Assembly: GCA_009733715.1 (NCBI GenBank)
Contig: WMKJ01000012.1
Coordinates: 1-64,000 of the forward strand
DNA: 64,000 nucleotides
Direction of reading: 5' to 3'
Source of the DNA: Herpomyces periplanetae
Lineage: Eukaryota; Ascomycota; Laboulbeniomycetes; Herpomycetales; Herpomycetaceae
Position 1 is the first letter of the stretch. Each line of letters starts with the position of its first letter. The notes beneath the pieces were generated by a model. That model did not search any database. It had not been told where the DNA came from and saw nothing but the letters and a program-made list of their open reading frames with translations. The translations under genes and the position numbers were made by a program. This document shows, piece by piece, positions 1 to 64,000 of this stretch.

Positions 1-3000
1 CTACAGGCAAAAAGGACATGTGTCGGAATTGTCGCCATTTCCTTCACGTTCGGCTTTCGTCAAATTACAAAAAAATTTGGTTTTAAGTCCAGCGTTTTAG
101 GGAGTGTGTTAAAATTCAGAAAGGGCTGCCAGTTAAAAAGTGTATGATTACTTGAAGAAAAGTAGCTACTGCCAATCTTTATCCTGTTTCATGATATATA
201 CATATTTTACTCCTTATATTTTTCTCATCTGTAGTCAATCATATTTAAACTATAATTATATTCCTGAATATTGTATCAACGTTTGGAAATATATTTTTTT
301 TCGCGCCATTCTAATTTGCTTTATGAGCTTACTTTGTTTCGATGAACGGTTTCCTTACTATTTAACAATTTTGTCCCGTCTTTATAAAATTCTCACTATT
401 GTATTACCTTATAAGTTAGATTTTCATTTTGACCTGAAACTATGTCATTTACGCAAATGTCTACATCATCTAAAATTGTTTAGCGTTTTATTTTAATTTA
501 CAATTCCATATTTGAACTAATCTTAAATGTAATTTTGGTTATAGTAAAAATATCAAATGCACGGTGCCGACAAATGTTCTATGTATCTGAATTTACTAAT
601 TTTTATATACCATTATTTGTGTGCTTGTTAATATTTTACAAATGATACGACCTGTTTGTCTAAAACAGGCAATCATATAAATATCCAAGTAGAATTCAGA
701 GAATTTATGATGAGGTTTTATAAAGGGTAAGCTTCATACTAATAAATAAAATATCATCAAATACATTAAATTAGTCAAAATAGCTAGTTGCATATCCAAT
801 TTCATATAAGATTAAAGTTTATATATATTTTAGCCTTATATGAAAAAAACATCATAGGTATTTGAATGAGACCTAAAAATTGTCTTATCATTAGTGTAAT
901 CTAGCGTAAAACTCATAATCCTCTCAACGATTACGGTAAATGTGATTGATTTGATTTTGGTAATTATAGTGCTGGAATGTCAATGTTTTAAAGTTTCCAT
1001 CGTTTGTCAAATAGCCCAAGTCTCAACATGTTAATGCTTTTAGATAGTATCTATTTTACATAAAAAATTAATTGAACTAAAATGTATTTTAAGGTTGGTC
1101 ATGCAATACCAATTATCTCACATACAAGTTGACTTTGGAATCAAAAAGACGATGTGTTTTCATATCCCCAAAAATGTAATTAGCTTCTTGGAGTTCGGTT
1201 GTTACAAAATCAATTTCAGCATGACTCTAATACTTGTTGTACAACATAAATTATTCCTTATCGTTATTTGGTCGTATCGTTTTTCCCTGTAAATTATTAT
1301 TTTTCATTTCTAAAGTAATTTGAGCTGTTCAAATTCCTTATAATGAGAACAGATTTTATCATTCTCAACCACAGAACGTTGATAGTTGACTGCGAAGTAC
1401 AGTATTTCAGAAGCTTATACAAATTTTTCTTTCATATAACTTTTATCATCGTTCAAAAAGGAATCATCTATAATATCAAAATTCATTATAGGACCGTCAA
1501 TAAATTGTCGTATAATGATATAAAAAAATCCGAGAAAAAGTGTTGTCACATTCCTTAATTTTCGTTACAAACTATATTTATAGTATCGCTTGATTTAAAA
1601 AAAAACAAATATAAATGTTTTCACAATTTTGTTTCGAGCAATTCTAAACTAATAAAAATTTTTTTTAAACACTTTATCAACCTGTATTTTCTGTTTAAAT
1701 AATTCTGATAAGGTTTGAAATATTTTCATTAGGTTTAATTTATACTTGAAATAATGCTTACTCTTCACTGCATTTTTGATATGCGAATTATTTATATATT
1801 ATAGAAATATTTTGAGCCTTTGTTTTAAATTTATAATGCAGAATATAAATGACTACATTGAATAGTATAAATTTTGATATTATTTTGTTCTAGAGTAGTG
1901 TTAGGTTCATTCTCTATTCCAGCGGTTAACTTTTAAATATACAATTAATCTAGATACATCCGTTAAAATAATGGCAAAAAATCTATATAATATCGATCTG
2001 TGAACCAAGTATGCTCTTAAAATCAAGTTTGTATATTAATGTACATTTTATCTTTAGCTCATCGTAAGATGCTACGTAGCACAATATTTTATATGTGTCC
2101 TTAATCTGGATGCGATAGCTGCATTTCCAATAAAGTCGTAAAATTGCTAACAAAAAATTAGTAATAAGGTTTTGCAAAAACAGGATAAAAAGCACAAAGG
2201 TAACACGCGTAAATCCACAAGAATACTTAATACAAATTGATATTAAATAAAGAAGTTACATACAGAAATGTACGATAACCAAAAAAAACTATACACAAAT
2301 GAATGTGACAAGATAATTGGGATACCAAGGATGGATGCAATTGTGATAAATAGCCATTTATAGATTCGAAGACTCATATTAGATATATAATATGGATAAA
2401 GCATGTAGTATACTTGATAATATATAAATGAAAGATAAAGAGATGGAAATATATTAATAAACAGTATTTATTTCAGAGCAAGAGAATGGCTTATTTTAAA
2501 AGTGAATGTCCAAGCTATAGTTTTTCAACTTTTTTTTCTAAATGCCACAAGAAAATTCTAAAACAGACAAAAGAGCTACAAAAAAAATTACTTTTAGCAC
2601 GTATTTGAAAAATAAATTCGTCATATGATACATCAGGTGGAAAAAAGACATGTCTTTCCAGAAAGCCCTTCAAAAATAATGATGCATGAAAGAAACACGT
2701 GACTGCCAAATAAAATGTTATTATGTATTATTCCCTAGAATCCTCAGGTACATTTATCACCGATCGTGCGATACGCGCGGGTCCCTGCATACCTTCTGAA
2801 TAATATTGACTATTCTGCCAAAATTTGGGTAACTATGCATGGGTTAGCTAGTCTATAGTATTGCATCCCAGTTGATAATGTAATTCAGAAACTAAATACT
2901 CATATAACAGTGTACAAAAAATAGTAGTAAATAGTTTTCCTTTCTTCATTATATAAATATTAAAGCAATATGGTGATAGCTGTCAATCACTCAAATATAT

Positions 3001-5570
3001 TAGTTTGATATATTCTAAAAAGCCCTTAGTATGTTTTGTTGTAATGGTTTACTGTGGGTTTAAGACAATTGCAGAAAACAATGTCAAGATATCTCATCTC
3101 CAATTTCAGTGAACATACATGAATATATGCTGTCCACTTAAAATCGAGTTTTGGGGCACTCAAATGCATTTATGACAACAAAACAACATTGAATTTTATA
3201 GATATTGGAATTGGCAATTGCTATATCGTTTCATGATCAAAATACCCTGTAGAGCTACATGACATAATGTATTTTTAATAATCACCAAAATAAGTCAGAC
3301 TCGAATAAAGTTGTTCTAGTCAATTTTTGTATTGAAGATGTTTAAGATCTTATTGATAGAAGAAATCTCTGGAATTACTATCTTTTTGTTACTCATTTTT
3401 TTAAGCAATAACTGCTTACACTGTTGATTATTAACTTGGAACTATATTGTTTGTCTAGTTAAAACTGATATTTGTGTTACTATGCTTAGATTGTCGTCTT
3501 GTCTATTTCAATGGACCTTACACTACTATATTTAAAGTAGCTGCAGCTGCTTCTCCCGAAAACACAGTTATACTGCTTGTATTTCAAAATGAAACTTAAC
3601 ATTCCGAGTATGCATATGATGAAAACATATTTAAAGTATAAGAAAATGATTGAAATACAGAGCCTCTTCACATTGAAATTGGAAAAAAAGCCAGACTCAC
3701 TTCCCTACAGAATATTATTATGTGGGATTTTCGTAAAATTTATTATTCAATAATTTATGTAAAAATTAAGCACACACACAAATATCCAAATTTATATTTA
3801 ATAATCAATGGATTACCAATATTCGCCTAATAATATTTATCATCAATGGAATACTAGGTGTGCATGGTTAAGTTCTAATTTTATGTTTTGTATATGTTAC
3901 GCATGAAATGTTCATTTGTTTAGTAGTAATTACTTGAGTTTCATAAATTTGGAGTAACTTTCATGACTTGAATGTCATTGAAGGACTATCGCTCTTACTC
4001 ATTGCGGCAGGGTAGTTATCTGCTGTATCACATATAATTAAAGTCATTTATTTCATTAGTATATTTGTATAGCTTACCACGATATTGCTTGCTTAATAGA
4101 CTCATTAGAGTAAAAAATATGTTGATGTGTTTGCTCCGGTGGTTTATTTTCTGTGATTGTTTGAAAATTTAATCTATGTTAAATTTTATAGAGTAAGCAT
4201 TATGATTACAGAACGACAGTATTTGATGTATATCTGGATATATACTTTTAGTATTTCAAAATTTGCGCAGTTCACATCAAAGTAGGGTAAAAATTTTAAT
4301 ATTTAAATTTGTACTTGTTTATACAAAACAAATTTGAGATTTCGATTTTGTTCACATGTACATTAAAATGAAACAAAAATGTTTTCAAAACTGTTTAGCT
4401 TGTTTGAAGCAAATTTTATAAATATATTATGATACATGCAATATTTGAATGAGTTTTAAAGATAATACTTAAGAAAACCTATGAGTATTTTTTTTTGCGC
4501 CGTTATGGATTATATTTACATTGATTATGACTTTAAGCCTGTGACTGGGGTTATTAATAGGTAGATTCACTGAGAGTCTTTTCCAAAATCCATAAATAAT
4601 TATCTCAATTTATCCGGTGATAAAAGGTTTAATGCCAACATTTTATTTGGTAATTTGATTTCTTAAAAGGCTACAAAATGTTACTTAGGTTTTTGACCTC
4701 AAAATTTCTCTTTGACTACGATTGCTGTTTACTAACTGTTTTTCCTGGTAGAACGTAAGCCACAATATCATTCTCAAAATCATAAATTCAAAATTGATTT
4801 TTGGTATGTGTAAAGATTCAAGTGTTAATGAGAGTACTTTTGGAACTAATGTCACTAGGCACTGCAAAAACCCTTTAGACTGCTGTTTTTCAAATTGTGT
4901 TAGGTAATTAATACATTTGTTAAATAGTAGCAAGTGATCATTGTAGCATTTAAGAGATATTATTTAAATTGTTTGCAAAAGGTATCTTACGGATATATAT
5001 ATATATAACATTAATCTGTTGATACTTTCACACAAGTACAGTTGAAATCACCAAAGTGGTTAAAGGAAATAATGATAGGCAACTGGATAATCATAACCAA
5101 CAATCATATTGAAACTTGTAAGAATTCTTGTATAGTAAATGAGCTATATAGCGAAGGAATTTATTCATAGGATCATACATGATATTATGTACCTATCAAA
5201 ACCAGACAATAAGTTTATTGTTGTATATTTTTATACTGAAAATTAAATATTCAGATTTTGTTTGCTTGATAGTAGTTAGTTTTTTTATTGCTTTTTTCTA
5301 TCTTTAATCCAGGCGGGTATATTGACTGATGATTCATTTTTTGACTTGTTTGCTAAAACATTTATGGAATAACTGCAATAAAAATTATTCTCATAAAATA
5401 AAATCATGGCTCTTCATATTTTTAAAAATACTTTGAAGTGTTTTACGATTCCATTTTGCTGCATAAATCATGATCTGATTACTGCTTACAATAAATATGT
5501 GTTGTAATATTAATAAGATAAAGAGTCTTTTGAGTAATTCATCATTTTCGAAGCAGTATTCTTGTTAATC
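1..5570. other. AT-rich block without supported genes
   Basis: Very AT-rich DNA with stops in all frames. The longest open stretches (for example 140-496) have low-complexity, Phe/Tyr/Ile-rich translations with no domain and no splice structure, so I read them as chance. A short segment at 3425-3545 resembles repeats at 15.9 and 25.7 kb, and 2739-2810 shares a short motif with 24.31 kb. The pattern suits an old, mutation-decayed repeat block; whether repeat-induced point mutation contributed is inference. Confidence 0.6.
3425..3545 (+). repeat. Diverged dispersed repeat copy (fossil, partial)
   Basis: The stretch containing ATTAACTTGGAACTAT followed by AACTGATAT and a CTATTTCAA stretch matches the 3' part of the copy at 15.94-16.18 kb in the same order, with weaker similarity to 25.6-25.89 kb. 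Only the 3' part of the element is recognisable, and many substitutions suggest an old copy. Family not identified; LTR-like origin is a guess from the fuller copies. Confidence 0.4.
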
Positions 5571-5574
5571 TTTA

Positions 5575-7130
5575 GATTGAGATGACAAAACGCAATTTTA
5601 TAAGAGAAAAGACTGCTATACTATTTCTCTGGATCGTATTGCTATTGAAATTGTAGGTTTACTCAAATCCAAAATGAGTTTCTCAGATCAAGACCCAAAT
5701 CACTCTGTTCCTGGTAAGTAATCTTGTGGAAATTTAAGTATATAGTCATTTTTAGTATAAAACAAACAAATTCTGTCAAATATAATTTTACTGTTGAAAA
5801 ATCAAAGTATTCTTTGATGATTTTTCCTTTTATTAACTCAATTTTTTATATTACATGCATTAACACTTTGTGACAAATACACAAAAATGGGAACATATTG
5901 GATAGTTTCTCGTAAGTATCTTCAAATGTACCTTTTCATTAAGTCTGGTGGAGTAATCTGTACTATATCTATACTGCTATGAAAATAATTTTTGCTCAAA
6001 AACTACTATCACATGCGCCATTGAGACAATCATCTGGTTGAAGCGCCTGGTCACCCAATGTTACTTACGGGAATAAATTAATGAAAATTTTCAGGTAGTT
6101 CTCTCCGACTTGAAAAATATTTCCAGTATTATTATGACCAATACATTCATGTCTATTGTTAGTGGAAATATATTTAACTCCGTACTGTGGCTGAATTATT
6201 GTGAATGGCATGTATAAATAAGATATCATTCAACCTTTGTATTAGAGCTCTAATTCAGGATAACGAAATAAATCGTTGATGGACGTATTGAGTATTTTGG
6301 GTTATAAAGCAATATAGCTGACAACCGGCTCGAAAAGTTAGAATGAATTTAATTGTAGGACACTAATCAAAGATAGCTCTAAAAGACTTTTAGAAATGTG
6401 CTGTGCCATGTTCGCTCTGATATTGGCCCGCAATTAATTTGTGTAGGTGGTGAAAGCATCATTGTATTTTCTTGAAACCAGACGGGAAATTATTAGTGAA
6501 AGAGACACACCATTTGTGAAGAGCCGTATATTCTATGTAGTGAGGCAAACCATCTCAATTTTAGTCTAGATGAGGAAACAATTTTCTTAATGCTCAACAA
6601 TGACTATTGCGCTAGCATTATCATCATAATTGAATAGTTTTGGAAAAAATAAATGCTGCATGCTAGATATATGATTTTACGGCCGCAATCTATGTGAAAG
6701 AACCGGTTTTGAGATTCAGTGCCAAAAGAACGGAAATATCAATGACCGGCTTCGCATTAAATGGCAAAAAACAAAATAGACTCGCTGTACTATAATTTGC
6801 AAATCTTATAAACTTCATACATAAAGCATCAACTTGGACGTTTCTACGGTGAACGCTTCTTGCGTTGAACTAGTCGACATAATGAATTGCTAGCAAGCAG
6901 TAGAGTCATCATTGTGCTTGCCTATTACGAAACCCCAAAATATCACTTGAATCTTAATAATTGGTGCAAAACAGAAGATAATTGGGCAGTTAAAAATTAT
7001 AGAGAACGTTTCTTGTTTAGCACACACCATCCAAAAAAATTTCATTCAACTAAGAGTAGTTATCTTCTTAATGATGACTGCTATTTTTACATTACATACC
7101 AACTCATTTTGATTGTATTGATTATATAAG
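5575..7130 (+). pseudogene. Coding-like remnant, heavily decayed
   Basis: Several short stretches translate into protein-like sequence on the + strand, for example a segment at 5585-5715 that ends in a good GTAAGT splice donor, another near 6000-6060, and another at 6380-6590. They fall in different frames and are separated by stops, so no intact gene can be built. I do not recognise the ancestral protein; it could be a host gene or a mobile-element gene. Its position inside the decayed AT-rich block suggests an old relic. Confidence 0.25.
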
Positions 7131-10100
7131 CTATATTTTGGTATGTATACATCGGGTCTTCATATAATCCATCGAAATAAGATAATATATTAAAATTGGG
7201 TTCACTCTTTATTATGAAGCAGTACGGTTGGTTAATATTTTCACTTTTCAGTCTAGAAAATCGATGTCTTACATTTCGTAACATTGTGTTTATATATCTA
7301 TTTTATATTTTCTGTGACTACTAGTAAATAATACTAATCATGCAGTGGAATTATATCGATAAAAGAGACCTTCCATTTATCTCTTAAGTAAAATGAGATA
7401 ATAAAACAAACTTTCTTTTTATGCATACATTTTATATATAAAATGTTTGACATATTACGCATGTTTTCTAACACGTACACATCCTTTTTTTATTTATTTA
7501 TCTTTAACGAAACTTGTCACTTGGTAATCTCTAGCTTATCATTCATCTTGAATTCTTGTATCTACTTTTGATATCCTAATTGGCTTATCATGTATGTTTG
7601 TAAATACTTTATTTGCTTTAACTACAGTATATTTCTTTTTAAACACCATGTTTATATTATTTCAGTTTGTGTTTTGCATTCTTCACTCTTCTTTCATGTC
7701 ACATGTTTTTTGAAATCACATGTCTTATCTTTGTTTTTTTTTATGTATAAACAACGATGTCACTAGAATATCTATTGGCAACTAGACCGAAATATTTCAT
7801 GAATGACTACTGCAATTAGATCAAAGGTACATACATTATTTTACAGCTACACAGCATGCCACAGTGATCTGAAGCAAAAATTTCACACAATCGCATTTGA
7901 TTTTATAAATTTTTTTTCATGGACCGTGACATTTGATCATTTATAATTTTTTGTATATACACTCATAATTTGTGTACACATGCTCTATGTAAAATAGTTA
8001 CTTCTGCGTGCTAGCAGAAAACCAGTGAAAGTGTTATGAAGATACACAAGATAACGCTCAGAGTTAAGACACGTGATCTCAAAGAAAAAAAAAGACATGA
8101 TTAAAAAGAAGCATACTTAATATAAATTAGTACAGAATATGAAAGATTTTTAAATACTGTCTGTAAATATATCAATGGTACTACGTAAAATATTATATGG
8201 TAAGCCAATCAATATTACATGCGTGGGTACAAGAATATTATTTGGTTAGTTTACCAGCATTATTAGGTACTAGGCCATGTTTAAAATAAATATATTATAC
8301 AATATTTAGGTACGTGCTAGATGGACAAAGGTATAGTTTTTATTTAAAGAATATTATTATGTTAAAGGACGTTAACTCAATTTTTGATTTTTCATTCCAG
8401 AACTAAAATGAAGGTGTTTACATTATATAGAAAATATTTTTGGCAATTACTGAACTAAATTTTTCATAAGTTATAATGAAATATTAAATTTTCGAAGAAT
8501 ATTTCTCTTAGCCTTCTTTGTTAGCAATATAAGAAATATTGACATTCAATTTCAGAAATAATAGCAGGATCTTTTATAACTTTTATGTTTGGAAAATTTA
8601 GGAAGTATTCGATTGAATGTTTCAGATAATTAAACCGAATATTATATACCTATGAAAATTCAAAATATTCAAACATCAGAACCACTAAAATATGAATGAA
8701 TCAGCGTATTTTGAATTAGTATAGTATAAAATATATAATCGATGATGCATCATCTGTTAGTAATTTTTTAACTTTTGTGCGCTAGACGAGGAATCCACTC
8801 TACGATTTGTAACTTTTTGATTATTAATTATGTTGCGCAAATTGAGACAGTTAGTTGAATGTGGATACTTTTTTACAATTGCTTGGCGTTCCCGATTGTG
8901 TTGAAGTTCGAAATCTGAGAAGCCTCCCTATCAGAAGTTTCCGTATAACAATATCTTAGGGTGTACGAATGAAGCGAGTTTGTAAATATTGATTTTCATT
9001 GTAGCAATATTAAAACTTGGTTTCCATGTAAAATATTCTTTAAGTAACAATTTTTACCGTAATAAAAATTTTCCAATGGTTCTTATAGTAGTTTATCATT
9101 ACTTTGAGGACATTTTATAGTTGCTAAATTTGTTATATTGAAGCTGTGAGTTGCTTACACTTCTAACTTAAATATATGTGAAGATTTTTATGCAACATAG
9201 CAAAAACAATTTTCAAGGTTTTATATTATTTTAATACCACGTTTATAAAAAAAACTGGTGGTATTCATTAAAATAGCTTTTAAAATCCAAAGTATATGTC
9301 AATGTATAATTAAATACACATACGCATGTATTTCGAAAAAGTTTAAACGCTTATACAAAAGCTGGAGTTATAGCAAGGGTAAATAAATGATTTTCGGGTT
9401 TATTAATGTATTCAAGATTAAAATACTTTGTATTTATGAAGACATACACTTTTTACATATACTAGAGCTCAGTATATTATGCAAATCTGCAATAATAAAT
9501 TCACTCTGAATTTTTAGGAAAATTAATAAAAATTTACCCTTGAACATAAATGAAATTTCATACATTAATTCTTGAAACAAATTAATTTTATATAGTCTAT
9601 CCCTCAACTTCTAGATATCGAATTGTAGCTGAAGCAAATTGGTTTTGTCTTAGCATTCAATTTAAACTTTTCACAAGTGATTTCACGTCTTCAAAAATAT
9701 ATTTATGTTTAATCTATTTATCTGTATTTGTATATGTAAAAATAAAATCTAAGCGCTAAATAAAGATAGGTAAAAATTTTAAACAATTACAGTACAGACC
9801 GCGCAAAATTAGGACGAATGAATTCAGCAAGCATACTAAATATCAACCGAGGTAGAAAAAGTAACTTGCCTAACTACAAATATACTGTATCCAAGTCAGA
9901 AATTATATAGGCATACGTATTAGACAAGTTAGGGTGCTACGTCAAGAATTGAAAACTCTACAAAAGTGGAGAACTGATACCAGTAAGTACTAAGTTTTGT
10001 ATAGGGTAAATAATATAGACAAGTTAAATCATATCTCAAACAGTAAATATAAGAAAGTGAGATAAGTTTTATTTGTTTGGCCGAAAGATGGGAAAATGTC

Positions 10101-13100
10101 ACCGTTGTAGATTAAATTTTAGGCCGAAAGTAGTAAGTTTTGTTAACCAAAAGCCACAAAGAATATCAAAATGTACAAAGGATTGGAATGACATAGTGAG
10201 AAATGAAATATCGGCCTTTGTAAACTGAAACTGCGAAAAATGAGAAACTGACTCTCGAATAGAAAAGTTTATGTGAGATCCCGGTAAAGTTTTTATTTTG
10301 ATCAGACATGCACACAAATATCGAAGTTTCAAATCGTATTATTAATATAATATCGAAGAGTCTGCGTATAATAATCAAAAGTAGTTGTTCTAAAAGGCTG
10401 AACATGCATGGTTGACTAAAAATTTTCCTTTTTGAGTGCGCTAAGTAGGAAAGATTTTTCCTTGATTAGTAATTATCATATTTCCTTTATTATGCGCTAA
10501 TTCAGATGGTTAGAATGCCAATAACGACATTCGATCTTTACCAACCAGATGCTAAAGTCATCTGCTTAAAAGAGCGTCGTTTTAGTGTGGTATTTTCAAA
10601 GGTACAAAATTTTATGTATTCGAGGTAGAGAGAAAATATTTTTTCAGATGCATGGTGACACATACTTTAAGAAAAATGGTTGAGCTTTGTAGTTTAATGT
10701 TGTATTTTGACCATTTCAGATTCGGCTTTATGGTCAAAAATTAAATATTTCAACTTATACTAAATTTTTGCGTATAGCATAAAATTGGGCTTAAATCGTA
10801 GAGGTTTTGATAGTTCTTTTGTAAGTTGTGTTTCAAATCTACTAACTATGCTGATACGATGTGTGTACTTAGCCACGCATGCATGAAACCTTAAAACTCG
10901 AAAAAATTTATTCATGAACCAAAAACTACAGAACTTGACAAGAGGCTTAGCATCTAGATATTTGAGTAGATTTCGAAGGGCCTTAAGAAAAAATTATTAA
11001 GGGGGGAAGACGCACAGATAGTTTTTATACGTCTGAGTATAGATCAATGGAACAACTTTCACGTGAATTTTCTCCTTATTATATTTAGATAAAGTTAAGT
11101 TTATATAAATGATTGATATGACATCACACTTATTTTATGTGTGGGCCGCGCCAACCAGGACCAATCTTGTGATTTATTGGTATCCCAATATTGAACGGAA
11201 TAGAAATCCAACGTTTTGGTTAAATCTTATAATGTAGATATTGATCTGAGTCGTGTGGGTGATAATACGGGCCGAAAAAAATGGAATATATATTAGGAAA
11301 TATAGATACAGTACAAAAAGGCCCCATTTTGTTGTGGTAGCTTGGGACAACGTAACAGGTATGTATTTGTCAGACTTTGTAAAATTTCGAGAAGGCAACC
11401 CTTCCAGGCGCTCTTAAAACAGATTCTTCCCTAAAGGTTTGGAAGACACAAAGGGCATTGCCCTTTTTTCATTTGCGATTTTTGTGGTTTGCATATAGTT
11501 GCTAAATTAACTTACTATATATCTGTTTTGACCTTTTTTTTGTGTATAATCTGTGTATTCGTAGATGAATTTTATTCAGTAATCAGTTGTTGAATGTCGT
11601 GAAAATCTTAGCTCATACGCTCCAAAATTGCGGAGTTGTCATATTATATAAAATATATTCTTTTCCAGCGTGTTCTGATATCTTAATAGCACTCAAAAGT
11701 GGTAAGCATGACCCCGTTGTTTACAATTCTAGCGTTAAATTTGCAGGTAATTAATTTACAAAATTTTATTAATATTTTTTCGTTTTTGGATTGATGCAAT
11801 GATAATCATTTTACGATTTATTAAATTATCTAAACATCAAATATTTTAATGTTTATTTTTATAACTTTAGACTATGTTTTATATGACCCTTAGTAGTTTT
11901 GTAATTTTTATATATATTTTCAAATATTTTTGAAATATATTTATTAATAAACAATATTTCGAACCTCAAAATTTTGATTAACTCCGTCAGTTCTATAGAT
12001 ATTTAATATTTTTGAAAGATATGGTGTTTTCGAAGTCATGTTAACTATGTTATGCTTTAAAGTATTAATTTTACATTAATTGATATATACCACTAAATGA
12101 TGTTAGAATCAATTTTTATAGGGCTCCGGTGATTTCGAAATGTTTGTATTTTCATTTTGGAGCTTCAAACCTTTTAATATAGTAACTTTTATTTAATTTA
12201 AAAGGATTCTGTGTCGGCTCGGTACGATGAATTCTGAGAGAATAGCCATTATCTTAAGTTTCACTACTGCTATTTTAAACGAAAACGTTATCAGCATTAT
12301 CAGATATTGATAGTGTGTCTTTACATATACACCCCAAAAGAGGTACACCCTTCATACATCTTAGCGTCTTTAGCATCATCAATTTTGCCATAGCGTTTTC
12401 TTTAACTGTTTTTCGATGTATTGAGGCGGTGCCACCACTTCTGACACTAACAGGCACAGTATAGTTTATCTCCCTGCTTTTATGACACTTCTTTAGCGAT
12501 GCTCAATTTTTCCTTTCTGGTACTCTTTGCATTGTGTTTGCTATTAACTTAAGGTTCCTCTGCCAAAATTTAGTCTTAGAAACATTGTATGCTGCAATAT
12601 TTGGTATTTTTTTGTCACGTAGCAATCGAAAATTTCATATTACAACTTTAATTTTTTTGAAAACTTATTCAAACTACAATCCCACTGAAAATGTGGTGTT
12701 TTCATCTATCACCGAACGATTGATATCGGAAGTATTATAATTCATAAAATAATATTGCTTAATGCTGTATTATGATACTCTTATAATATTATGGTCTTTC
12801 TCCATTTTATTACAAAGCGTTAAGAATGAGCAATGTGCAGTTTTTCACAAATTGCAGACATTTTATATGGCTTTTATTTGCCACATAGTTCAAAGAAATG
12901 AAGAAATTATATAAATTGTATGATTCTTTAAAATTCGACTTTATATAGACAACTTTTCCATCTTACCTTTGGTATTCCACCTCAAGCGAGCAAAATTATC
13001 TCTTCCATTTGAATAATTTGAATTCTCCTCCCTTACGATATTTCTTGTTATATTAGCCACTCCATAGGTTTTACTTTGCTCTATAGTCCTCTATATTGTA

Positions 13101-14370
13101 TAAAATCACTCGCCTTTTGTATTAAGTTTAATTTATTTTCCAACTCCTATAGCTCATTTAATATTGCCAAGCCCCTTTACTAGTTTAGATAGTGTTCCTT
13201 TGTCCATCCATTTTTTTCTTTCAAACTTAATTGTTCTCTCTGTTATATTAGATAAACAATTTACTCGATTTCCATTCCACCGAAAGAGTATAGGTCCTGT
13301 TTACATTATACTCATATCCTTCAAATATGGCTAGTCTTTATTGTTAAAAGAATTCTGCTTTAAGGTATAACATAGTGAAAAGTCTCCTGAAGTTCCGAAT
13401 AAAAATTACCGACAAGAATTAATGGTATGTTGAAGAAGCACATCTCTTTCCATCAAGTTATTCTTTCTAGGATAGTCACACTCCTAACAACTGCAGTTTG
13501 AACAAATTGGATACCAAATGGTTCAATGGTAAAGTAAAAGCATTACTTACGACATCCCATTATATATGGCCTGTTGTGGTGGAAGACGGAGAGGATGTCC
13601 TAAAAACTGTCAAAAACTGAATAACAACTTAATGAGAGAAAAACCTCTTTTAACTTACTATAATACCTATTGACCAAAAGTTATTATTCAGGTTATGGAG
13701 GTACCATTTACTATGTTATATTACAATTCTGTATTTTTAAATGATCAGCGGTAGCCATATAAAAAATATAGTGTCACATTATCAATACAGGTCCCTTCTG
13801 CTCGTAAATAAGTGAGAAATAAGACAGTTAAAATAAGCAAGAGAATGAATATCTGATGAAGAAATTAATGGAAAATGAAACTATCTAAATTCATGACGTG
13901 ACGTAAGCTTTAGCAAGCATAGCAAGAAGATGAGTGGCTTGCTTTTTTTACAGGTTTTCAAGAAGAATTTGATGTAACAATAAAGTGGTCAACTCCCATT
14001 TACATATATAAATAGACAGCAAAAGAATACCGTTGAGCTAGTTGTTTCAAGGCAATTACTTAAAGTACATATTTTCTAAACAGACCCGACACAAAATGTT
14101 TCAAGACCAGTTAGCACTGATAACGTGATGCATGCATATACTTGTGTCTCTCCGCAAAACCCAATAAAGTACAAAGATGCACATGAAAGAAAAGAGGGTA
14201 GCTTTTCGGTCTTCACAATGCACACACAGGACATCATGGTGATAGCTCACACCTGATAGGAAATAATAGTTTGATATGTTTTGAGGAGAGTATTGTAGCT
14301 TCTTACGGTGGTTTGCTACAGTTTCACGGAAATTGCAAGTAGCAATGCCGTAATATAAAATGCTGTAACT
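7131..14370. other. AT-rich block without supported genes
   Basis: AT-rich DNA with many homopolymer and TA runs. Open frames here (10099-10405 and 11174-11398 on the - strand) are short and start at doubtful codons. A motif around CTCCGTCAGTT at 11,940-12,060 recurs at 22.13 kb and inverted near 20.2 kb, so at least part of the block is dispersed repeat. No tRNA, rRNA or intact ORF was seen. Confidence 0.55.
11940..12060 (+). repeat. Short dispersed repeat, copy 1 of 3
   Basis: This segment carries AACTCCGTCAGTT followed by a TTTAATATTTT stretch and GGTGTTTTCGAAG. The segment at 22,125-22,205 carries ATTCCGTCAGTT, then TTCAATATTTTG and CGCCGTTTTTGAGG in the same order. A third, inverted version (AACTGACGGAGCT) lies near 20,225. 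The shared order over about 80-100 bases makes chance unlikely. Family unknown. Confidence 0.45.
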
Positions 14371-14377
14371 GAATAGT

Positions 14378-14865
14378 CATGCGCGGAAATGTGCTGTCCG
14401 CACATGCAGTAAGTGTTGGAACGCTTAGGCGTGTTCATTATGATATCGGAACGTTAATTTTGAATGTGATTGTAGTTGGAAACTGCATCCCAGTTTTATG
14501 AAATAAAATTCGGTGGAACAACTAGACAAAGTGTATACATGGAGATGACCGAGTTATGCCATGCTGAAATGGAGTTAACTTTTTTATTTTGTATATTTTT
14601 AATGTTCGAGATCCCAATGACAATAGGGATCTTCGAGAGTCATTTATTTCTCTTTTCTCCATTATCTCCTTGCTCAGCTATCAATAAAGCGACAGTTGCT
14701 TACTCTTTGTCTGTTGTATATTATCTTGGAACCATATCTTACGTCTGGTAGTTACTGATGTTGGTACTGTTACTGTACTTGCTGGGTTGTTTTTATGTCT
14801 ACACAATCAAGTAGACTTTACACGGTGTGTTATCTGAAGTAGTAGCCATATCACCCGAAATCACA
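14378..14865 (+). mobile_element. Fossil repeat copy, LTR-like
   Basis: From GCGCGGAAATGTGCTGT this stretch aligns with 25,395-25,890 over nearly 500 bases: the opening motif, a GGAACGTTAATTTTGA / GGAACATTGATTTTGA block, a GAGATCC block and a terminal block with ACTGATGTTGGTACTGTTACTGTACTTG. The TGTTGGAAC near 14,413 recalls Ty1/copia LTR ends but no partner LTR or target duplication was found. It is a broken, old copy with many substitutions; family assignment is tentative. Confidence 0.5.
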
Positions 14866-15599
14866 TTTTTATCGCCTATTTTCCTAATAAATTTTCATAC
14901 GTCAAATTTGTACGTGTAACACTAGTGTTCATTTTTAAAGAGAAAAACAAAACTTACAACTTGAAGACTTTACACTGTCGATGGAATAGCAAGAAGTGCC
15001 CGATAAATTGTTTCACAAGACACTATGGCTATTTCATAATAATATGAGTGACCGTAGCATAAAAATTTAGTAGTTATTGACAAAAGAAGTAATTCTTCGG
15101 AGAGTCTATGAGCAGCAAACAATATGCTTAATATTAATTTTGGCAAAAATTTCGTTAGTAGTAGGGTAGATTGGCTAGTATAAAATATTTGATGTTTCAT
15201 TAAACATTAATCATGATACCCGCTAAGCGGAAATTGGAAATAATGCAGCACTATTTTTTTACTACGATAATGGCCATTAGTGTAACAAGCCAAATAAGAT
15301 TTCTAAAACTGGTAGCGAGTGTTTAGTGGCAAACAACCTCAGCATTCAGACTTTTAGGGAGTTATACATTAACTAGAGATGTGTGGTTGTATAAACCTTT
15401 TAGCTCGTGCTTGTTTTATAAATTTTGCACAAGACTCGTGCATTAGATAATGTCATATAACGCAGATGTGATTTAAATCAAAAGGGTGTTTATCGCATCT
15501 GACTGGGGCGTATAGTTCCGCGGCTGTAGCACACATACAAAATCATTGTATTGACATAGTAATACCATTGAAGCACGAAACTTTCATCACTGAGACTAA

Positions 15600-16190
15600 T
15601 TCTTGGAAAAATGCCTTTTCTGGACAGTTTTTGATCTACCAAAGCAAAAGACATTATTTGTATAAAAATAACTCATAGTACCAGTTGGTGTAGATATAAA
15701 TTCGTGATTTAGGATTTCAGACAAATAATAGCTTACTACTATCAAAAAAACTTTAGGTCCTATAAAATGACGATCTAGCACAATTCCATGGTTGATGACG
15801 TATAAATTAAATGTGAAACTCAAATTCTTTAGACAAGTAGAACTGTTTGCTACTAAAATATTATAAAAACTTTGTGGGTCAACTTTGTAATATAAATGCA
15901 TAAGAACAGCAGTAATAAACTGAACTCAAACAGAGTTTGTTTAGTCATCTCGTGTATTTAAGATGTCCGATATCTTCATAGCAACTGCAGTCCAGAAATG
16001 AGCTTGTTTCTGTTTCTAATTTATTGGATTAACTTGGAACTATTTTTTTGGTGGAAACTGATATCTACATAGTTTAAGTTCTTTTGGTTGCTGCCCTATC
16101 TACTATTTCAAATAGATTTTTATAGTGCGCAGTTTGAAATAGTTGTGGCTATATTGCCAATTTTATGAATATTCACCCTTGTTCATCCAA
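15600..16190. mobile_element. Fossil repeat fragments, same family
   Basis: Two parts are recognisable. Positions 15,655-15,720 (TAGTACCAGTTGGT, then CGTGATTTAGGATTT) match 26,135-26,180. Positions 15,942-16,180 (TCTCGTGTATTTAAGATGTCCG, then the terminal block) match 24.6-24.87 kb inverted and 25.6-25.89 kb. Their order differs from that at 25.4-26.2 kb, so the element was probably rearranged or nested. Old and broken. Confidence 0.4.
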
Positions 16191-16199
16191 ATAAATGTA

Positions 16200-19100
16200 G
16201 AATCAGTGAGAGATACGTTCAATATACATGCGTATATGCTGAAATTTTGAACTTCGTGTATAATAACCAAACTGGCAATATACCAAATTGATAGCACAGA
16301 TAGCGAAACAAAACTATTAATAGATTTGTTAACAAAATTAAGTCGCAAATTAAACGATTGGCCAGATATTTGGAAGAAAATCAAAATTCTATTGCACCAA
16401 AACACTTCGGTTTTTTTTTCTTAATTTTAAAACACAGACTCAATGTCACATGTAAAGTCTCGTTACAAAATTTAGGCCCAACAGAAATATTGGAAGATAT
16501 AAGGAATAAAGTTTATTTTTGCACTATATTTTAGAAAATTCGCCTTTTTTATCATTTTTTTAACCTTTGTTCGTTCTCTTGATAGTTTTGTGTTGTTTTA
16601 TTCTCTCTACTTTAGGAGTTTGGCTTACATTTCTTACATTATCATTTCATTCACCTTTCTACTTTAACGTGCCCCTCGACTTCTAATAAACAAGGTTTAC
16701 TAATCGTGGTCACGAATTTCGTCTGTAGATAGGTCCTTCCCTCCCATCTTTGGAGTAAATAGAATCAATCAAAATTCTTCATCTTTCGTATATTTTATGT
16801 CTGAGATACATCACAACTTGTGTGTTTAGCATTTAATCATTTCCAGTCCATATTCTTCTCCCTATCCAAGGCTTAATACTTAGTACTACCAAACTACTAT
16901 CTTTGTAAAACCTATATATCCACGAGTGGAATCATGGTTCGTGTGTCACGTGTGCCTGCACATGGATTTTTAGCTTGGTCACAATCTATTTGCCATTAGG
17001 TATTTTGCTTGTTTCATCTCAATAATTATTTAGTGTACTATTTCATTTATATTTTCTTATACTTCTTTGATGCAAGTATCCTGCCCCTATGTTTTGTGTT
17101 TTGTGCCTGCACAACATTGTCACTGGTCTCTGTTAGAAATTAAACCATAATATTTTACATATGGCTGATGCAGACAAATATATGGGTACATAAATTATTC
17201 TGCAACCTCACAGTACCTCATACTGAGATGAAACTGAAATCGCACAGAAGTAACTGCACCTGATTTTTAGAACATATTTAATCTATACATTGAAAAAATT
17301 TTATTTTTTCTTTTGATGTTCTGTTATCAATAAGCCTTTAGTGATTTTTACGTTTGTTAAGCTGAAATAATGGCTTATGTAACGGTTTTATTGTTCTTGA
17401 TGAAAGTAGACAAGTGCTGCAACACGCAGTATAATCGTTGGAATAAACCGTTTGGACCAAGGGCTAATGCCCATAAGCTCAAAGCAGTAACCTCTAGTTT
17501 TTAGTGCCGAGCACTGAGGCTGCGCCAGAACCGTCATTAGCGGACAACTCTACTAGTTGGAAAATATTTTATGGTCTTACTACAATCCTTTAACTGTACC
17601 GGAAATGCTATTGGTGTTGCAATTAGCAATATTCGGAATAATTAATTTACAATAATTCTGTCTTCAGAAATAATAATAAATGCATTTATAATGTTTGCAT
17701 GTGCACACAAAAGCTGAGATAGTCGTTACAATTAAGTTGTAGCTACGGTTAACAGTTTTTCATTATATTACTGAAATGGTGAAACTCTTAAAGCTAAAAA
17801 TACAGTGTTGCGATGTAGAACAAGTAAATTATTAATCAGTCTTTCATCTCGAATATTTTGTATTTAAATGGATTTTGATCCCCTTCATTTATATTGGTTT
17901 GGTGAAAATACAATGTTCACCTTTGAGCTCAATGTACATTGTTTATACAATCTTGCTTGCTCTTGCCTTCATTTTATAGTAACATTTGCTGAACTCATTT
18001 CGTTGTCTTGTGTGTAGTCGATTTTTCCCAATAATTTTGTAACATATTTAGAGGATTGTCATCCTTTAACTTTCCTAGTCCAATTGTCCATAATTTTTGA
18101 TATTGTGTTGTAGCTACAATATTCTTAAACCATATTGTGTCTAGTTCTCTAAATTAACCTGTGCCATATCACAAAAAAAGGATAATATCGCTCTAGTACA
18201 AGTGTAAGGATTTTGCGCTGCCAATATGACTATTTATTTGTAACTAATAGTAAAGAAGACCTTACTCTTATGCACGTTTCTTTTAGCCCAATTGCACCTT
18301 AATTTGTGCATATATCTCTTGTGTGTCTGTATCCACCCTTAAATCTTGAGAGCAATTGGGCAGCTTAATTCGGATTAACAGTTTCTTCAATTTTTGGGGT
18401 AAATACGATGGTCGTCATTTTGCAGCTTCATTTTAATTCTCATGAAATATGTGTTTGCCAATTTTATGATTTCTTTATTAAGCCTTCAATTTTGTGGCTC
18501 ATAATTTCGTATCTTGTTTTGTGTAATATTATATATATCCAGGTTTATTTACGTTTGAACAAATTTATGAGTATATTTTTCTAATAGTAGTTTGTCTTGT
18601 GCGAAAAACTAGAATAATCTCATTAAATTTGGATATATTCAATTGTTGAACATACAATGTTTTTAAATTTATATATATTTCACATTGGAATATACCAAAA
18701 CTGACACTGAAATAGTGTAGAAGTCCCTTTTTATAAGGTTTCAGAAGATTTGGATGGTTTGATATTTACCCTACTGGCACCCAATACACCCCAACGAGAG
18801 ACTTATCATTTGATATTGTGGGTTATACTAGATTTAACGGTTAGTCTTTTAGCTTAGCCCGGTTAGGCAGAACCTGATCAACCAATTATTATTTGGAGTA
18901 TCAGTAATTATAATGTTTATGTGCTATTATTACAGATCAGAAGAGAATGATTACAAAAGAGGGTAATGGGAAACGTACAAGGTCTAAATACAAAACAAAG
19001 AATATTTTGGCACCGGAAGATATAATACAGTAGGAGTCGTTATGTCTCAGCCCATCATCAGCTCGTTGCCTGGAGGTTATTGTTCACATATTAAAAGACT

Positions 19101-22100
19101 CCCTACTATTATAAGCCTTAAAGAGGTAATTCCTTATTTTACGATGCTATGCGTGTGTGAAGGATACCATCAATATGAAGACTCAAAAACCTTTTGCTTG
19201 CAGTACAATAGGGCAAAAAACTAAGTTTCTAAAAAGAGAGTATAATCATACATAAACAAGAAAACAAACAGGTGATGACAGATAAAGGGAAAAGATATCT
19301 AACCCTAAGACAAATTTTAATCAACAAAAATAGAAGAAAGAAAATTAAAAGTATAAACAGGAAGGAAAAATTTATACAATTTTGAGGGTTATTCAAGTGA
19401 AGAATGTCTAGCCGAAGTGTAGTTAATGTAACATATAATAATTAAAGAAAGATGTGTTAAATTAATTCAAAGAAATGAAAGAAATACAATTTTTAGTTTG
19501 AAGAGTACGTTAGTAAATGGAAAAACGGTGTTCTTTTATATTTAAAAATCTTGGACTGATGCGATTCAAAACACCATCCATTTCCGTCAATTTTCAAGTA
19601 AAAAGAAATCTAATACCGCAGAACTGTATTCTAACCACGCATCAGTTTACTGACTTCTTTGACTAATACTTGAATAAGTCCCAAAGCGTTTTATCGATAC
19701 TCGGAGGTTGCCGGGGAATCGGAGATGTCACTTGCCGAATAAGACAGGCGGCAACACAAAACTCGTGATAGCAGAGGGCTAGGCGAATAAACAGTATGCC
19801 TATACCAACGGACATGGCCGAAGGAGTGGTTATACCACGCCAAAAATAGAAACACAAGTATGGCGCGCTAAAATTAATCATTGGCAAACAACGCGTTCGA
19901 GGAGAAGATCGCTGGCCATGTATCTTGCATAAGGCAAAATATACACTGTTATCTTTTGGATAATACCAGCCTCTGAAAAGCTTTGGAGAAAGACACTTTA
20001 ACACTTTGAGGATATTGATATTGCCTTCACGAGCAGTACAAGTTTTGTTGAGAGCTAAGGGTCTCCAAAAAGTAAAAACATTCAACCTTGTTGATTACTT
20101 ATACCTTTATAAACGTAAAGCCGGTATAGTGGTGTAAATCAAAGTGAGATATTCAGACCTCCATAAAGGTAGATCTGACGCTGAAAAGACTGTTTCATCT
20201 ACTAATAATTAAACAACTCCATAACTGACGGAGCTGATTCCGATTCTGGTGCCAGAAAAATTATTTTTACAAAATTCTTTGGTCTGATAGTGCCAAAATT
20301 TTGATACATGAATCGTCATATCTAAAATTATCTATAAAGATAGAACATTTGAAATTTAAAACTAAAAGCGTAGCATATGGATACTTAAAGAGCCCCAAAA
20401 TCGGGTATTAATGCAGACAAACATGCCGCAAACGGGCAATCATTATATTTAAGAAGCCTGAATTATTATATATAGTTTCCGATTGTTTGGAAAATTTGGA
20501 TGTGGTGACAGATATACAGAGAGTACCCCTACAAATTTCAGTGCAATCAAACCACCACAAGGTGTAGTTATTTTATTTATATGCACTGTTTTTAACAAAT
20601 ATATATTAAGGCTGAAACCGGCATATTCTGATGTCTTAATTTTAAATTTCTGTCTGGATCAACGCTAAATAACTTTTCACTTGAGTGCTTAAAACATCTC
20701 ATGTAAACAATACATATATAGTAGTGCCTATGCATTTGATGAGTGGAAACTTGTTTGCTAGCTGGTCCATGTACCGCCATTATCAGTCATGCTGAATATG
20801 TGCGAGCGCTGGAGTGTGAAGCAAAATCTTTATGTTAATTCTTGGACAGTGTCCAAGCGGTCGCCAATCTATAGCAGTTAGCTTTGGCAATGATTTAGCT
20901 TACTCTAGAATCAGAACAAGGAATTATTAGTCTCTAAGTGAATTTCAATAGATGTCATTGCTTAAAGAAAGTGGTTTATGTCCATGAGCTCGAAGCAAGG
21001 AAGCTTTTATGTTTATCACCAATCTTCATGGTGGAGTTTTATGTTGCCAATACCGGTTAATATTTCTGTCAGACTAGGTAGTAAGGGTGTCTAAATAATG
21101 CTCAATCTACACCAGATATACTACAAGTATTCCAGTTAGCTATATCTGGAATAACTGAATGGCAAATATTCCGCCTTCCTAGATAAGGGCACTTACACTG
21201 TTTACATTTGCAGTCATGAAATAGCCTTCTCTTTCAGGCTGCAACTAGAGATAATAGTTATCAAGCTAATCTCGAAGAAGATGGAATGCTTAAAGCTGAT
21301 GATAGAGTATAATTATGTGAGGAAGTAAAAATCACGTCAAGTTCTCTACATCAATTATTCTGTCTTTAAATCATCCTTGATTTCCTTTATGAATGAACAT
21401 TCAGGTACTAATCATGTTCGTGTTTATCAATCTACTTACCTTTTCTTTAACTTGCTTATTCCTTCAGATATGGTTAAGCTTCGCTAGTTATATTTAATTG
21501 AATTTCCTTTAGTCTTGCGTCTGGTCGACCTGGGCAAAAGTTTTCCGCTGCCTGTCTGGAGGATTATGGTTATTTACTTATCCGGTATGAATTGGACAAG
21601 CAGTTGTAATTTGAAGATGTGGATGCAATTATTTATATACGTTGTTCTACGCTCTGTCCTTCCAAGTAAACTTCATCTTGCAAGTTAGAGCGCAATATAT
21701 TAAAAATGTTATTAACATAGCTAACTTACGATAGTGTGTCTCTACACACTTTGTCCAAGGGTGTTAACATGTTACAAACGGCAAAGAAAACTCCTCCTGT
21801 ACTATTACATGGTGTAAATTTCATTCGGATTTTGCAAGCACCCACTAAAGATGTCATAGAACACATACAAGAAAGTTAAGAGCGATTAGAAAAAAAATTT
21901 TGAATTACCGATTTTCGGGTGTCAGGATAAATTTAGTGACAGTTTAATAACTCCATTTAACTACTTAAATAGGAAGTACTTTAATTTACTCTTACTACTT
22001 CTATAAATCCAGTTTTAATTTTTTAATTTCAAATATTTATTGTACATTTTGGTGTTTATATTTATGTACAATGTTTTGAAAATAATGGATAGATGCTTTT

Positions 22101-22290
22101 TTCTAAAATATAGTTTATACCGCGTGGGAAACAAACAATTCCGTCAGTTTTACAGTAATTCAATATTTTGTATATAATACGCCGTTTTTGAGGCTATACC
22201 TACACACATTATGAATTCATTTTTACCTTTAAATACATTGGTATCTACAATGAAATAGTTCCCTAACAACTCAATGCAATATTCCTAGTG
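16200..22290. other. AT-rich block without supported genes
   Basis: No intact gene. Two less AT-rich islands, at about 17,460-17,510 and 20,970-21,010, share CCATAAGCTCAAAGCA / CCATGAGCTCGAAGCA and are probably remnants of one repeat. The 140-residue open frame at 19,663-20,085 (-) starts with a TTG codon and shows no domain. No RNA gene was recognised. Confidence 0.5.
22125..22205 (+). repeat. Short dispersed repeat, copy 2 of 3
   Basis: Partner of the copy at 11,940-12,060 (shared TCCGTCAGTT, TTCAATATTTT and GTTTTTGAGG blocks in order). It directly precedes the less AT-rich element at 22.3 kb. Confidence 0.4.
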
Positions 22291-22299
22291 ATTTATAGG

Positions 22300-22900
22300 G
22301 TTTTATGTCTTACAATTTTAACACCCTACACCCTCTAGCACAAGACATTCCATCTGATACTACGGAAGATGCGGTTTCGGATGTTCACCCCTTTGACTCA
22401 GGACGGTTGTAAACATAGTGCCGAAAGCCCGTGTTTGCGACCGGATTACTCCGAAGCAACGGGCAACACAATAGGATTTGAGATGCAAACACTAGGAGTG
22501 TGAGGGAGTAATTCATGAACCCGCGGATAAAGATCTTTTGTGGGACTTACTCAAATTTTCAGGAAAAATACATCAGGTGGCGGGTATACAAGGACCCTTG
22601 CACCTCGTTACAATCCCAGATCGATATCAGATCAACGTCGATTTACGCTCTGTACTATGAAATCTTGAGCCGTAACTTTCTCGGCAGTTCGGTAATTAGT
22701 AAATGGCATTTAGTGGCTCAGGTTGTGATTACTCCTAATATATAAATGTGGCTGTGCAGTATTAGTCTTGTCTCGCCCAGTCTATTGTATCTTTTCTGTC
22801 ATTTATCTGTTTTGCTGTGGCGCATGGAACACTCGCTTCGATCCTGCTCAGTATCCTTGTCCTACAGTAACTGATCCTGCGCGAACAATTAAACTATAAT
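22300..22900 (+). mobile_element. Fossil LTR-like element
   Basis: This stretch is clearly less AT-rich than its surroundings. It has an LTR-like layout: a GC-richer 5' part, a TATAAATG box at about 22,740, a C/T-rich stretch with CTTGTCTCGCCCAGTC just downstream, and a conserved-looking end at TGATCCTGCGCGAACA. No coding domains adjoin it and no second LTR was identified, so it may be a solo LTR. The milder AT bias suggests a younger age than the repeats around it. Family not determined. Confidence 0.35.
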
Positions 22901-24560
22901 ACTGCATGTACGGCTAACGTTAGTGCTCTGTTGGTACAAAATCAGGCGTGAGCTGTACAGCACTGTCATAGTAAGCGGCGATTGTGGTCCTCGTATTATT
23001 GATTTGTGTTCCTTTTCTGTAGTAACCTGCAAATCGCGACACCTTTGGAATTGTTTCGTGTTTCTTTTCAGTGGTTCTCTTTGAGCCATAACAGAAACTT
23101 AGCTGGAGGGGAAACACAAAAGTGCTCAAATGGTGGGAGCCAAGCCTATTGCGCCGTGGGAGAAACGTATCTTTTTCGGGGTATGTGTAGGAACATAACA
23201 TCTTGAGTTAGTGTTGTGATTTCACGGAGAACTTATGAAAAGAAACACAGAGCGAGGCTGCGGGAGCCGCAATTTATAAAAGACGGGACCAAAAAATAGT
23301 ACTATTGCAGTCACACGGCGTTATAGGGATCAATCACAGCGTGAGGTGCTAAATGCTAATAACTAGCAACAAAACTGCCTCAGAAAATTAAGGCACAATA
23401 TTTCATAGTACCGAGATTTACCCGCAAGATTACACAACACAAGGTATAAACCGAAATTGGTCGCCCACTGAGTTGGGAATATGGTAGGGTGAGGACGCTT
23501 ATATGCTCTCCATCCGAAAATATTTTCCCAAATTTTTGACAGTCACAAGAGATTTCCATCTGCAGGTTTGCGCACTTATCTCTCATGCGTTCTGTATTCG
23601 TATTAAACTTCCCAATCCGCTATCTAGTTGTCCGGTCACCTATTTCCGTCACCTAGGTGTTCCGATGTTAACACGCAAAGCAGCAATTGCTCGATGTGTG
23701 GTGCCCCCACCATTCCGTCAGAAGCCTGTTACTGAAGGATATTACCCATACCCGGCTTTGGTTACAGGATGCTAGCTTCGACTTAACCCGCAAAATAGAA
23801 GCATAAAGTGATAACTACACAACGCTCAAATGGCTATAACTGGTTACCTGATGTAATGCCCCCGCTGCACAACCAACTGACGATAATGCGGATTTCCAAT
23901 CGGTACTAGTTGCTTTATGGTACCCATTAGCAATTCTTCCAACTAATGGTTAGAGGATCCCCTCCACCAACAACAAGCTACCATGTTGTTGACGGCATTC
24001 TCCGATTGACTGGAAATTCAATCGGAGAATGCCGTCAATTGATATTGAATTAACGCCGAACAACTACATACTAGAACCAGAATCGAGATAAATATTTGAT
24101 AAAACAGTCTTCTTAACTTCATTTCTCTTTTCCGAGGAGCTATTGAGTACCAAAGACGAGTGCAGTACGATTTCTTACTAAACCACTACACAGTCCCACA
24201 GCATTCCTATACAAGCTAGCTTATATGAAGTGACCAAAAGTGTGTTAAGTTACGAGGAAATTATTTGTTACATGTATTTGCCGAGCAAATCCGCAACGTA
24301 TATCATGTAGAATCCTCAGGTACAGTTAGTCCCAGTCACGAGATGCAAAAGAATTCTTGCGTCCTGTGCGAAAGGACTGACCAGTTTTTGAGGGCATTGG
24401 ATATAACACAATAAATGCAAGGAGCTAGTTATCCCACTAGATTTCATCCTAATTGAAAGCATGATTTAGAGATTATGCAGCCAAACATCATGATGCACAT
24501 GATAAAGACACAAGCATTTTTTCTGTTTTTACGCTGCAGGCATAGTGTTGCATGCGCTCA
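22901..24560. other. Moderate-GC repeat-derived segment, no intact gene
   Basis: Base composition is more balanced than in the flanks. Overlapping open frames at 22.9-23.8 kb on both strands have no recognisable domain and look like chance in less AT-rich DNA. The segment contains the paired hairpins near 23.96-24.04 kb. At 24,308, AGAATCCTCAGGTACA recurs from 2,739. It is best read as part of a mobile-element fossil complex. Confidence 0.35.
23989..24038. repeat. Perfect 21-bp inverted repeat with 8-nt loop
   Basis: The left arm (23,989-24,009) is the exact reverse complement of the right arm (24,018-24,038), with the loop CTGGAAAT between them. Just upstream lies a second, smaller hairpin: CAACAACA, an 8-base loop, then TGTTGTTG, which runs into the larger stem. 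A perfect 21-bp stem in an otherwise decayed region is unusual and points to recent formation or selection. It may be a terminal structure of a mobile element; a small-RNA role is only a possibility. Confidence 0.85.
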
Positions 24561-24569
24561 CTCGACATG

Positions 24570-24875
24570 TTAGGGTTTGATTAGTGAATAGGCAATATAA
24601 TTGTGATTACGAGTAACATAGCTACAACTACTTCTGTCAAAGCTTTGTACGCGATCTACTCAACAAAGCAGACAGCAACAACCCGAGGAGCATAGTAACA
24701 ATACCCATATCTATGTCAACGAGACAAAAGATACGGTTTCGGGTTATTACAGAATTTACAACAGAGTAAGCAGTCGTTACTTCACGAATAGCCAAACAAG
24801 ATTGACCACCAAGATCCCGGTTATTATTGGTGTCCCGGACATTTTAGATACACGAGATGACTAAGTCAACAACAA
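24570..24875 (-). mobile_element. Fossil repeat copy, inverted
   Basis: Read on the - strand this has CTCGTGTATCTAAAATGTCCGG, a block resembling ACATAGATATGGGTATTGTTACTATGCTCC, and AGTAGTTGTAGCTATGTTAC, in the same order as 25,605-25,875 and 15,942-16,180. It is less decayed than the other copies, consistent with the more moderate base composition of the 22.3-25.4 kb zone. Partial and broken. Confidence 0.45.
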
Positions 24876-25394
24876 ACGAGTCTGATTTATTTCAACCATC
24901 TCCACATGTACATATCGCCCTACACTTGAGGCATTAAGGCTGAAAAGTTACCTGCTTATCATTCATATGCAGCATGGTGTTTGGTTTCGTTATCTTCAGA
25001 TCATGCTATTGGGATGCAATCTAACGAGCCGACTCACTTCTTGAGCGAGCTGTGTTACCTCTAATACCTCCAAGATTTGTCTACATTTTCGGGATGGACT
25101 GAAAAATCAGCATGCACCACGTGACTCGTGCTAACTGCTCCTGAGGACCCACATGAGGCTAGGCACCACCGTTTTCCTTGGCAGTCACTTGTCACAGGCG
25201 GGTCCGCTCAGCTAGTACGTGTTACGAGTGGTTGCCTTAAAACTCGGAAAACATTAAGTCGATAGTAGTCAACTATGAAAAAATATCTGTTGATGCTTAC
25301 TGAGGTTCCCAAAGGGGCCTGTTTCAAAAGCTCTCTACTGCTCTACGACAACTAAAGGAAAAAATAGTGTGATAGCTATTTCCGTATCTGGATG

Positions 25395-25890
25395 GGCATG
25401 CGCGGAAATGTGCTGTTGGCACATGCAATGAGTGATGGAGCATTAAAAACGCATTTCCAATGATACAGGAACATTGATTTTGATTGCATTGTAATTTCTT
25501 AATTCTATATTAATGATACGAAAATCCGGAGGAATAGTATGATTAGTACAATGTGGAAACGGTCAAGATAAGTCGGATTTGGGTAGAGTTGGCTTGGCCA
25601 CCTCGTATATTCAGGATGTCCGAGATCCTCACAACAATTGCAATGTCAAGGGTGAGTCTATATTTATTTCTGTTCCTGTTAAAATTTTCTTCATTGAATA
25701 ACTACTGGGTCAATGGCTGCGTTTCTGTTATATTATCTTGAAGCAGTACCTTTGCCCAGTCTACACTGATATTTGTATTGTTATTGTGCTTGTTGAGTCC
25801 TTTCCTTGTCTATTTTGTCAAGTAGATCTTGAACAGTATTCAGTTTAAAATAGTTGTAGCTACATTATCTATTTTCCCAATATCTGTTTG
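25395..25890 (+). mobile_element. Fossil repeat copy, LTR-like
   Basis: Second full-length match to the element at 14,378-14,865, starting at GCGCGGAAATGTGCTGT and ending near AATAGTTGTAGCTACATTATC. Includes the GATGTCCGAGATCC block that also appears at 15.97 and (inverted) 24.83 kb. The short frame at 25,553-25,741 is inside the repeat and is not taken as a gene. Old and broken. Confidence 0.5.
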
Positions 25891-25899
25891 TTAATTTAA

Positions 25900-26950
25900 G
25901 TAAACATAAACGTGACGAGAAAGACATGTATTACATAAACTAATGGACCCAATAATCCTAGATCCCTTGAGTCTCGATTTTGTGCAGGGATGGGGTGCGC
26001 AAGGAAGCACATTATATGGTCTGGTGATGCAGGTGTAACTGGCCACTTTTTTCACGGATGGTGGTAATTGGAGCAATGGAAATTTGGAGAGGTTATATCT
26101 TACTGAACCGAAAGAAAAACCATTAAGGTTGGCATGGTTCATAGTACTAGTTGGTAAGGCACGTGATTTAGGATTTGGGGCTCCAAAAGAGAAAAAATAT
26201 AGAATTTTCCAGATCACATGAAACCTAACAGTATGTAGTTCCTACGACCTTTCATAATTGGTAGAAGGGAATTAGCAAAGAAAAAAGATTCAAATTAAAA
26301 TACAAAATGATTAAGAACCAAAAATACAACACTTCAGTGGTCAGAAACCGAGTATTTTTCAAAACTAATTAAGACGCACAGGATTCCAAAGCTAGAGAAA
26401 TTATTAGTGGAGGATTTTATTCAATGGTTCTGAAATTTTGACATTTTTTGGCGAAAGCAAGGCCTCTACAAAATTTAAGTGTGACTGGCCCATGGGAAGG
26501 TACTGAAAAAAAGGGTTTTCTGCATGTTTTGTAATGTAGAAGCGTAAATATCATATCAAATTAGTATTAACCAGTTTGTACTGCCTCGGGTGTTGCATTG
26601 AATCTGGGAAGATGGTTGTAAGCTAATGGTAAAAGTATTTTATACAGTTTGCGGGTAATTATAAATCTGAGAGACTGCAATATGCAAAAAGATTGGTTTT
26701 AAATATTCGTTTTCACTTGCCTTGTCATAATGAATGATGTATTTTGGTATTTTATCAATGGAAAGGGAAAAGATTTGAGAATTTAAAAGGATATCGAATA
26801 TTTAGAGTTCTGATCCGCTTAAAACAACATATTTAAGTAATTTTATCAATTTGGATAAAAAAATACATGATACACATATGTTGTTAAAGTTAGCAGATAT
26901 CATGAGCAATATTTGGTTAAAGTTATTTCGTTGAATAGTATAACATAGAG
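25900..26950. other. No supported gene
   Basis: AT-rich. Positions 26,135-26,180 match 15,655-15,720 and so belong to the dispersed repeat. The open frame at 25,891-26,217 (-) begins at a GTG codon over this repeat and is not accepted. Nothing else seen. Confidence 0.4.
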
Positions 26951-26952
26951 TT

Positions 26953-27610
26953 CTATATTTGTATAGGAAATCTCAGCAGTAAGTTAATTGGATGGCAGTC
27001 AGCTTGTGGTTCAAATAATGAACGGATTATATGGTGAGATGCAATATATTCTTGGCAAAAGTGGTACGGAGCTACAGAATTTATTAAATGATAATATTCT
27101 CCGCCATTTCTGGGAATTGCTTTTACGTTAATCAGAGAACCCCTAGAATATATAGTTGCGGGCTCATTTTCGATGTAAAGTTTTTGATCCAAAAACCCTG
27201 AGGCCAGTTGAGAAACTACACAAATTAGAATAATCTTGGAAATACTCAATTACACAAATAAATACCTGGACTAGTATTGCTTAACGTTTGACTTGGACAG
27301 GATACAAATATCCGACCAGAATGCTCAACCTTGAAGCGAACGCTTTAAAATGTTTAGAAAGGCTAAACTAAGTGACATAGAACTATTTTAAAACAAGATA
27401 ACATACTTACACATTGGCTAACGAATTTTCGGTTACTGATTCGGGTACAATATATAAATATCTATCATCCAAAACCTGAATGAGATAATCATAGCCTACT
27501 TCAAGACCCAAGTGTTTATTGAGCACTCTTGCGTATAAAACACCTTCTACACGGATAGCATGAGTAAAATTAAGCAAGTAAAAGAGAGGTAATAAGCTAA
27601 AAAGAATCAT
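26953..27610 (-). CDS. Candidate secreted effector, family A, member 1 (2 exons)
   Basis: I read exon 1 as 27,610-27,411 and exon 2 as 27,142-26,953, which gives 129 residues. The donor GTAAGT is canonical; the acceptor TATTCTAG is the one that keeps phase and fits the paralogue, but the 268-nt intron is long for this window, so the join is uncertain. Residues 1-18 (MILFSLLPLFYLLNFTHA) form a classic signal peptide. Exon 2 has FCQEY and ADC with two cysteines (about 96 and 116) separated by exactly 19 residues. The tandem gene at 28,665-29,309 has the same exon-1 layout, the same Cys-x19-Cys spacing and FC..H.I.SL..DC in register. No known domain is recognised. Signal peptide, one intron, a cysteine pair and a repeat-rich setting suggest a host-directed effector, which is inference. 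Confidence 0.6.
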
Positions 27611-28664
27611 TTTGAAGTATTGAGTTTTGGAGATTGAATTATTGAATGATTAGATTTCTTTAAATAATATAATATTGAATAAAGCACACGAAAACAAATC
27701 GGAGTACTGTGTCGAAGACACGTTTTACGGGTGATGAAAATTAGCATGATTTCATGCCGGTAAACTCATTTTGAAGAAGCGATTGTGAAGGATTTAGCAT
27801 AAATGTGCAAGTGTCGAGAAGTTCAAATGGGTTGGCTAACTGGGTGAAGGGAATACATGGGTTTAACGTTGAACTAAGAGTGGGAATAAAATTCCAACTT
27901 TTTTACAGCCACTCTGATAGGGATGAGCACTTTTAGAAATTAGATTTATTCGGTAATACTGCCGCTTAATTTTAGCATACATATTATTTTGGCATGCGAT
28001 TGTTCAAGTAAGTGTAATACAGAAATGTTAGGGCGAATTTGCCTTTGTTTCCATTGACCGAGAAACTTTCCAACTAACTAGTATTTTCACGATACTTTGC
28101 AAAAAGAGTTGTATTACTCACGCATCACCGGGCGGTGGGGGATGGTACTAGTGTACGGGATTTTACTATAAATTTTAGCACTGAAAAAATGGGTTAGTAG
28201 TATGTTAAATGTGCTTCAGTTACGAACTGAAGAAAATACGGACGCGTGTAGTTAACATGGGCAAGTTTTGAGGTACAAATAATGTATTCTTTGACGATTA
28301 ATAGCATAGTAAGGATTGGTTATCTATAACTTTGGAGTGCTTGAACTGCATTTAGCATTTGCATGGATACCGTGATGTAAACGGGTTTTATGCATAAATG
28401 AAGTAACGCATGGTTTATAAAATTACGCGAGATTTTAAGTTATATTTGAGCAAAAAAGGCACTGAAATTTATAAATGTATGTAAAGCAGAAGACGTAGAT
28501 ATATTGGGTGCCAGTACGGGACAATGACGGTTAAGGAGTGAATTTTGTTTGATTCAGCGAGCTTATTTTTCCGATTGAGTAGAGAAAATATGTTGAATTG
28601 CAAGGGGATAATTTAGTTGAAGGAAAGATTTAATGTAGGATTAGCCAAGGGAAAAAGGATGAAT

Positions 28665-29309
28665 TTACTGGGTGAGGCGAAGATGCACAAATACATTTCG
28701 ACAATCCATTCTGGCATAATACAAGGATAAAATCATATGGTAGCCGTCACGCAGACTTTCACAGAAAAATCTCATACAGCTAGGAACTACGGAGAGGACT
28801 TCTCCATTTATCCCGGGTTTAGTGGTGGCGATTAACAGTTCATGTTCAGATGCGCCAGGTACAAAATTTAAGTTCAGAAAAATACTTCCATTACGCCAAT
28901 TCGTGTAAATAAAAGAGCCTATTTATGTCAGGAGGTTTAGAATAGTATCGACATAATGATGTAAGAGTACCTGATGCTCCATGATGGGGAGAATACGATG
29001 AAATTATTGCCCAAAGCCTACCGTAATTATCAATTCTAGTACGGAATCTAATATTCATAAAGTTGTAAGCTCTACGTGAAAAAGGTTTAGGAAAATGTGA
29101 TAAATGTAATACGATTTATGGGTACTAGCTTGTGCTGGTGATGATGCAATAAACAAATTTCCATTTTCCAAAGCCATGACGGGATATTCATGGTTTTCTT
29201 TAAGATCCCCACTTGGTTGTAGTGGTGTGACGAACAATGATCCTTCGACATGCTGAGAATGAACTAATTTAAACAAGAGAAATAGCAGTAAAATAATGAA
29301 GGATGGCAT
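28665..29309 (-). CDS. Candidate secreted effector, family A, member 2 (2 exons)
   Basis: Exon 1 is 29,309-29,126 and exon 2 is 28,918-28,665, together 145 residues; phase is kept (1 then 2 bases). The donor GTACCC is weak, so the exon-1 end is the least certain point. Residues 1-18 (MPSFIILLLFLLFKLVHS) are a signal peptide, followed by QHVEGSLF, matching IRVEGVLY in member 1. Both go on to an ALENGNLFI / VLDDRYLYI block. Exon 2 carries FCESLRDGYH and MDC, with cysteines at about 114 and 134 spaced by 19 residues as in member 1. Exon 2 lacks an ATG and would be missed by ORF calling. It lies 1.1 kb upstream of member 1 on the same strand, so a tandem duplication with strong divergence is likely. 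Function unknown. Confidence 0.6.
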
Positions 29310-29474
29310 GACTTGAGGAAATGAGTTAAGAAGAATAAGGTAGGACTATAACTAAGTAAGATTGAAGGTATTTTCTACAAGGAAAAAATTAAACTTGACG
29401 GGATCATTAAATATGAGATAAGATATCTTTCTAAAACTTTTGAAAATTAAGCAGAAAAATAACGGTAACATGAA

Positions 29475-30161
29475 TCATTGCAAGCAGAAGTATACAGTAA
29501 TTCGGGTAAAGGTATGCGCTGTATCCATGAAATCAATGAGTTTGCCCAAATCGACTTCAAAATACGTCTGGAACGGGTCGCGCTGAAAAACACCGGGTGC
29601 AACCCGAGAATCAAGAGCAAACTCCAAGGGAATAACCGAGCGCTGTGCCCAAAATACTTATAACGATTGTTTACGATTCCATTTGGGATTTTAGGAAATT
29701 TAACGATGGCATTTAATTGGTAAACTACTTGACTTACCTTGTTGGTAGCTTTATGCTTTGCTAGCTTCTGCAATGCTTCTAAAATCTTATGATGGTTAAT
29801 TTTATGTGTACTGCCTGTCTGAGGATAAATGCAAGTTATCTGTCTACGCAAATGCGACCAAGGGTAATAGTTTAATTTTTCATGGTTTTGTCGCAATTTA
29901 CTGATAAATTTATCACTGATTACATCTTCTTCAACTTCAGAATAACATTTATGTTGATGTATAACATGAACAACAAATGATTGGGAGTTTTCACCCATAG
30001 CAGAACAGGATTAATGCCCCTTGAATTCTCTAATTACCAAAACTTTGGCTGTCAAGCAAATCTTCTATAACTCTTCTACGCAAAATTGATCTAGGCTGGT
30101 ACGTTTTTCCAAAGTTTATGCAAACATATACAAAGAGAAAGTAAATTGTGCTATAATACAT
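29475..30161 (-). CDS. Candidate small secreted protein (3 exons)
   Basis: My preferred model joins 30,161-30,038, 29,934-29,738 and 29,582-29,475, giving 142 residues with phase kept. Exon 1 encodes a hydrophobic start (MYYSTIYFLFVYVCINFG) that looks like a signal peptide, then an Arg-rich SILRRR. Exon 2 ends at a canonical GTAAGT after KATNK; exon 3 follows TTTTTCAG and encodes RDPFQTYFEVDLG to the stop. The second intron is well supported; the first uses GTAATT and TTCTGAAG and is less sure. A simpler alternative starts at the ATG at 29,998 and lacks a signal peptide (122 residues). An YYPWSHLRRQ block and a Cys about 10 residues later recall ribonuclease-like mildew effectors only loosely. 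No domain is recognised. Confidence 0.45.
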
Positions 30162-30562
30162 GGACTTTTTATATTAGGAGATTTGAGTTGCCCGTCTACT
30201 TTACTTTGGATAAACCATCCATACTCGTCTTTGTGCTCTGAAAGCTGTATAAATCATTCAACTTTGACTTCTCTTCCGGCTGGAATAGCTCAAGTATATT
30301 ACTCCCTTTGAAATTTTCCTTGGATTGGTCTAGTCAGGGGAGCTGTTAACCAAGTTTCAGTATGACACCGACCAGACGGTAAACTTTTCCGCAAGAAAAA
30401 CTCGACATTTACACTCTCAGCCAATGAATATTACTATTCAACACTACTGTGACCAACATCAACACCTTGGATCATCAGGTACCGCTAAAGCAAGGAAGAA
30501 CAATACATAGAACAATTTGAAATAATGAAATTGAATAGCACGATTAGACCGTTAAATTTACC

Positions 30563-30718
30563 ATGGTTGCAATGTCAAACAGTTTCCCTTACGTTGACGT
30601 AGAACAACACGCGAATTCAATCAATCGGGTAGTACGGGTGGTTGATCCAAAACGAACGGCTGGTGTTGTTTGTCTTGCACAGCAAAACTTTGCGTATAGG
30701 CATTTCTGGCTGGACTGA
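30563..30718 (+). CDS. Possible effector terminal exon or fragment
   Basis: A 51-residue frame with protein-like content (NRVVRVVDPKRTAGVVCLAQ). A plausible acceptor, GTCAAACAG, lies inside it at about 30,581, so it may be the last exon of a + strand gene whose first exon I could not find between 30.16 and 30.56 kb. The VVD..T..VV pattern loosely resembles the post-intron block of family B. It overlaps a - strand frame (30,589-31,023) that begins at TTG and looks like chance. It could also be a remnant of a lost gene. Confidence 0.2.
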   Translation: MVAMSNSFPYVDVEQHANSINRVVRVVDPKRTAGVVCLAQQNFAYRHFWLD

Positions 30719-30719
30719 G

Positions 30720-32330
30720 CAAAGCGAATTGGTGTAAATGAAAACATTATATTAGTCACACATCTGAAGTCTGTAAAAAGCCTTTCCCGTAACAAAATTG
30801 CTTGAACATATAATAGAAGAACTGAGATACGCCATAACTGATTTCTCTTCATCCGACTAAATGTGAAAAATATAACCCAAAAGGGAAATTCGTGACGCCA
30901 TTGGCTGAGATGGCAAGGATGAATTACCTTTCCATGATCCGAGGGTAGGGTTTCATGAAGAGTATATATTTTAAGCTTAACATAGACTATGCAGTATAAA
31001 AATGTAACTATTGATAAATTCAAGAACTACATTTGGTTGCAGCCGAGTGTTCTGAGGAATATTTGCCATTAAGATTTTGCTGGAGCGAGAACGACACGAC
31101 TTCGCTTAGGGTTAAATGTATAAGCATTGTAGTTGTACTGCCAACATGATGATCCTTTAGTGAAACTTCACCATGATAACAACGTTATAATATCAGAGTT
31201 GTGAATCTTGTATAGCCATTTGTACTAATTCAAGCAAATATACTTTGTTCAGCCTTCATCCACAGCATACCGAAATGGAAAAAGTTCGATGCCATGCGAG
31301 CCATACAACTGGGCAGGATAATTTGAATTGTAACTGTAACCGATCAAACCAGATTGTCAATTTCCATTCGGCCAAAGAAAGTATAAAGGGATAGGTTTAG
31401 CCGTAATTTAGACATGTAAATCTAGGTTTAATTCTCCCGGATATTAACTGTACTAATTAATTAATATCAGATTTTTTAAATTTGTTTCAAGCGTGAAATA
31501 TCCAATATAAGTGCTGGGTACACGGTTAGCTTGATCTGGTTGGCTGAATAGTCTGAAAAATTTTAATGCGTTTCTTGATCATACTTAACTTATCACTGTA
31601 TAGTAGTCCAATTTCCCAGAGTTATGCCATATACTGATTAGGTAAAGATTCCTGATAGGACCAAGGATATGGTAATATAGATTGATCTAAAATATGCATA
31701 TACCCCAAGATACAATGGGAAAATATTCCCAAAGGAAAAAATGCTTCAGGGTAATAGTGTAGTTGATATATTAAATTGGTTGAAGGTTAAATGTCTATTG
31801 AAGAATTCAGTGGGTTGATAAGGATGTTAATTTGGCATAAAATCCTGCAAAGGCGATTGGTAGAGGATCTCTTATGAAATATAATTAAGCTGGAAGCAAA
31901 CAATATATCGGAGAGAAGGATATAAATGTGCTCTTCAAAATTTAAGGATAACCCACATAGACGTGGTGAGAAGATGAGGGGCGGATTGAGTTACCATTTA
32001 GAGATACACAGACTAATCAATGGCCATAAATGTTTGTAAAGAAAGATGAAAGTGTGCAAATTCAAAGATTATCCAAGCAGCGAAGTTAATTTAATGTCAG
32101 TTGGAGCTGTTTAGCGATATGCACTTTTTAAAATATCAGGATCAAACTAATATTTTTCCACCAAAAATGCCATAAAATTTTATCGAGGCCAAAGAAACCG
32201 ACGTTAAATTACCTCAAGCTCAACAACTACACAACAATACAAATTCAATTATAGAACGTGCCAAGGCATATTTAAACTTCGAAAAAATTCGTAATCCACC
32301 ACAAAAACCTGCCCGAGGTTTCGAGCAAAT
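30720..32330. other. No supported gene
   Basis: AT-rich intergenic DNA. A short stretch at 31,245-31,320 is free of stops on both strands but too short to interpret. Nothing else seen. Confidence 0.4.
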
Positions 32331-32337
32331 AGTTAAG

Positions 32338-33283
32338 ATGAAATATTTTATAGTTCTGATTAAACTTGCTATTATTTCCTGGCCATATTTCTTGAAATGT
32401 TCGCATGCTTTCATGGGAATATCAAAAGGGAAATATAATGTTCAACAAAGTACACCATCAACAAATAGTGAACCACCAGATACCGAAAAATCCAGGCTTG
32501 AACTCAACCAGTATGTCGTCAATGACCATAAAGCGGGGCAATTATACAAATATAGAGAATTTATCATCATGGCGTATGTGATGGAAGAAATAGATGCAAA
32601 GAAGGGAAAGAACTCGTGGATAGAGTCAGGAGGGAGTTTTTTCGTGAATGTAGGAGGGACTGATCCAGTTTTATATTTCAGTAAGTAAAAGAGAAAGGCT
32701 GTTAGTGAATTAAAAGTCTTAACAAAAGGGACTTTTCCCATTGTTACGTTTAGCTTATATCAGGGCATTCCCATCACACTTTCATGTTATGTATGATGCA
32801 GAAACGAGGAAAAATTTTTTGATTATACAGTTTAATGGCACATTGTGTGACTTGACAGGAGATCAAAACAAGCCCATTGGGCCGCGATATAAGTCAAGTC
32901 AGCCTGTGAAAAAAATTTCAGTGATAGGAAATCATATAACTCCTGATGACGGAAAAGTATTCGCAACGGCTTATGTGAATAACATGAACTATATATATCA
33001 TATTGACTCCAAATTGATGAGGTTTTTTCCTGCTATGAAAAGGATTTTTATGGTGCTTCTAGAAACAAATAACTACTATAGTAACTGTCGTGAGATTGAA
33101 GCCGAATGTGATGATAAGTTTAAGGATCGAGTGTTAACCTGGAATTCAAACCTACCCACCACAGAGTTACCCATGCCAAAATACACATGTCGATCCCAGA
33201 AACACGATTTTCGAGGGCCTCCACCGGATTACGAAGCTACTCCAGGTTATGATAGTCGATTGCCACCCCACATGGTTAATTAA
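32338..33283 (+). CDS. Candidate secreted effector, family B, 290 aa (2 exons)
   Basis: Exon 1 is 32,338-32,680 and exon 2 is 32,754-33,283; the 73-nt intron has GTAAGT and ACGTTTAG and splits a codon after base 1. Residues 1 to about 24 (MKYFIVLIKLAIISWPYFLK) are a hydrophobic signal peptide. The mature part is polar, with SFFVNVGGTDPVLYFS before the intron and FPSHFHVMYDAETRKNFLI after it. Cysteines lie near 146, 226, 233 and 260. A GPPPDY segment (PPxY, about 271-274) lies near the C-terminus. It faces the 469-aa gene at 34.7-36.2 kb, which has the same intron phase and a similar block around the intron. No known domain is recognised. A secreted, lineage-specific effector is the likeliest reading. 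Confidence 0.7.
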
Positions 33284-33289
33284 AACCGG

Positions 33290-34665
33290 GCAATTCTCAG
33301 GTAGGAAAATGGCAGATCACCCATTAACGGATGGAAAAATATTTCCGATTATACCATTAATCTATTTCATTACAGCATAACATTGATGAACGTGTCTGAG
33401 GTCGTAAGGAGTAATGTAATCACAGGGGCAATAATAATCATTCATTAGTCTTTTAACCAGTTTGCAACTGTAGAATAGAGAGAGGCACATGTCTGTACAA
33501 TTTAAAAGATATTAAATCAAGATCATGTATATAACAATAGTATACACATGGATTCAAACGGAAATAAATCTGTGCTCACGAACGGGTTAAGGTGTATTTA
33601 TACTTAAAACATTGTTGCAAAGCCAGATAGGGCAGGTCTGTTCGCACCTGCCATTTCTCGGGGATGATGACGCACTCACGGCAGAGAATAGAAGAATTAT
33701 TTGTGAATTAAATATTAGTTAATATATTGATTTTATTAATGAGGCATAACCGAAATAGGCAATAGGTGTACGTAGGAAGAGTTGAATATGGCTGGAAAGA
33801 AGATTAAAATTGTATAAAATTAGTCAAGCGTGAGGAATATAATATTGAAAATGTGAATGGTATGTATTAGTAGATTGTATTGATATGAACAATTTATAGT
33901 AATGTGAGAAGAGGTGAAAGGTAAATTGAAGTAATGAGATGAGGCCGATAGTGTGACATGGAAAGAGCGTATATAACCCAAAAAGTCCACGAGAAGAAAG
34001 TAATAAACGGAACAATGCCAGAGAAAGAAGGGAAAACTCCCCAGAAGACTATAAGTAGAGACACGAAGCTAGGCGAGACTCACGAGGCGAATTAATGGAT
34101 CGGCACACGCACACACACAGAGAAAAAAGAAATTAAAATTTCCCGGGACAAAAAATAATTCGGGGAAGTGGGAAAACGAGAGAAATCTTTGTACATATAT
34201 GGGTGAGTATGAGATCAAAGCATATTTTTGATAATCTATGCGATTAATTTGATTGATGGAAACACTAACGGAGATGAAACTGAAGAATAATCCAGAGGAA
34301 AAGGAAAGGATGAGTACCGAGGTAGTGTTGATGGCATTTTAAGGACACGGTGGAAAGCTGGGGATGTTAACCAATTGGTTAAATGAAATCAAGGTAAGCG
34401 TAGAGTAAGCATACATGGGGGTGAAATTAATATACATAGAATAACAAACACGTCTAAGTAGAACTCCGAACCGTGACGAATAGATGGAAAGCGTTTGTCG
34501 ACGAATAGATTGGAGGGTTAAGTTATAGATGCAGGAATGTGATGATTTGTGAAAGTAGCAGTAGCATAGACATTTCCGTGAACAAAGGTAACTGAAGGAG
34601 CTGTGCAAGCAAATCAAGTTAGCACGCGTACCTGTGTACCTGCGAGCCAGCTGGTATGTCCACTT
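33290..34665. other. Intergenic, shared 3' region of the family B pair
   Basis: Both neighbouring genes end towards this stretch, so it holds their 3' ends and terminators. The frames at 33,824-34,015 and 34,339-34,686 on the - strand have no domain and are not accepted. A short CA run lies at about 34,107-34,119. Nothing else seen. Confidence 0.5.
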
Positions 34666-34672
34666 GCGTATA

Positions 34673-36166
34673 TTACAGCGAATCACGAAACAAACGCTGT
34701 AATCGGCGGCTCACCCACTCCTGGAAATGAACTATATTTGTCACAAGCGACGCCGGATGTATAAGTGTATGTGCATGCGTTTGTGGGGGGGAACGTTCAT
34801 GTGAGGACGTAGATGATATTGAAGATATATGTGTTGGCGACGGTGACCTTGAAGATGTGTGGGTCGGTAATGGTGATTCTGGGGTATAATCTTCCGAAAA
34901 TTCATCAGCAAACTTGCTGATCGGAATGGGTGGTGGAGGTACGGGAAAATCACGCGTGCGTGACCTCAACGTACACCTCTCTGAATCCCCATAACTTGGT
35001 GGTGCACACACCATTGTAATATCTTCCAAACTCTTCTTCCTATAAGTTGCTCTGGCCGTATATAGCTCTCTAGGAGGTTGATTTGTCGATTCACTTGGAA
35101 GTTTGTGATACATTTTACCCATTATTTCGCCTAGAGGAGTATTCAGAGCTAAATTTCTACACTTATCCGGTTTAACGTGTAATAAGACTTCGTGCCAATT
35201 CGAATGCTTTCCCAGACTTTTAACACTTTTGTAGTACAAATGTTTTCTAAAGTGATGATGATGATGCTTGCTGACAACGAACCTTTTATTCTCATCGGGA
35301 ATAATTTGATTTAAATGGAAATTTAACGGTAGTACGTCGTCGAGATTTTTACCCAGCACTACACGGTGATCATGCCGAATCGTAACGTAGCATTTCTCAA
35401 AGCTGCACATTGTTTGAAGAAGATATTTCCCAGATGTTGTAGGTACAATTTTAAACGATGCTTTACCATGGAAAAATTTCGGTGATTCTAAGTTTGGTAA
35501 TCATCATTCAATACATTAGTTAATTCCAATCCTGAATTATAATCTCCATCACTATATAGTAGTTAACTTACGAAGATAAATGTCTTTCTTGACATCCATT
35601 CCAAGAATTCCATTGGGTACAATAACATCGTAATATTGACATTTTTTGGATTTTCCTTGTGAACAATATCCTGCACTTTCTGTGTTGAAAGTCGATGAGA
35701 CCTTGATAGCTTTAATATTAAAATACCACGACCCGTACATATCACGATTTTTATTGGGCACCTTTTTAATATCCAAGTGCGTTGTACTGGATTCATAATT
35801 TTGCGAGTGGGGAGTCAAGGAGCTCGCTAAGGGAATTGCGCGCAAACCAGCGTATGAAATTTCCACATCAGGTGTAGAAATGCCACTGGAACTAGCTCCG
35901 GGTCTGGTCCTAGACCTGGATCTCATTCTGCGTCTGACACGAGTACGGGTAATGGGGCCAACAGAGGTGTCAACTTGATCATTCATAGCATACGTTTCCA
36001 GCGGATTGTAACTATAAGTACGGGGGCGTGGATGTCGGGTTGGTAAACCCAAGTTTGTATGTAAATAGAAGTTATCCGTATAGTCATTTGATGCAACAAC
36101 TATACCCAATGGCCAAATACACAAGATTAACACAAGCAAGCGTTTTGATGATCTAGTGAGTATCAT
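34673..36166 (-). CDS. Candidate secreted effector, family B, 469 aa (2 exons)
   Basis: Exon 1 is 36,166-35,572 and exon 2 is 35,487-34,673; the 84-nt intron has GTAAGT and GATTCTTAG-like ends (TTAG) and splits a codon after base 1, so 595 + 815 bases give 469 residues. Residues 1-25 (MILTRSSKRLLVLILCIWPL and on) are a signal peptide. An Arg/Ser-rich patch (about 74-89) follows, then KKDIYLQSPKFFHGKASFKI across the intron, which lines up with the same place in the 290-aa gene. A five-His run lies at about 273-277. CAPPSYGDS (PPxY, about 361-364) precedes a Pro/Ser/Thr-rich tail (PVPPPPIPISK) that looks disordered. The tail and Arg patch make it longer than its partner. No known domain; function as effector is inference. 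Confidence 0.7.
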
Positions 36167-36169
36167 TTT

Positions 36170-36965
36170 CCGTTAACAAAGTTACAAAACACTCAATTGA
36201 TGTGGTAGCAATGGTTATGAGTACGATGGTTGAGAGCAACGTAAATGTTATATAATTTTAGCGCGCGCAGGAACCAGGTTATAAGCAAGTACCCTCGATT
36301 TATAGACGCTCATATATTCATATGATGGGAAGGACAAGTAAAACGTCATTAACGTGCGCCAGCTAGGTCGGACTGCTTGAGAAAAGGGAAAAAAGTAATT
36401 CAAATTGTCAAGTATAAAGTCTTTACCTGAAGAACCATATGAATGCCAAATTTTGCCAGAGGTAGATATATGGATGAATTAACGCCTGTGTGCTAGCATG
36501 CATACACGCATATTAACTTCAATGTGACAACACCCTGTTGATCCAAACAAGATCAAGACCACAAGAATACAACCAACTAAACCTGACCGGATGAAAAGAG
36601 AGATAATTGAATAACCAAACGATAAGTTAAGACATGGCGTCATACACGTCAATTCAGCATAAAATATACTCGGTGATTTACCAAGTCAAGTTTATCTATG
36701 CAAATCAACCAGTTATTTCTCTTAAAAAATGAATTATTGTACCTGAGAGATTAAGTTACCAAATAAAATAATAGAGCAAGTTAATTTGGTGGTCAGATTA
36801 TTTCGGGGAGGAGTAAAATCTAATAGTAGACGGCCAGATATGCATCATCGGGGTGAAGGTTATGATGAACTGGAAAAAGTATAAGCAGCATCCACAAATT
36901 AATGCAAAACAATAAACATTCTGTCATAGACGAACTAATGGATGCGTTGATAAATGAGCCGTTTA
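36170..36965. other. Promoter of the 469-aa gene and 3' flank of UTP13
   Basis: A TATATAA box on the - strand at about 36,249-36,257 lies roughly 85 bases upstream of the 469-aa start codon and is a plausible core promoter. The rest, up to the UTP13 stop, is AT-rich with no frame of note. Confidence 0.4.
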
Positions 36966-36968
36966 GCT

Positions 36969-39773
36969 TTAATCTCGATCGCCCAAGATAAAATCAATCA
37001 AGTAAGTATCTTGTTCAAGTTTAGTTAGTCGTTGAAGATTTCGCTGAGTGTAGGCAGAAATCGCACTAAACACATTACGACAATCATTTCTAGTGTGAAA
37101 CAATGCAACGATGGCATCATTCCCAACAGGATCATGGTCCGATTCAACCAACGAGTATAGTGCGGCTAAACGAGGCGCTGGAATACTTCGTAATATCGAC
37201 GACAGTAATACTTGAGCAATTTCCGTGAACTTTGGAGATGCATTCCAGTCTCGAATCCATAATAATACCATGTACAGTTGAGATGATGATAAATCTTTTA
37301 CAAGATTGTTTAGTACATCACCACATAAATCATTCAAAGTCAGATGCATTTCGCGCAAAATTTTCTGAAGGCTTTGGGGTCTATTCATCGCAATCGCCAT
37401 TCCAAACGCTTCACGAGTCTGTCCAGATAAGACCAAATTTGTCAACTTCTGCTCATCTTCTACTAATTTGGCCCGTTCTCGAACTGCATCTTCGTGGCGC
37501 TGTCGCGACTTATCAACCCAAAAGTTAATTACCGAATCAGCTCCCGCAGATATAAGAATAGTTTGGTCATCCTCTTGACTATCCTGAGATTTAAAATCTT
37601 CCAAACTTGCCTCAGCAGTCTCCGCCACCTGCTTCGCCCCATTTACCTTAACACGTCGACTCGCTAACCCCCAAACTCTATCTTGATGACCATCAAGAGT
37701 ACATGCGCATGTCTCATCTACTATATCCCAAATTTTAACAAGACCATCAGCTCCACATGAAGCTATTAACAATGATCCATCTTTTCGAAGCCTTGGTTCT
37801 TTATAATTATCCTCATCATTTTTGTTTTTTACTTGGTTTATTCCACCAAATGGAATCCATATCACTCGCAAAACGCTGTTACTGTGCCCCTCAAATGTCG
37901 ATATACATGTATAATCACTTAAACTCCATAGTTTGACACTTTTATCCCCCGATCCCGTTATTACAAGTCCTTTTTTGACCGACCCATTTCTCTTATTAAC
38001 TTGAGGTATATTTATATGTTCACTAAACGGACAAAATCGGATCGTCCAAACCCCTCTAATGTGTCCTTTCAATTCTCCAAGAGCTTCTCCACTCTTCAAA
38101 TCCCATATTTTTACTAACCTATCTTGACTTGCTGACCCAAATATAGTTTTGTTCCCTTGCATCATCGAATCAAGCGCATTAATCTCCTTACTATGCGCTT
38201 TACGTGTATACATTGCTTTTCCAGTCCGACTTTCTCCCTTTTTCATCTCACGTAGCGAGCTCGGCACGCTCCATACTTTAATAGTTAAATCTTGACTACC
38301 CGTTATTAACCACTCCGGTTCGTCCCGTATTCTTGCTTCGTTTTGCTCATTCTTACTATGATGTCTTGGTAACGCAATTCCTCCTATTGATTCTGTATGT
38401 CCTGTAAAGGTACAATAACATTCAAATATACCTTTATCCGGTTCAATATACCATAATTTTGCCTTTCCATCCTTAGATCCTGTGGCGAGCCAGTTACCTG
38501 ACGCATCAACATCCAATGCTATCACAACATCACTATGCCCGTTTAAATTTCCTACTTCTGTTTCGTAGGACGGAGCCAACTCATCAGGAATATCCATATT
38601 TCCATTTCCCTCAATCTGCCCTGTCCTAATAATCTTAACATCCCCTGTATTGGTCGCCAATGCTAGGTAACTCCAATCACGACCCACCAGTGAAATGTCA
38701 AAAATTTCTTCGTATGTACCCATGATCCCCCGGACTACTTTATCCACTACTTCTTTTTTCCCCGTTGACGTTTCTTTAACTTTAACTCGATGAAATTTCA
38801 ATGCTTGATCTGCATGTACCGATACAATATATTCCAATTTTAAGCTTGTTAAAACACTAATAATTCCATCTGTACCATTCCCCAATACTTGATTAGTTGA
38901 TATCTCACCACCACTTCTTGTGGACCATAAACGAAGTACACCTTTTTCACCTCCGGTATACGCTACCAAATTATTTTTTAAAAAGCCACAACTCTCTACA
39001 CTTTCCATACACGGTATGGTATGTCGTATTTTCCATGATTTATCCTCCCAGATGACCAAGGTCCCATCTCGGCTAGCCGAAATAAGCACGTTTTGCTCAC
39101 AAGAATAGGCTAGACAACGTACGATGGATACGTGAGACTTTAGCGTACTTTCCACGGTTTTGGCGTAAATATCATATATAATAATTTTACCATCTTCACC
39201 ACCAGATGCAAGCATGAGCCGAGTGGTTTCGAGTAAACTTGGTAGCTGACCTTTTTTTCGCCGTATAGAATTGCTCAAGTCTTGTTCGTAGGTGAAAAAG
39301 CATAATGACGTTATTAGAGTTCCATGCCCATGAAAAGTATGTGTAACAAAACCACCCCGAATATCCCAAATTTTAAGAATTCCATCGGCTCCACCGGTGG
39401 CTAAAAATTTTCCATCATCATCGGTGATTGCTGCTACCACAGGTGCATTATGCGCTTTAATAGATCGTTCAAGTTCCACACGATGTTGGCTTGAGTCTAA
39501 AGATATGCAAAATATTCGCATTGAAAAAGATCTTGAGCAAACGATAACTCGATCAGCCAGCGGCGTCAATGCTAGTGCAGTAACGATTTCACCATCTCCA
39601 GGTATTCTTCCGATAAAGCTGGTGCTTTGGAGATTCGATAATATTACATCTTCATTCAACGTTGTAGCGAGCACATAATTTCCTCGACTAATATCAATAG
39701 GTCCACCGCTATAAAAAGGTCTGATGGCTTTGACAGCGTCAAAGCAAGTGGTGATTGGTTCACATGCCAGCAT
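36969..39773 (-). CDS. UTP13: U3 snoRNP / SSU processome subunit UTP13 (TBL3)
   Basis: A single-exon protein of 934 residues, the usual size of Utp13. Residues about 50-760 hold a long series of WD40 repeats, visible as recurring GGADGILKIWD, SASRDGTLVIW, GSKDGKAKLW, GSQDLTIKVW, GSGDKSVKLW and CGADGLVKIWD blocks; these form the tandem beta-propellers of the family. The last 150 residues (from about 780) match the helical Utp13 C-terminal domain that follows the propellers and mediates assembly in the UTP-B complex. UTP-B binds pre-18S rRNA in the nucleolus. The ATG at 39,771-39,773 fits the family N-terminus (ACEPITTCFDAVKAIRPFY). Absence of introns in a gene this long contrasts with the multi-exon small genes nearby. 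It shares a divergent intergenic region with PRE1. Confidence 0.95.
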   Translation of the reverse strand: MLACEPITTCFDAVKAIRPFYSGGPIDISRGNYVLATTLNEDVILSNLQSTSFIGRIPGDGEIVTALALTPLADRVIVCSRSFSMRIFCISLDSSQHRVELERSIKAHNAPVVAAITDDDGKFLATGGADGILKIWDIRGGFVTHTFHGHGTLITSLCFFTYEQDLSNSIRRKKGQLPSLLETTRLMLASGGEDGKIIIYDIYAKTVESTLKSHVSIVRCLAYSCEQNVLISASRDGTLVIWEDKSWKIRHTIPCMESVESCGFLKNNLVAYTGGEKGVLRLWSTRSGGEISTNQVLGNGTDGIISVLTSLKLEYIVSVHADQALKFHRVKVKETSTGKKEVVDKVVRGIMGTYEEIFDISLVGRDWSYLALATNTGDVKIIRTGQIEGNGNMDIPDELAPSYETEVGNLNGHSDVVIALDVDASGNWLATGSKDGKAKLWYIEPDKGIFECYCTFTGHTESIGGIALPRHHSKNEQNEARIRDEPEWLITGSQDLTIKVWSVPSSLREMKKGESRTGKAMYTRKAHSKEINALDSMMQGNKTIFGSASQDRLVKIWDLKSGEALGELKGHIRGVWTIRFCPFSEHINIPQVNKRNGSVKKGLVITGSGDKSVKLWSLSDYTCISTFEGHSNSVLRVIWIPFGGINQVKNKNDEDNYKEPRLRKDGSLLIASCGADGLVKIWDIVDETCACTLDGHQDRVWGLASRRVKVNGAKQVAETAEASLEDFKSQDSQEDDQTILISAGADSVINFWVDKSRQRHEDAVRERAKLVEDEQKLTNLVLSGQTREAFGMAIAMNRPQSLQKILREMHLTLNDLCGDVLNNLVKDLSSSQLYMVLLWIRDWNASPKFTEIAQVLLSSILRSIPAPRLAALYSLVESDHDPVGNDAIVALFHTRNDCRNVFSAISAYTQRNLQRLTKLEQDTYLIDFILGDRD

Positions 39774-40569
39774 ACTAGAAATTTTAAGTGTGGTTGTATA
39801 AGAAATTGTATAATTGACTTTTCGATAGATTATGTGCTTGAATTATTCAAATTTTCCTTAAGCTATTGCCCTTCTGAATTAAAAAAAAAGAAATTTTCCC
39901 GTAAACCTATCAATGATACTACGTAGATATATCTTATTCGTGAAAAAACTTTCAAATTTTGCCCAAAATTCCCCAACCAAATTATTCGGATTAGTCAGCC
40001 ATTATAATTAAACAAGGAGGATAGGATGAAGACATGATGGGTGATCAAAAAGAGGATGAAATTAATAGTAAATTGCAAGAACAAATGAATATCATGGAAA
40101 AAAAAATTACGTGTTAATACAATTGAATATTATCGTTTTAAATCCCTTTTTCTATTATTATTGTTAAAAAAATTAAACAAAAGATTTGTTTTTATGAACA
40201 TTAAATCAAAAACTTGGAACAAACCGCTCCGCACCACGCAATTTATTCTCCCACCACAGACCTTGCTCCCGAGAAATATCCGAGATTAGTAATTTGGATA
40301 TACATCGTCCTGGAAAAAGGAAGGGCAAAATCATGTGATGGAGGGGTTTGGAGTTGGTGATGGTTATGTTGATGGATTTTTGAACGAATTAATGAAGAAA
40401 TTATTTAGGGAGTTTGGTGTATATAATAGTGCATATGAACGTGAAAGGGTAATTGGCAAATTTATCAATTTTTTTTGCAATATATTTCGTTGATAAATTT
40501 AATGGTTTAAAAACACTTTGAAAAATTACGCCTACTCATAGCTTCAACTTTTAAGTAGTATATGGTAAA
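39774..40569. promoter_or_regulatory. Divergent intergenic region UTP13 / PRE1
   Basis: About 800 bases separate the two start codons, which point away from each other, so both promoters lie here. AT-rich; no clear TATA box or known operator was identified. It holds no gene I can support. Confidence 0.4.
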
Positions 40570-41618
40570 ATGTAAGTTAGCAGTGTTTTAAGCACAAATA
40601 CTCAAGGGAACACTTCATTAACAATGAAACGTTTACTCAAGGGAGGTTTTACTTGGAATAACGGGCAAAGATTTCACTATAATTGCAGCGTCAAAGGCTG
40701 CTATGCGAGGCGTCACGATACTCAAGGCTAACGATGACAAAACTCGCGATTTAAATAAACATTCTATCATGGCATTTTCAGGTGAACCAGGGGATGCGGG
40801 TGCGTTTACATGAGCACTATTTCCTCTGCCCTTTAACTGTTGTTATCTTTCTAAAATTTTTGATTACTGCAATCAGTGTTTGTACACCTTTACTCACATT
40901 TACTTACCTTACATTTAGTTCAGTTTGCCGAGTATATTCAAGCAAACGTTCAGCTTTACTCTATGCGTAATGGGATGAACTTGGGCCCTCATGCTGTTAC
41001 TTCTTTTGTTCGAAATGAGCTAGCTCAGTCTTTGCGAAGTCGTAAACCTTACGCTGTAAATCTATTACTTGGTGGTTATGATCCCATTACCAATAAGCCT
41101 TCTTTATATTGGATTGACAATTTAGCCGCTTGCACAAGTGTACCATACGCTGCTCACGGATACGCTCAGTACGTTAATATGTTCCTACTCAACTATACAT
41201 TTTTAATCTTGCCTTGCCTTACTATATCCTACTTTAACACCAACCTATCTTAACCTCTTTTTCATGTGTTATCAGATACTATTGTCTTGCAATTCTCGAT
41301 AAACATCACAGTCCAAACATCGATCTCGATACAGGCATGAAAATCTTGAAAATGTGCTCAGATGAATTGAAACGACGTTTACCCATCGATTTTAAAGGTG
41401 TAAGTAATCCTTTACTTTTGTACAGTATTATCCACCCTTCCAAATTCCCATCACTATTTCATAGTATGCCCACTATACAAACACATACATTAAATCATCT
41501 CTAACCAATCAATCAATCAATCAATCAATCATCATACTAGATTACCGTCCGAATTGTAACCAAAGATGGTCATAGATTGGCCGATTTTGATAACGATTAT
41601 GTTATTCACTGTGCTTGA
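40570..41618 (+). CDS. PRE1: 20S proteasome subunit beta-4 (PRE1/PSMB2 type)
   Basis: Five exons: 40,570-40,571, 40,642-40,799, 40,919-41,168, 41,276-41,399 and 41,541-41,618, giving 203 residues (yeast Pre1 has 198). The product reads MEVLLGITGKDFTIIAASKA, then GEPGDAVQFAEYIQANVQLY, AAHGYAQYYCLAILDKHH and RRLPIDFKG, all typical of beta-4, a non-catalytic ring subunit of the 20S core. The first exon carries only A and T of the start codon: a perfect GTAAGT follows, and the acceptor TACTCAAG supplies G. This restores the MEVLLG start known from filamentous ascomycetes. A second option (ATG at 40,562 with GTAAAA and an acceptor at 40,645) would give MVLLG. All other junctions keep phase and match the family. 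Confidence 0.92.
41507..41533 (+). repeat. (AATC)n microsatellite in PRE1 intron 4
   Basis: About six perfect AATC units lie just before the acceptor of the last PRE1 exon. Length changes here would alter intron size but not coding sequence. Confidence 0.85.
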
Positions 41619-41619
41619 A

Positions 41620-42423
41620 TTGTTCTTCTGTTTCTTCATCCTTGTCCCTCTCTTCTTCCGCTAGTCCTGCCTTTTACAACCCGCCTGACAAAATCTTCGT
41701 CTGTGATATCACGCAATTCCGTCTAGTGTTAACTCCACGATTAATTTGAGATGAGAAGACTCAGTAAATTTCAATAGATTAAGAGTTGAATTTACGCATG
41801 TGTGAACGCACGAAATAATGGGAATATTAAATTGTCAATTTATCAAAATTCCCTTGCCGGCATTGCTCCCGGGTAAAATTCTCCCACACTGTCCGTTTAC
41901 TGCCTCCATACAATTCATTTCCTCTCTCCAACCCCACGTGACAATTATCATTTTGCCAGGCAAACAGTGACAGTACCACAATTCCCTTCAAAGTTAATCC
42001 GTCCCAGGCTCACGTGCTCAACTTAGTAATGACTCGCTTAAACCCGAGTGGGCTGACTCAGCTATTTTTATGAGTATAAATAAGAGAGAAGCGAACTTGG
42101 AATTTTTCCCTTCTTTTCCTTTCTCTTCAGATCAAAAAGATCGGAGTTGCCACGACTCGCGCTGTTCTGGTTGGATAATTGTTCATCCATTCGATCAAAG
42201 TGTCAGTTGCCAATCGCTTATTTTGTTTAACGCGAATGAAACTCCGTAGATTACGATTATATCGCCATTCCCCTATTTATAGGAAGTTTTTCACTCTTAC
42301 TCTTCCGTTTGACGTGTATGCACTTCACTTTTTAAACCGTGTCATCGGGTTAAGTGATCGTCACACTCTCTCGGTCATCGCGCTTTATGAGTTGAAAAAT
42401 GCCAATGAAGGGATACACATTCC
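41620..42423. other. Intergenic; possible unplaced exon and promoter-like site
   Basis: The stretch holds a TATAAATA box at about 42,075 followed by a C/T-rich run ending in TTCAG, then a frame that could be a terminal exon (IKKIGVATTRAVLVG, stop near 42,178). No upstream exon could be joined, so no gene is called. Two CACGTG sites lie at 41,935 and 42,011. The frame at 42,179-42,508 starts at TTG and overlaps the SAD1 3' end. Confidence 0.3.
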
Positions 42424-44115
42424 TCATTTCATTAATGTTGTTTTTTCCACTTTTATTTCACTTTGCTTCCACAGCTGTACCACACGTTTCTCCCAAATTT
42501 GCAAATAACTTTCTTTCATAAAAACTGTTTCAACTCGCGTTTTCTCTACAAATAGATCTTGCAATTCAAGCCACTGATCTTCACTTTTATTCAATAAATG
42601 TACGTGCCACACCTTCTTTTCTGCTTCTCCCTCTACGCTGTCATCTCGAATTTTCACTCCCTCATGCGTAACATTTGCTATCAAATCGTACAGTATAGGT
42701 TCACCTGGTGGGTGTATAGCTGGATTCGGTTCAACATACGGAGACATGTCCAATGATCGTGTGTTAAACGTAACTATCGTCGGGTTTCGCTCTGTGATAA
42801 ATTTACTGCTGGTAAACCTTTTCACATGGAATATTAAATATGGCGGTAATGGATGAAGTAAACGATGCCTCCTTCGGTGATTCATGTGTTCTTGTGCTCG
42901 TGTACCATCATACTTTCCAAGTATCGATATCAAGCTAACCTGTGGAATGATATTCCGTTCAATTTCATCCTGGAACAACGGTGCCGCTGGTAAGTCTAAC
43001 GTTAGCATAAGAAATTTTGTAATTTCTGTCTTGATATCCGCATCTTCAAAGCGCAATCGATCCCCCGCATCAGCTCTAGCTGTAATTGATTGAGACTCAA
43101 TCTTCATGCTTCCCTGAAATACCCTTTGGATAATACTTGATTGTGGTTTTTTCCTACTTCCTCCAATTGCTAAATGCAAATTATTAAGAAACCACGTAAG
43201 AAATTCTACAGGATCTGCCTGTTCAGTCAGTGTAAACCTTCGCGATGATCGCAAAGCAATTTCTTGTAACAATTCATGCGGTGAAACGTGAGCCTTAAAA
43301 GCTCGAGGGTTCCAAATTTTTCTAATAAGTATTCCGAATCTTTGCGCTAATTGAGGTTTACCCGATAAATTTTCCAAGATGAAATAATTTCGTAAAGGCG
43401 TAACGTGTGCAAGACATTGAATCACCACGTTAAGGTAATCGTTAGCTTTTATATTGTTCATCCCGACAAATCCCGGCGTATACGCATTTCCATTCAGGTC
43501 CCAGGCTACCTGCTTCTTCGCGTCTAATACATCAACTTGTTCAGCCGTAAAAATTGGATCAACTACATATTTAATATCATTTAAGTTATTATTAAGTACT
43601 TCGTAACCTTCTGGTAGAACGTAAATTTTTTTATTTTCCATGTTAATAAAAACATGATGATTCGCATCTAAAGCGTGAGTATACGATTGTGATTGAGGAC
43701 CCTTGCCTTGGAAGTATTTTCCGCATACAAGACACGCGTATACATGCATATTCGATAAGGTTACTGAGCACAATTTTTCAAAATCAAAATCAAGTGCCGC
43801 TCGGTTTATCGTATCAAGGTACAAATCATTATATCCTTCATCTGGATTCTTTTGACTAGCCTGTCGCGTATACAAATCTTGTTCCATTTCATCAGAATCA
43901 ACGTCCATAAATGTATTTGTTCCATTTTCATCCACTACATTTTGCCCTTCAATTTGTCCCAATGATGAATTTATTTTTTGGTCCAAATCCCCTTCCTCCA
44001 TACCACTCGTATCCTCATTGCTGAACTCAAACCTAACCAGCGTACGCTTCGTCGACCAAGTATTGTCAATTTGTCCAACTTCATTTTGTACTTCATCAAA
44101 CGCTCGCTTTGACAT
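42424..44115 (-). CDS. SAD1: Spliceosome factor SAD1 / USP39 (inactive ubiquitin protease fold)
   Basis: A single exon of 563 residues from ATG 44,115 (MSKRAFDEV); an upstream in-frame TTG is not a credible start. Residues about 20-105 are acidic. A zinc-finger UBP domain follows (VTLSNMHVYACLVCGKYFQG, then SQSYTHALDANHHVFINME), which in this family binds without the usual ubiquitin contacts. A ubiquitin-hydrolase-like domain runs to the end. In GMNNIKANDYLNVV the position of the catalytic cysteine is aspartate, as in USP39 proteins, so it should not cleave ubiquitin. Sad1 helps assemble and stabilise the U4/U6.U5 tri-snRNP in the nucleus. It diverges from CCT2 over about 430 bases. Confidence 0.93.
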   Translation of the reverse strand: MSKRAFDEVQNEVGQIDNTWSTKRTLVRFEFSNEDTSGMEEGDLDQKINSSLGQIEGQNVVDENGTNTFMDVDSDEMEQDLYTRQASQKNPDEGYNDLYLDTINRAALDFDFEKLCSVTLSNMHVYACLVCGKYFQGKGPQSQSYTHALDANHHVFINMENKKIYVLPEGYEVLNNNLNDIKYVVDPIFTAEQVDVLDAKKQVAWDLNGNAYTPGFVGMNNIKANDYLNVVIQCLAHVTPLRNYFILENLSGKPQLAQRFGILIRKIWNPRAFKAHVSPHELLQEIALRSSRRFTLTEQADPVEFLTWFLNNLHLAIGGSRKKPQSSIIQRVFQGSMKIESQSITARADAGDRLRFEDADIKTEITKFLMLTLDLPAAPLFQDEIERNIIPQVSLISILGKYDGTRAQEHMNHRRRHRLLHPLPPYLIFHVKRFTSSKFITERNPTIVTFNTRSLDMSPYVEPNPAIHPPGEPILYDLIANVTHEGVKIRDDSVEGEAEKKVWHVHLLNKSEDQWLELQDLFVEKTRVETVFMKESYLQIWEKRVVQLWKQSEIKVEKTTLMK

Positions 44116-44546
44116 TTTAATTCCTCCCACAAAATATTTCAACTTCCCCCAAATATTTATCTCATTAACAATATGAATTGAATTAAATCACTCCCGACCT
44201 TAACTCTCATCCCAAATTTCCCTTTCTCGCTTCCCTTCGCCCAATTCCCTCGCCAAACCCTTGCACCGCCCCTTCCACCTATCAATCACGTGTCATTACT
44301 CACATGACCTGCTCCATCCTGTGGAGTCAATGGCTAGTGTGCACTTTTCTTGATTGACGGAGAATGGAAAATCTCGGTGATTCAAGTTCCTTGCAAGCGC
44401 GATTTGTTTCTGTTTAAAACGTTTATTGTAAAATTCTTATTACAGTTAATTTTTACTACTTATTAACGTCAATGCTTTATCGCTTAGAATTCGCGTGAAT
44501 ACAACTTTGTTTTTTAGGCAACGGTTATCCCACAATATTTTTCAAT
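44116..44546. promoter_or_regulatory. Bidirectional promoter SAD1 / CCT2
   Basis: The start codons of SAD1 (-) and CCT2 (+) face away from each other across about 430 bases, so one region must drive both. It contains a palindromic CACGTG at 44,287-44,292 (ATCACGTGTC). The factor is unknown; bHLH proteins such as Cbf1 are known to bind this core. Confidence 0.5.
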
Positions 44547-46486
44547 ATGGTTAGTTCCCTTCCTTTATCCCCTCTATCATCATCCTTCTATACCCTGTTC
44601 CTACGTATGCTACAGCCAAATTTAACTACTTCCTTCATACTTATTTATATTAATCCTCCTGTTTAGTCATATCAGCAACCTCCCACTCAAATCTTTGCGG
44701 AAAACGTCGTCGAAGAAAAAGGTGAAAATGCTCGATTATCTGCCTTCGTCGGTGCTATTGCCGTAGGTGACCTTGTAAAAAGCACACTTGGTCCCAAAGG
44801 CATGGATAAAATTTTACAATCTATGTACGTTCTACTTTCATCCCCATCGATTTTTGTACTCAATTCCTCTTCATTTTAAATATGTTTTAATTCAATAATT
44901 TATTTATTCATCGTATAATCGTCCTATTAACTCTCTCCAATTTAGGACTACAGGTGAAATTATGATTACCAATGATGGTGCTACCATACTCAAGTCAATT
45001 GCTCTGGATAACGCTGCCGCTAAAGTACTCGTAAACATTTCCAAAGTACAAGATGATGAAGTTGGTGATGGCACTACAAGTGTCGCTGTATTAGCAGCTG
45101 AGCTATTACGTGAAGCTGAGCAACTCATCAACCAAAAAATTCACCCCCAGGTTATCATTGAAGGCTACAGAATAGCCTGTCAAGCTGCTCTTAAAGCTCT
45201 AGAAGCTCTGGCCGAGGATAATAGTAATAATCCGGAAAGCTTCCGCAATGATTTACTCGCTATCGCCCAAACCACTTTAAGCTCCAAAGTACTCAGTCAA
45301 AATTGTGAACATTTCGCCAATTTAGCCGTTGAAGCCGTGTTGCGAATGCAAGGTTCAACCAATTTATCCCACATTCAAATCATCAAGAAGGCAGGCAGTA
45401 AACTCGCTGATTCATATCTGGATCCCGGATTCATTCTCGCCAAAAAATTTGGTGTTAATCAACCACGTGTCATTGAAAATGCAAGTATCCTCATCGCTAA
45501 CACCAGTATGGATACCGACAAGGTCAAAATTTTTGGTGCTCGTGTTAAGGTGGACTCCACGAGTAAGTTAGCCGAACTTGAGCGTGCAGAGCGCGAAAAA
45601 ATGCGTCAAAAAGTAGACCGCATTAAAGCTCATGGTATTAATTGCTTCGTAAATCGCCAACTCATCTACAATTGGCCTGAGCAATTATTTGCCGACGTTG
45701 GCATAGCTTCCATAGAGCACGCGGACTTTGACGGTGTTGAACGTCTTGCCTTAGTAACAGGTGGTGAGATTGCTTCTACTTTCGATCATCCTGAAGACGT
45801 TAAACTTGGGCATTGTGAACGCATTGAAGAAGTAATCATTGGCGAGGAAAGGTTTATTCGCTTTTCTGGTGTCGCTCAAGGTAAAGCTTGTACTATAGTG
45901 TTACGTGGTGCTACTGAGCAGTTACTTGATGAAGCTGAACGTTCACTACACGACGCCCTAGCCGTATTATCCCAGACGGTTAAAGAGCCTCGTGTGACTT
46001 ATGGAGGTGGATGCGCCGAAATGAATATGGCGCAAGCTGTAGAGAAAGCTGCTCGAAATGTTGCTGGTAAAAAAGCGTTAGCAGTAGACGCTTTTGCCAA
46101 AGTTTTATCTCAAATGCCTACCATTCTTGCTGATAATGCTGGTTTTGATTCTGCTGAACTTGTAACTCGTTTACGTAAATCTATTTACTCTGGTAAAACG
46201 AGAACTGGCTTAGACATGCACGTTCCAGGGGGAGGATTGGCTGATATGCGTGAAAAGAAAGTTGTTGAAAGCTACAAGCTTAAGAAAGCCGTAGTCTCGT
46301 CAGCTTCTGAAGCCGCGGAGGTAAGTTATCTTGGTCGCCCCAACGTTAAGCATTTCACCATTCTGGTAGCTCAGCCTAGCTTTTTCGGCTTTGTATGTTT
46401 ACACGTTAACCACTAACATTTTACAGTTACTTTTGCGAGTTGATAATATTATACGTAGCGCTCCCCGAAAGCGTGAAGCCTTGTAA
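44547..46486 (+). CDS. CCT2: Chaperonin CCT/TRiC subunit beta
   Basis: Four exons: 44,547-44,549 (only ATG), 44,667-44,824, 44,946-46,320 and 46,427-46,486, giving 531 residues (human CCT2 has 535). Landmarks are [20 protein letters not shown], the ATP-binding [52 protein letters not shown] and the C-terminal [21 protein letters not shown] folds actin and tubulin in the cytosol, and the beta subunit is one of eight per ring. The first intron begins directly after the start codon (ATG, GTTAGT), restoring [18 protein letters not shown], which matches ascomycete beta subunits. The last exon, 20 codons with stop, lies beyond a 106-nt intron. Confidence 0.96.
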
Positions 46487-46683
46487 AAGTCTACTGGAGT
46501 ATTGAGAGTAGATGAAAGATTTTTATTATCAAGGTACTAACGTGGAAAAAAAAATTGTTACGAGTAATTAAATGATTGAGTTTAATGGTTTTTGGAAAAG
46601 AAGGTTCGGCTGGACTGAAAAGTATCATGAGCAAAAGCGGCGAAGCAAAATAAGAACAAACTAGAGCTGTATAGTGCAGTACA

Positions 46684-46795
46684 ATATCGTATCGTATCGC
46701 ATCGCATCGAATCGTATCGTATTGTATTGTATTATATTGAATTACATCGTATTGTATCGTATTACATCATACCGTACAATACCATTCCATACCAT
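46684..46795. repeat. Degenerate pentanucleotide repeat (ATCGT/ATTGT)n
   Basis: About 110 bases made of ATCGT units with drift to ATCGC, ATTGT, ATTAC and ATACC, about 200 bases after the CCT2 stop. Units gradually change along the tract, as expected from slippage followed by point mutation, possibly biased C-to-T. Confidence 0.85.
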
Positions 46796-46799
46796 GCAT

Positions 46800-47102
46800 T
46801 TGTGCCAAGATATACCATCTCGTCCTTAATAACGCCATTCCGTCCGTGTAAACTTCAGCCATGTATAACTATACACTGTGGATAAAGCTAGAAAAACAAA
46901 TTCCACTCTGTAAGGCTGAAACATGTCGAGAATTAATATCATAGCTGATTAGGGAAGGTGCCAGCCATTCGACGTTGAGTGATCTTGAAGCAGGTTAACC
47001 ATGACATAATCAAAATGTTTAAAGTGTGGGGGTGTGACGCAACTGGTGTCCGATTCACACGGAAGCAGCCAGGAGTTATGAAATGCTTACATGAGAATAT
47101 AT
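46800..47102. other. No supported gene
   Basis: 3' region between the CCT2 repeat tract and COX23. The frame at 46,939-47,145 (-) is not accepted. Nothing else seen. Confidence 0.4.
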
Positions 47103-47110
47103 TCACATGA

Positions 47111-47840
47111 TTAAGCAGAGATTGAGGGCGGATAGCGACGGCCATGACGATAGCCGTAGCTATTGCAAACGCAAGAAATTGTGTAGGTTAAGGAGAAAGC
47201 GGGCCAGATGATAAAATAAATGTACTGACGTACCCAGATTTTTTTGCACTCGCGATATGCACTATAATGTTGATTAAATGGTTACCGGCCAGACAAATCT
47301 CGATGTTATATTGGTAATGATCAAGGTTAGCGTTACCACTTAATACAAATGTGAATCACAAAAAAAACTGGTGATAATTTGGTATACGCATACCGAATAC
47401 ATCAGTTAAATTTGATAGATGATTTGCAAATATTGCGTAGATTGTAAACATTTCAAAATATTAGGCCAAACTAACCGAAAATGTTCACTACAAGCATCCC
47501 GATTCTCTTGATTACGTAAGAGACATTTAATACTTTTGTTTGCTAGTGATTGGCACGGATCAAAGTATTTGCTGAAAGTTTTACTGTAAGCGAGTGAGTG
47601 TGTGATCGAATGAGTAGGTACACTGGCACAATTTTTAATTTGATTTGTGTAATGGGCAGTTTGGTCAACTAAATTTTGTTTCTAGCTTCCAGATTACCCG
47701 TTCAACTTAAAATGTGATAACCTTTCAAAGTTTTTCGCAACATCTTCCGTCCAAGGGTACCCTGAAGCATGCGACTCGCCTTCAAGCGAGCGAGACTCTT
47801 CTCCAGATGCCTGAGTTGATGATGACGGTAATGACATCAT
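47111..47840 (-). CDS. COX23: Mitochondrial intermembrane-space protein COX23 (twin CX9C)
   Basis: Exons 47,840-47,698 and 47,583-47,476 and a third from 47,261 keep phase. The translation shows SKYFDPCQ, then C58-x9-C68 and C79-x9-C89 ending RAYRECKKIW, the CHCH fold of Cox23 with conserved YxDPC and YRECKK. Cox23 is imported by the Mia40 disulfide relay and helps cytochrome c oxidase biogenesis. The start (MMSLPSSSTQ) is the first ATG; an upstream TTG is not used. The end is open: if exon 3 runs on, the stop is at 47,111 and about 40 unusual residues follow; if it stops at 47,234 (GTACGT donor) and joins at 47,159, the stop is at 47,103 and the protein has 111 residues. Neither tail resembles the usual Lys/Arg-rich end. 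Confidence 0.85.
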
Positions 47841-47999
47841 TTCTAATAACGTGAACTGCTTTTTTTGGCCGTACAAACTATTCTCGTACCGTTAAAATAG
47901 TTAATAAAATTATATTCCTCAAGTTAATCCATTCAAATAATATACTAAGCTCATAAATTATTCACATCCATCCACTCTTCCCATTCAACCAACAACCTT

Positions 48000-48330
48000 C
48001 ACTACTCTTGGTCTATTTATCCCTCCCACCCGATATCGGCTACTCCGAGCGTCACGCCGTTCTGCATATGGTCTACTAATTTTCAAACTCCACGTGACAC
48101 AACACTTACTAAGATAATGACGTAATCGAAACCTTTTTATATCGAGACCTTTGTCCGGGGCTTTTCGCTTGAGAGATTTCTAATCCTATTCGTCAGATTT
48201 ATCGAACTTTACCTTAACCTAATTTCAAAACTATTGTGCGTTCTTCCATAAACTTTTTTTCTGTTTTCTTAGTTGAACCACTCTTTTCATCACTAAATTT
48301 TAATATTTCTGCTCCTTATGAATTCACACT
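48000..48330. promoter_or_regulatory. Promoter-like region upstream of COX23
   Basis: CACGTG lies at 48,091-48,096 and TGACGTAA, a CRE/ATF-like site, at 48,118-48,125. A TTTTATATC box nearby could serve a + strand transcript. No gene could be built on the + strand directly downstream. Confidence 0.35.
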
Positions 48331-48342
48331 CTGCCATCCTCA

Positions 48343-49297
48343 TGTCTCAATTCGCTAACCGGTGTGCGTGTGCGTATGCATTCGCATGTACATATGTGTA
48401 CTCTTCATGATAAGTTACTTTCCGTCGCGTCCTCCGTAGAGAAGAGCGGGTCAATTGATTTGTATGTCAACTTATACGAGCTCTCAAAACTTAATATTAT
48501 CAAGCTATTTTCAATACACTACGTGAGGCGTCAAAAGCCCCGCGTTAAATTAAGCCGCCTAAGTCAAGGTCGTGTAATTTTCACTGTCGGCCTATTCCGT
48601 TCACAAGTAATATTGCACACTACATTGACTCAGTTCTCAGTCCCATATCCCTGTATAACGGGTCAACATGCACTCTCCCTGTCCAGTGTCGAAACGCGCG
48701 TGGATTTAACGCACGTAAAATTGATAGTTTTAACGGTGTAACGCCCGTCACGCGTTTGCGAGACAACTTATCATCCCCCGGATAACAGTTCCCCAGACTG
48801 ATGCTTTTAGCAAATTTGTACCAGGTTATGTGAAAATCTGTCAAAATTTTTGTTATCATTTCATGCTTTGGACGCTCTTTGCTGCATCTGCTGAGCAAGC
48901 GGGGTCAAGCATATGTATGCAACAAGGATCGTCATTGCCCAAAGCTATCATCAAACCTGAATTATCGTTGGCTTTCCCTTTAAACAAGCAAACATTTACC
49001 CTTCTGTTAACCGTGCTACTTTTCACACTTAATATGACGTATCTCATACTTTCCTTTCCAACATCAAACATTCACTGGATACTTCCCATTCTCTCACTAT
49101 TATTCAATTCGCTTGCGTGCTCGTCGGGAAGAATATTGCTATCACCTTTTCGCACCACCATCACAATTCTATACATCAAAGAATATTGGTCAGTACTTGG
49201 GTTAAATTTATGTGAACATCAACTAGGATGTGCACTAATTACTGCTCTTCCACAAGCGCAAGATTGTTCGTTACTGATAACAAACCGCTGTCATTAA
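48343..49297. other. Open frames on both strands, no accepted gene
   Basis: Frames at 48,364-48,741 and 48,830-49,297 (+) and 48,620-49,071 (-) have non-ATG starts or overlap each other. A - strand stretch at 48,856-48,960 reads protein-like (GLMIALGNDDPCC) but has no partner exon. The region may hold a rapidly evolving or lost gene, or chance frames in balanced DNA. Confidence 0.3.
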
Positions 49298-49319
49298 TCC
49301 GCATCGCATTTATTTGTTC

Positions 49320-50210
49320 CCAAAGACTCGGATGCCACTGCTAGCGCAAACTTTATCACTAAGTTGGCAAGACTTCTCCTGGCGCGTTTGCTACTGTCAA
49401 ATTGTACTTGGATGACCCAGCTTGTCACTAGCCCTACGTGCTAACTCGCTGGGCGATCTCTTAGCTGGTTGGTTTGTTGCTGAGTTAGTTAGCCATTATA
49501 TGTACGATAAGAAGTGTACTATTCACCAATATTTATATCCTTGTCCACCACCAATTTGAACACGATAATTCGCAGGGTGCAACTGACAAGGGCATATCCA
49601 CTCGACTAGCTTGCCGATGCTGATACATTATAAATTTACGGGACCAAATTAGGGAGATGGAGGTGTCTCTTTCGTGCGCAAAATAAATCGAGGAAATTTC
49701 CGGCATTGACTTCGATGTCCACGACGTACTTGCTAATACTCAGCTTGCCCTGCACACTCACAATTTTGGTCCCAGCGGAGAATGGGTATCTATGTATCGA
49801 ACACTCGCACACGCATTATTTTGCATAACGAGTAATAGTACAAGATCTCCCGTGTAATATGTACACGAGTCATGGATAGTTTGCTCAATACAGAAATCAT
49901 TGGGAGAGTGTATGGCTTATCACCAACACCGATATGATATCGTTACGGAGAATATTTACCCGGGTTTCTATTAAGATAATGATTTACGTACAAGCGCCAT
50001 ACTAAATGAATACGAAGTCGACTGTTGGCGTAACCATATCACTCAGGAGTGCTGGGTTGCATGATGCAGCGGCACAACAGACATACACGCTATTCAATGG
50101 CTAATTAATCAATTACAATGTTTAGCCCAAGGTGACGAAAATATGAGTAGCAAGGCGTTAGTTGAACGAGAGTATAGCTTAAGTGTAGAGTGGTTGAAGT
50201 ACCTACTGAG
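49320..50210 (+). pseudogene. Decayed coding region of unknown origin
   Basis: Several + strand stretches translate into protein-like sequence: ALRANSLGDLLAGWFVAELV with the following HYMYDKKCTIHQYLYPCPPP near 49,430-49,560, IEEISGIDFDVHDVLANTQL near 49,690-49,860, and a Trp/Gln-containing stretch near 50,080-50,180. They lie in different frames and are interrupted. I do not recognise the protein. It may be a lost host gene or an element fossil; the intact neighbours argue for a local loss. Confidence 0.3.
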
Positions 50211-50598
50211 CTTAATGTTTTTTTTTTCTTTTTCTACATTGCGCGTGCACCTTTGACCTTCAAGTTAAAGACCGCAACGGCTGCAACGGCTCCTATTCTC
50301 GAAACTACCACTGATAAGTGAATTGGCAATGAGACTACTGGCTATTTACATCTGCCTATATATATAGATTAAAGCACACTCGCAACGTCACGCATACGCT
50401 TTTTACTTTAGGATTGAGAACTACTTACTGAACGCACAACAATTTGGCGGTCCGCCTAAACGTTTTCTGGCTCTGTACTGTCGCATTAAAACATCCATTG
50501 TAACAATTTGCATGCACATCGCTTGAAAGTTTGGTGGAGCTTATAAACATTGTAAACGTTTTCTATTGTCATCAAATCTTTAACATTAATTTGTCGCG

Positions 50599-51872
50599 AT
50601 GGCGACCGAGAGCGTCTGTGCTTCGCAAGTGCAGGCTTGCCAACAAATTGGTAAAACTTCCACAATTCTGAAGAATAACATCAAGGAACAGTTCAAACTT
50701 CCTCCTAGCCAGGTCGGCTTAACAGAGGCCATTAATTCAATTCATGATGCTTGCAATACGTTTAATCCTGATATTCATCTCAATTATCGAGAGCCAAATG
50801 GCGTTATTACAATGGAAGAATTAGGCTTAACTGGTCCGGATAATGAGGGAATATCACGTATTGCTTGCACACAGCCTTTTCGCTTGTTCAGTGAATTGGC
50901 AGTACAGAAGATGCGCGAAGAAATTTTTCAAACACAGGTTCTGGAGAAGCATACGTTTGTGAACAATCGTTCTGCTTGTCAACTTCGGGGTTATGCTGCA
51001 GAGTAAGTCTTCCATTGACATAAATGCTATGTCTGGTCTAAATGAATATGTAGCTAATCCTTGGTTGGTTTATTGAATGCAGATATGCTCCATTCACATA
51101 TCAAGCTTGGAATCATCCTAAGACATTGGAAATCTTATCCAAACTAGCAGAAATTGAACTGGTACCAATTATGGACTATGAAGTTGGTCATATTAATATC
51201 TCTCTCAAGTCAAGTTTAGCTGAACGTGCGGAATTTAAAAAAGTTAAAAGTAAAAGTTTACAAGAAACGTTTAAAGTTGATGCTGAGGTAGCTATGCAGC
51301 AGCAGGATACACTGAATAATGATGATGCAGTGGTAGCTTGGCATCGAGATAGTTACCCTTTTGTGTGTGTTTTAATGCTTTCTGACTGCTCTAATATGCG
51401 CGGAGGAGAAACAGCTCTTAAGATGAGTGATGGAAGAATAATTCGTGTGAGTAGTCCTCAGATGGGTTGGGCACTTGTTTTACAAGGTCGCTATATTGTT
51501 CATCAAGCTGAACATGCTCTTGGGTACCATGAAAGAATAACAAGCGTGACATCATTCCGGGCACGTGACCCATTCGTTCGAGATGATACCGTTCTAACGA
51601 CAGTAAGAGCCATATCGAATTTGGGTGAACTGTACAGGGACTTTGCACATTATCGAATGGACATTGCTGATAAAAATCTGCGGAAGATTATTGAAAGTGT
51701 GTGTGAACAAAAAGAAAAGCGGCAGACATTTAACGTTCAGGCATTTAAGCAAAGTTTATCTCAGTATATTTCATTTTTGCAACGAACATTAGATGAGATG
51801 GTAGACGAAGATTTGGTGAATCGCTACAGCGTCGACAATCGCAATTTACCAGATTTTCAAGCATCGGCATGA
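50599..51872 (+). CDS. 2-oxoglutarate/Fe(II)-dependent dioxygenase-like protein (2 exons)
   Basis: Exons 50,599-51,002 and 51,083-51,872 give 397 residues; the 80-nt intron has GTAAGT and GAATGCAG and keeps phase. ATG is in good context (GCGATGGCG). In exon 2, VVAWHRDSYPFVCVLMLSD supplies the HxD motif (His222, Asp224), GRYIVHQA the distal His275, and ERITSVTSFRAR an Arg near 286 suited to bind the 2-oxoglutarate carboxylate. These, with the GGETAL turn, mark a Fe(II)/2OG oxygenase jelly roll. No signal peptide, so it should be cytosolic or nuclear. Substrate unknown; I recall similar hypothetical proteins in ascomycetes but cannot name one. Confidence 0.8.
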
Positions 51873-51879
51873 AATATAG

Positions 51880-52870
51880 CTACCGATGTATTTGGTGCTG
51901 TGATAGAAACGTTACATCGTCGGAATAGAGGACCAAACCATTCAATTGCATATGACGACCTTTGGCAAAATTGACTAATTTACTCCACTATGGTACAAAA
52001 GTATTTCATGAATTGTCTACCAAATATGTAACAAAGCTTATATTAAGAGATGGAGCTGGATGGGAGTAATTGAGTTGATGAGTATTCAGTTGACATTGTT
52101 GCACAAACATTTTTACCTGGCAAAATGTATTTTAAACCTACGTCAGTCCAAATCTGCCGAAATTTGGACTCAACTTCTCAATCGGAACGAAAAAAAACTC
52201 ATCAGCCGAGTTTCCGAATATACTTTCTTGGAAAATTATCCTCTATCTCGACATCTGGCACCTTCCAGCTTCTGCCGAGTTTTCATGGTCAATGTGGAAT
52301 GCACTTTTCGGAATCCCGTTTCAATCAGGGTCCCGAAGTTCTGTTTCCGTGCCAAGATTGTTTTTGGCACACGACTATTACGTTCCGATCATTCTTTTGG
52401 ATTAACCCGGCCATGCTGAACTCTCCCACAGAATGCTTATCTAAGCATGTAGTTGGCTCTGCGTGGATTTAGTCGTGTGTAGGGAGCCTAACCGTCTTAA
52501 CTCCCAGTTTGATTCTTTGAAATTTTTTGCTGTTTCATGATAGTCCATTTTCCATTTTTTTTCATTGTGCAGCAAGTTTGCCGTCATCCAAAGTTTATCT
52601 TCTTTTTTTGCTTTTTATATATATGGTGTAATCAAGCAATGATCTTCACAACGTATTTATTGAGAAACGCGTTTAAACAGGGGTTCCACACATACGTTGT
52701 TCCTTTCTAAATATTTGTGTGCAATTGCAAATTTTAATTTTTGGGACGTGTATCCTGTGATGATTTATGCGAAAAAATCACGGAATGGAGGCTAAACCAA
52801 TGAATGGCAAAATTATTCACCATACTGGTTAATTTTACGCAAAATTTACCATCCCACAGCGCCAACGAGT
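51880..52870. other. No supported gene
   Basis: 3' flank of the dioxygenase and 5' flank of the RING gene. Overlapping frames at 52,060-52,472 lack domains and a good start. No RNA gene recognised. Confidence 0.4.
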
Positions 52871-52871
52871 A

Positions 52872-54211
52872 ATGCAAACTACTCAGCGCATGCAAGCCGT
52901 CTCGGATGTTAACTCGGGTTCGCATGCCCCGGAACATCCAGACCGGGAAAAATCTGCTGCCACAGTAAGTTTTATATAAACTTCCTGAATCATGTGTGCA
53001 TCCGCGCGTATGCGTTCCATTAACTCATTTTGCTAATTTATCTGACGTGTGGGCCCATCCACCCTTAATCACGTGTCTGTTTTTTAGACATTCACCCGCA
53101 GTCACGATCGTTTCGATTCGATGAATTCTATTCTTACGTGTAAAATTTGCCTCCGTTGGCTTTATGAACCATTTACTATTTCATGTGGCCACACGTTTTG
53201 CTATACTTGTCTTCGCAAATGGTTTATGACGAGTTTATCATGCCCCGAATGTCGTTCTATCGTGATGCGGGCACCTGCCCCGTCCTTTCTCGTACGTGCT
53301 TTTTACATTATTATACTGTAGACTTACGTATCTCATGTGTAATTCGTTTTTACCTATTGTGAATCACTTAACTTACTTCCCGAGTCATCACTCCATAGAT
53401 TAAGGAAATGACATCCGTCTTCCTTGATAGTATTGACTCACTCTCCCAATGTGAGCGAGAGGAACATGAAAAATGTCGTCGTGAAGACACAAAGCGCGTG
53501 CGTGAAGATCGCGAACGCGGAGAATTATTTGGTCGAAAATTTGCCCTGTCAAACTTATTTGCTACCCACCGCCACAGCTTCACTCGGCGTCGCCCGGGCT
53601 TACTTAGCCCGGAGTTTTGTCCGTATTGTTTTGCCGTGTTGACAGCCACTTGGTGCCGAAACTGTGGTAGATTGCCTAACCGGGCTGATGTTACAAATGG
53701 AACGGAAAGAAGGAATTTAAATAGTGGCGCAGGTAATGGTAGTGATGGGACAAATATTGTAGCCGGTTTTTCCCATGAGCGCTCGTTAGACTCATCGCTT
53801 CTGTCTCATGATATATTTGATAGTACTGATCCGGCTTTTGAACATTGGAACTATGAAATTAACGGCGAGTCGGACCTCGAGAATCCCCAGCATCAGCAAC
53901 GGCTTTCATACGATGCTAATCCACTTCTCTCAACAGCGTATCAATTAAATACTGGAGACCAAGTGGTTAGCCAGACCAGCGCTCCTTTTGAGTCAAGGAG
54001 AAATACTTTTGTTAACATTTCGCCCTCCAACAGAAACCAGACTCTCGGTTCATCACGATCTAGTCTGGGTCTAGGTCCTGGACTGTCCTGGTCAAGACAA
54101 GCTCGTTCTTATGAACCTTCTATCGAGACATCATTCATCGATATAATTGAAACCAGCGAAGTTGGACTGTTTCGAGGAATTCACATTGACGATGGACTGT
54201 GGCATACCTAG
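52872..54211 (+). CDS. RING-finger protein, probable E3 ubiquitin ligase (3 exons)
   Basis: Exons 52,872-52,964, 53,088-53,291 and 53,399-54,211 give 369 residues with all junctions in phase 0 (GTAAGT and GTACGT donors; TTTTTTAG and CTCCATAG acceptors). Residues 49-88 form a C3HC4 RING (CKICLRWLYEPFTISCGHTF, then CYTCLRKWF and CPECR). A short helix (IKEMTSVFLDSID) follows, as in Psh1-like fungal RING proteins, and then a charged stretch. A second four-Cys cluster (CPYCF, 10-residue spacing, CRNC, about 173-190) looks like a zinc ribbon. The C-terminal half is Ser/Asn-rich and probably disordered. Target unknown. The gene converges on IRE1, with 232 bases between stops. Confidence 0.85.
53070..53075. 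promoter_or_regulatory. CACGTG site in RING-gene intron 1
   Basis: Palindromic hexamer inside the first intron, in TTAATCACGTGTCTG. The same core occurs at 41,935, 42,011, 44,287 and 48,091. It may be chance in this location. Confidence 0.25.
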
Positions 54212-54443
54212 CGCCTAATGTTTTCACGCATACTCTTCCACGTTTTATCCGCATGCACACTAGCCCTTATCACAACACAATTCAATCAAAATTTCCATGC
54301 AAATATTTACATTGTTCAAACTACATCTACACAGACCCCCGAACATTGCTTCTCATATCTTATAATTTATCGATGGGCTATCACCACCGTCATCAACAAA
54401 TAGAACACTTAAAAATTTTAGCAGTCTCGTTCAGTTATTGGTC

Positions 54444-57400
54444 TTAGGTGTATGCTCGCAAGTACGGGTGAAATCGTGGATCATCATCCAGATTGCAGTC
54501 AACTACAGCCTGCCAACATGACATGAGCAAGCGTGGGAATCGGGTGGTCCAGTACGCAAGGTAACCGTCAGGTAATGAACCAACGCGCAACTGAACGTCA
54601 GGTGGCATATCTGCATAATGGTTTTTTTTGTTGCGTAAAGCACGTAAAAGATCCAACAACTTGTCAGGGGAGTATTTGCGCTGTCGAGAAAGTGTATCGA
54701 TAAACGAGCGATGGAGACATGCTAAAAAATTCATATGATGTTGTGAATTGGTCGACTGAAGTACGATAGGAGCAAACGTTTCAAGACTCTTTAGGTGGGC
54801 TGAAGGGGGATCACGCGGTTCACGTTCCCAATGATCCGATACATCACATAAAAAGGCCAATTTTTGAGCGGGAGACCAAAAAAAGGGATGATTTAAGACT
54901 TGTTGGCTAGTAGGTCGCTTCTCAGGGTTATACGACAACATCCACTTCACCAAATGAACGGCTTCCTGAACGTCTGGACCTAAATTCACCAATTTTGATA
55001 GATTGGGAGAGCTGGTTTTAATATTAATTTCGCGCATCAGGTTGATGGGAGGCGTTGTGAAATTTGGCTTCACGGAATCATCTACATTACACGATCTTGA
55101 TGATGCCATGCTATCAGACTTGAGAGTGGTTGAATTACCACTATCTTCAGGGGATCCAGCCTGGTCAAATGGATGATGGCCCTGTGTTAAAACGTAAAAA
55201 AAGACGCAGCCTAACGAAAAGATGTCGGCAGAGCGCTTAACGCGTGAAGAATTGGATATATTATTATGGTTCAGGTCCATATAAGCTTCGCCGGTGCTAA
55301 CGTGAGAAATCAATTCAGGAGCTTTCCATCCCAGTGAGCCAATTCCAAAGTTCATTGTGGTAAAGGCGGTTGTCGGGGACGTTAGAGCCCCTGTAGTGGG
55401 CAAGGTTGACATATTATCGGGTAACGTTTTACACAAACCAAAATCCGAAATGAGTAAGCGAAGATGGCAATCCTTTTGACGTTTACGATCAATACACTTG
55501 GGCGTAAAGCGTCGTTTACTCAAACTTATAAGGATATTCTGGGGTTTGATATCGCGATGAAGAATTCGCATAGAGTGAAGATGATTTAGCCCGCTTGCAA
55601 GCTGGAATAAAACGTTAACAACGTCGTTGGAAATTTCCATAATAATGGAATGTTCGTTGAACAGATCCGGCGCTTGTTCACCATTATGAAGCCTTTGATC
55701 ATCATCACTACAGCTATTTTGCGTGGAGGTATTGGCGTTGGTATGACTGAGTGAGGAAGGCTTTGCTAACCAAGGGTAACGATACCAGTGAAAAATATCC
55801 CAGAGTGAAGCTCTGCATAATTCCACAGCTATGTATAAAAAATTTTCATCCTTTTGAAAGCAAAAGTACCGGATAACGTTTGGATGATCGTCGCTTTGCT
55901 GTAATAAAGAGATTTCTTGTATAGCCAAATCAAAGTATTGGGGTAGCATTCGTTTGACGGCCACACGACGATTTTCGAATTTCCCTTCGTAAACTACAGT
56001 TCCACCGCTACCGTAGCCTAGAACTTTATCGGTAAAGATGATTAAATTCTGTAATTTAATCGTAGTATTAACAGTGATTCCTCGTTTTGGAGTGACTACG
56101 ACAACTGGCAATGGAGAAGATTCTTCCGCCTGAGAAACTGCAGCATCACGATTCTTGCGTCGCCGGCGACCGCCCCGTTGTCCACGATGCGCTTTCTTTT
56201 TCTTAACGGTGGAATTTGTACTCTTCTCACCTTCCCCATCTCCATCCGTTTCTTGCTTAATTTTCTCTGGTTCCTTGCTGTCCGTTACTTCCTCGCACGG
56301 AGCATTTTTCTTAGTGTGATTGGTTGGGAGTAAAGTATGTAAGAAGTCCATACCGCGGGCCAAGCGGGTCAGGGATATATTGTGAGAGTTAGTATGCATA
56401 AAATAGGTTACCAGAATCATGACAAGGCATGTACACAGAGCTACAATGTTAACGCGTCGGTGGATCCATGTCTTAACCTGTCGTGCATCGTTTATATCCT
56501 GGCTCCTTAGAGAGTTCTTCTCTTCGATTTTCTTGTGCATGGGCGCGTCAAGTGTGGGAAACCGTGTAGCTACGTTACTTTTAGCTTTCAAGTTCAATGC
56601 ATGAATACCAATTAAATCTGAATGTCCACCGTATCGTTTATTACGCTGTACGTTATAATCATCTCCATCAGTATCTTCAGTACTACTTCCCCCTGGATGG
56701 GTGTACCACTTGGCTCGAGTTGCTCCATCTGTTACACGGGGGAAATTCCATTCAGATAGTGCGTACCAACTACCTTGTTCTGTACGATTAACAAATATCA
56801 GCTCAATCTTGTTCGTTTCTGCTATCGCGTCTGTATCTAATTCTCCTTTCACTTTCCAATGTAAACTTGGCCCCACAGGTTGTGTTAACGCTACTAGTCT
56901 TTCGCTAGTGATTCTAGAACCGGTTAGACCTTCCAGCTTGGAAGCTTTCCGAGCTATATCAAAAACTTGGACCACAGGTGACGCTGAAAATTTAATATGA
57001 TACAAAAATCTGTCCTCCCCTTTCCCAGTGGTACCGGGACCTTGGCTGTCTGTTCCGCCTAGTAGCTTGTTTAACTTGTCATTAAATATATGCATACTTT
57101 TTCGATCACTAGATGCCACACTCCGATGCATCAGTGCGATAACACCTCCATCGTAACGTGAATAAATATATCGGCCATCCATAGACTCAGCATACTGCAA
57201 CTGTAAGTCTCGATCTCGATTATTAGGTGTCCATTCCATATATTTAATTGAGCATATTCTTTCGCCTGTTTCACCATCTTGAATACTGATAGTGTACTCT
57301 GTCCTTCCCAATAGAATAACGCGCGCATCGTTTAACTCATGCTCACTCGATGACCGTATACCCATATTTATACTGTCCTCGGCTAAACAAGTTTCACTGC

Positions 57401-58622
57401 CAACTTTATATCCAGAGCAAAACTCATTTGACGCGCTAAAAAATTTAACCGGCATTCCATTCATCGCATTCAACGTATACAGATGATTACGCTTCACAGC
57501 CGTATATACAAAGGGTGAATCCTCTGAAGAGTACGGTGACAATTCCTCAGCAAGCTGTCGTACCGTTATTCCTAGTTTTTGCAGTCCATCCGTAGCGCCG
57601 TGCGCGAGAATATACAAAGCACCGTCTTGGGACGGCTCAACTATCCACATATAATCGTTTTTATAACGACGTTTTCGCCTAGCTGCTGCTGCCTTCTTTC
57701 TTCGGTCTGCGTTTAGAAAAGCTTGTTCGGACTTGGTTCGTGCAGTTTCAAGTTCTTTATCAACAGCTGGTTGTAAACCGAGTGGGGCCGCAGCTCGTGA
57801 GTCTAGCGTATCCACTGCATCAATTGGAATTGGGTAGGAGGTACCCCGTTGTTGAATATGATGAGTACCTTCACTAGCACTACTTGAATTAGTCAAGTTA
57901 TCATAAATTGTTTCGATCATGGGACGGTCTGATACAAAACTCCATAATCGTTCACCCGTATCACGTCTACGGGCGAAAAGTCCTCCGTCCACGGTAGCTA
58001 GTAGTACAATATTTTCCACATCCCAGTCGTCTAAAGATCGCGCACGCGCTCGAGCGCTCACGACACCGACACCCGCGCCCGCAGTCGTAGCTTGTTCAAC
58101 GCTTGCTTTCCCAGGTACGTTTTCATGGAGTCTACTGCTGCTGCTGCTGCGGTCGCCATCGTTAAATTCGCTCGAAAGCCGGCTAGCAAATCTGGCGTTA
58201 ACATGAGGAAGGGGTTCACGTACAATAGCTTTTGAATATTTATCAGTGTTGCGAGTATCACCTTTTGGGCGCCTTTGCGAATTCAGTGATAAATCATCAG
58301 CTTCAAAGTTGATCAAGTTATCCCGTTGTAATGCACTCTGATCAGGTTTTAAAGTTTCGGAGGTTGAGGCCAAAAACGAAGTAGCAAGCTCATCGTCTTG
58401 CGAACACTTAACTCTGGAACCGCTAGCATTATCGGCAATAAACATCGAACATTTATCGTTGGCAAATCCTCGAACCGATATAGTTAAGCTTAACCATATC
58501 AAAAAAACAATTATTATCCAGGGCCGGTGCGGTCTAAACTGAACATTTTTAGAGAGTAATGACATTGTTCTTAATAAGGTTGAAATATTTGCTTCAATCT
58601 CCCTCCCCAACTTAAGTCTCAT
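54444..58622 (-). CDS. IRE1: Unfolded-protein-response sensor kinase/RNase IRE1
   Basis: A single exon of 1392 residues. A hydrophobic segment (WIIIVFLIWLSLTISV, about 35-52) acts as signal sequence. A luminal beta-propeller-like domain starts with DVENIVLLATVDGGLFARRR and runs to about 700. A transmembrane helix (VNIVALCTCLVMILVTYF) lies near 722-742, then a basic linker. The kinase starts at VLGYGSGGTVVYEG (about 865), with VAVKRM as the ATP-binding Lys, HRDIKPQNIL (about 1020) and SDFGLCK (about 1058). The KEN RNase domain ends the protein, with RNKKNHYADMP near 1330 holding the active-site Tyr/His region. In fungi IRE1 senses misfolded proteins and splices HAC1 mRNA. It is longer than yeast Ire1 (1115). 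The HAC1 substrate is not in this window. Confidence 0.97.
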   Translation of the reverse strand: MRLKLGREIEANISTLLRTMSLLSKNVQFRPHRPWIIIVFLIWLSLTISVRGFANDKCSMFIADNASGSRVKCSQDDELATSFLASTSETLKPDQSALQRDNLINFEADDLSLNSQRRPKGDTRNTDKYSKAIVREPLPHVNARFASRLSSEFNDGDRSSSSSRLHENVPGKASVEQATTAGAGVGVVSARARARSLDDWDVENIVLLATVDGGLFARRRDTGERLWSFVSDRPMIETIYDNLTNSSSASEGTHHIQQRGTSYPIPIDAVDTLDSRAAAPLGLQPAVDKELETARTKSEQAFLNADRRKKAAAARRKRRYKNDYMWIVEPSQDGALYILAHGATDGLQKLGITVRQLAEELSPYSSEDSPFVYTAVKRNHLYTLNAMNGMPVKFFSASNEFCSGYKVGSETCLAEDSINMGIRSSSEHELNDARVILLGRTEYTISIQDGETGERICSIKYMEWTPNNRDRDLQLQYAESMDGRYIYSRYDGGVIALMHRSVASSDRKSMHIFNDKLNKLLGGTDSQGPGTTGKGEDRFLYHIKFSASPVVQVFDIARKASKLEGLTGSRITSERLVALTQPVGPSLHWKVKGELDTDAIAETNKIELIFVNRTEQGSWYALSEWNFPRVTDGATRAKWYTHPGGSSTEDTDGDDYNVQRNKRYGGHSDLIGIHALNLKAKSNVATRFPTLDAPMHKKIEEKNSLRSQDINDARQVKTWIHRRVNIVALCTCLVMILVTYFMHTNSHNISLTRLARGMDFLHTLLPTNHTKKNAPCEEVTDSKEPEKIKQETDGDGEGEKSTNSTVKKKKAHRGQRGGRRRRKNRDAAVSQAEESSPLPVVVVTPKRGITVNTTIKLQNLIIFTDKVLGYGSGGTVVYEGKFENRRVAVKRMLPQYFDLAIQEISLLQQSDDHPNVIRYFCFQKDENFLYIAVELCRASLWDIFHWYRYPWLAKPSSLSHTNANTSTQNSCSDDDQRLHNGEQAPDLFNEHSIIMEISNDVVNVLFQLASGLNHLHSMRILHRDIKPQNILISLSKRRFTPKCIDRKRQKDCHLRLLISDFGLCKTLPDNMSTLPTTGALTSPTTAFTTMNFGIGSLGWKAPELISHVSTGEAYMDLNHNNISNSSRVKRSADIFSLGCVFFYVLTQGHHPFDQAGSPEDSGNSTTLKSDSMASSRSCNVDDSVKPNFTTPPINLMREINIKTSSPNLSKLVNLGPDVQEAVHLVKWMLSYNPEKRPTSQQVLNHPFFWSPAQKLAFLCDVSDHWEREPRDPPSAHLKSLETFAPIVLQSTNSQHHMNFLACLHRSFIDTLSRQRKYSPDKLLDLLRALRNKKNHYADMPPDVQLRVGSLPDGYLAYWTTRFPRLLMSCWQAVVDCNLDDDPRFHPYLRAYT

Positions 58623-58624
58623 GG

Positions 58625-60205
58625 CCGTTAACGTCAGCCCGGTTCGTCCTTAGGTGCAAATTACAAGCCGCACTGCAACACTGACAATATGATCCCACCC
58701 TCCCGTAGGTAAAACGAGACATGGAAATTTCTTTTCCCTAGAATACCATCACTGCCCGCCTGTCCGCTAAACAGATTAAAAAATGAGGTTTAGATGTTTA
58801 AAATTCGACTTTAATGACATTTATAGCGTATACACACACACAGATAGAAACGTGTAGGTATATATACTTGTGAGGTTTTGCAAGTTGAACGAAAATTTTC
58901 AATATTTTGGTGTTTTAAGGCCTGATGTTTTAATATATTGTAATGATATAAAAAAATAAGTACAAACGCACTCGTAACGCATGCACCTTATAATCGTGCC
59001 CAACAGCATTAAATTTATTCAAGATGAATCACCGCCAGGAAGCGTGCTCGACCGGTTTTATCATTTTTTGGTAGCTTACATAATTGTCGGATTTGTAATG
59101 ACTCAGCGTGGCCATGCTTCAATAGGTTTAGTGGCGCATAATGAGGAAGCGGTCACGTTTATAGAAAATGAGACATACTACTATGCACACGATAGTCGTT
59201 AATTTATCCACATTACCATGCGTATAACATGTGGTTAGCAATTATTCCTATTAAATATGGAATGCCCAAAAGTTATTTTGATGGGTGAATAAAACTTTAA
59301 AACTTTCGCAACCTTATTACACGTACTCTACGACCCTGCATACTTCGTCTTTCACCATGGTTGAATAGAGTAGGTCAGTAAACTTCGTATCAAACATTAT
59401 ATTCCGAAGAATGGACAGTTTCATTAACCATTACTATAATTTGCACTCTTTTCACGCCCACCCTACCACACAGTAAAGTAACCATTAACTTCAACACAGA
59501 AACTTGTTATCGCTTCACTTTACATTATTTCGTCCCGTCTCATTACCAAAAACAGCACTACACGCACAGTTCATCGTCTCATCTCATACAAAATCGCACC
59601 TTCCTAATTGCGACATGTACCTTCCACACATCTCATACACTTCAGCCCTACGGACTTTGTCCACTTTTTTTTCAGGTGGAGTTTTCGGGTTATTTTGTAG
59701 ATTTTAAGAGCGGGCGAACGGCTTGACTGGCCGTCAAAATTATGCTAGGTGGGGAAACCTAGGGTCTAGCTTATGTTTAAATAAAAGGATTTCTCGTCGC
59801 TTATCCTCCGACTCATCTTTGGGATTGTTGCATCACATATAATGCTGGCCAACTCATTCCATGTGCATAAATAATGCGCTTTTTAATTTCTGTGACATTT
59901 TGTAAGTTAAGTTTACCTTTTCGTGTTGGGTTTACTGGACAACTAAATTTATTTGGGATTGATTATTAAAGGTTCGTGATGTGTTCTATTTGATAAACTT
60001 GGGAGAAGGCTTGCGTTCACCAGTCGATTCTTTAGAATGGCTTATATATATATACAAGTATAAATATATATATATATATGAAAAATGGAAAGAAACAATC
60101 GATAAAGCATACGAAAAGTACACATGCGTATATTTGCATAATATTAAACTACAACAGCCCTGACAATCAGTAACAACCCTGACTTGGTCATGGAAAACCT
60201 TACGC
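58625..60205. other. IRE1 5' region and intergenic DNA; no confident gene
   Basis: A 73-residue frame with ATG at 58,981-59,202 (+) has no domain and is not accepted as a gene, although it has one hydrophobic stretch (FLVAYIIVGFVM). A small hairpin (GCTAGGT..ACCTAGGG) lies near 59,740. A TA repeat is at about 60,043-60,079. No tRNA was found. Confidence 0.4.
60043..60079. repeat. TA-rich microsatellite
   Basis: Two TATATA runs separated by CAAGTATAAA. Typical simple repeat. Confidence 0.8.
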
Positions 60206-60209
60206 CTAG

Positions 60210-61391
60210 TTACAAAAGTGCTTTCCATCGGGTATCTTGAGGTACTTGCATATCGAGAAATAGTAAAATTTGACGTAGTCGATCAAAACCCCAAAATTTT
60301 TCAACTTGCCCGTTAGCATTCCGCACTATAGATACATCAAGTTAACATGTAACGAGTGAGCATTATCCATTTACTCAATTGATAACTCATTTTAGCCGCA
60401 ACATGCATAACATACCTTCAAACCATGGCAAGCCAAATGCACCGGAGTCAAAACAAGCACGAGTATTCCGCTCAAGCAACTGTTTCACTTTATTATCATT
60501 ATCAACTTTTTTTAACAGACCGTCTAACTGTTCAAATGATTCCATTAGCGGACTTAATACACTTTGTATAACGTCCAACTGAGTTACGTCTCTCCCTTCT
60601 ACCCAGTATGCTTTATATAGTCCGTTGATAGCTGACACATATCTCTGGTGATTATTTTCTTCGGCCAGAGCCGAGAGAATACGTTGAACCTACAAATGTT
60701 CATTCAGTAACTCAATCTAAAGAAATTGTTATGGTCATCATGTATACATCTATACAAACTTGTGTGTATAGGTTACGCTTATTGCTCAAGGGGGTTGTAC
60801 CAGAAACTTTTGGCTTTCTAGATGTATCATTGAACAAACCCACCTTCAACGTATTAGCTGGAAAGCCAGGTGGAACGGAACGGACAATCGGAATATCAAA
60901 CTTGTGAGCAAGTTGCAAACGTTCTCGGTTAATCCATTCCTTCTTATCTATAGGTAGATAAAAATTCAATATAAAATTTTGCATAGTTAGTCATTATGCC
61001 TTTGGGTGATACCTCTTGATTGACACAAAAAGGATACAAACTTTTTACAATGAGGGGAGGTCGATTATCGCATAACTTCATGAGTCCACCGAGATATATG
61101 GGAAAGTATTGAATATGGCACTTTTTGAAAACCTCAAAATTCTGTAGAGGAAAACCAAGAATAAGTAAAATTATGAAACATTGTTACGTTAAATTGACAA
61201 TAAAACTGGAGGAAAAGTTGAATCACCCACCTGCAATGCGTAAAATGAGAGATAGGCAAAGGGACTAACAACTGAAAAGCGAACATTTTGTCAATAGGAA
61301 CGGGAAGGGAAATACAAAGCAAACTTAAGGGAAATGATGTATACTAACTGTCGAAATGCAATGTGATGGTGGGAACGAGAAATTTAGTCAT
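60210..61391 (-). CDS. Kappa-class glutathione S-transferase / DsbA-like isomerase (6 exons)
   Basis: Six exons (61,391-61,349, 61,271-61,231, 61,141-61,042, 60,947-60,844, 60,689-60,416, 60,325-60,210) give 225 residues, the usual size for GST-kappa, and every junction keeps phase. The product begins MTKFLVPTITLHFDIVSPFA, then YLSFYALQ, matching the start of the family, with the catalytic Ser in FDIVSPF. CDNRPPLIVKNKKEW (glutathione-binding Pro) and IPIVRSVPPGFPANTLK follow, and FGLPWFEVRNANGQVEKFWG with FDRLRQIL closes the domain. In fungi such proteins are mitochondrial or peroxisomal detoxification enzymes; no C-terminal SKL-type signal is seen (it ends KALL). One donor (GTTTGT) is unusual. 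It lies tail to head with SVP26 on the same strand. Confidence 0.9.
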
Positions 61392-61583
61392 TTTGAGCAG
61401 ATAATAGAAATGGTAATGTATACAATGGGATAAATAAAGTTAAATGTTTTAAAAAAAGGGCTTGAAAGCAGATATGGTATAAATGTAAGCTTTCAAAAAA
61501 AAACTTTATTCAGTAGATGAGGAAAGAAAGGATATTAATATGGATGAGTTAGAGAACATTATACAAGTAGAAATATCAAGAAG
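61392..61583. other. Short intergenic GST-kappa / SVP26
   Basis: About 190 bases between the SVP26 stop and the GST start on the same strand. It should hold the SVP26 3' end and the GST promoter. Poly-A/poly-T runs only. Confidence 0.4.
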
Positions 61584-62393
61584 CTAGCGAGGGAACTGGG
61601 ATGATGAAACGGTTAAATGAGGTGGTAGTGGAGAAAATGAGGAGTTTGAAGTGGGAGATGTAGCTGTTAAGGTGAAAGGTTTAGTTGAACGAGAAGAATC
61701 GGCGGGAGAGTAGAGGGGTAAGAGAATGCATTCACTGGAGGTTAAAGCCAGCAATATAATGACGGGGACGAGCCACACGCACAAGGCGAGAAAAAGGGTA
61801 ACGGTAACGAAAGAGTGAGGGTAAGTATGGAAAAGATAAGATGACCATGTGTAATGATTGAGTATGGCAAGGACAAATGTAGCAATGATAGACGGACTGG
61901 AGAGGTAAATGTAGAAGGGAAACTTGTCTATATTACTGGAGTAAACAAAGAAACTTGAGGTATTGATGATGACAAGTTTAATGGGAAGAAGGGATAAGGA
62001 GAGAAAGAGAATTTGAAGTAGAATAAGGGAACAAGTTAACCAACGTAGAAATATTTGACAAGTTCGTGCGTTATTTTCGAAAAACTTTGACAAGTAGAAT
62101 GTTGAAGCGGCTAGAGAGAAAGATTAAGTTAAAAATGAACGTTAAGGGAAGTATTTATTGAAGAGAATGAGAATTTTCCAAGTTCAAAAGGGAGTAAAAA
62201 GTGCATGAATTTGCGATAAACCAAACGAAGTAGTGAAGTGAGGAAGGCAGATAAAAGTCAAACCGGTGGACAATGGTGGATGCATGGATGATAATAGAGT
62301 TATAAAATAGTTCATGAACTTACCTAAAACCAGGGTTAAAAAGCAAAAGCCGAATAAGGCACAAAATGGTAGAAGAAGGGTTAGCAGAGTCAT
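61584..62393 (-). CDS. SVP26: ER/COPII vesicle membrane protein SVP26 (TEX261 family)
   Basis: Exons 62,393-62,324 and 62,110-61,584 give 198 residues (yeast Svp26 has 228); the 213-nt intron has GTAAGT and CTCTCTAG and splits a codon after base 1. Hydrophobic segments lie near 1-25, 43-70, 95-115 and 128-150. Diagnostic blocks are GFCFLTLVLAASTFYLSKFF, FPFYIYLSSPSIIATFVLAI followed by LNHYTW, and LALCVWLVPVIILLALT. Svp26 sorts mannosyltransferases between ER and Golgi; its relatives act as cargo adaptors. The C-terminus is Ser/Pro/Thr-rich. It shares a 181-base divergent promoter with BUD23. Confidence 0.9.
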
Positions 62394-62574
62394 TTTCTCC
62401 TTTGCAGATAGTTACAAGGCACCAGAAAATTGAAAGTTAGCACAGAAGGAAATAGAGGACCAGATAAGAGTGAAATTTGGTCAATACAGTGAACATCTGA
62501 TCGTTTATACCAAGATTTAAGGTTGACCGAGAGTGTGGTTACGCGTGTATACCGCTAACATTTTCGTACTTAAA
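62394..62574. promoter_or_regulatory. Bidirectional promoter SVP26 / BUD23
   Basis: 181 bases separate the two start codons, which point away from each other, so both promoters and 5' leaders lie here. It contains GATAAG at about 62,463. No other motif was identified. Confidence 0.5.
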
Positions 62575-63709
62575 ATGCCTCGACCTGAAAATGTGTTGTG
62601 AGTAGTGATGGTTTTCTTAACATGAAGATGGAAGGATAAAATTCTCAACTAAAATAGAAAAGTGTTAATATGGACAAAATAGGCCTGCTGATACGTACTA
62701 TTCTTTATCGACGGCTAAGAAGTACTTAACTTCATCAAGAATAAAGCATATTCAAAGTGAAATGACCCACCGTGCATTACAGTTACTTCAACTTGAATCA
62801 CCATCCATGGTTCTTGATATTGGTTGTGGAACATGTCTATCGGGGAGTATACTTTCGAGAATTCCACCAGAAGAAGGTGGGCCGCACACATGGGTAGGAA
62901 TGGACATTAGTCCTGCCATGCTAAGTGTTGCATTAAATCGAGATGTTAGACCAGCACTTGAAGATGAAGGAGACGCAAAAGGTGGCGATAACGACGACGA
63001 CGAAACCGAAAGTGGTGGGGACAGTAATAGCAACGATGAACCAAATTTTCAAACTTGTACCAGCAGTCAAACAGACTCGGATTCTGACCATTTAGAATCC
63101 CAATCGATAAAACCATCCTCTCGTTTTCCCGATTTGCCAAACCATGAACGAATCCTGGGGGATTTGCTTCTTGCAGATGCTGGCCAGTGCGTCCCATTTC
63201 GTGTAGGAACCTTCGATGCAGCAATCTCCATTAGTGCTCTCCAATGGCTTTGTACTGTTGATTGCTCAAGTGAATCGGCCGAATTGAGATTACGTCGATT
63301 CTTCGAGTCTCTATACACTTGTCTAAAGCGGGGCGCTCGAGCGGTTTTCCAATTCTACCCTCAAAATCCATCACAGAAATCAATGATATCTCGAGCTGCT
63401 ATTCGTGCGGGTTTCGGCGCGGGTATCCTTGAGGATGGTGTAGGCACCAAGAACGTTAAACTTTACCTCGTTCTTACTGTCGGTGGAGGAAACTTTCATC
63501 GTGGTGATGTTACTGAATCAATATCCCATTTACCCGGTGTACAAGTTATGGATAATCGAACAAATTACCAATCCAAAAAACCGAAAAATCGTCCTGCCAA
63601 AGGCTCAAAAGCTTGGATATTATTTAAAAAGCAACGTATGACCCGAAAAGGTATTCCTGTACCACGAACAAGTAAATATTCCGGCCGTTCAAGACGTATT
63701 GCCTTTTAG
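62575..63709 (+). CDS. BUD23: 18S rRNA (guanine-N7) methyltransferase BUD23
   Basis: Exons 62,575-62,597 and 62,683-63,709 give 349 residues (yeast Bud23 has 275). The join restores MPRPENVLPADTYYSLSTAK, then KYLTSSRIKHIQSEMTHRAL, the family N-terminus. The S-adenosylmethionine motif is VLDIGCGTCLSG (about 51-62), followed by VGMDISPAML, FDAAISISALQWLC and ARAVFQFYPQNPSQ. The C-terminus (KKQRMTRKGIPVPRTSKYSG, then RSRRIAF) is the basic tail that binds pre-40S. Bud23, with Trm112, methylates 18S rRNA during 40S maturation. An Asp/Glu/Ser-rich insertion of about 70 residues (about 95-165) separates two core strands and explains the length. Confidence 0.95.
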
Positions 63710-64000
63710 ACCGTTCGTTTCATAATTCTTGTTGCCTATCTTACACTATTCTAGCCCCCGTTAACTTGATTAATACATTGCATCTACTATAACATCCAAT
63801 TTCCTCAAAATAATATTTTCAAACTTATCCCATTTCCTCCATCTTATCAAGTACCGACCGTGTAAATTGATTCGTCGATGCACTACCTCCGAGATCTCGA
63901 GTTCGGCATTTTCTATAAATTAATATATATTTCCCAAGTGAAGTTACCCGTTAGTTCATCTTCATCTTTCAAGTCATCTGTATATCAATGATATAAAACA
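63710..64000. other. BUD23 3' flank, no gene seen
   Basis: AT-rich with C/T runs. The window ends without a new frame of note. Confidence 0.5.

What the first reader, a model, noticed from the sequence alone, without database searches (positions are those of the whole stretch)
26953..29309. Two tandem secreted paralogues with an exact Cys-x19-Cys pair
Both 2-exon genes have a signal peptide, a VEG(V/S)L(Y/F) start, an LY/LFI block before the intron and an exon 2 with FC..(H).I.SL..DC. The two cysteines are 19 residues apart in both. I know no family with this pattern. Exon 2 of the upstream gene lacks an ATG and is easy to miss. Signal peptides and cysteine spacing are seen directly; the effector role is inferred.
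Basis: partly seen in the sequence, partly recalled or inferred. Interest (0 to 1): 0.8.

Follow-up and report, generated by a model that had tools for sequence, protein, structure and literature searches.

The report
Orphan pair of secreted fungal proteins
Two neighbouring genes of a fast-evolving fungus appear to encode related small secreted proteins with no relative found so far; they look like ordinary effector-type candidates, and each probably has three exons rather than the two first proposed.

Summary
The pair is real. Gene A (27610-26953, minus) and gene B (29309-28665, minus) encode paralogues with likely signal peptides. Both carry F-C-x7-H-x-I-x-S-L-x5-D-C, so the Cys-x19-Cys spacing holds.

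The mature A-B score rises from 74 to 92, and same-phase three-exon models arose in both genes in 2 of 5000 shuffles (40 of 5000 under a laxer rule). The middle exons alone are only weakly similar (65 of 2000 shuffles reach the score).

No relative was found: no Pfam match near its cut-off, no PDB match to B, nothing in a 5.8-billion-protein database, nothing else on the 182-kb contig. Genome-wide searching was insensitive. Utp13 places the organism beside Eremomyces on a very long branch. An effector-like role is the best guess without direct evidence; exon 3 gave no usable fold. Interest is modest.

The parts
27411..27610 (-). Gene A exon 1: signal peptide, VEGVLY start, ends phase 2
27343..27410 (-). 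Gene A intron 1, 68 nt, GTAAGT..AAG
   Evidence: prediction
27266..27342 (-).
27216..27265 (-). Gene A intron 2, 50 nt, GTATTT..TTCTAAT..GTAG
   Evidence: prediction
26953..27215 (-). Gene A exon 3 with the Cys-x19-Cys pair (C146, C166) and stop; whole protein 179 aa
29113..29309 (-). Gene B exon 1: signal peptide, VEGSLF start, ends phase 2
29072..29112 (-). Gene B intron 1, 41 nt, GTATTA..CTAAAC..GTAG
   Evidence: prediction
28971..29071 (-).
28919..28970 (-). Gene B intron 2, 52 nt, GTACTC..CTGAC..ATAG
   Evidence: prediction
28665..28918 (-). Gene B exon 3 with the Cys-x19-Cys pair (C152, C172) and stop; whole protein 183 aa

Best explanation
A and B are a diverged tandem duplicate of a secreted protein so far known only here, with three exons and intron phases 2 and 1. 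Shown by sequence: common descent, matching gene structure, hydrophobic leaders, no other membrane-like stretch, one shared cysteine pair. Inferred: the proteins pass through the secretory pathway, the pair closes one disulfide that pins the C-terminal part of an about 18-kDa fold, and the mature proteins act outside the fungal cell, most likely as non-enzymatic effector-like binders at the contact with a living host, diverging fast after duplication.
For: Mature A-B local score 92, z 13.3, 0 of 2000 shuffles; exon 1 alone z 6.3 (1 of 2000 reach it) and exon 3 alone z 7.7 (0 of 2000). Mature hydropathy maxima 0.61 and 0.93 over 19 residues, so no membrane anchor. No Pfam match near its cut-off, no PDB match for B, no protein relative. 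Two further predicted secreted genes of unknown family lie within 7 kb. The genome is small (13.79 Mb), the lineage fast-evolving by Utp13, with no cutinase match and two Egh16-like places.
Against: No expression, secretion or host data; the leader calls rest on an unspecific heuristic (17 frames flagged in the window). The organism and its lifestyle are unknown; no cutinase and two Egh16-like places are thin evidence. Middle-exon similarity alone is weak (z 2.4, 65 of 2000 shuffles reach it) and its junctions are not unique. Codon use is inconclusive: exons fall between the coding and non-coding averages, and the chosen frame is best of three in 4 of 6 exons but in neither middle exon. The two introns I read by eye in the chaperonin gene are 117 and 121 nt, longer than the 41-68 nt proposed here. 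Only two members are known, so conservation of the cysteine pair rests on one comparison.
Confidence: 0.5

Rival explanations
1. One reading: one long intron in each gene, proteins of 129 and 145 aa.
For: They are open and share exon 1 and most of exon 3; the A donor GTAAGT is canonical; A-B z 10.0. Codon use does not favour the middle exons.
Against: Intron phases differ between the paralogues, the alignment needs a 14-residue gap and the score is lower, 74 against 92; introns are 268 and 207 nt; no two-exon model of A passes the filter. Same-phase middle exons in both genes are rare in shuffles (2 of 5000).
Confidence: 0.08
2. A secreted protein with a job for the fungus itself (wall, surface, mating, or acting on other microbes), not a host effector.
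For: Nothing in the sequence tells an effector from other small secreted proteins of unknown family; the lifestyle is unknown.
Against: Such proteins are often better conserved across related fungi (general knowledge); none was found among 5.8 billion proteins, although the lineage is so diverged that this argument is weak.
Confidence: 0.3
3. Sequence-diverged members of a known effector fold such as the RNase-like CSEPs of powdery mildews or the MAX fold (compatible with the best explanation, a narrower claim).
For: Size, one shared cysteine pair and shared intron positions recall those families (PMC3582587 passages); known folds hide behind unrelated sequences (PMC9632046 passages).
Against: No YxC motif in the first 30 mature residues; no cysteine near the N-terminus of either protein, so a MAX-type disulfide from the first strand is not possible. 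The only model, exon 3 alone, was meaningless.
Confidence: 0.25
4. Decayed or untranscribed copies whose open frames are accidental.
For: Codon use lies between coding and non-coding; no expression data.
Against: Both genes are fully open over three exons with matching phases, and exons 1 and 3 are each conserved.
Confidence: 0.07

Closest known systems
Candidate secreted effector proteins (CSEPs) of powdery mildews, including the RNase-like group
   Same: Signal peptide, small, loosely clustered paralogues, short ones usually with two or three cysteines, relative intron position used as evidence of common origin (PMC3582587 passages)
   Different: No YxC motif in the first 30 mature residues, both shared cysteines in the C-terminal part; probably three exons; not a powdery mildew by Utp13
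MAX, ToxA-like, LARS and FOLD effector families of Pezizomycotina
   Same: Families of small secreted proteins that keep little sequence identity (PMC9632046 passages)
   Different: No PDB sequence match for B; cysteine layout unlike the MAX disulfide; fold unknown here
Bicycle genes of aphids (gene-structure homology among gall effectors)
   Same: Gene structure used to find relatives when protein similarity fails (PMC9168663, start of abstract in a search listing only)
   Different: Insect genes; no relation claimed

Membership tests
Fungal candidate effector (working sense, recalled: small, secreted, no membrane anchor, no conserved domain, lineage-specific, expressed in the host) | Signal peptide and no further transmembrane stretch | tested here: met
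   Hydropathy heuristic only, no SignalP, unspecific (17 frames flagged in the window):
Fungal candidate effector | No known domain, no relative outside the lineage | tested here: met
   Pfam (best B match 12 bits against a cut-off of 27); protein database, limited to relatives sharing exact five-residue words
Fungal candidate effector | Expressed during host colonisation | not testable with these tools
   No RNA data
RNase-like CSEPs of powdery mildews | YxC motif (Y, F or W, any, C) within the first 30 mature residues; in 307 of 491 CSEPs, so typical rather than strict (PMC3582587) | tested here: not met
   None in A; only FFC at residue 150 in B
RNase-like CSEPs of powdery mildews | Ribonuclease-like fold | tested here: inconclusive
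MAX effectors | Disulfide between strands beta1 and beta5 (PMC9632046) | tested here: not met
   First cysteine at 82 (A) or 147 (B); shared cysteines only in the last exon. Inference from layout, no fold

The most novel reading that the evidence does not exclude
A and B are founding members of a new effector fold with a C-terminal F-C-x7-H-x-I-x-S-L-x5-D-C clasp, made by a small-genome, fast-evolving, Eremomyces-like lineage that lives on a host, in a locus where a second, unrelated set of predicted secreted genes of unknown family (C and D) sits next to them.
Probability: 0.2. Interest if true: 0.5.

Novelty: new member of a known kind. Interest (0 to 1): 0.3.

Why it matters
It adds one pair without known relatives to the large class of small secreted fungal proteins, in an organism whose closest Utp13 found is only 42% identical. 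The practical lesson is the gene model: comparing paralogues for intron phase exposed a probable missed middle exon in both genes, which adds 50 of 179 residues to A and 38 of 183 to B and would change any later structure or expression work.

Tried and rejected
Rejected: that gene A continues into another exon beyond 26953. The idea came from aligning A's last-exon frame to B's middle-exon frame; that alignment has z 2.8 against 7.3 for last-exon frame with last-exon frame. Rejected: that neighbours C and D belong to the same family (SW z -1.2 to 0.7; the A+B profile scores below zero on their parts after the intron). Rejected: powdery mildew as the source (Podosphaera Utp13 is 40% identical and lies elsewhere in the tree). 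Led nowhere: codon-use scoring of exons, AlphaFold of exon 3, repeats, Rfam on the window, paper searches for an Eremomyces-like small genome (3 papers; 10 listed of 11, none fitting by title and abstract start). The VEG-x-L/F-F/Y DNA pattern has 32 places genome-wide against 28 for the reversed control; of the 30 given as loci, only A and B have a signal-peptide-like stretch upstream, judged by eye. The first null test (0 of 400) shuffled coding tails too and is superseded.

Full report
What is there. The window lies on contig C22 (182,392 bases) of a 13.79-Mb, 220-contig genome. On the minus strand, gene B begins at 29309 and gene A at 27610. Both start with a hydrophobic leader followed by VEGVLY (A) or VEGSLF (B). 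The leader scan is a home-made heuristic and flags 17 frames in the window, so it is supportive, not proof.

The gene models. These are open (129 and 145 aa) and the two proteins are clearly related: mature local score 74, z 10.0, 0 of 2000 shuffles. But exon 1 then ends in phase 2 in A (200 nt) and phase 1 in B (184 nt). Reading the introns, I found a stretch in each that resembles the other: A RFKVEHSGRIF, B RTRIDNYGRLW. Joining these gives A exons 27610-27411, 27342-27266, 27215-26953 (179 aa) and B exons 29309-29113, 29071-28971, 28918-28665 (183 aa). Introns are 68, 50, 41 and 52 nt, in phases 2 and 1 in both genes. The mature local score rises to 92, z 13.3, 0 of 2000.

How sure is the middle exon. 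On its own its similarity is weak (z 2.4; 65 of 2000 shuffles reach it). Codon use does not help: the chosen frame is best in 4 of 6 exons, but in neither middle exon. The structural argument is stronger. Of 5000 shuffles, 799 gave a model in A, 102 in B, and 2 gave models of the same phases in both; without the branch-box rule 2268, 491 and 40. The real genes do so under both rules. The exact junctions are less sure: 16 three-exon models in A and 4 in B pass the filter, and the best same-phase pair by its scoring differs from the one reported here. For comparison, the two introns of the beta-subunit chaperonin gene nearby (identified against PDB chains) are, read by eye, 117 and 121 nt, between the two proposals. 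I give a middle exon in both genes about 90% and each exact junction less.

The cysteine pair. Both last exons contain F-C-x7-H-x-I-x-S-L-x5-D-C without a gap, so the cysteines are 19 residues apart: A C146/C166, B C152/C172. Each protein has one further, unshared cysteine (A C82, B C147). With only two sequences, conservation is a single comparison.

Relatives. No PDB match for B (A was not run against the PDB). The database does hold fungi: the neighbouring Utp13 found 1170 relatives, 120 listed. Across contig C22, searched in 13 separate pieces that add up to its 182,392 bases, the profile finds the six exons of A and B (E 1.2e-9 or better, by construction); the next best match has E 2.7. 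Genome-wide, searches with single proteins find only the genes themselves, but they are insensitive: A does not even find B. The VEG DNA pattern has 32 places; of the 30 given as loci only A and B follow a signal-peptide-like stretch, by eye. So further diverged members elsewhere are not excluded.

The organism. Utp13 (36969-39842) is best matched by Eremomyces bilateralis at 42% (779 bits; next 720). In a tree of 34 rows (the query and 33 of the 120 listed hits) it pairs with Eremomyces at 100/100, but with an end branch of 2.81 changes per column against a median of 0.39, and odd composition, so long-branch attraction is possible. It is probably a fast-evolving Pezizomycotina species with a small genome; one gene supports this. 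No cutinase match was found (of the tool's 14 control genomes one is positive), and two Egh16-like places were found on contig C143. The lifestyle is unknown.

Surroundings. Up to 29,446 no stop-to-stop frame reaches 150 aa. GC is 27-35% up to 22 kb, without the dinucleotide signature of RIP (thresholds recalled). To the right lie housekeeping genes: Utp13, a zf-UBP/UCH ubiquitin hydrolase, the chaperonin, an IRE1-type kinase/RNase, an Erv26-type adaptor and a WBS methyltransferase. Between them and A/B sit two more genes with signal-peptide-like leaders, C (from 32338, plus strand) and D (from 36166, minus strand), each with a GTAAGT donor in phase 1 in the best models; the acceptor of C is ambiguous. 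Their frames have no Pfam match above cut-off and no second copy in the genome by single-protein search; they were not searched in the protein database. They show no similarity to A/B and weak similarity to each other (z 2.6, 10 of 500 shuffles).

Structure. Only exon 3 could be sent, as a contiguous frame; with two sequences it gave pLDDT 35.3 and pTM 0.24, which says nothing.

Mechanism. The sequences show leaders, common descent and one shared cysteine pair. I infer one disulfide, export, and action outside the cell, most likely on a host. No catalytic residue set is recognisable with two sequences, so a binding role seems more likely than an enzymatic one, but this is a guess from the behaviour of similar proteins.

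Known families. The YxC motif of powdery mildew CSEPs and the MAX disulfide are not met (definitions from passages of PMC3582587, and PMC9632046). Membership by fold is untested. The finding is a new member of a known kind, effector-like secreted proteins without known relatives, with a corrected gene structure.

Noticed in passing
window 32338-33283 (+) and 36166-34673 (-): Two further genes with signal-peptide-like leaders, C and D, without a Pfam match above cut-off; weakly similar to each other (z 2.6), sharing a C-x(0 or 2)-R-S-x3-D-F-x2-P-P-P stretch read by eye; D carries a run of histidines.
   Followed up: partly
window 1-26000: AT-rich stretch with no stop-to-stop frame of 150 aa or more and no RIP-like dinucleotide bias; content unexplained.
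   Followed up: partly
L048 and L049 (contig C143): Two Egh16-like places in the genome; one match reads across a TAG, which may be an intron.
   Followed up: no
window 29447-30010 (-): Open frame upstream of B with a GTAAGT near 29740, not flagged by the leader scan; a spliced 142-aa reading has no Pfam match at E up to 0.01.
   Followed up: partly
A 27610-26953, B 29309-28665, C, D: All four secreted-type genes have D/N/K-C-R/H followed one residue on by I, L or V; seen by eye, not supported by alignment scores.
   Followed up: partly
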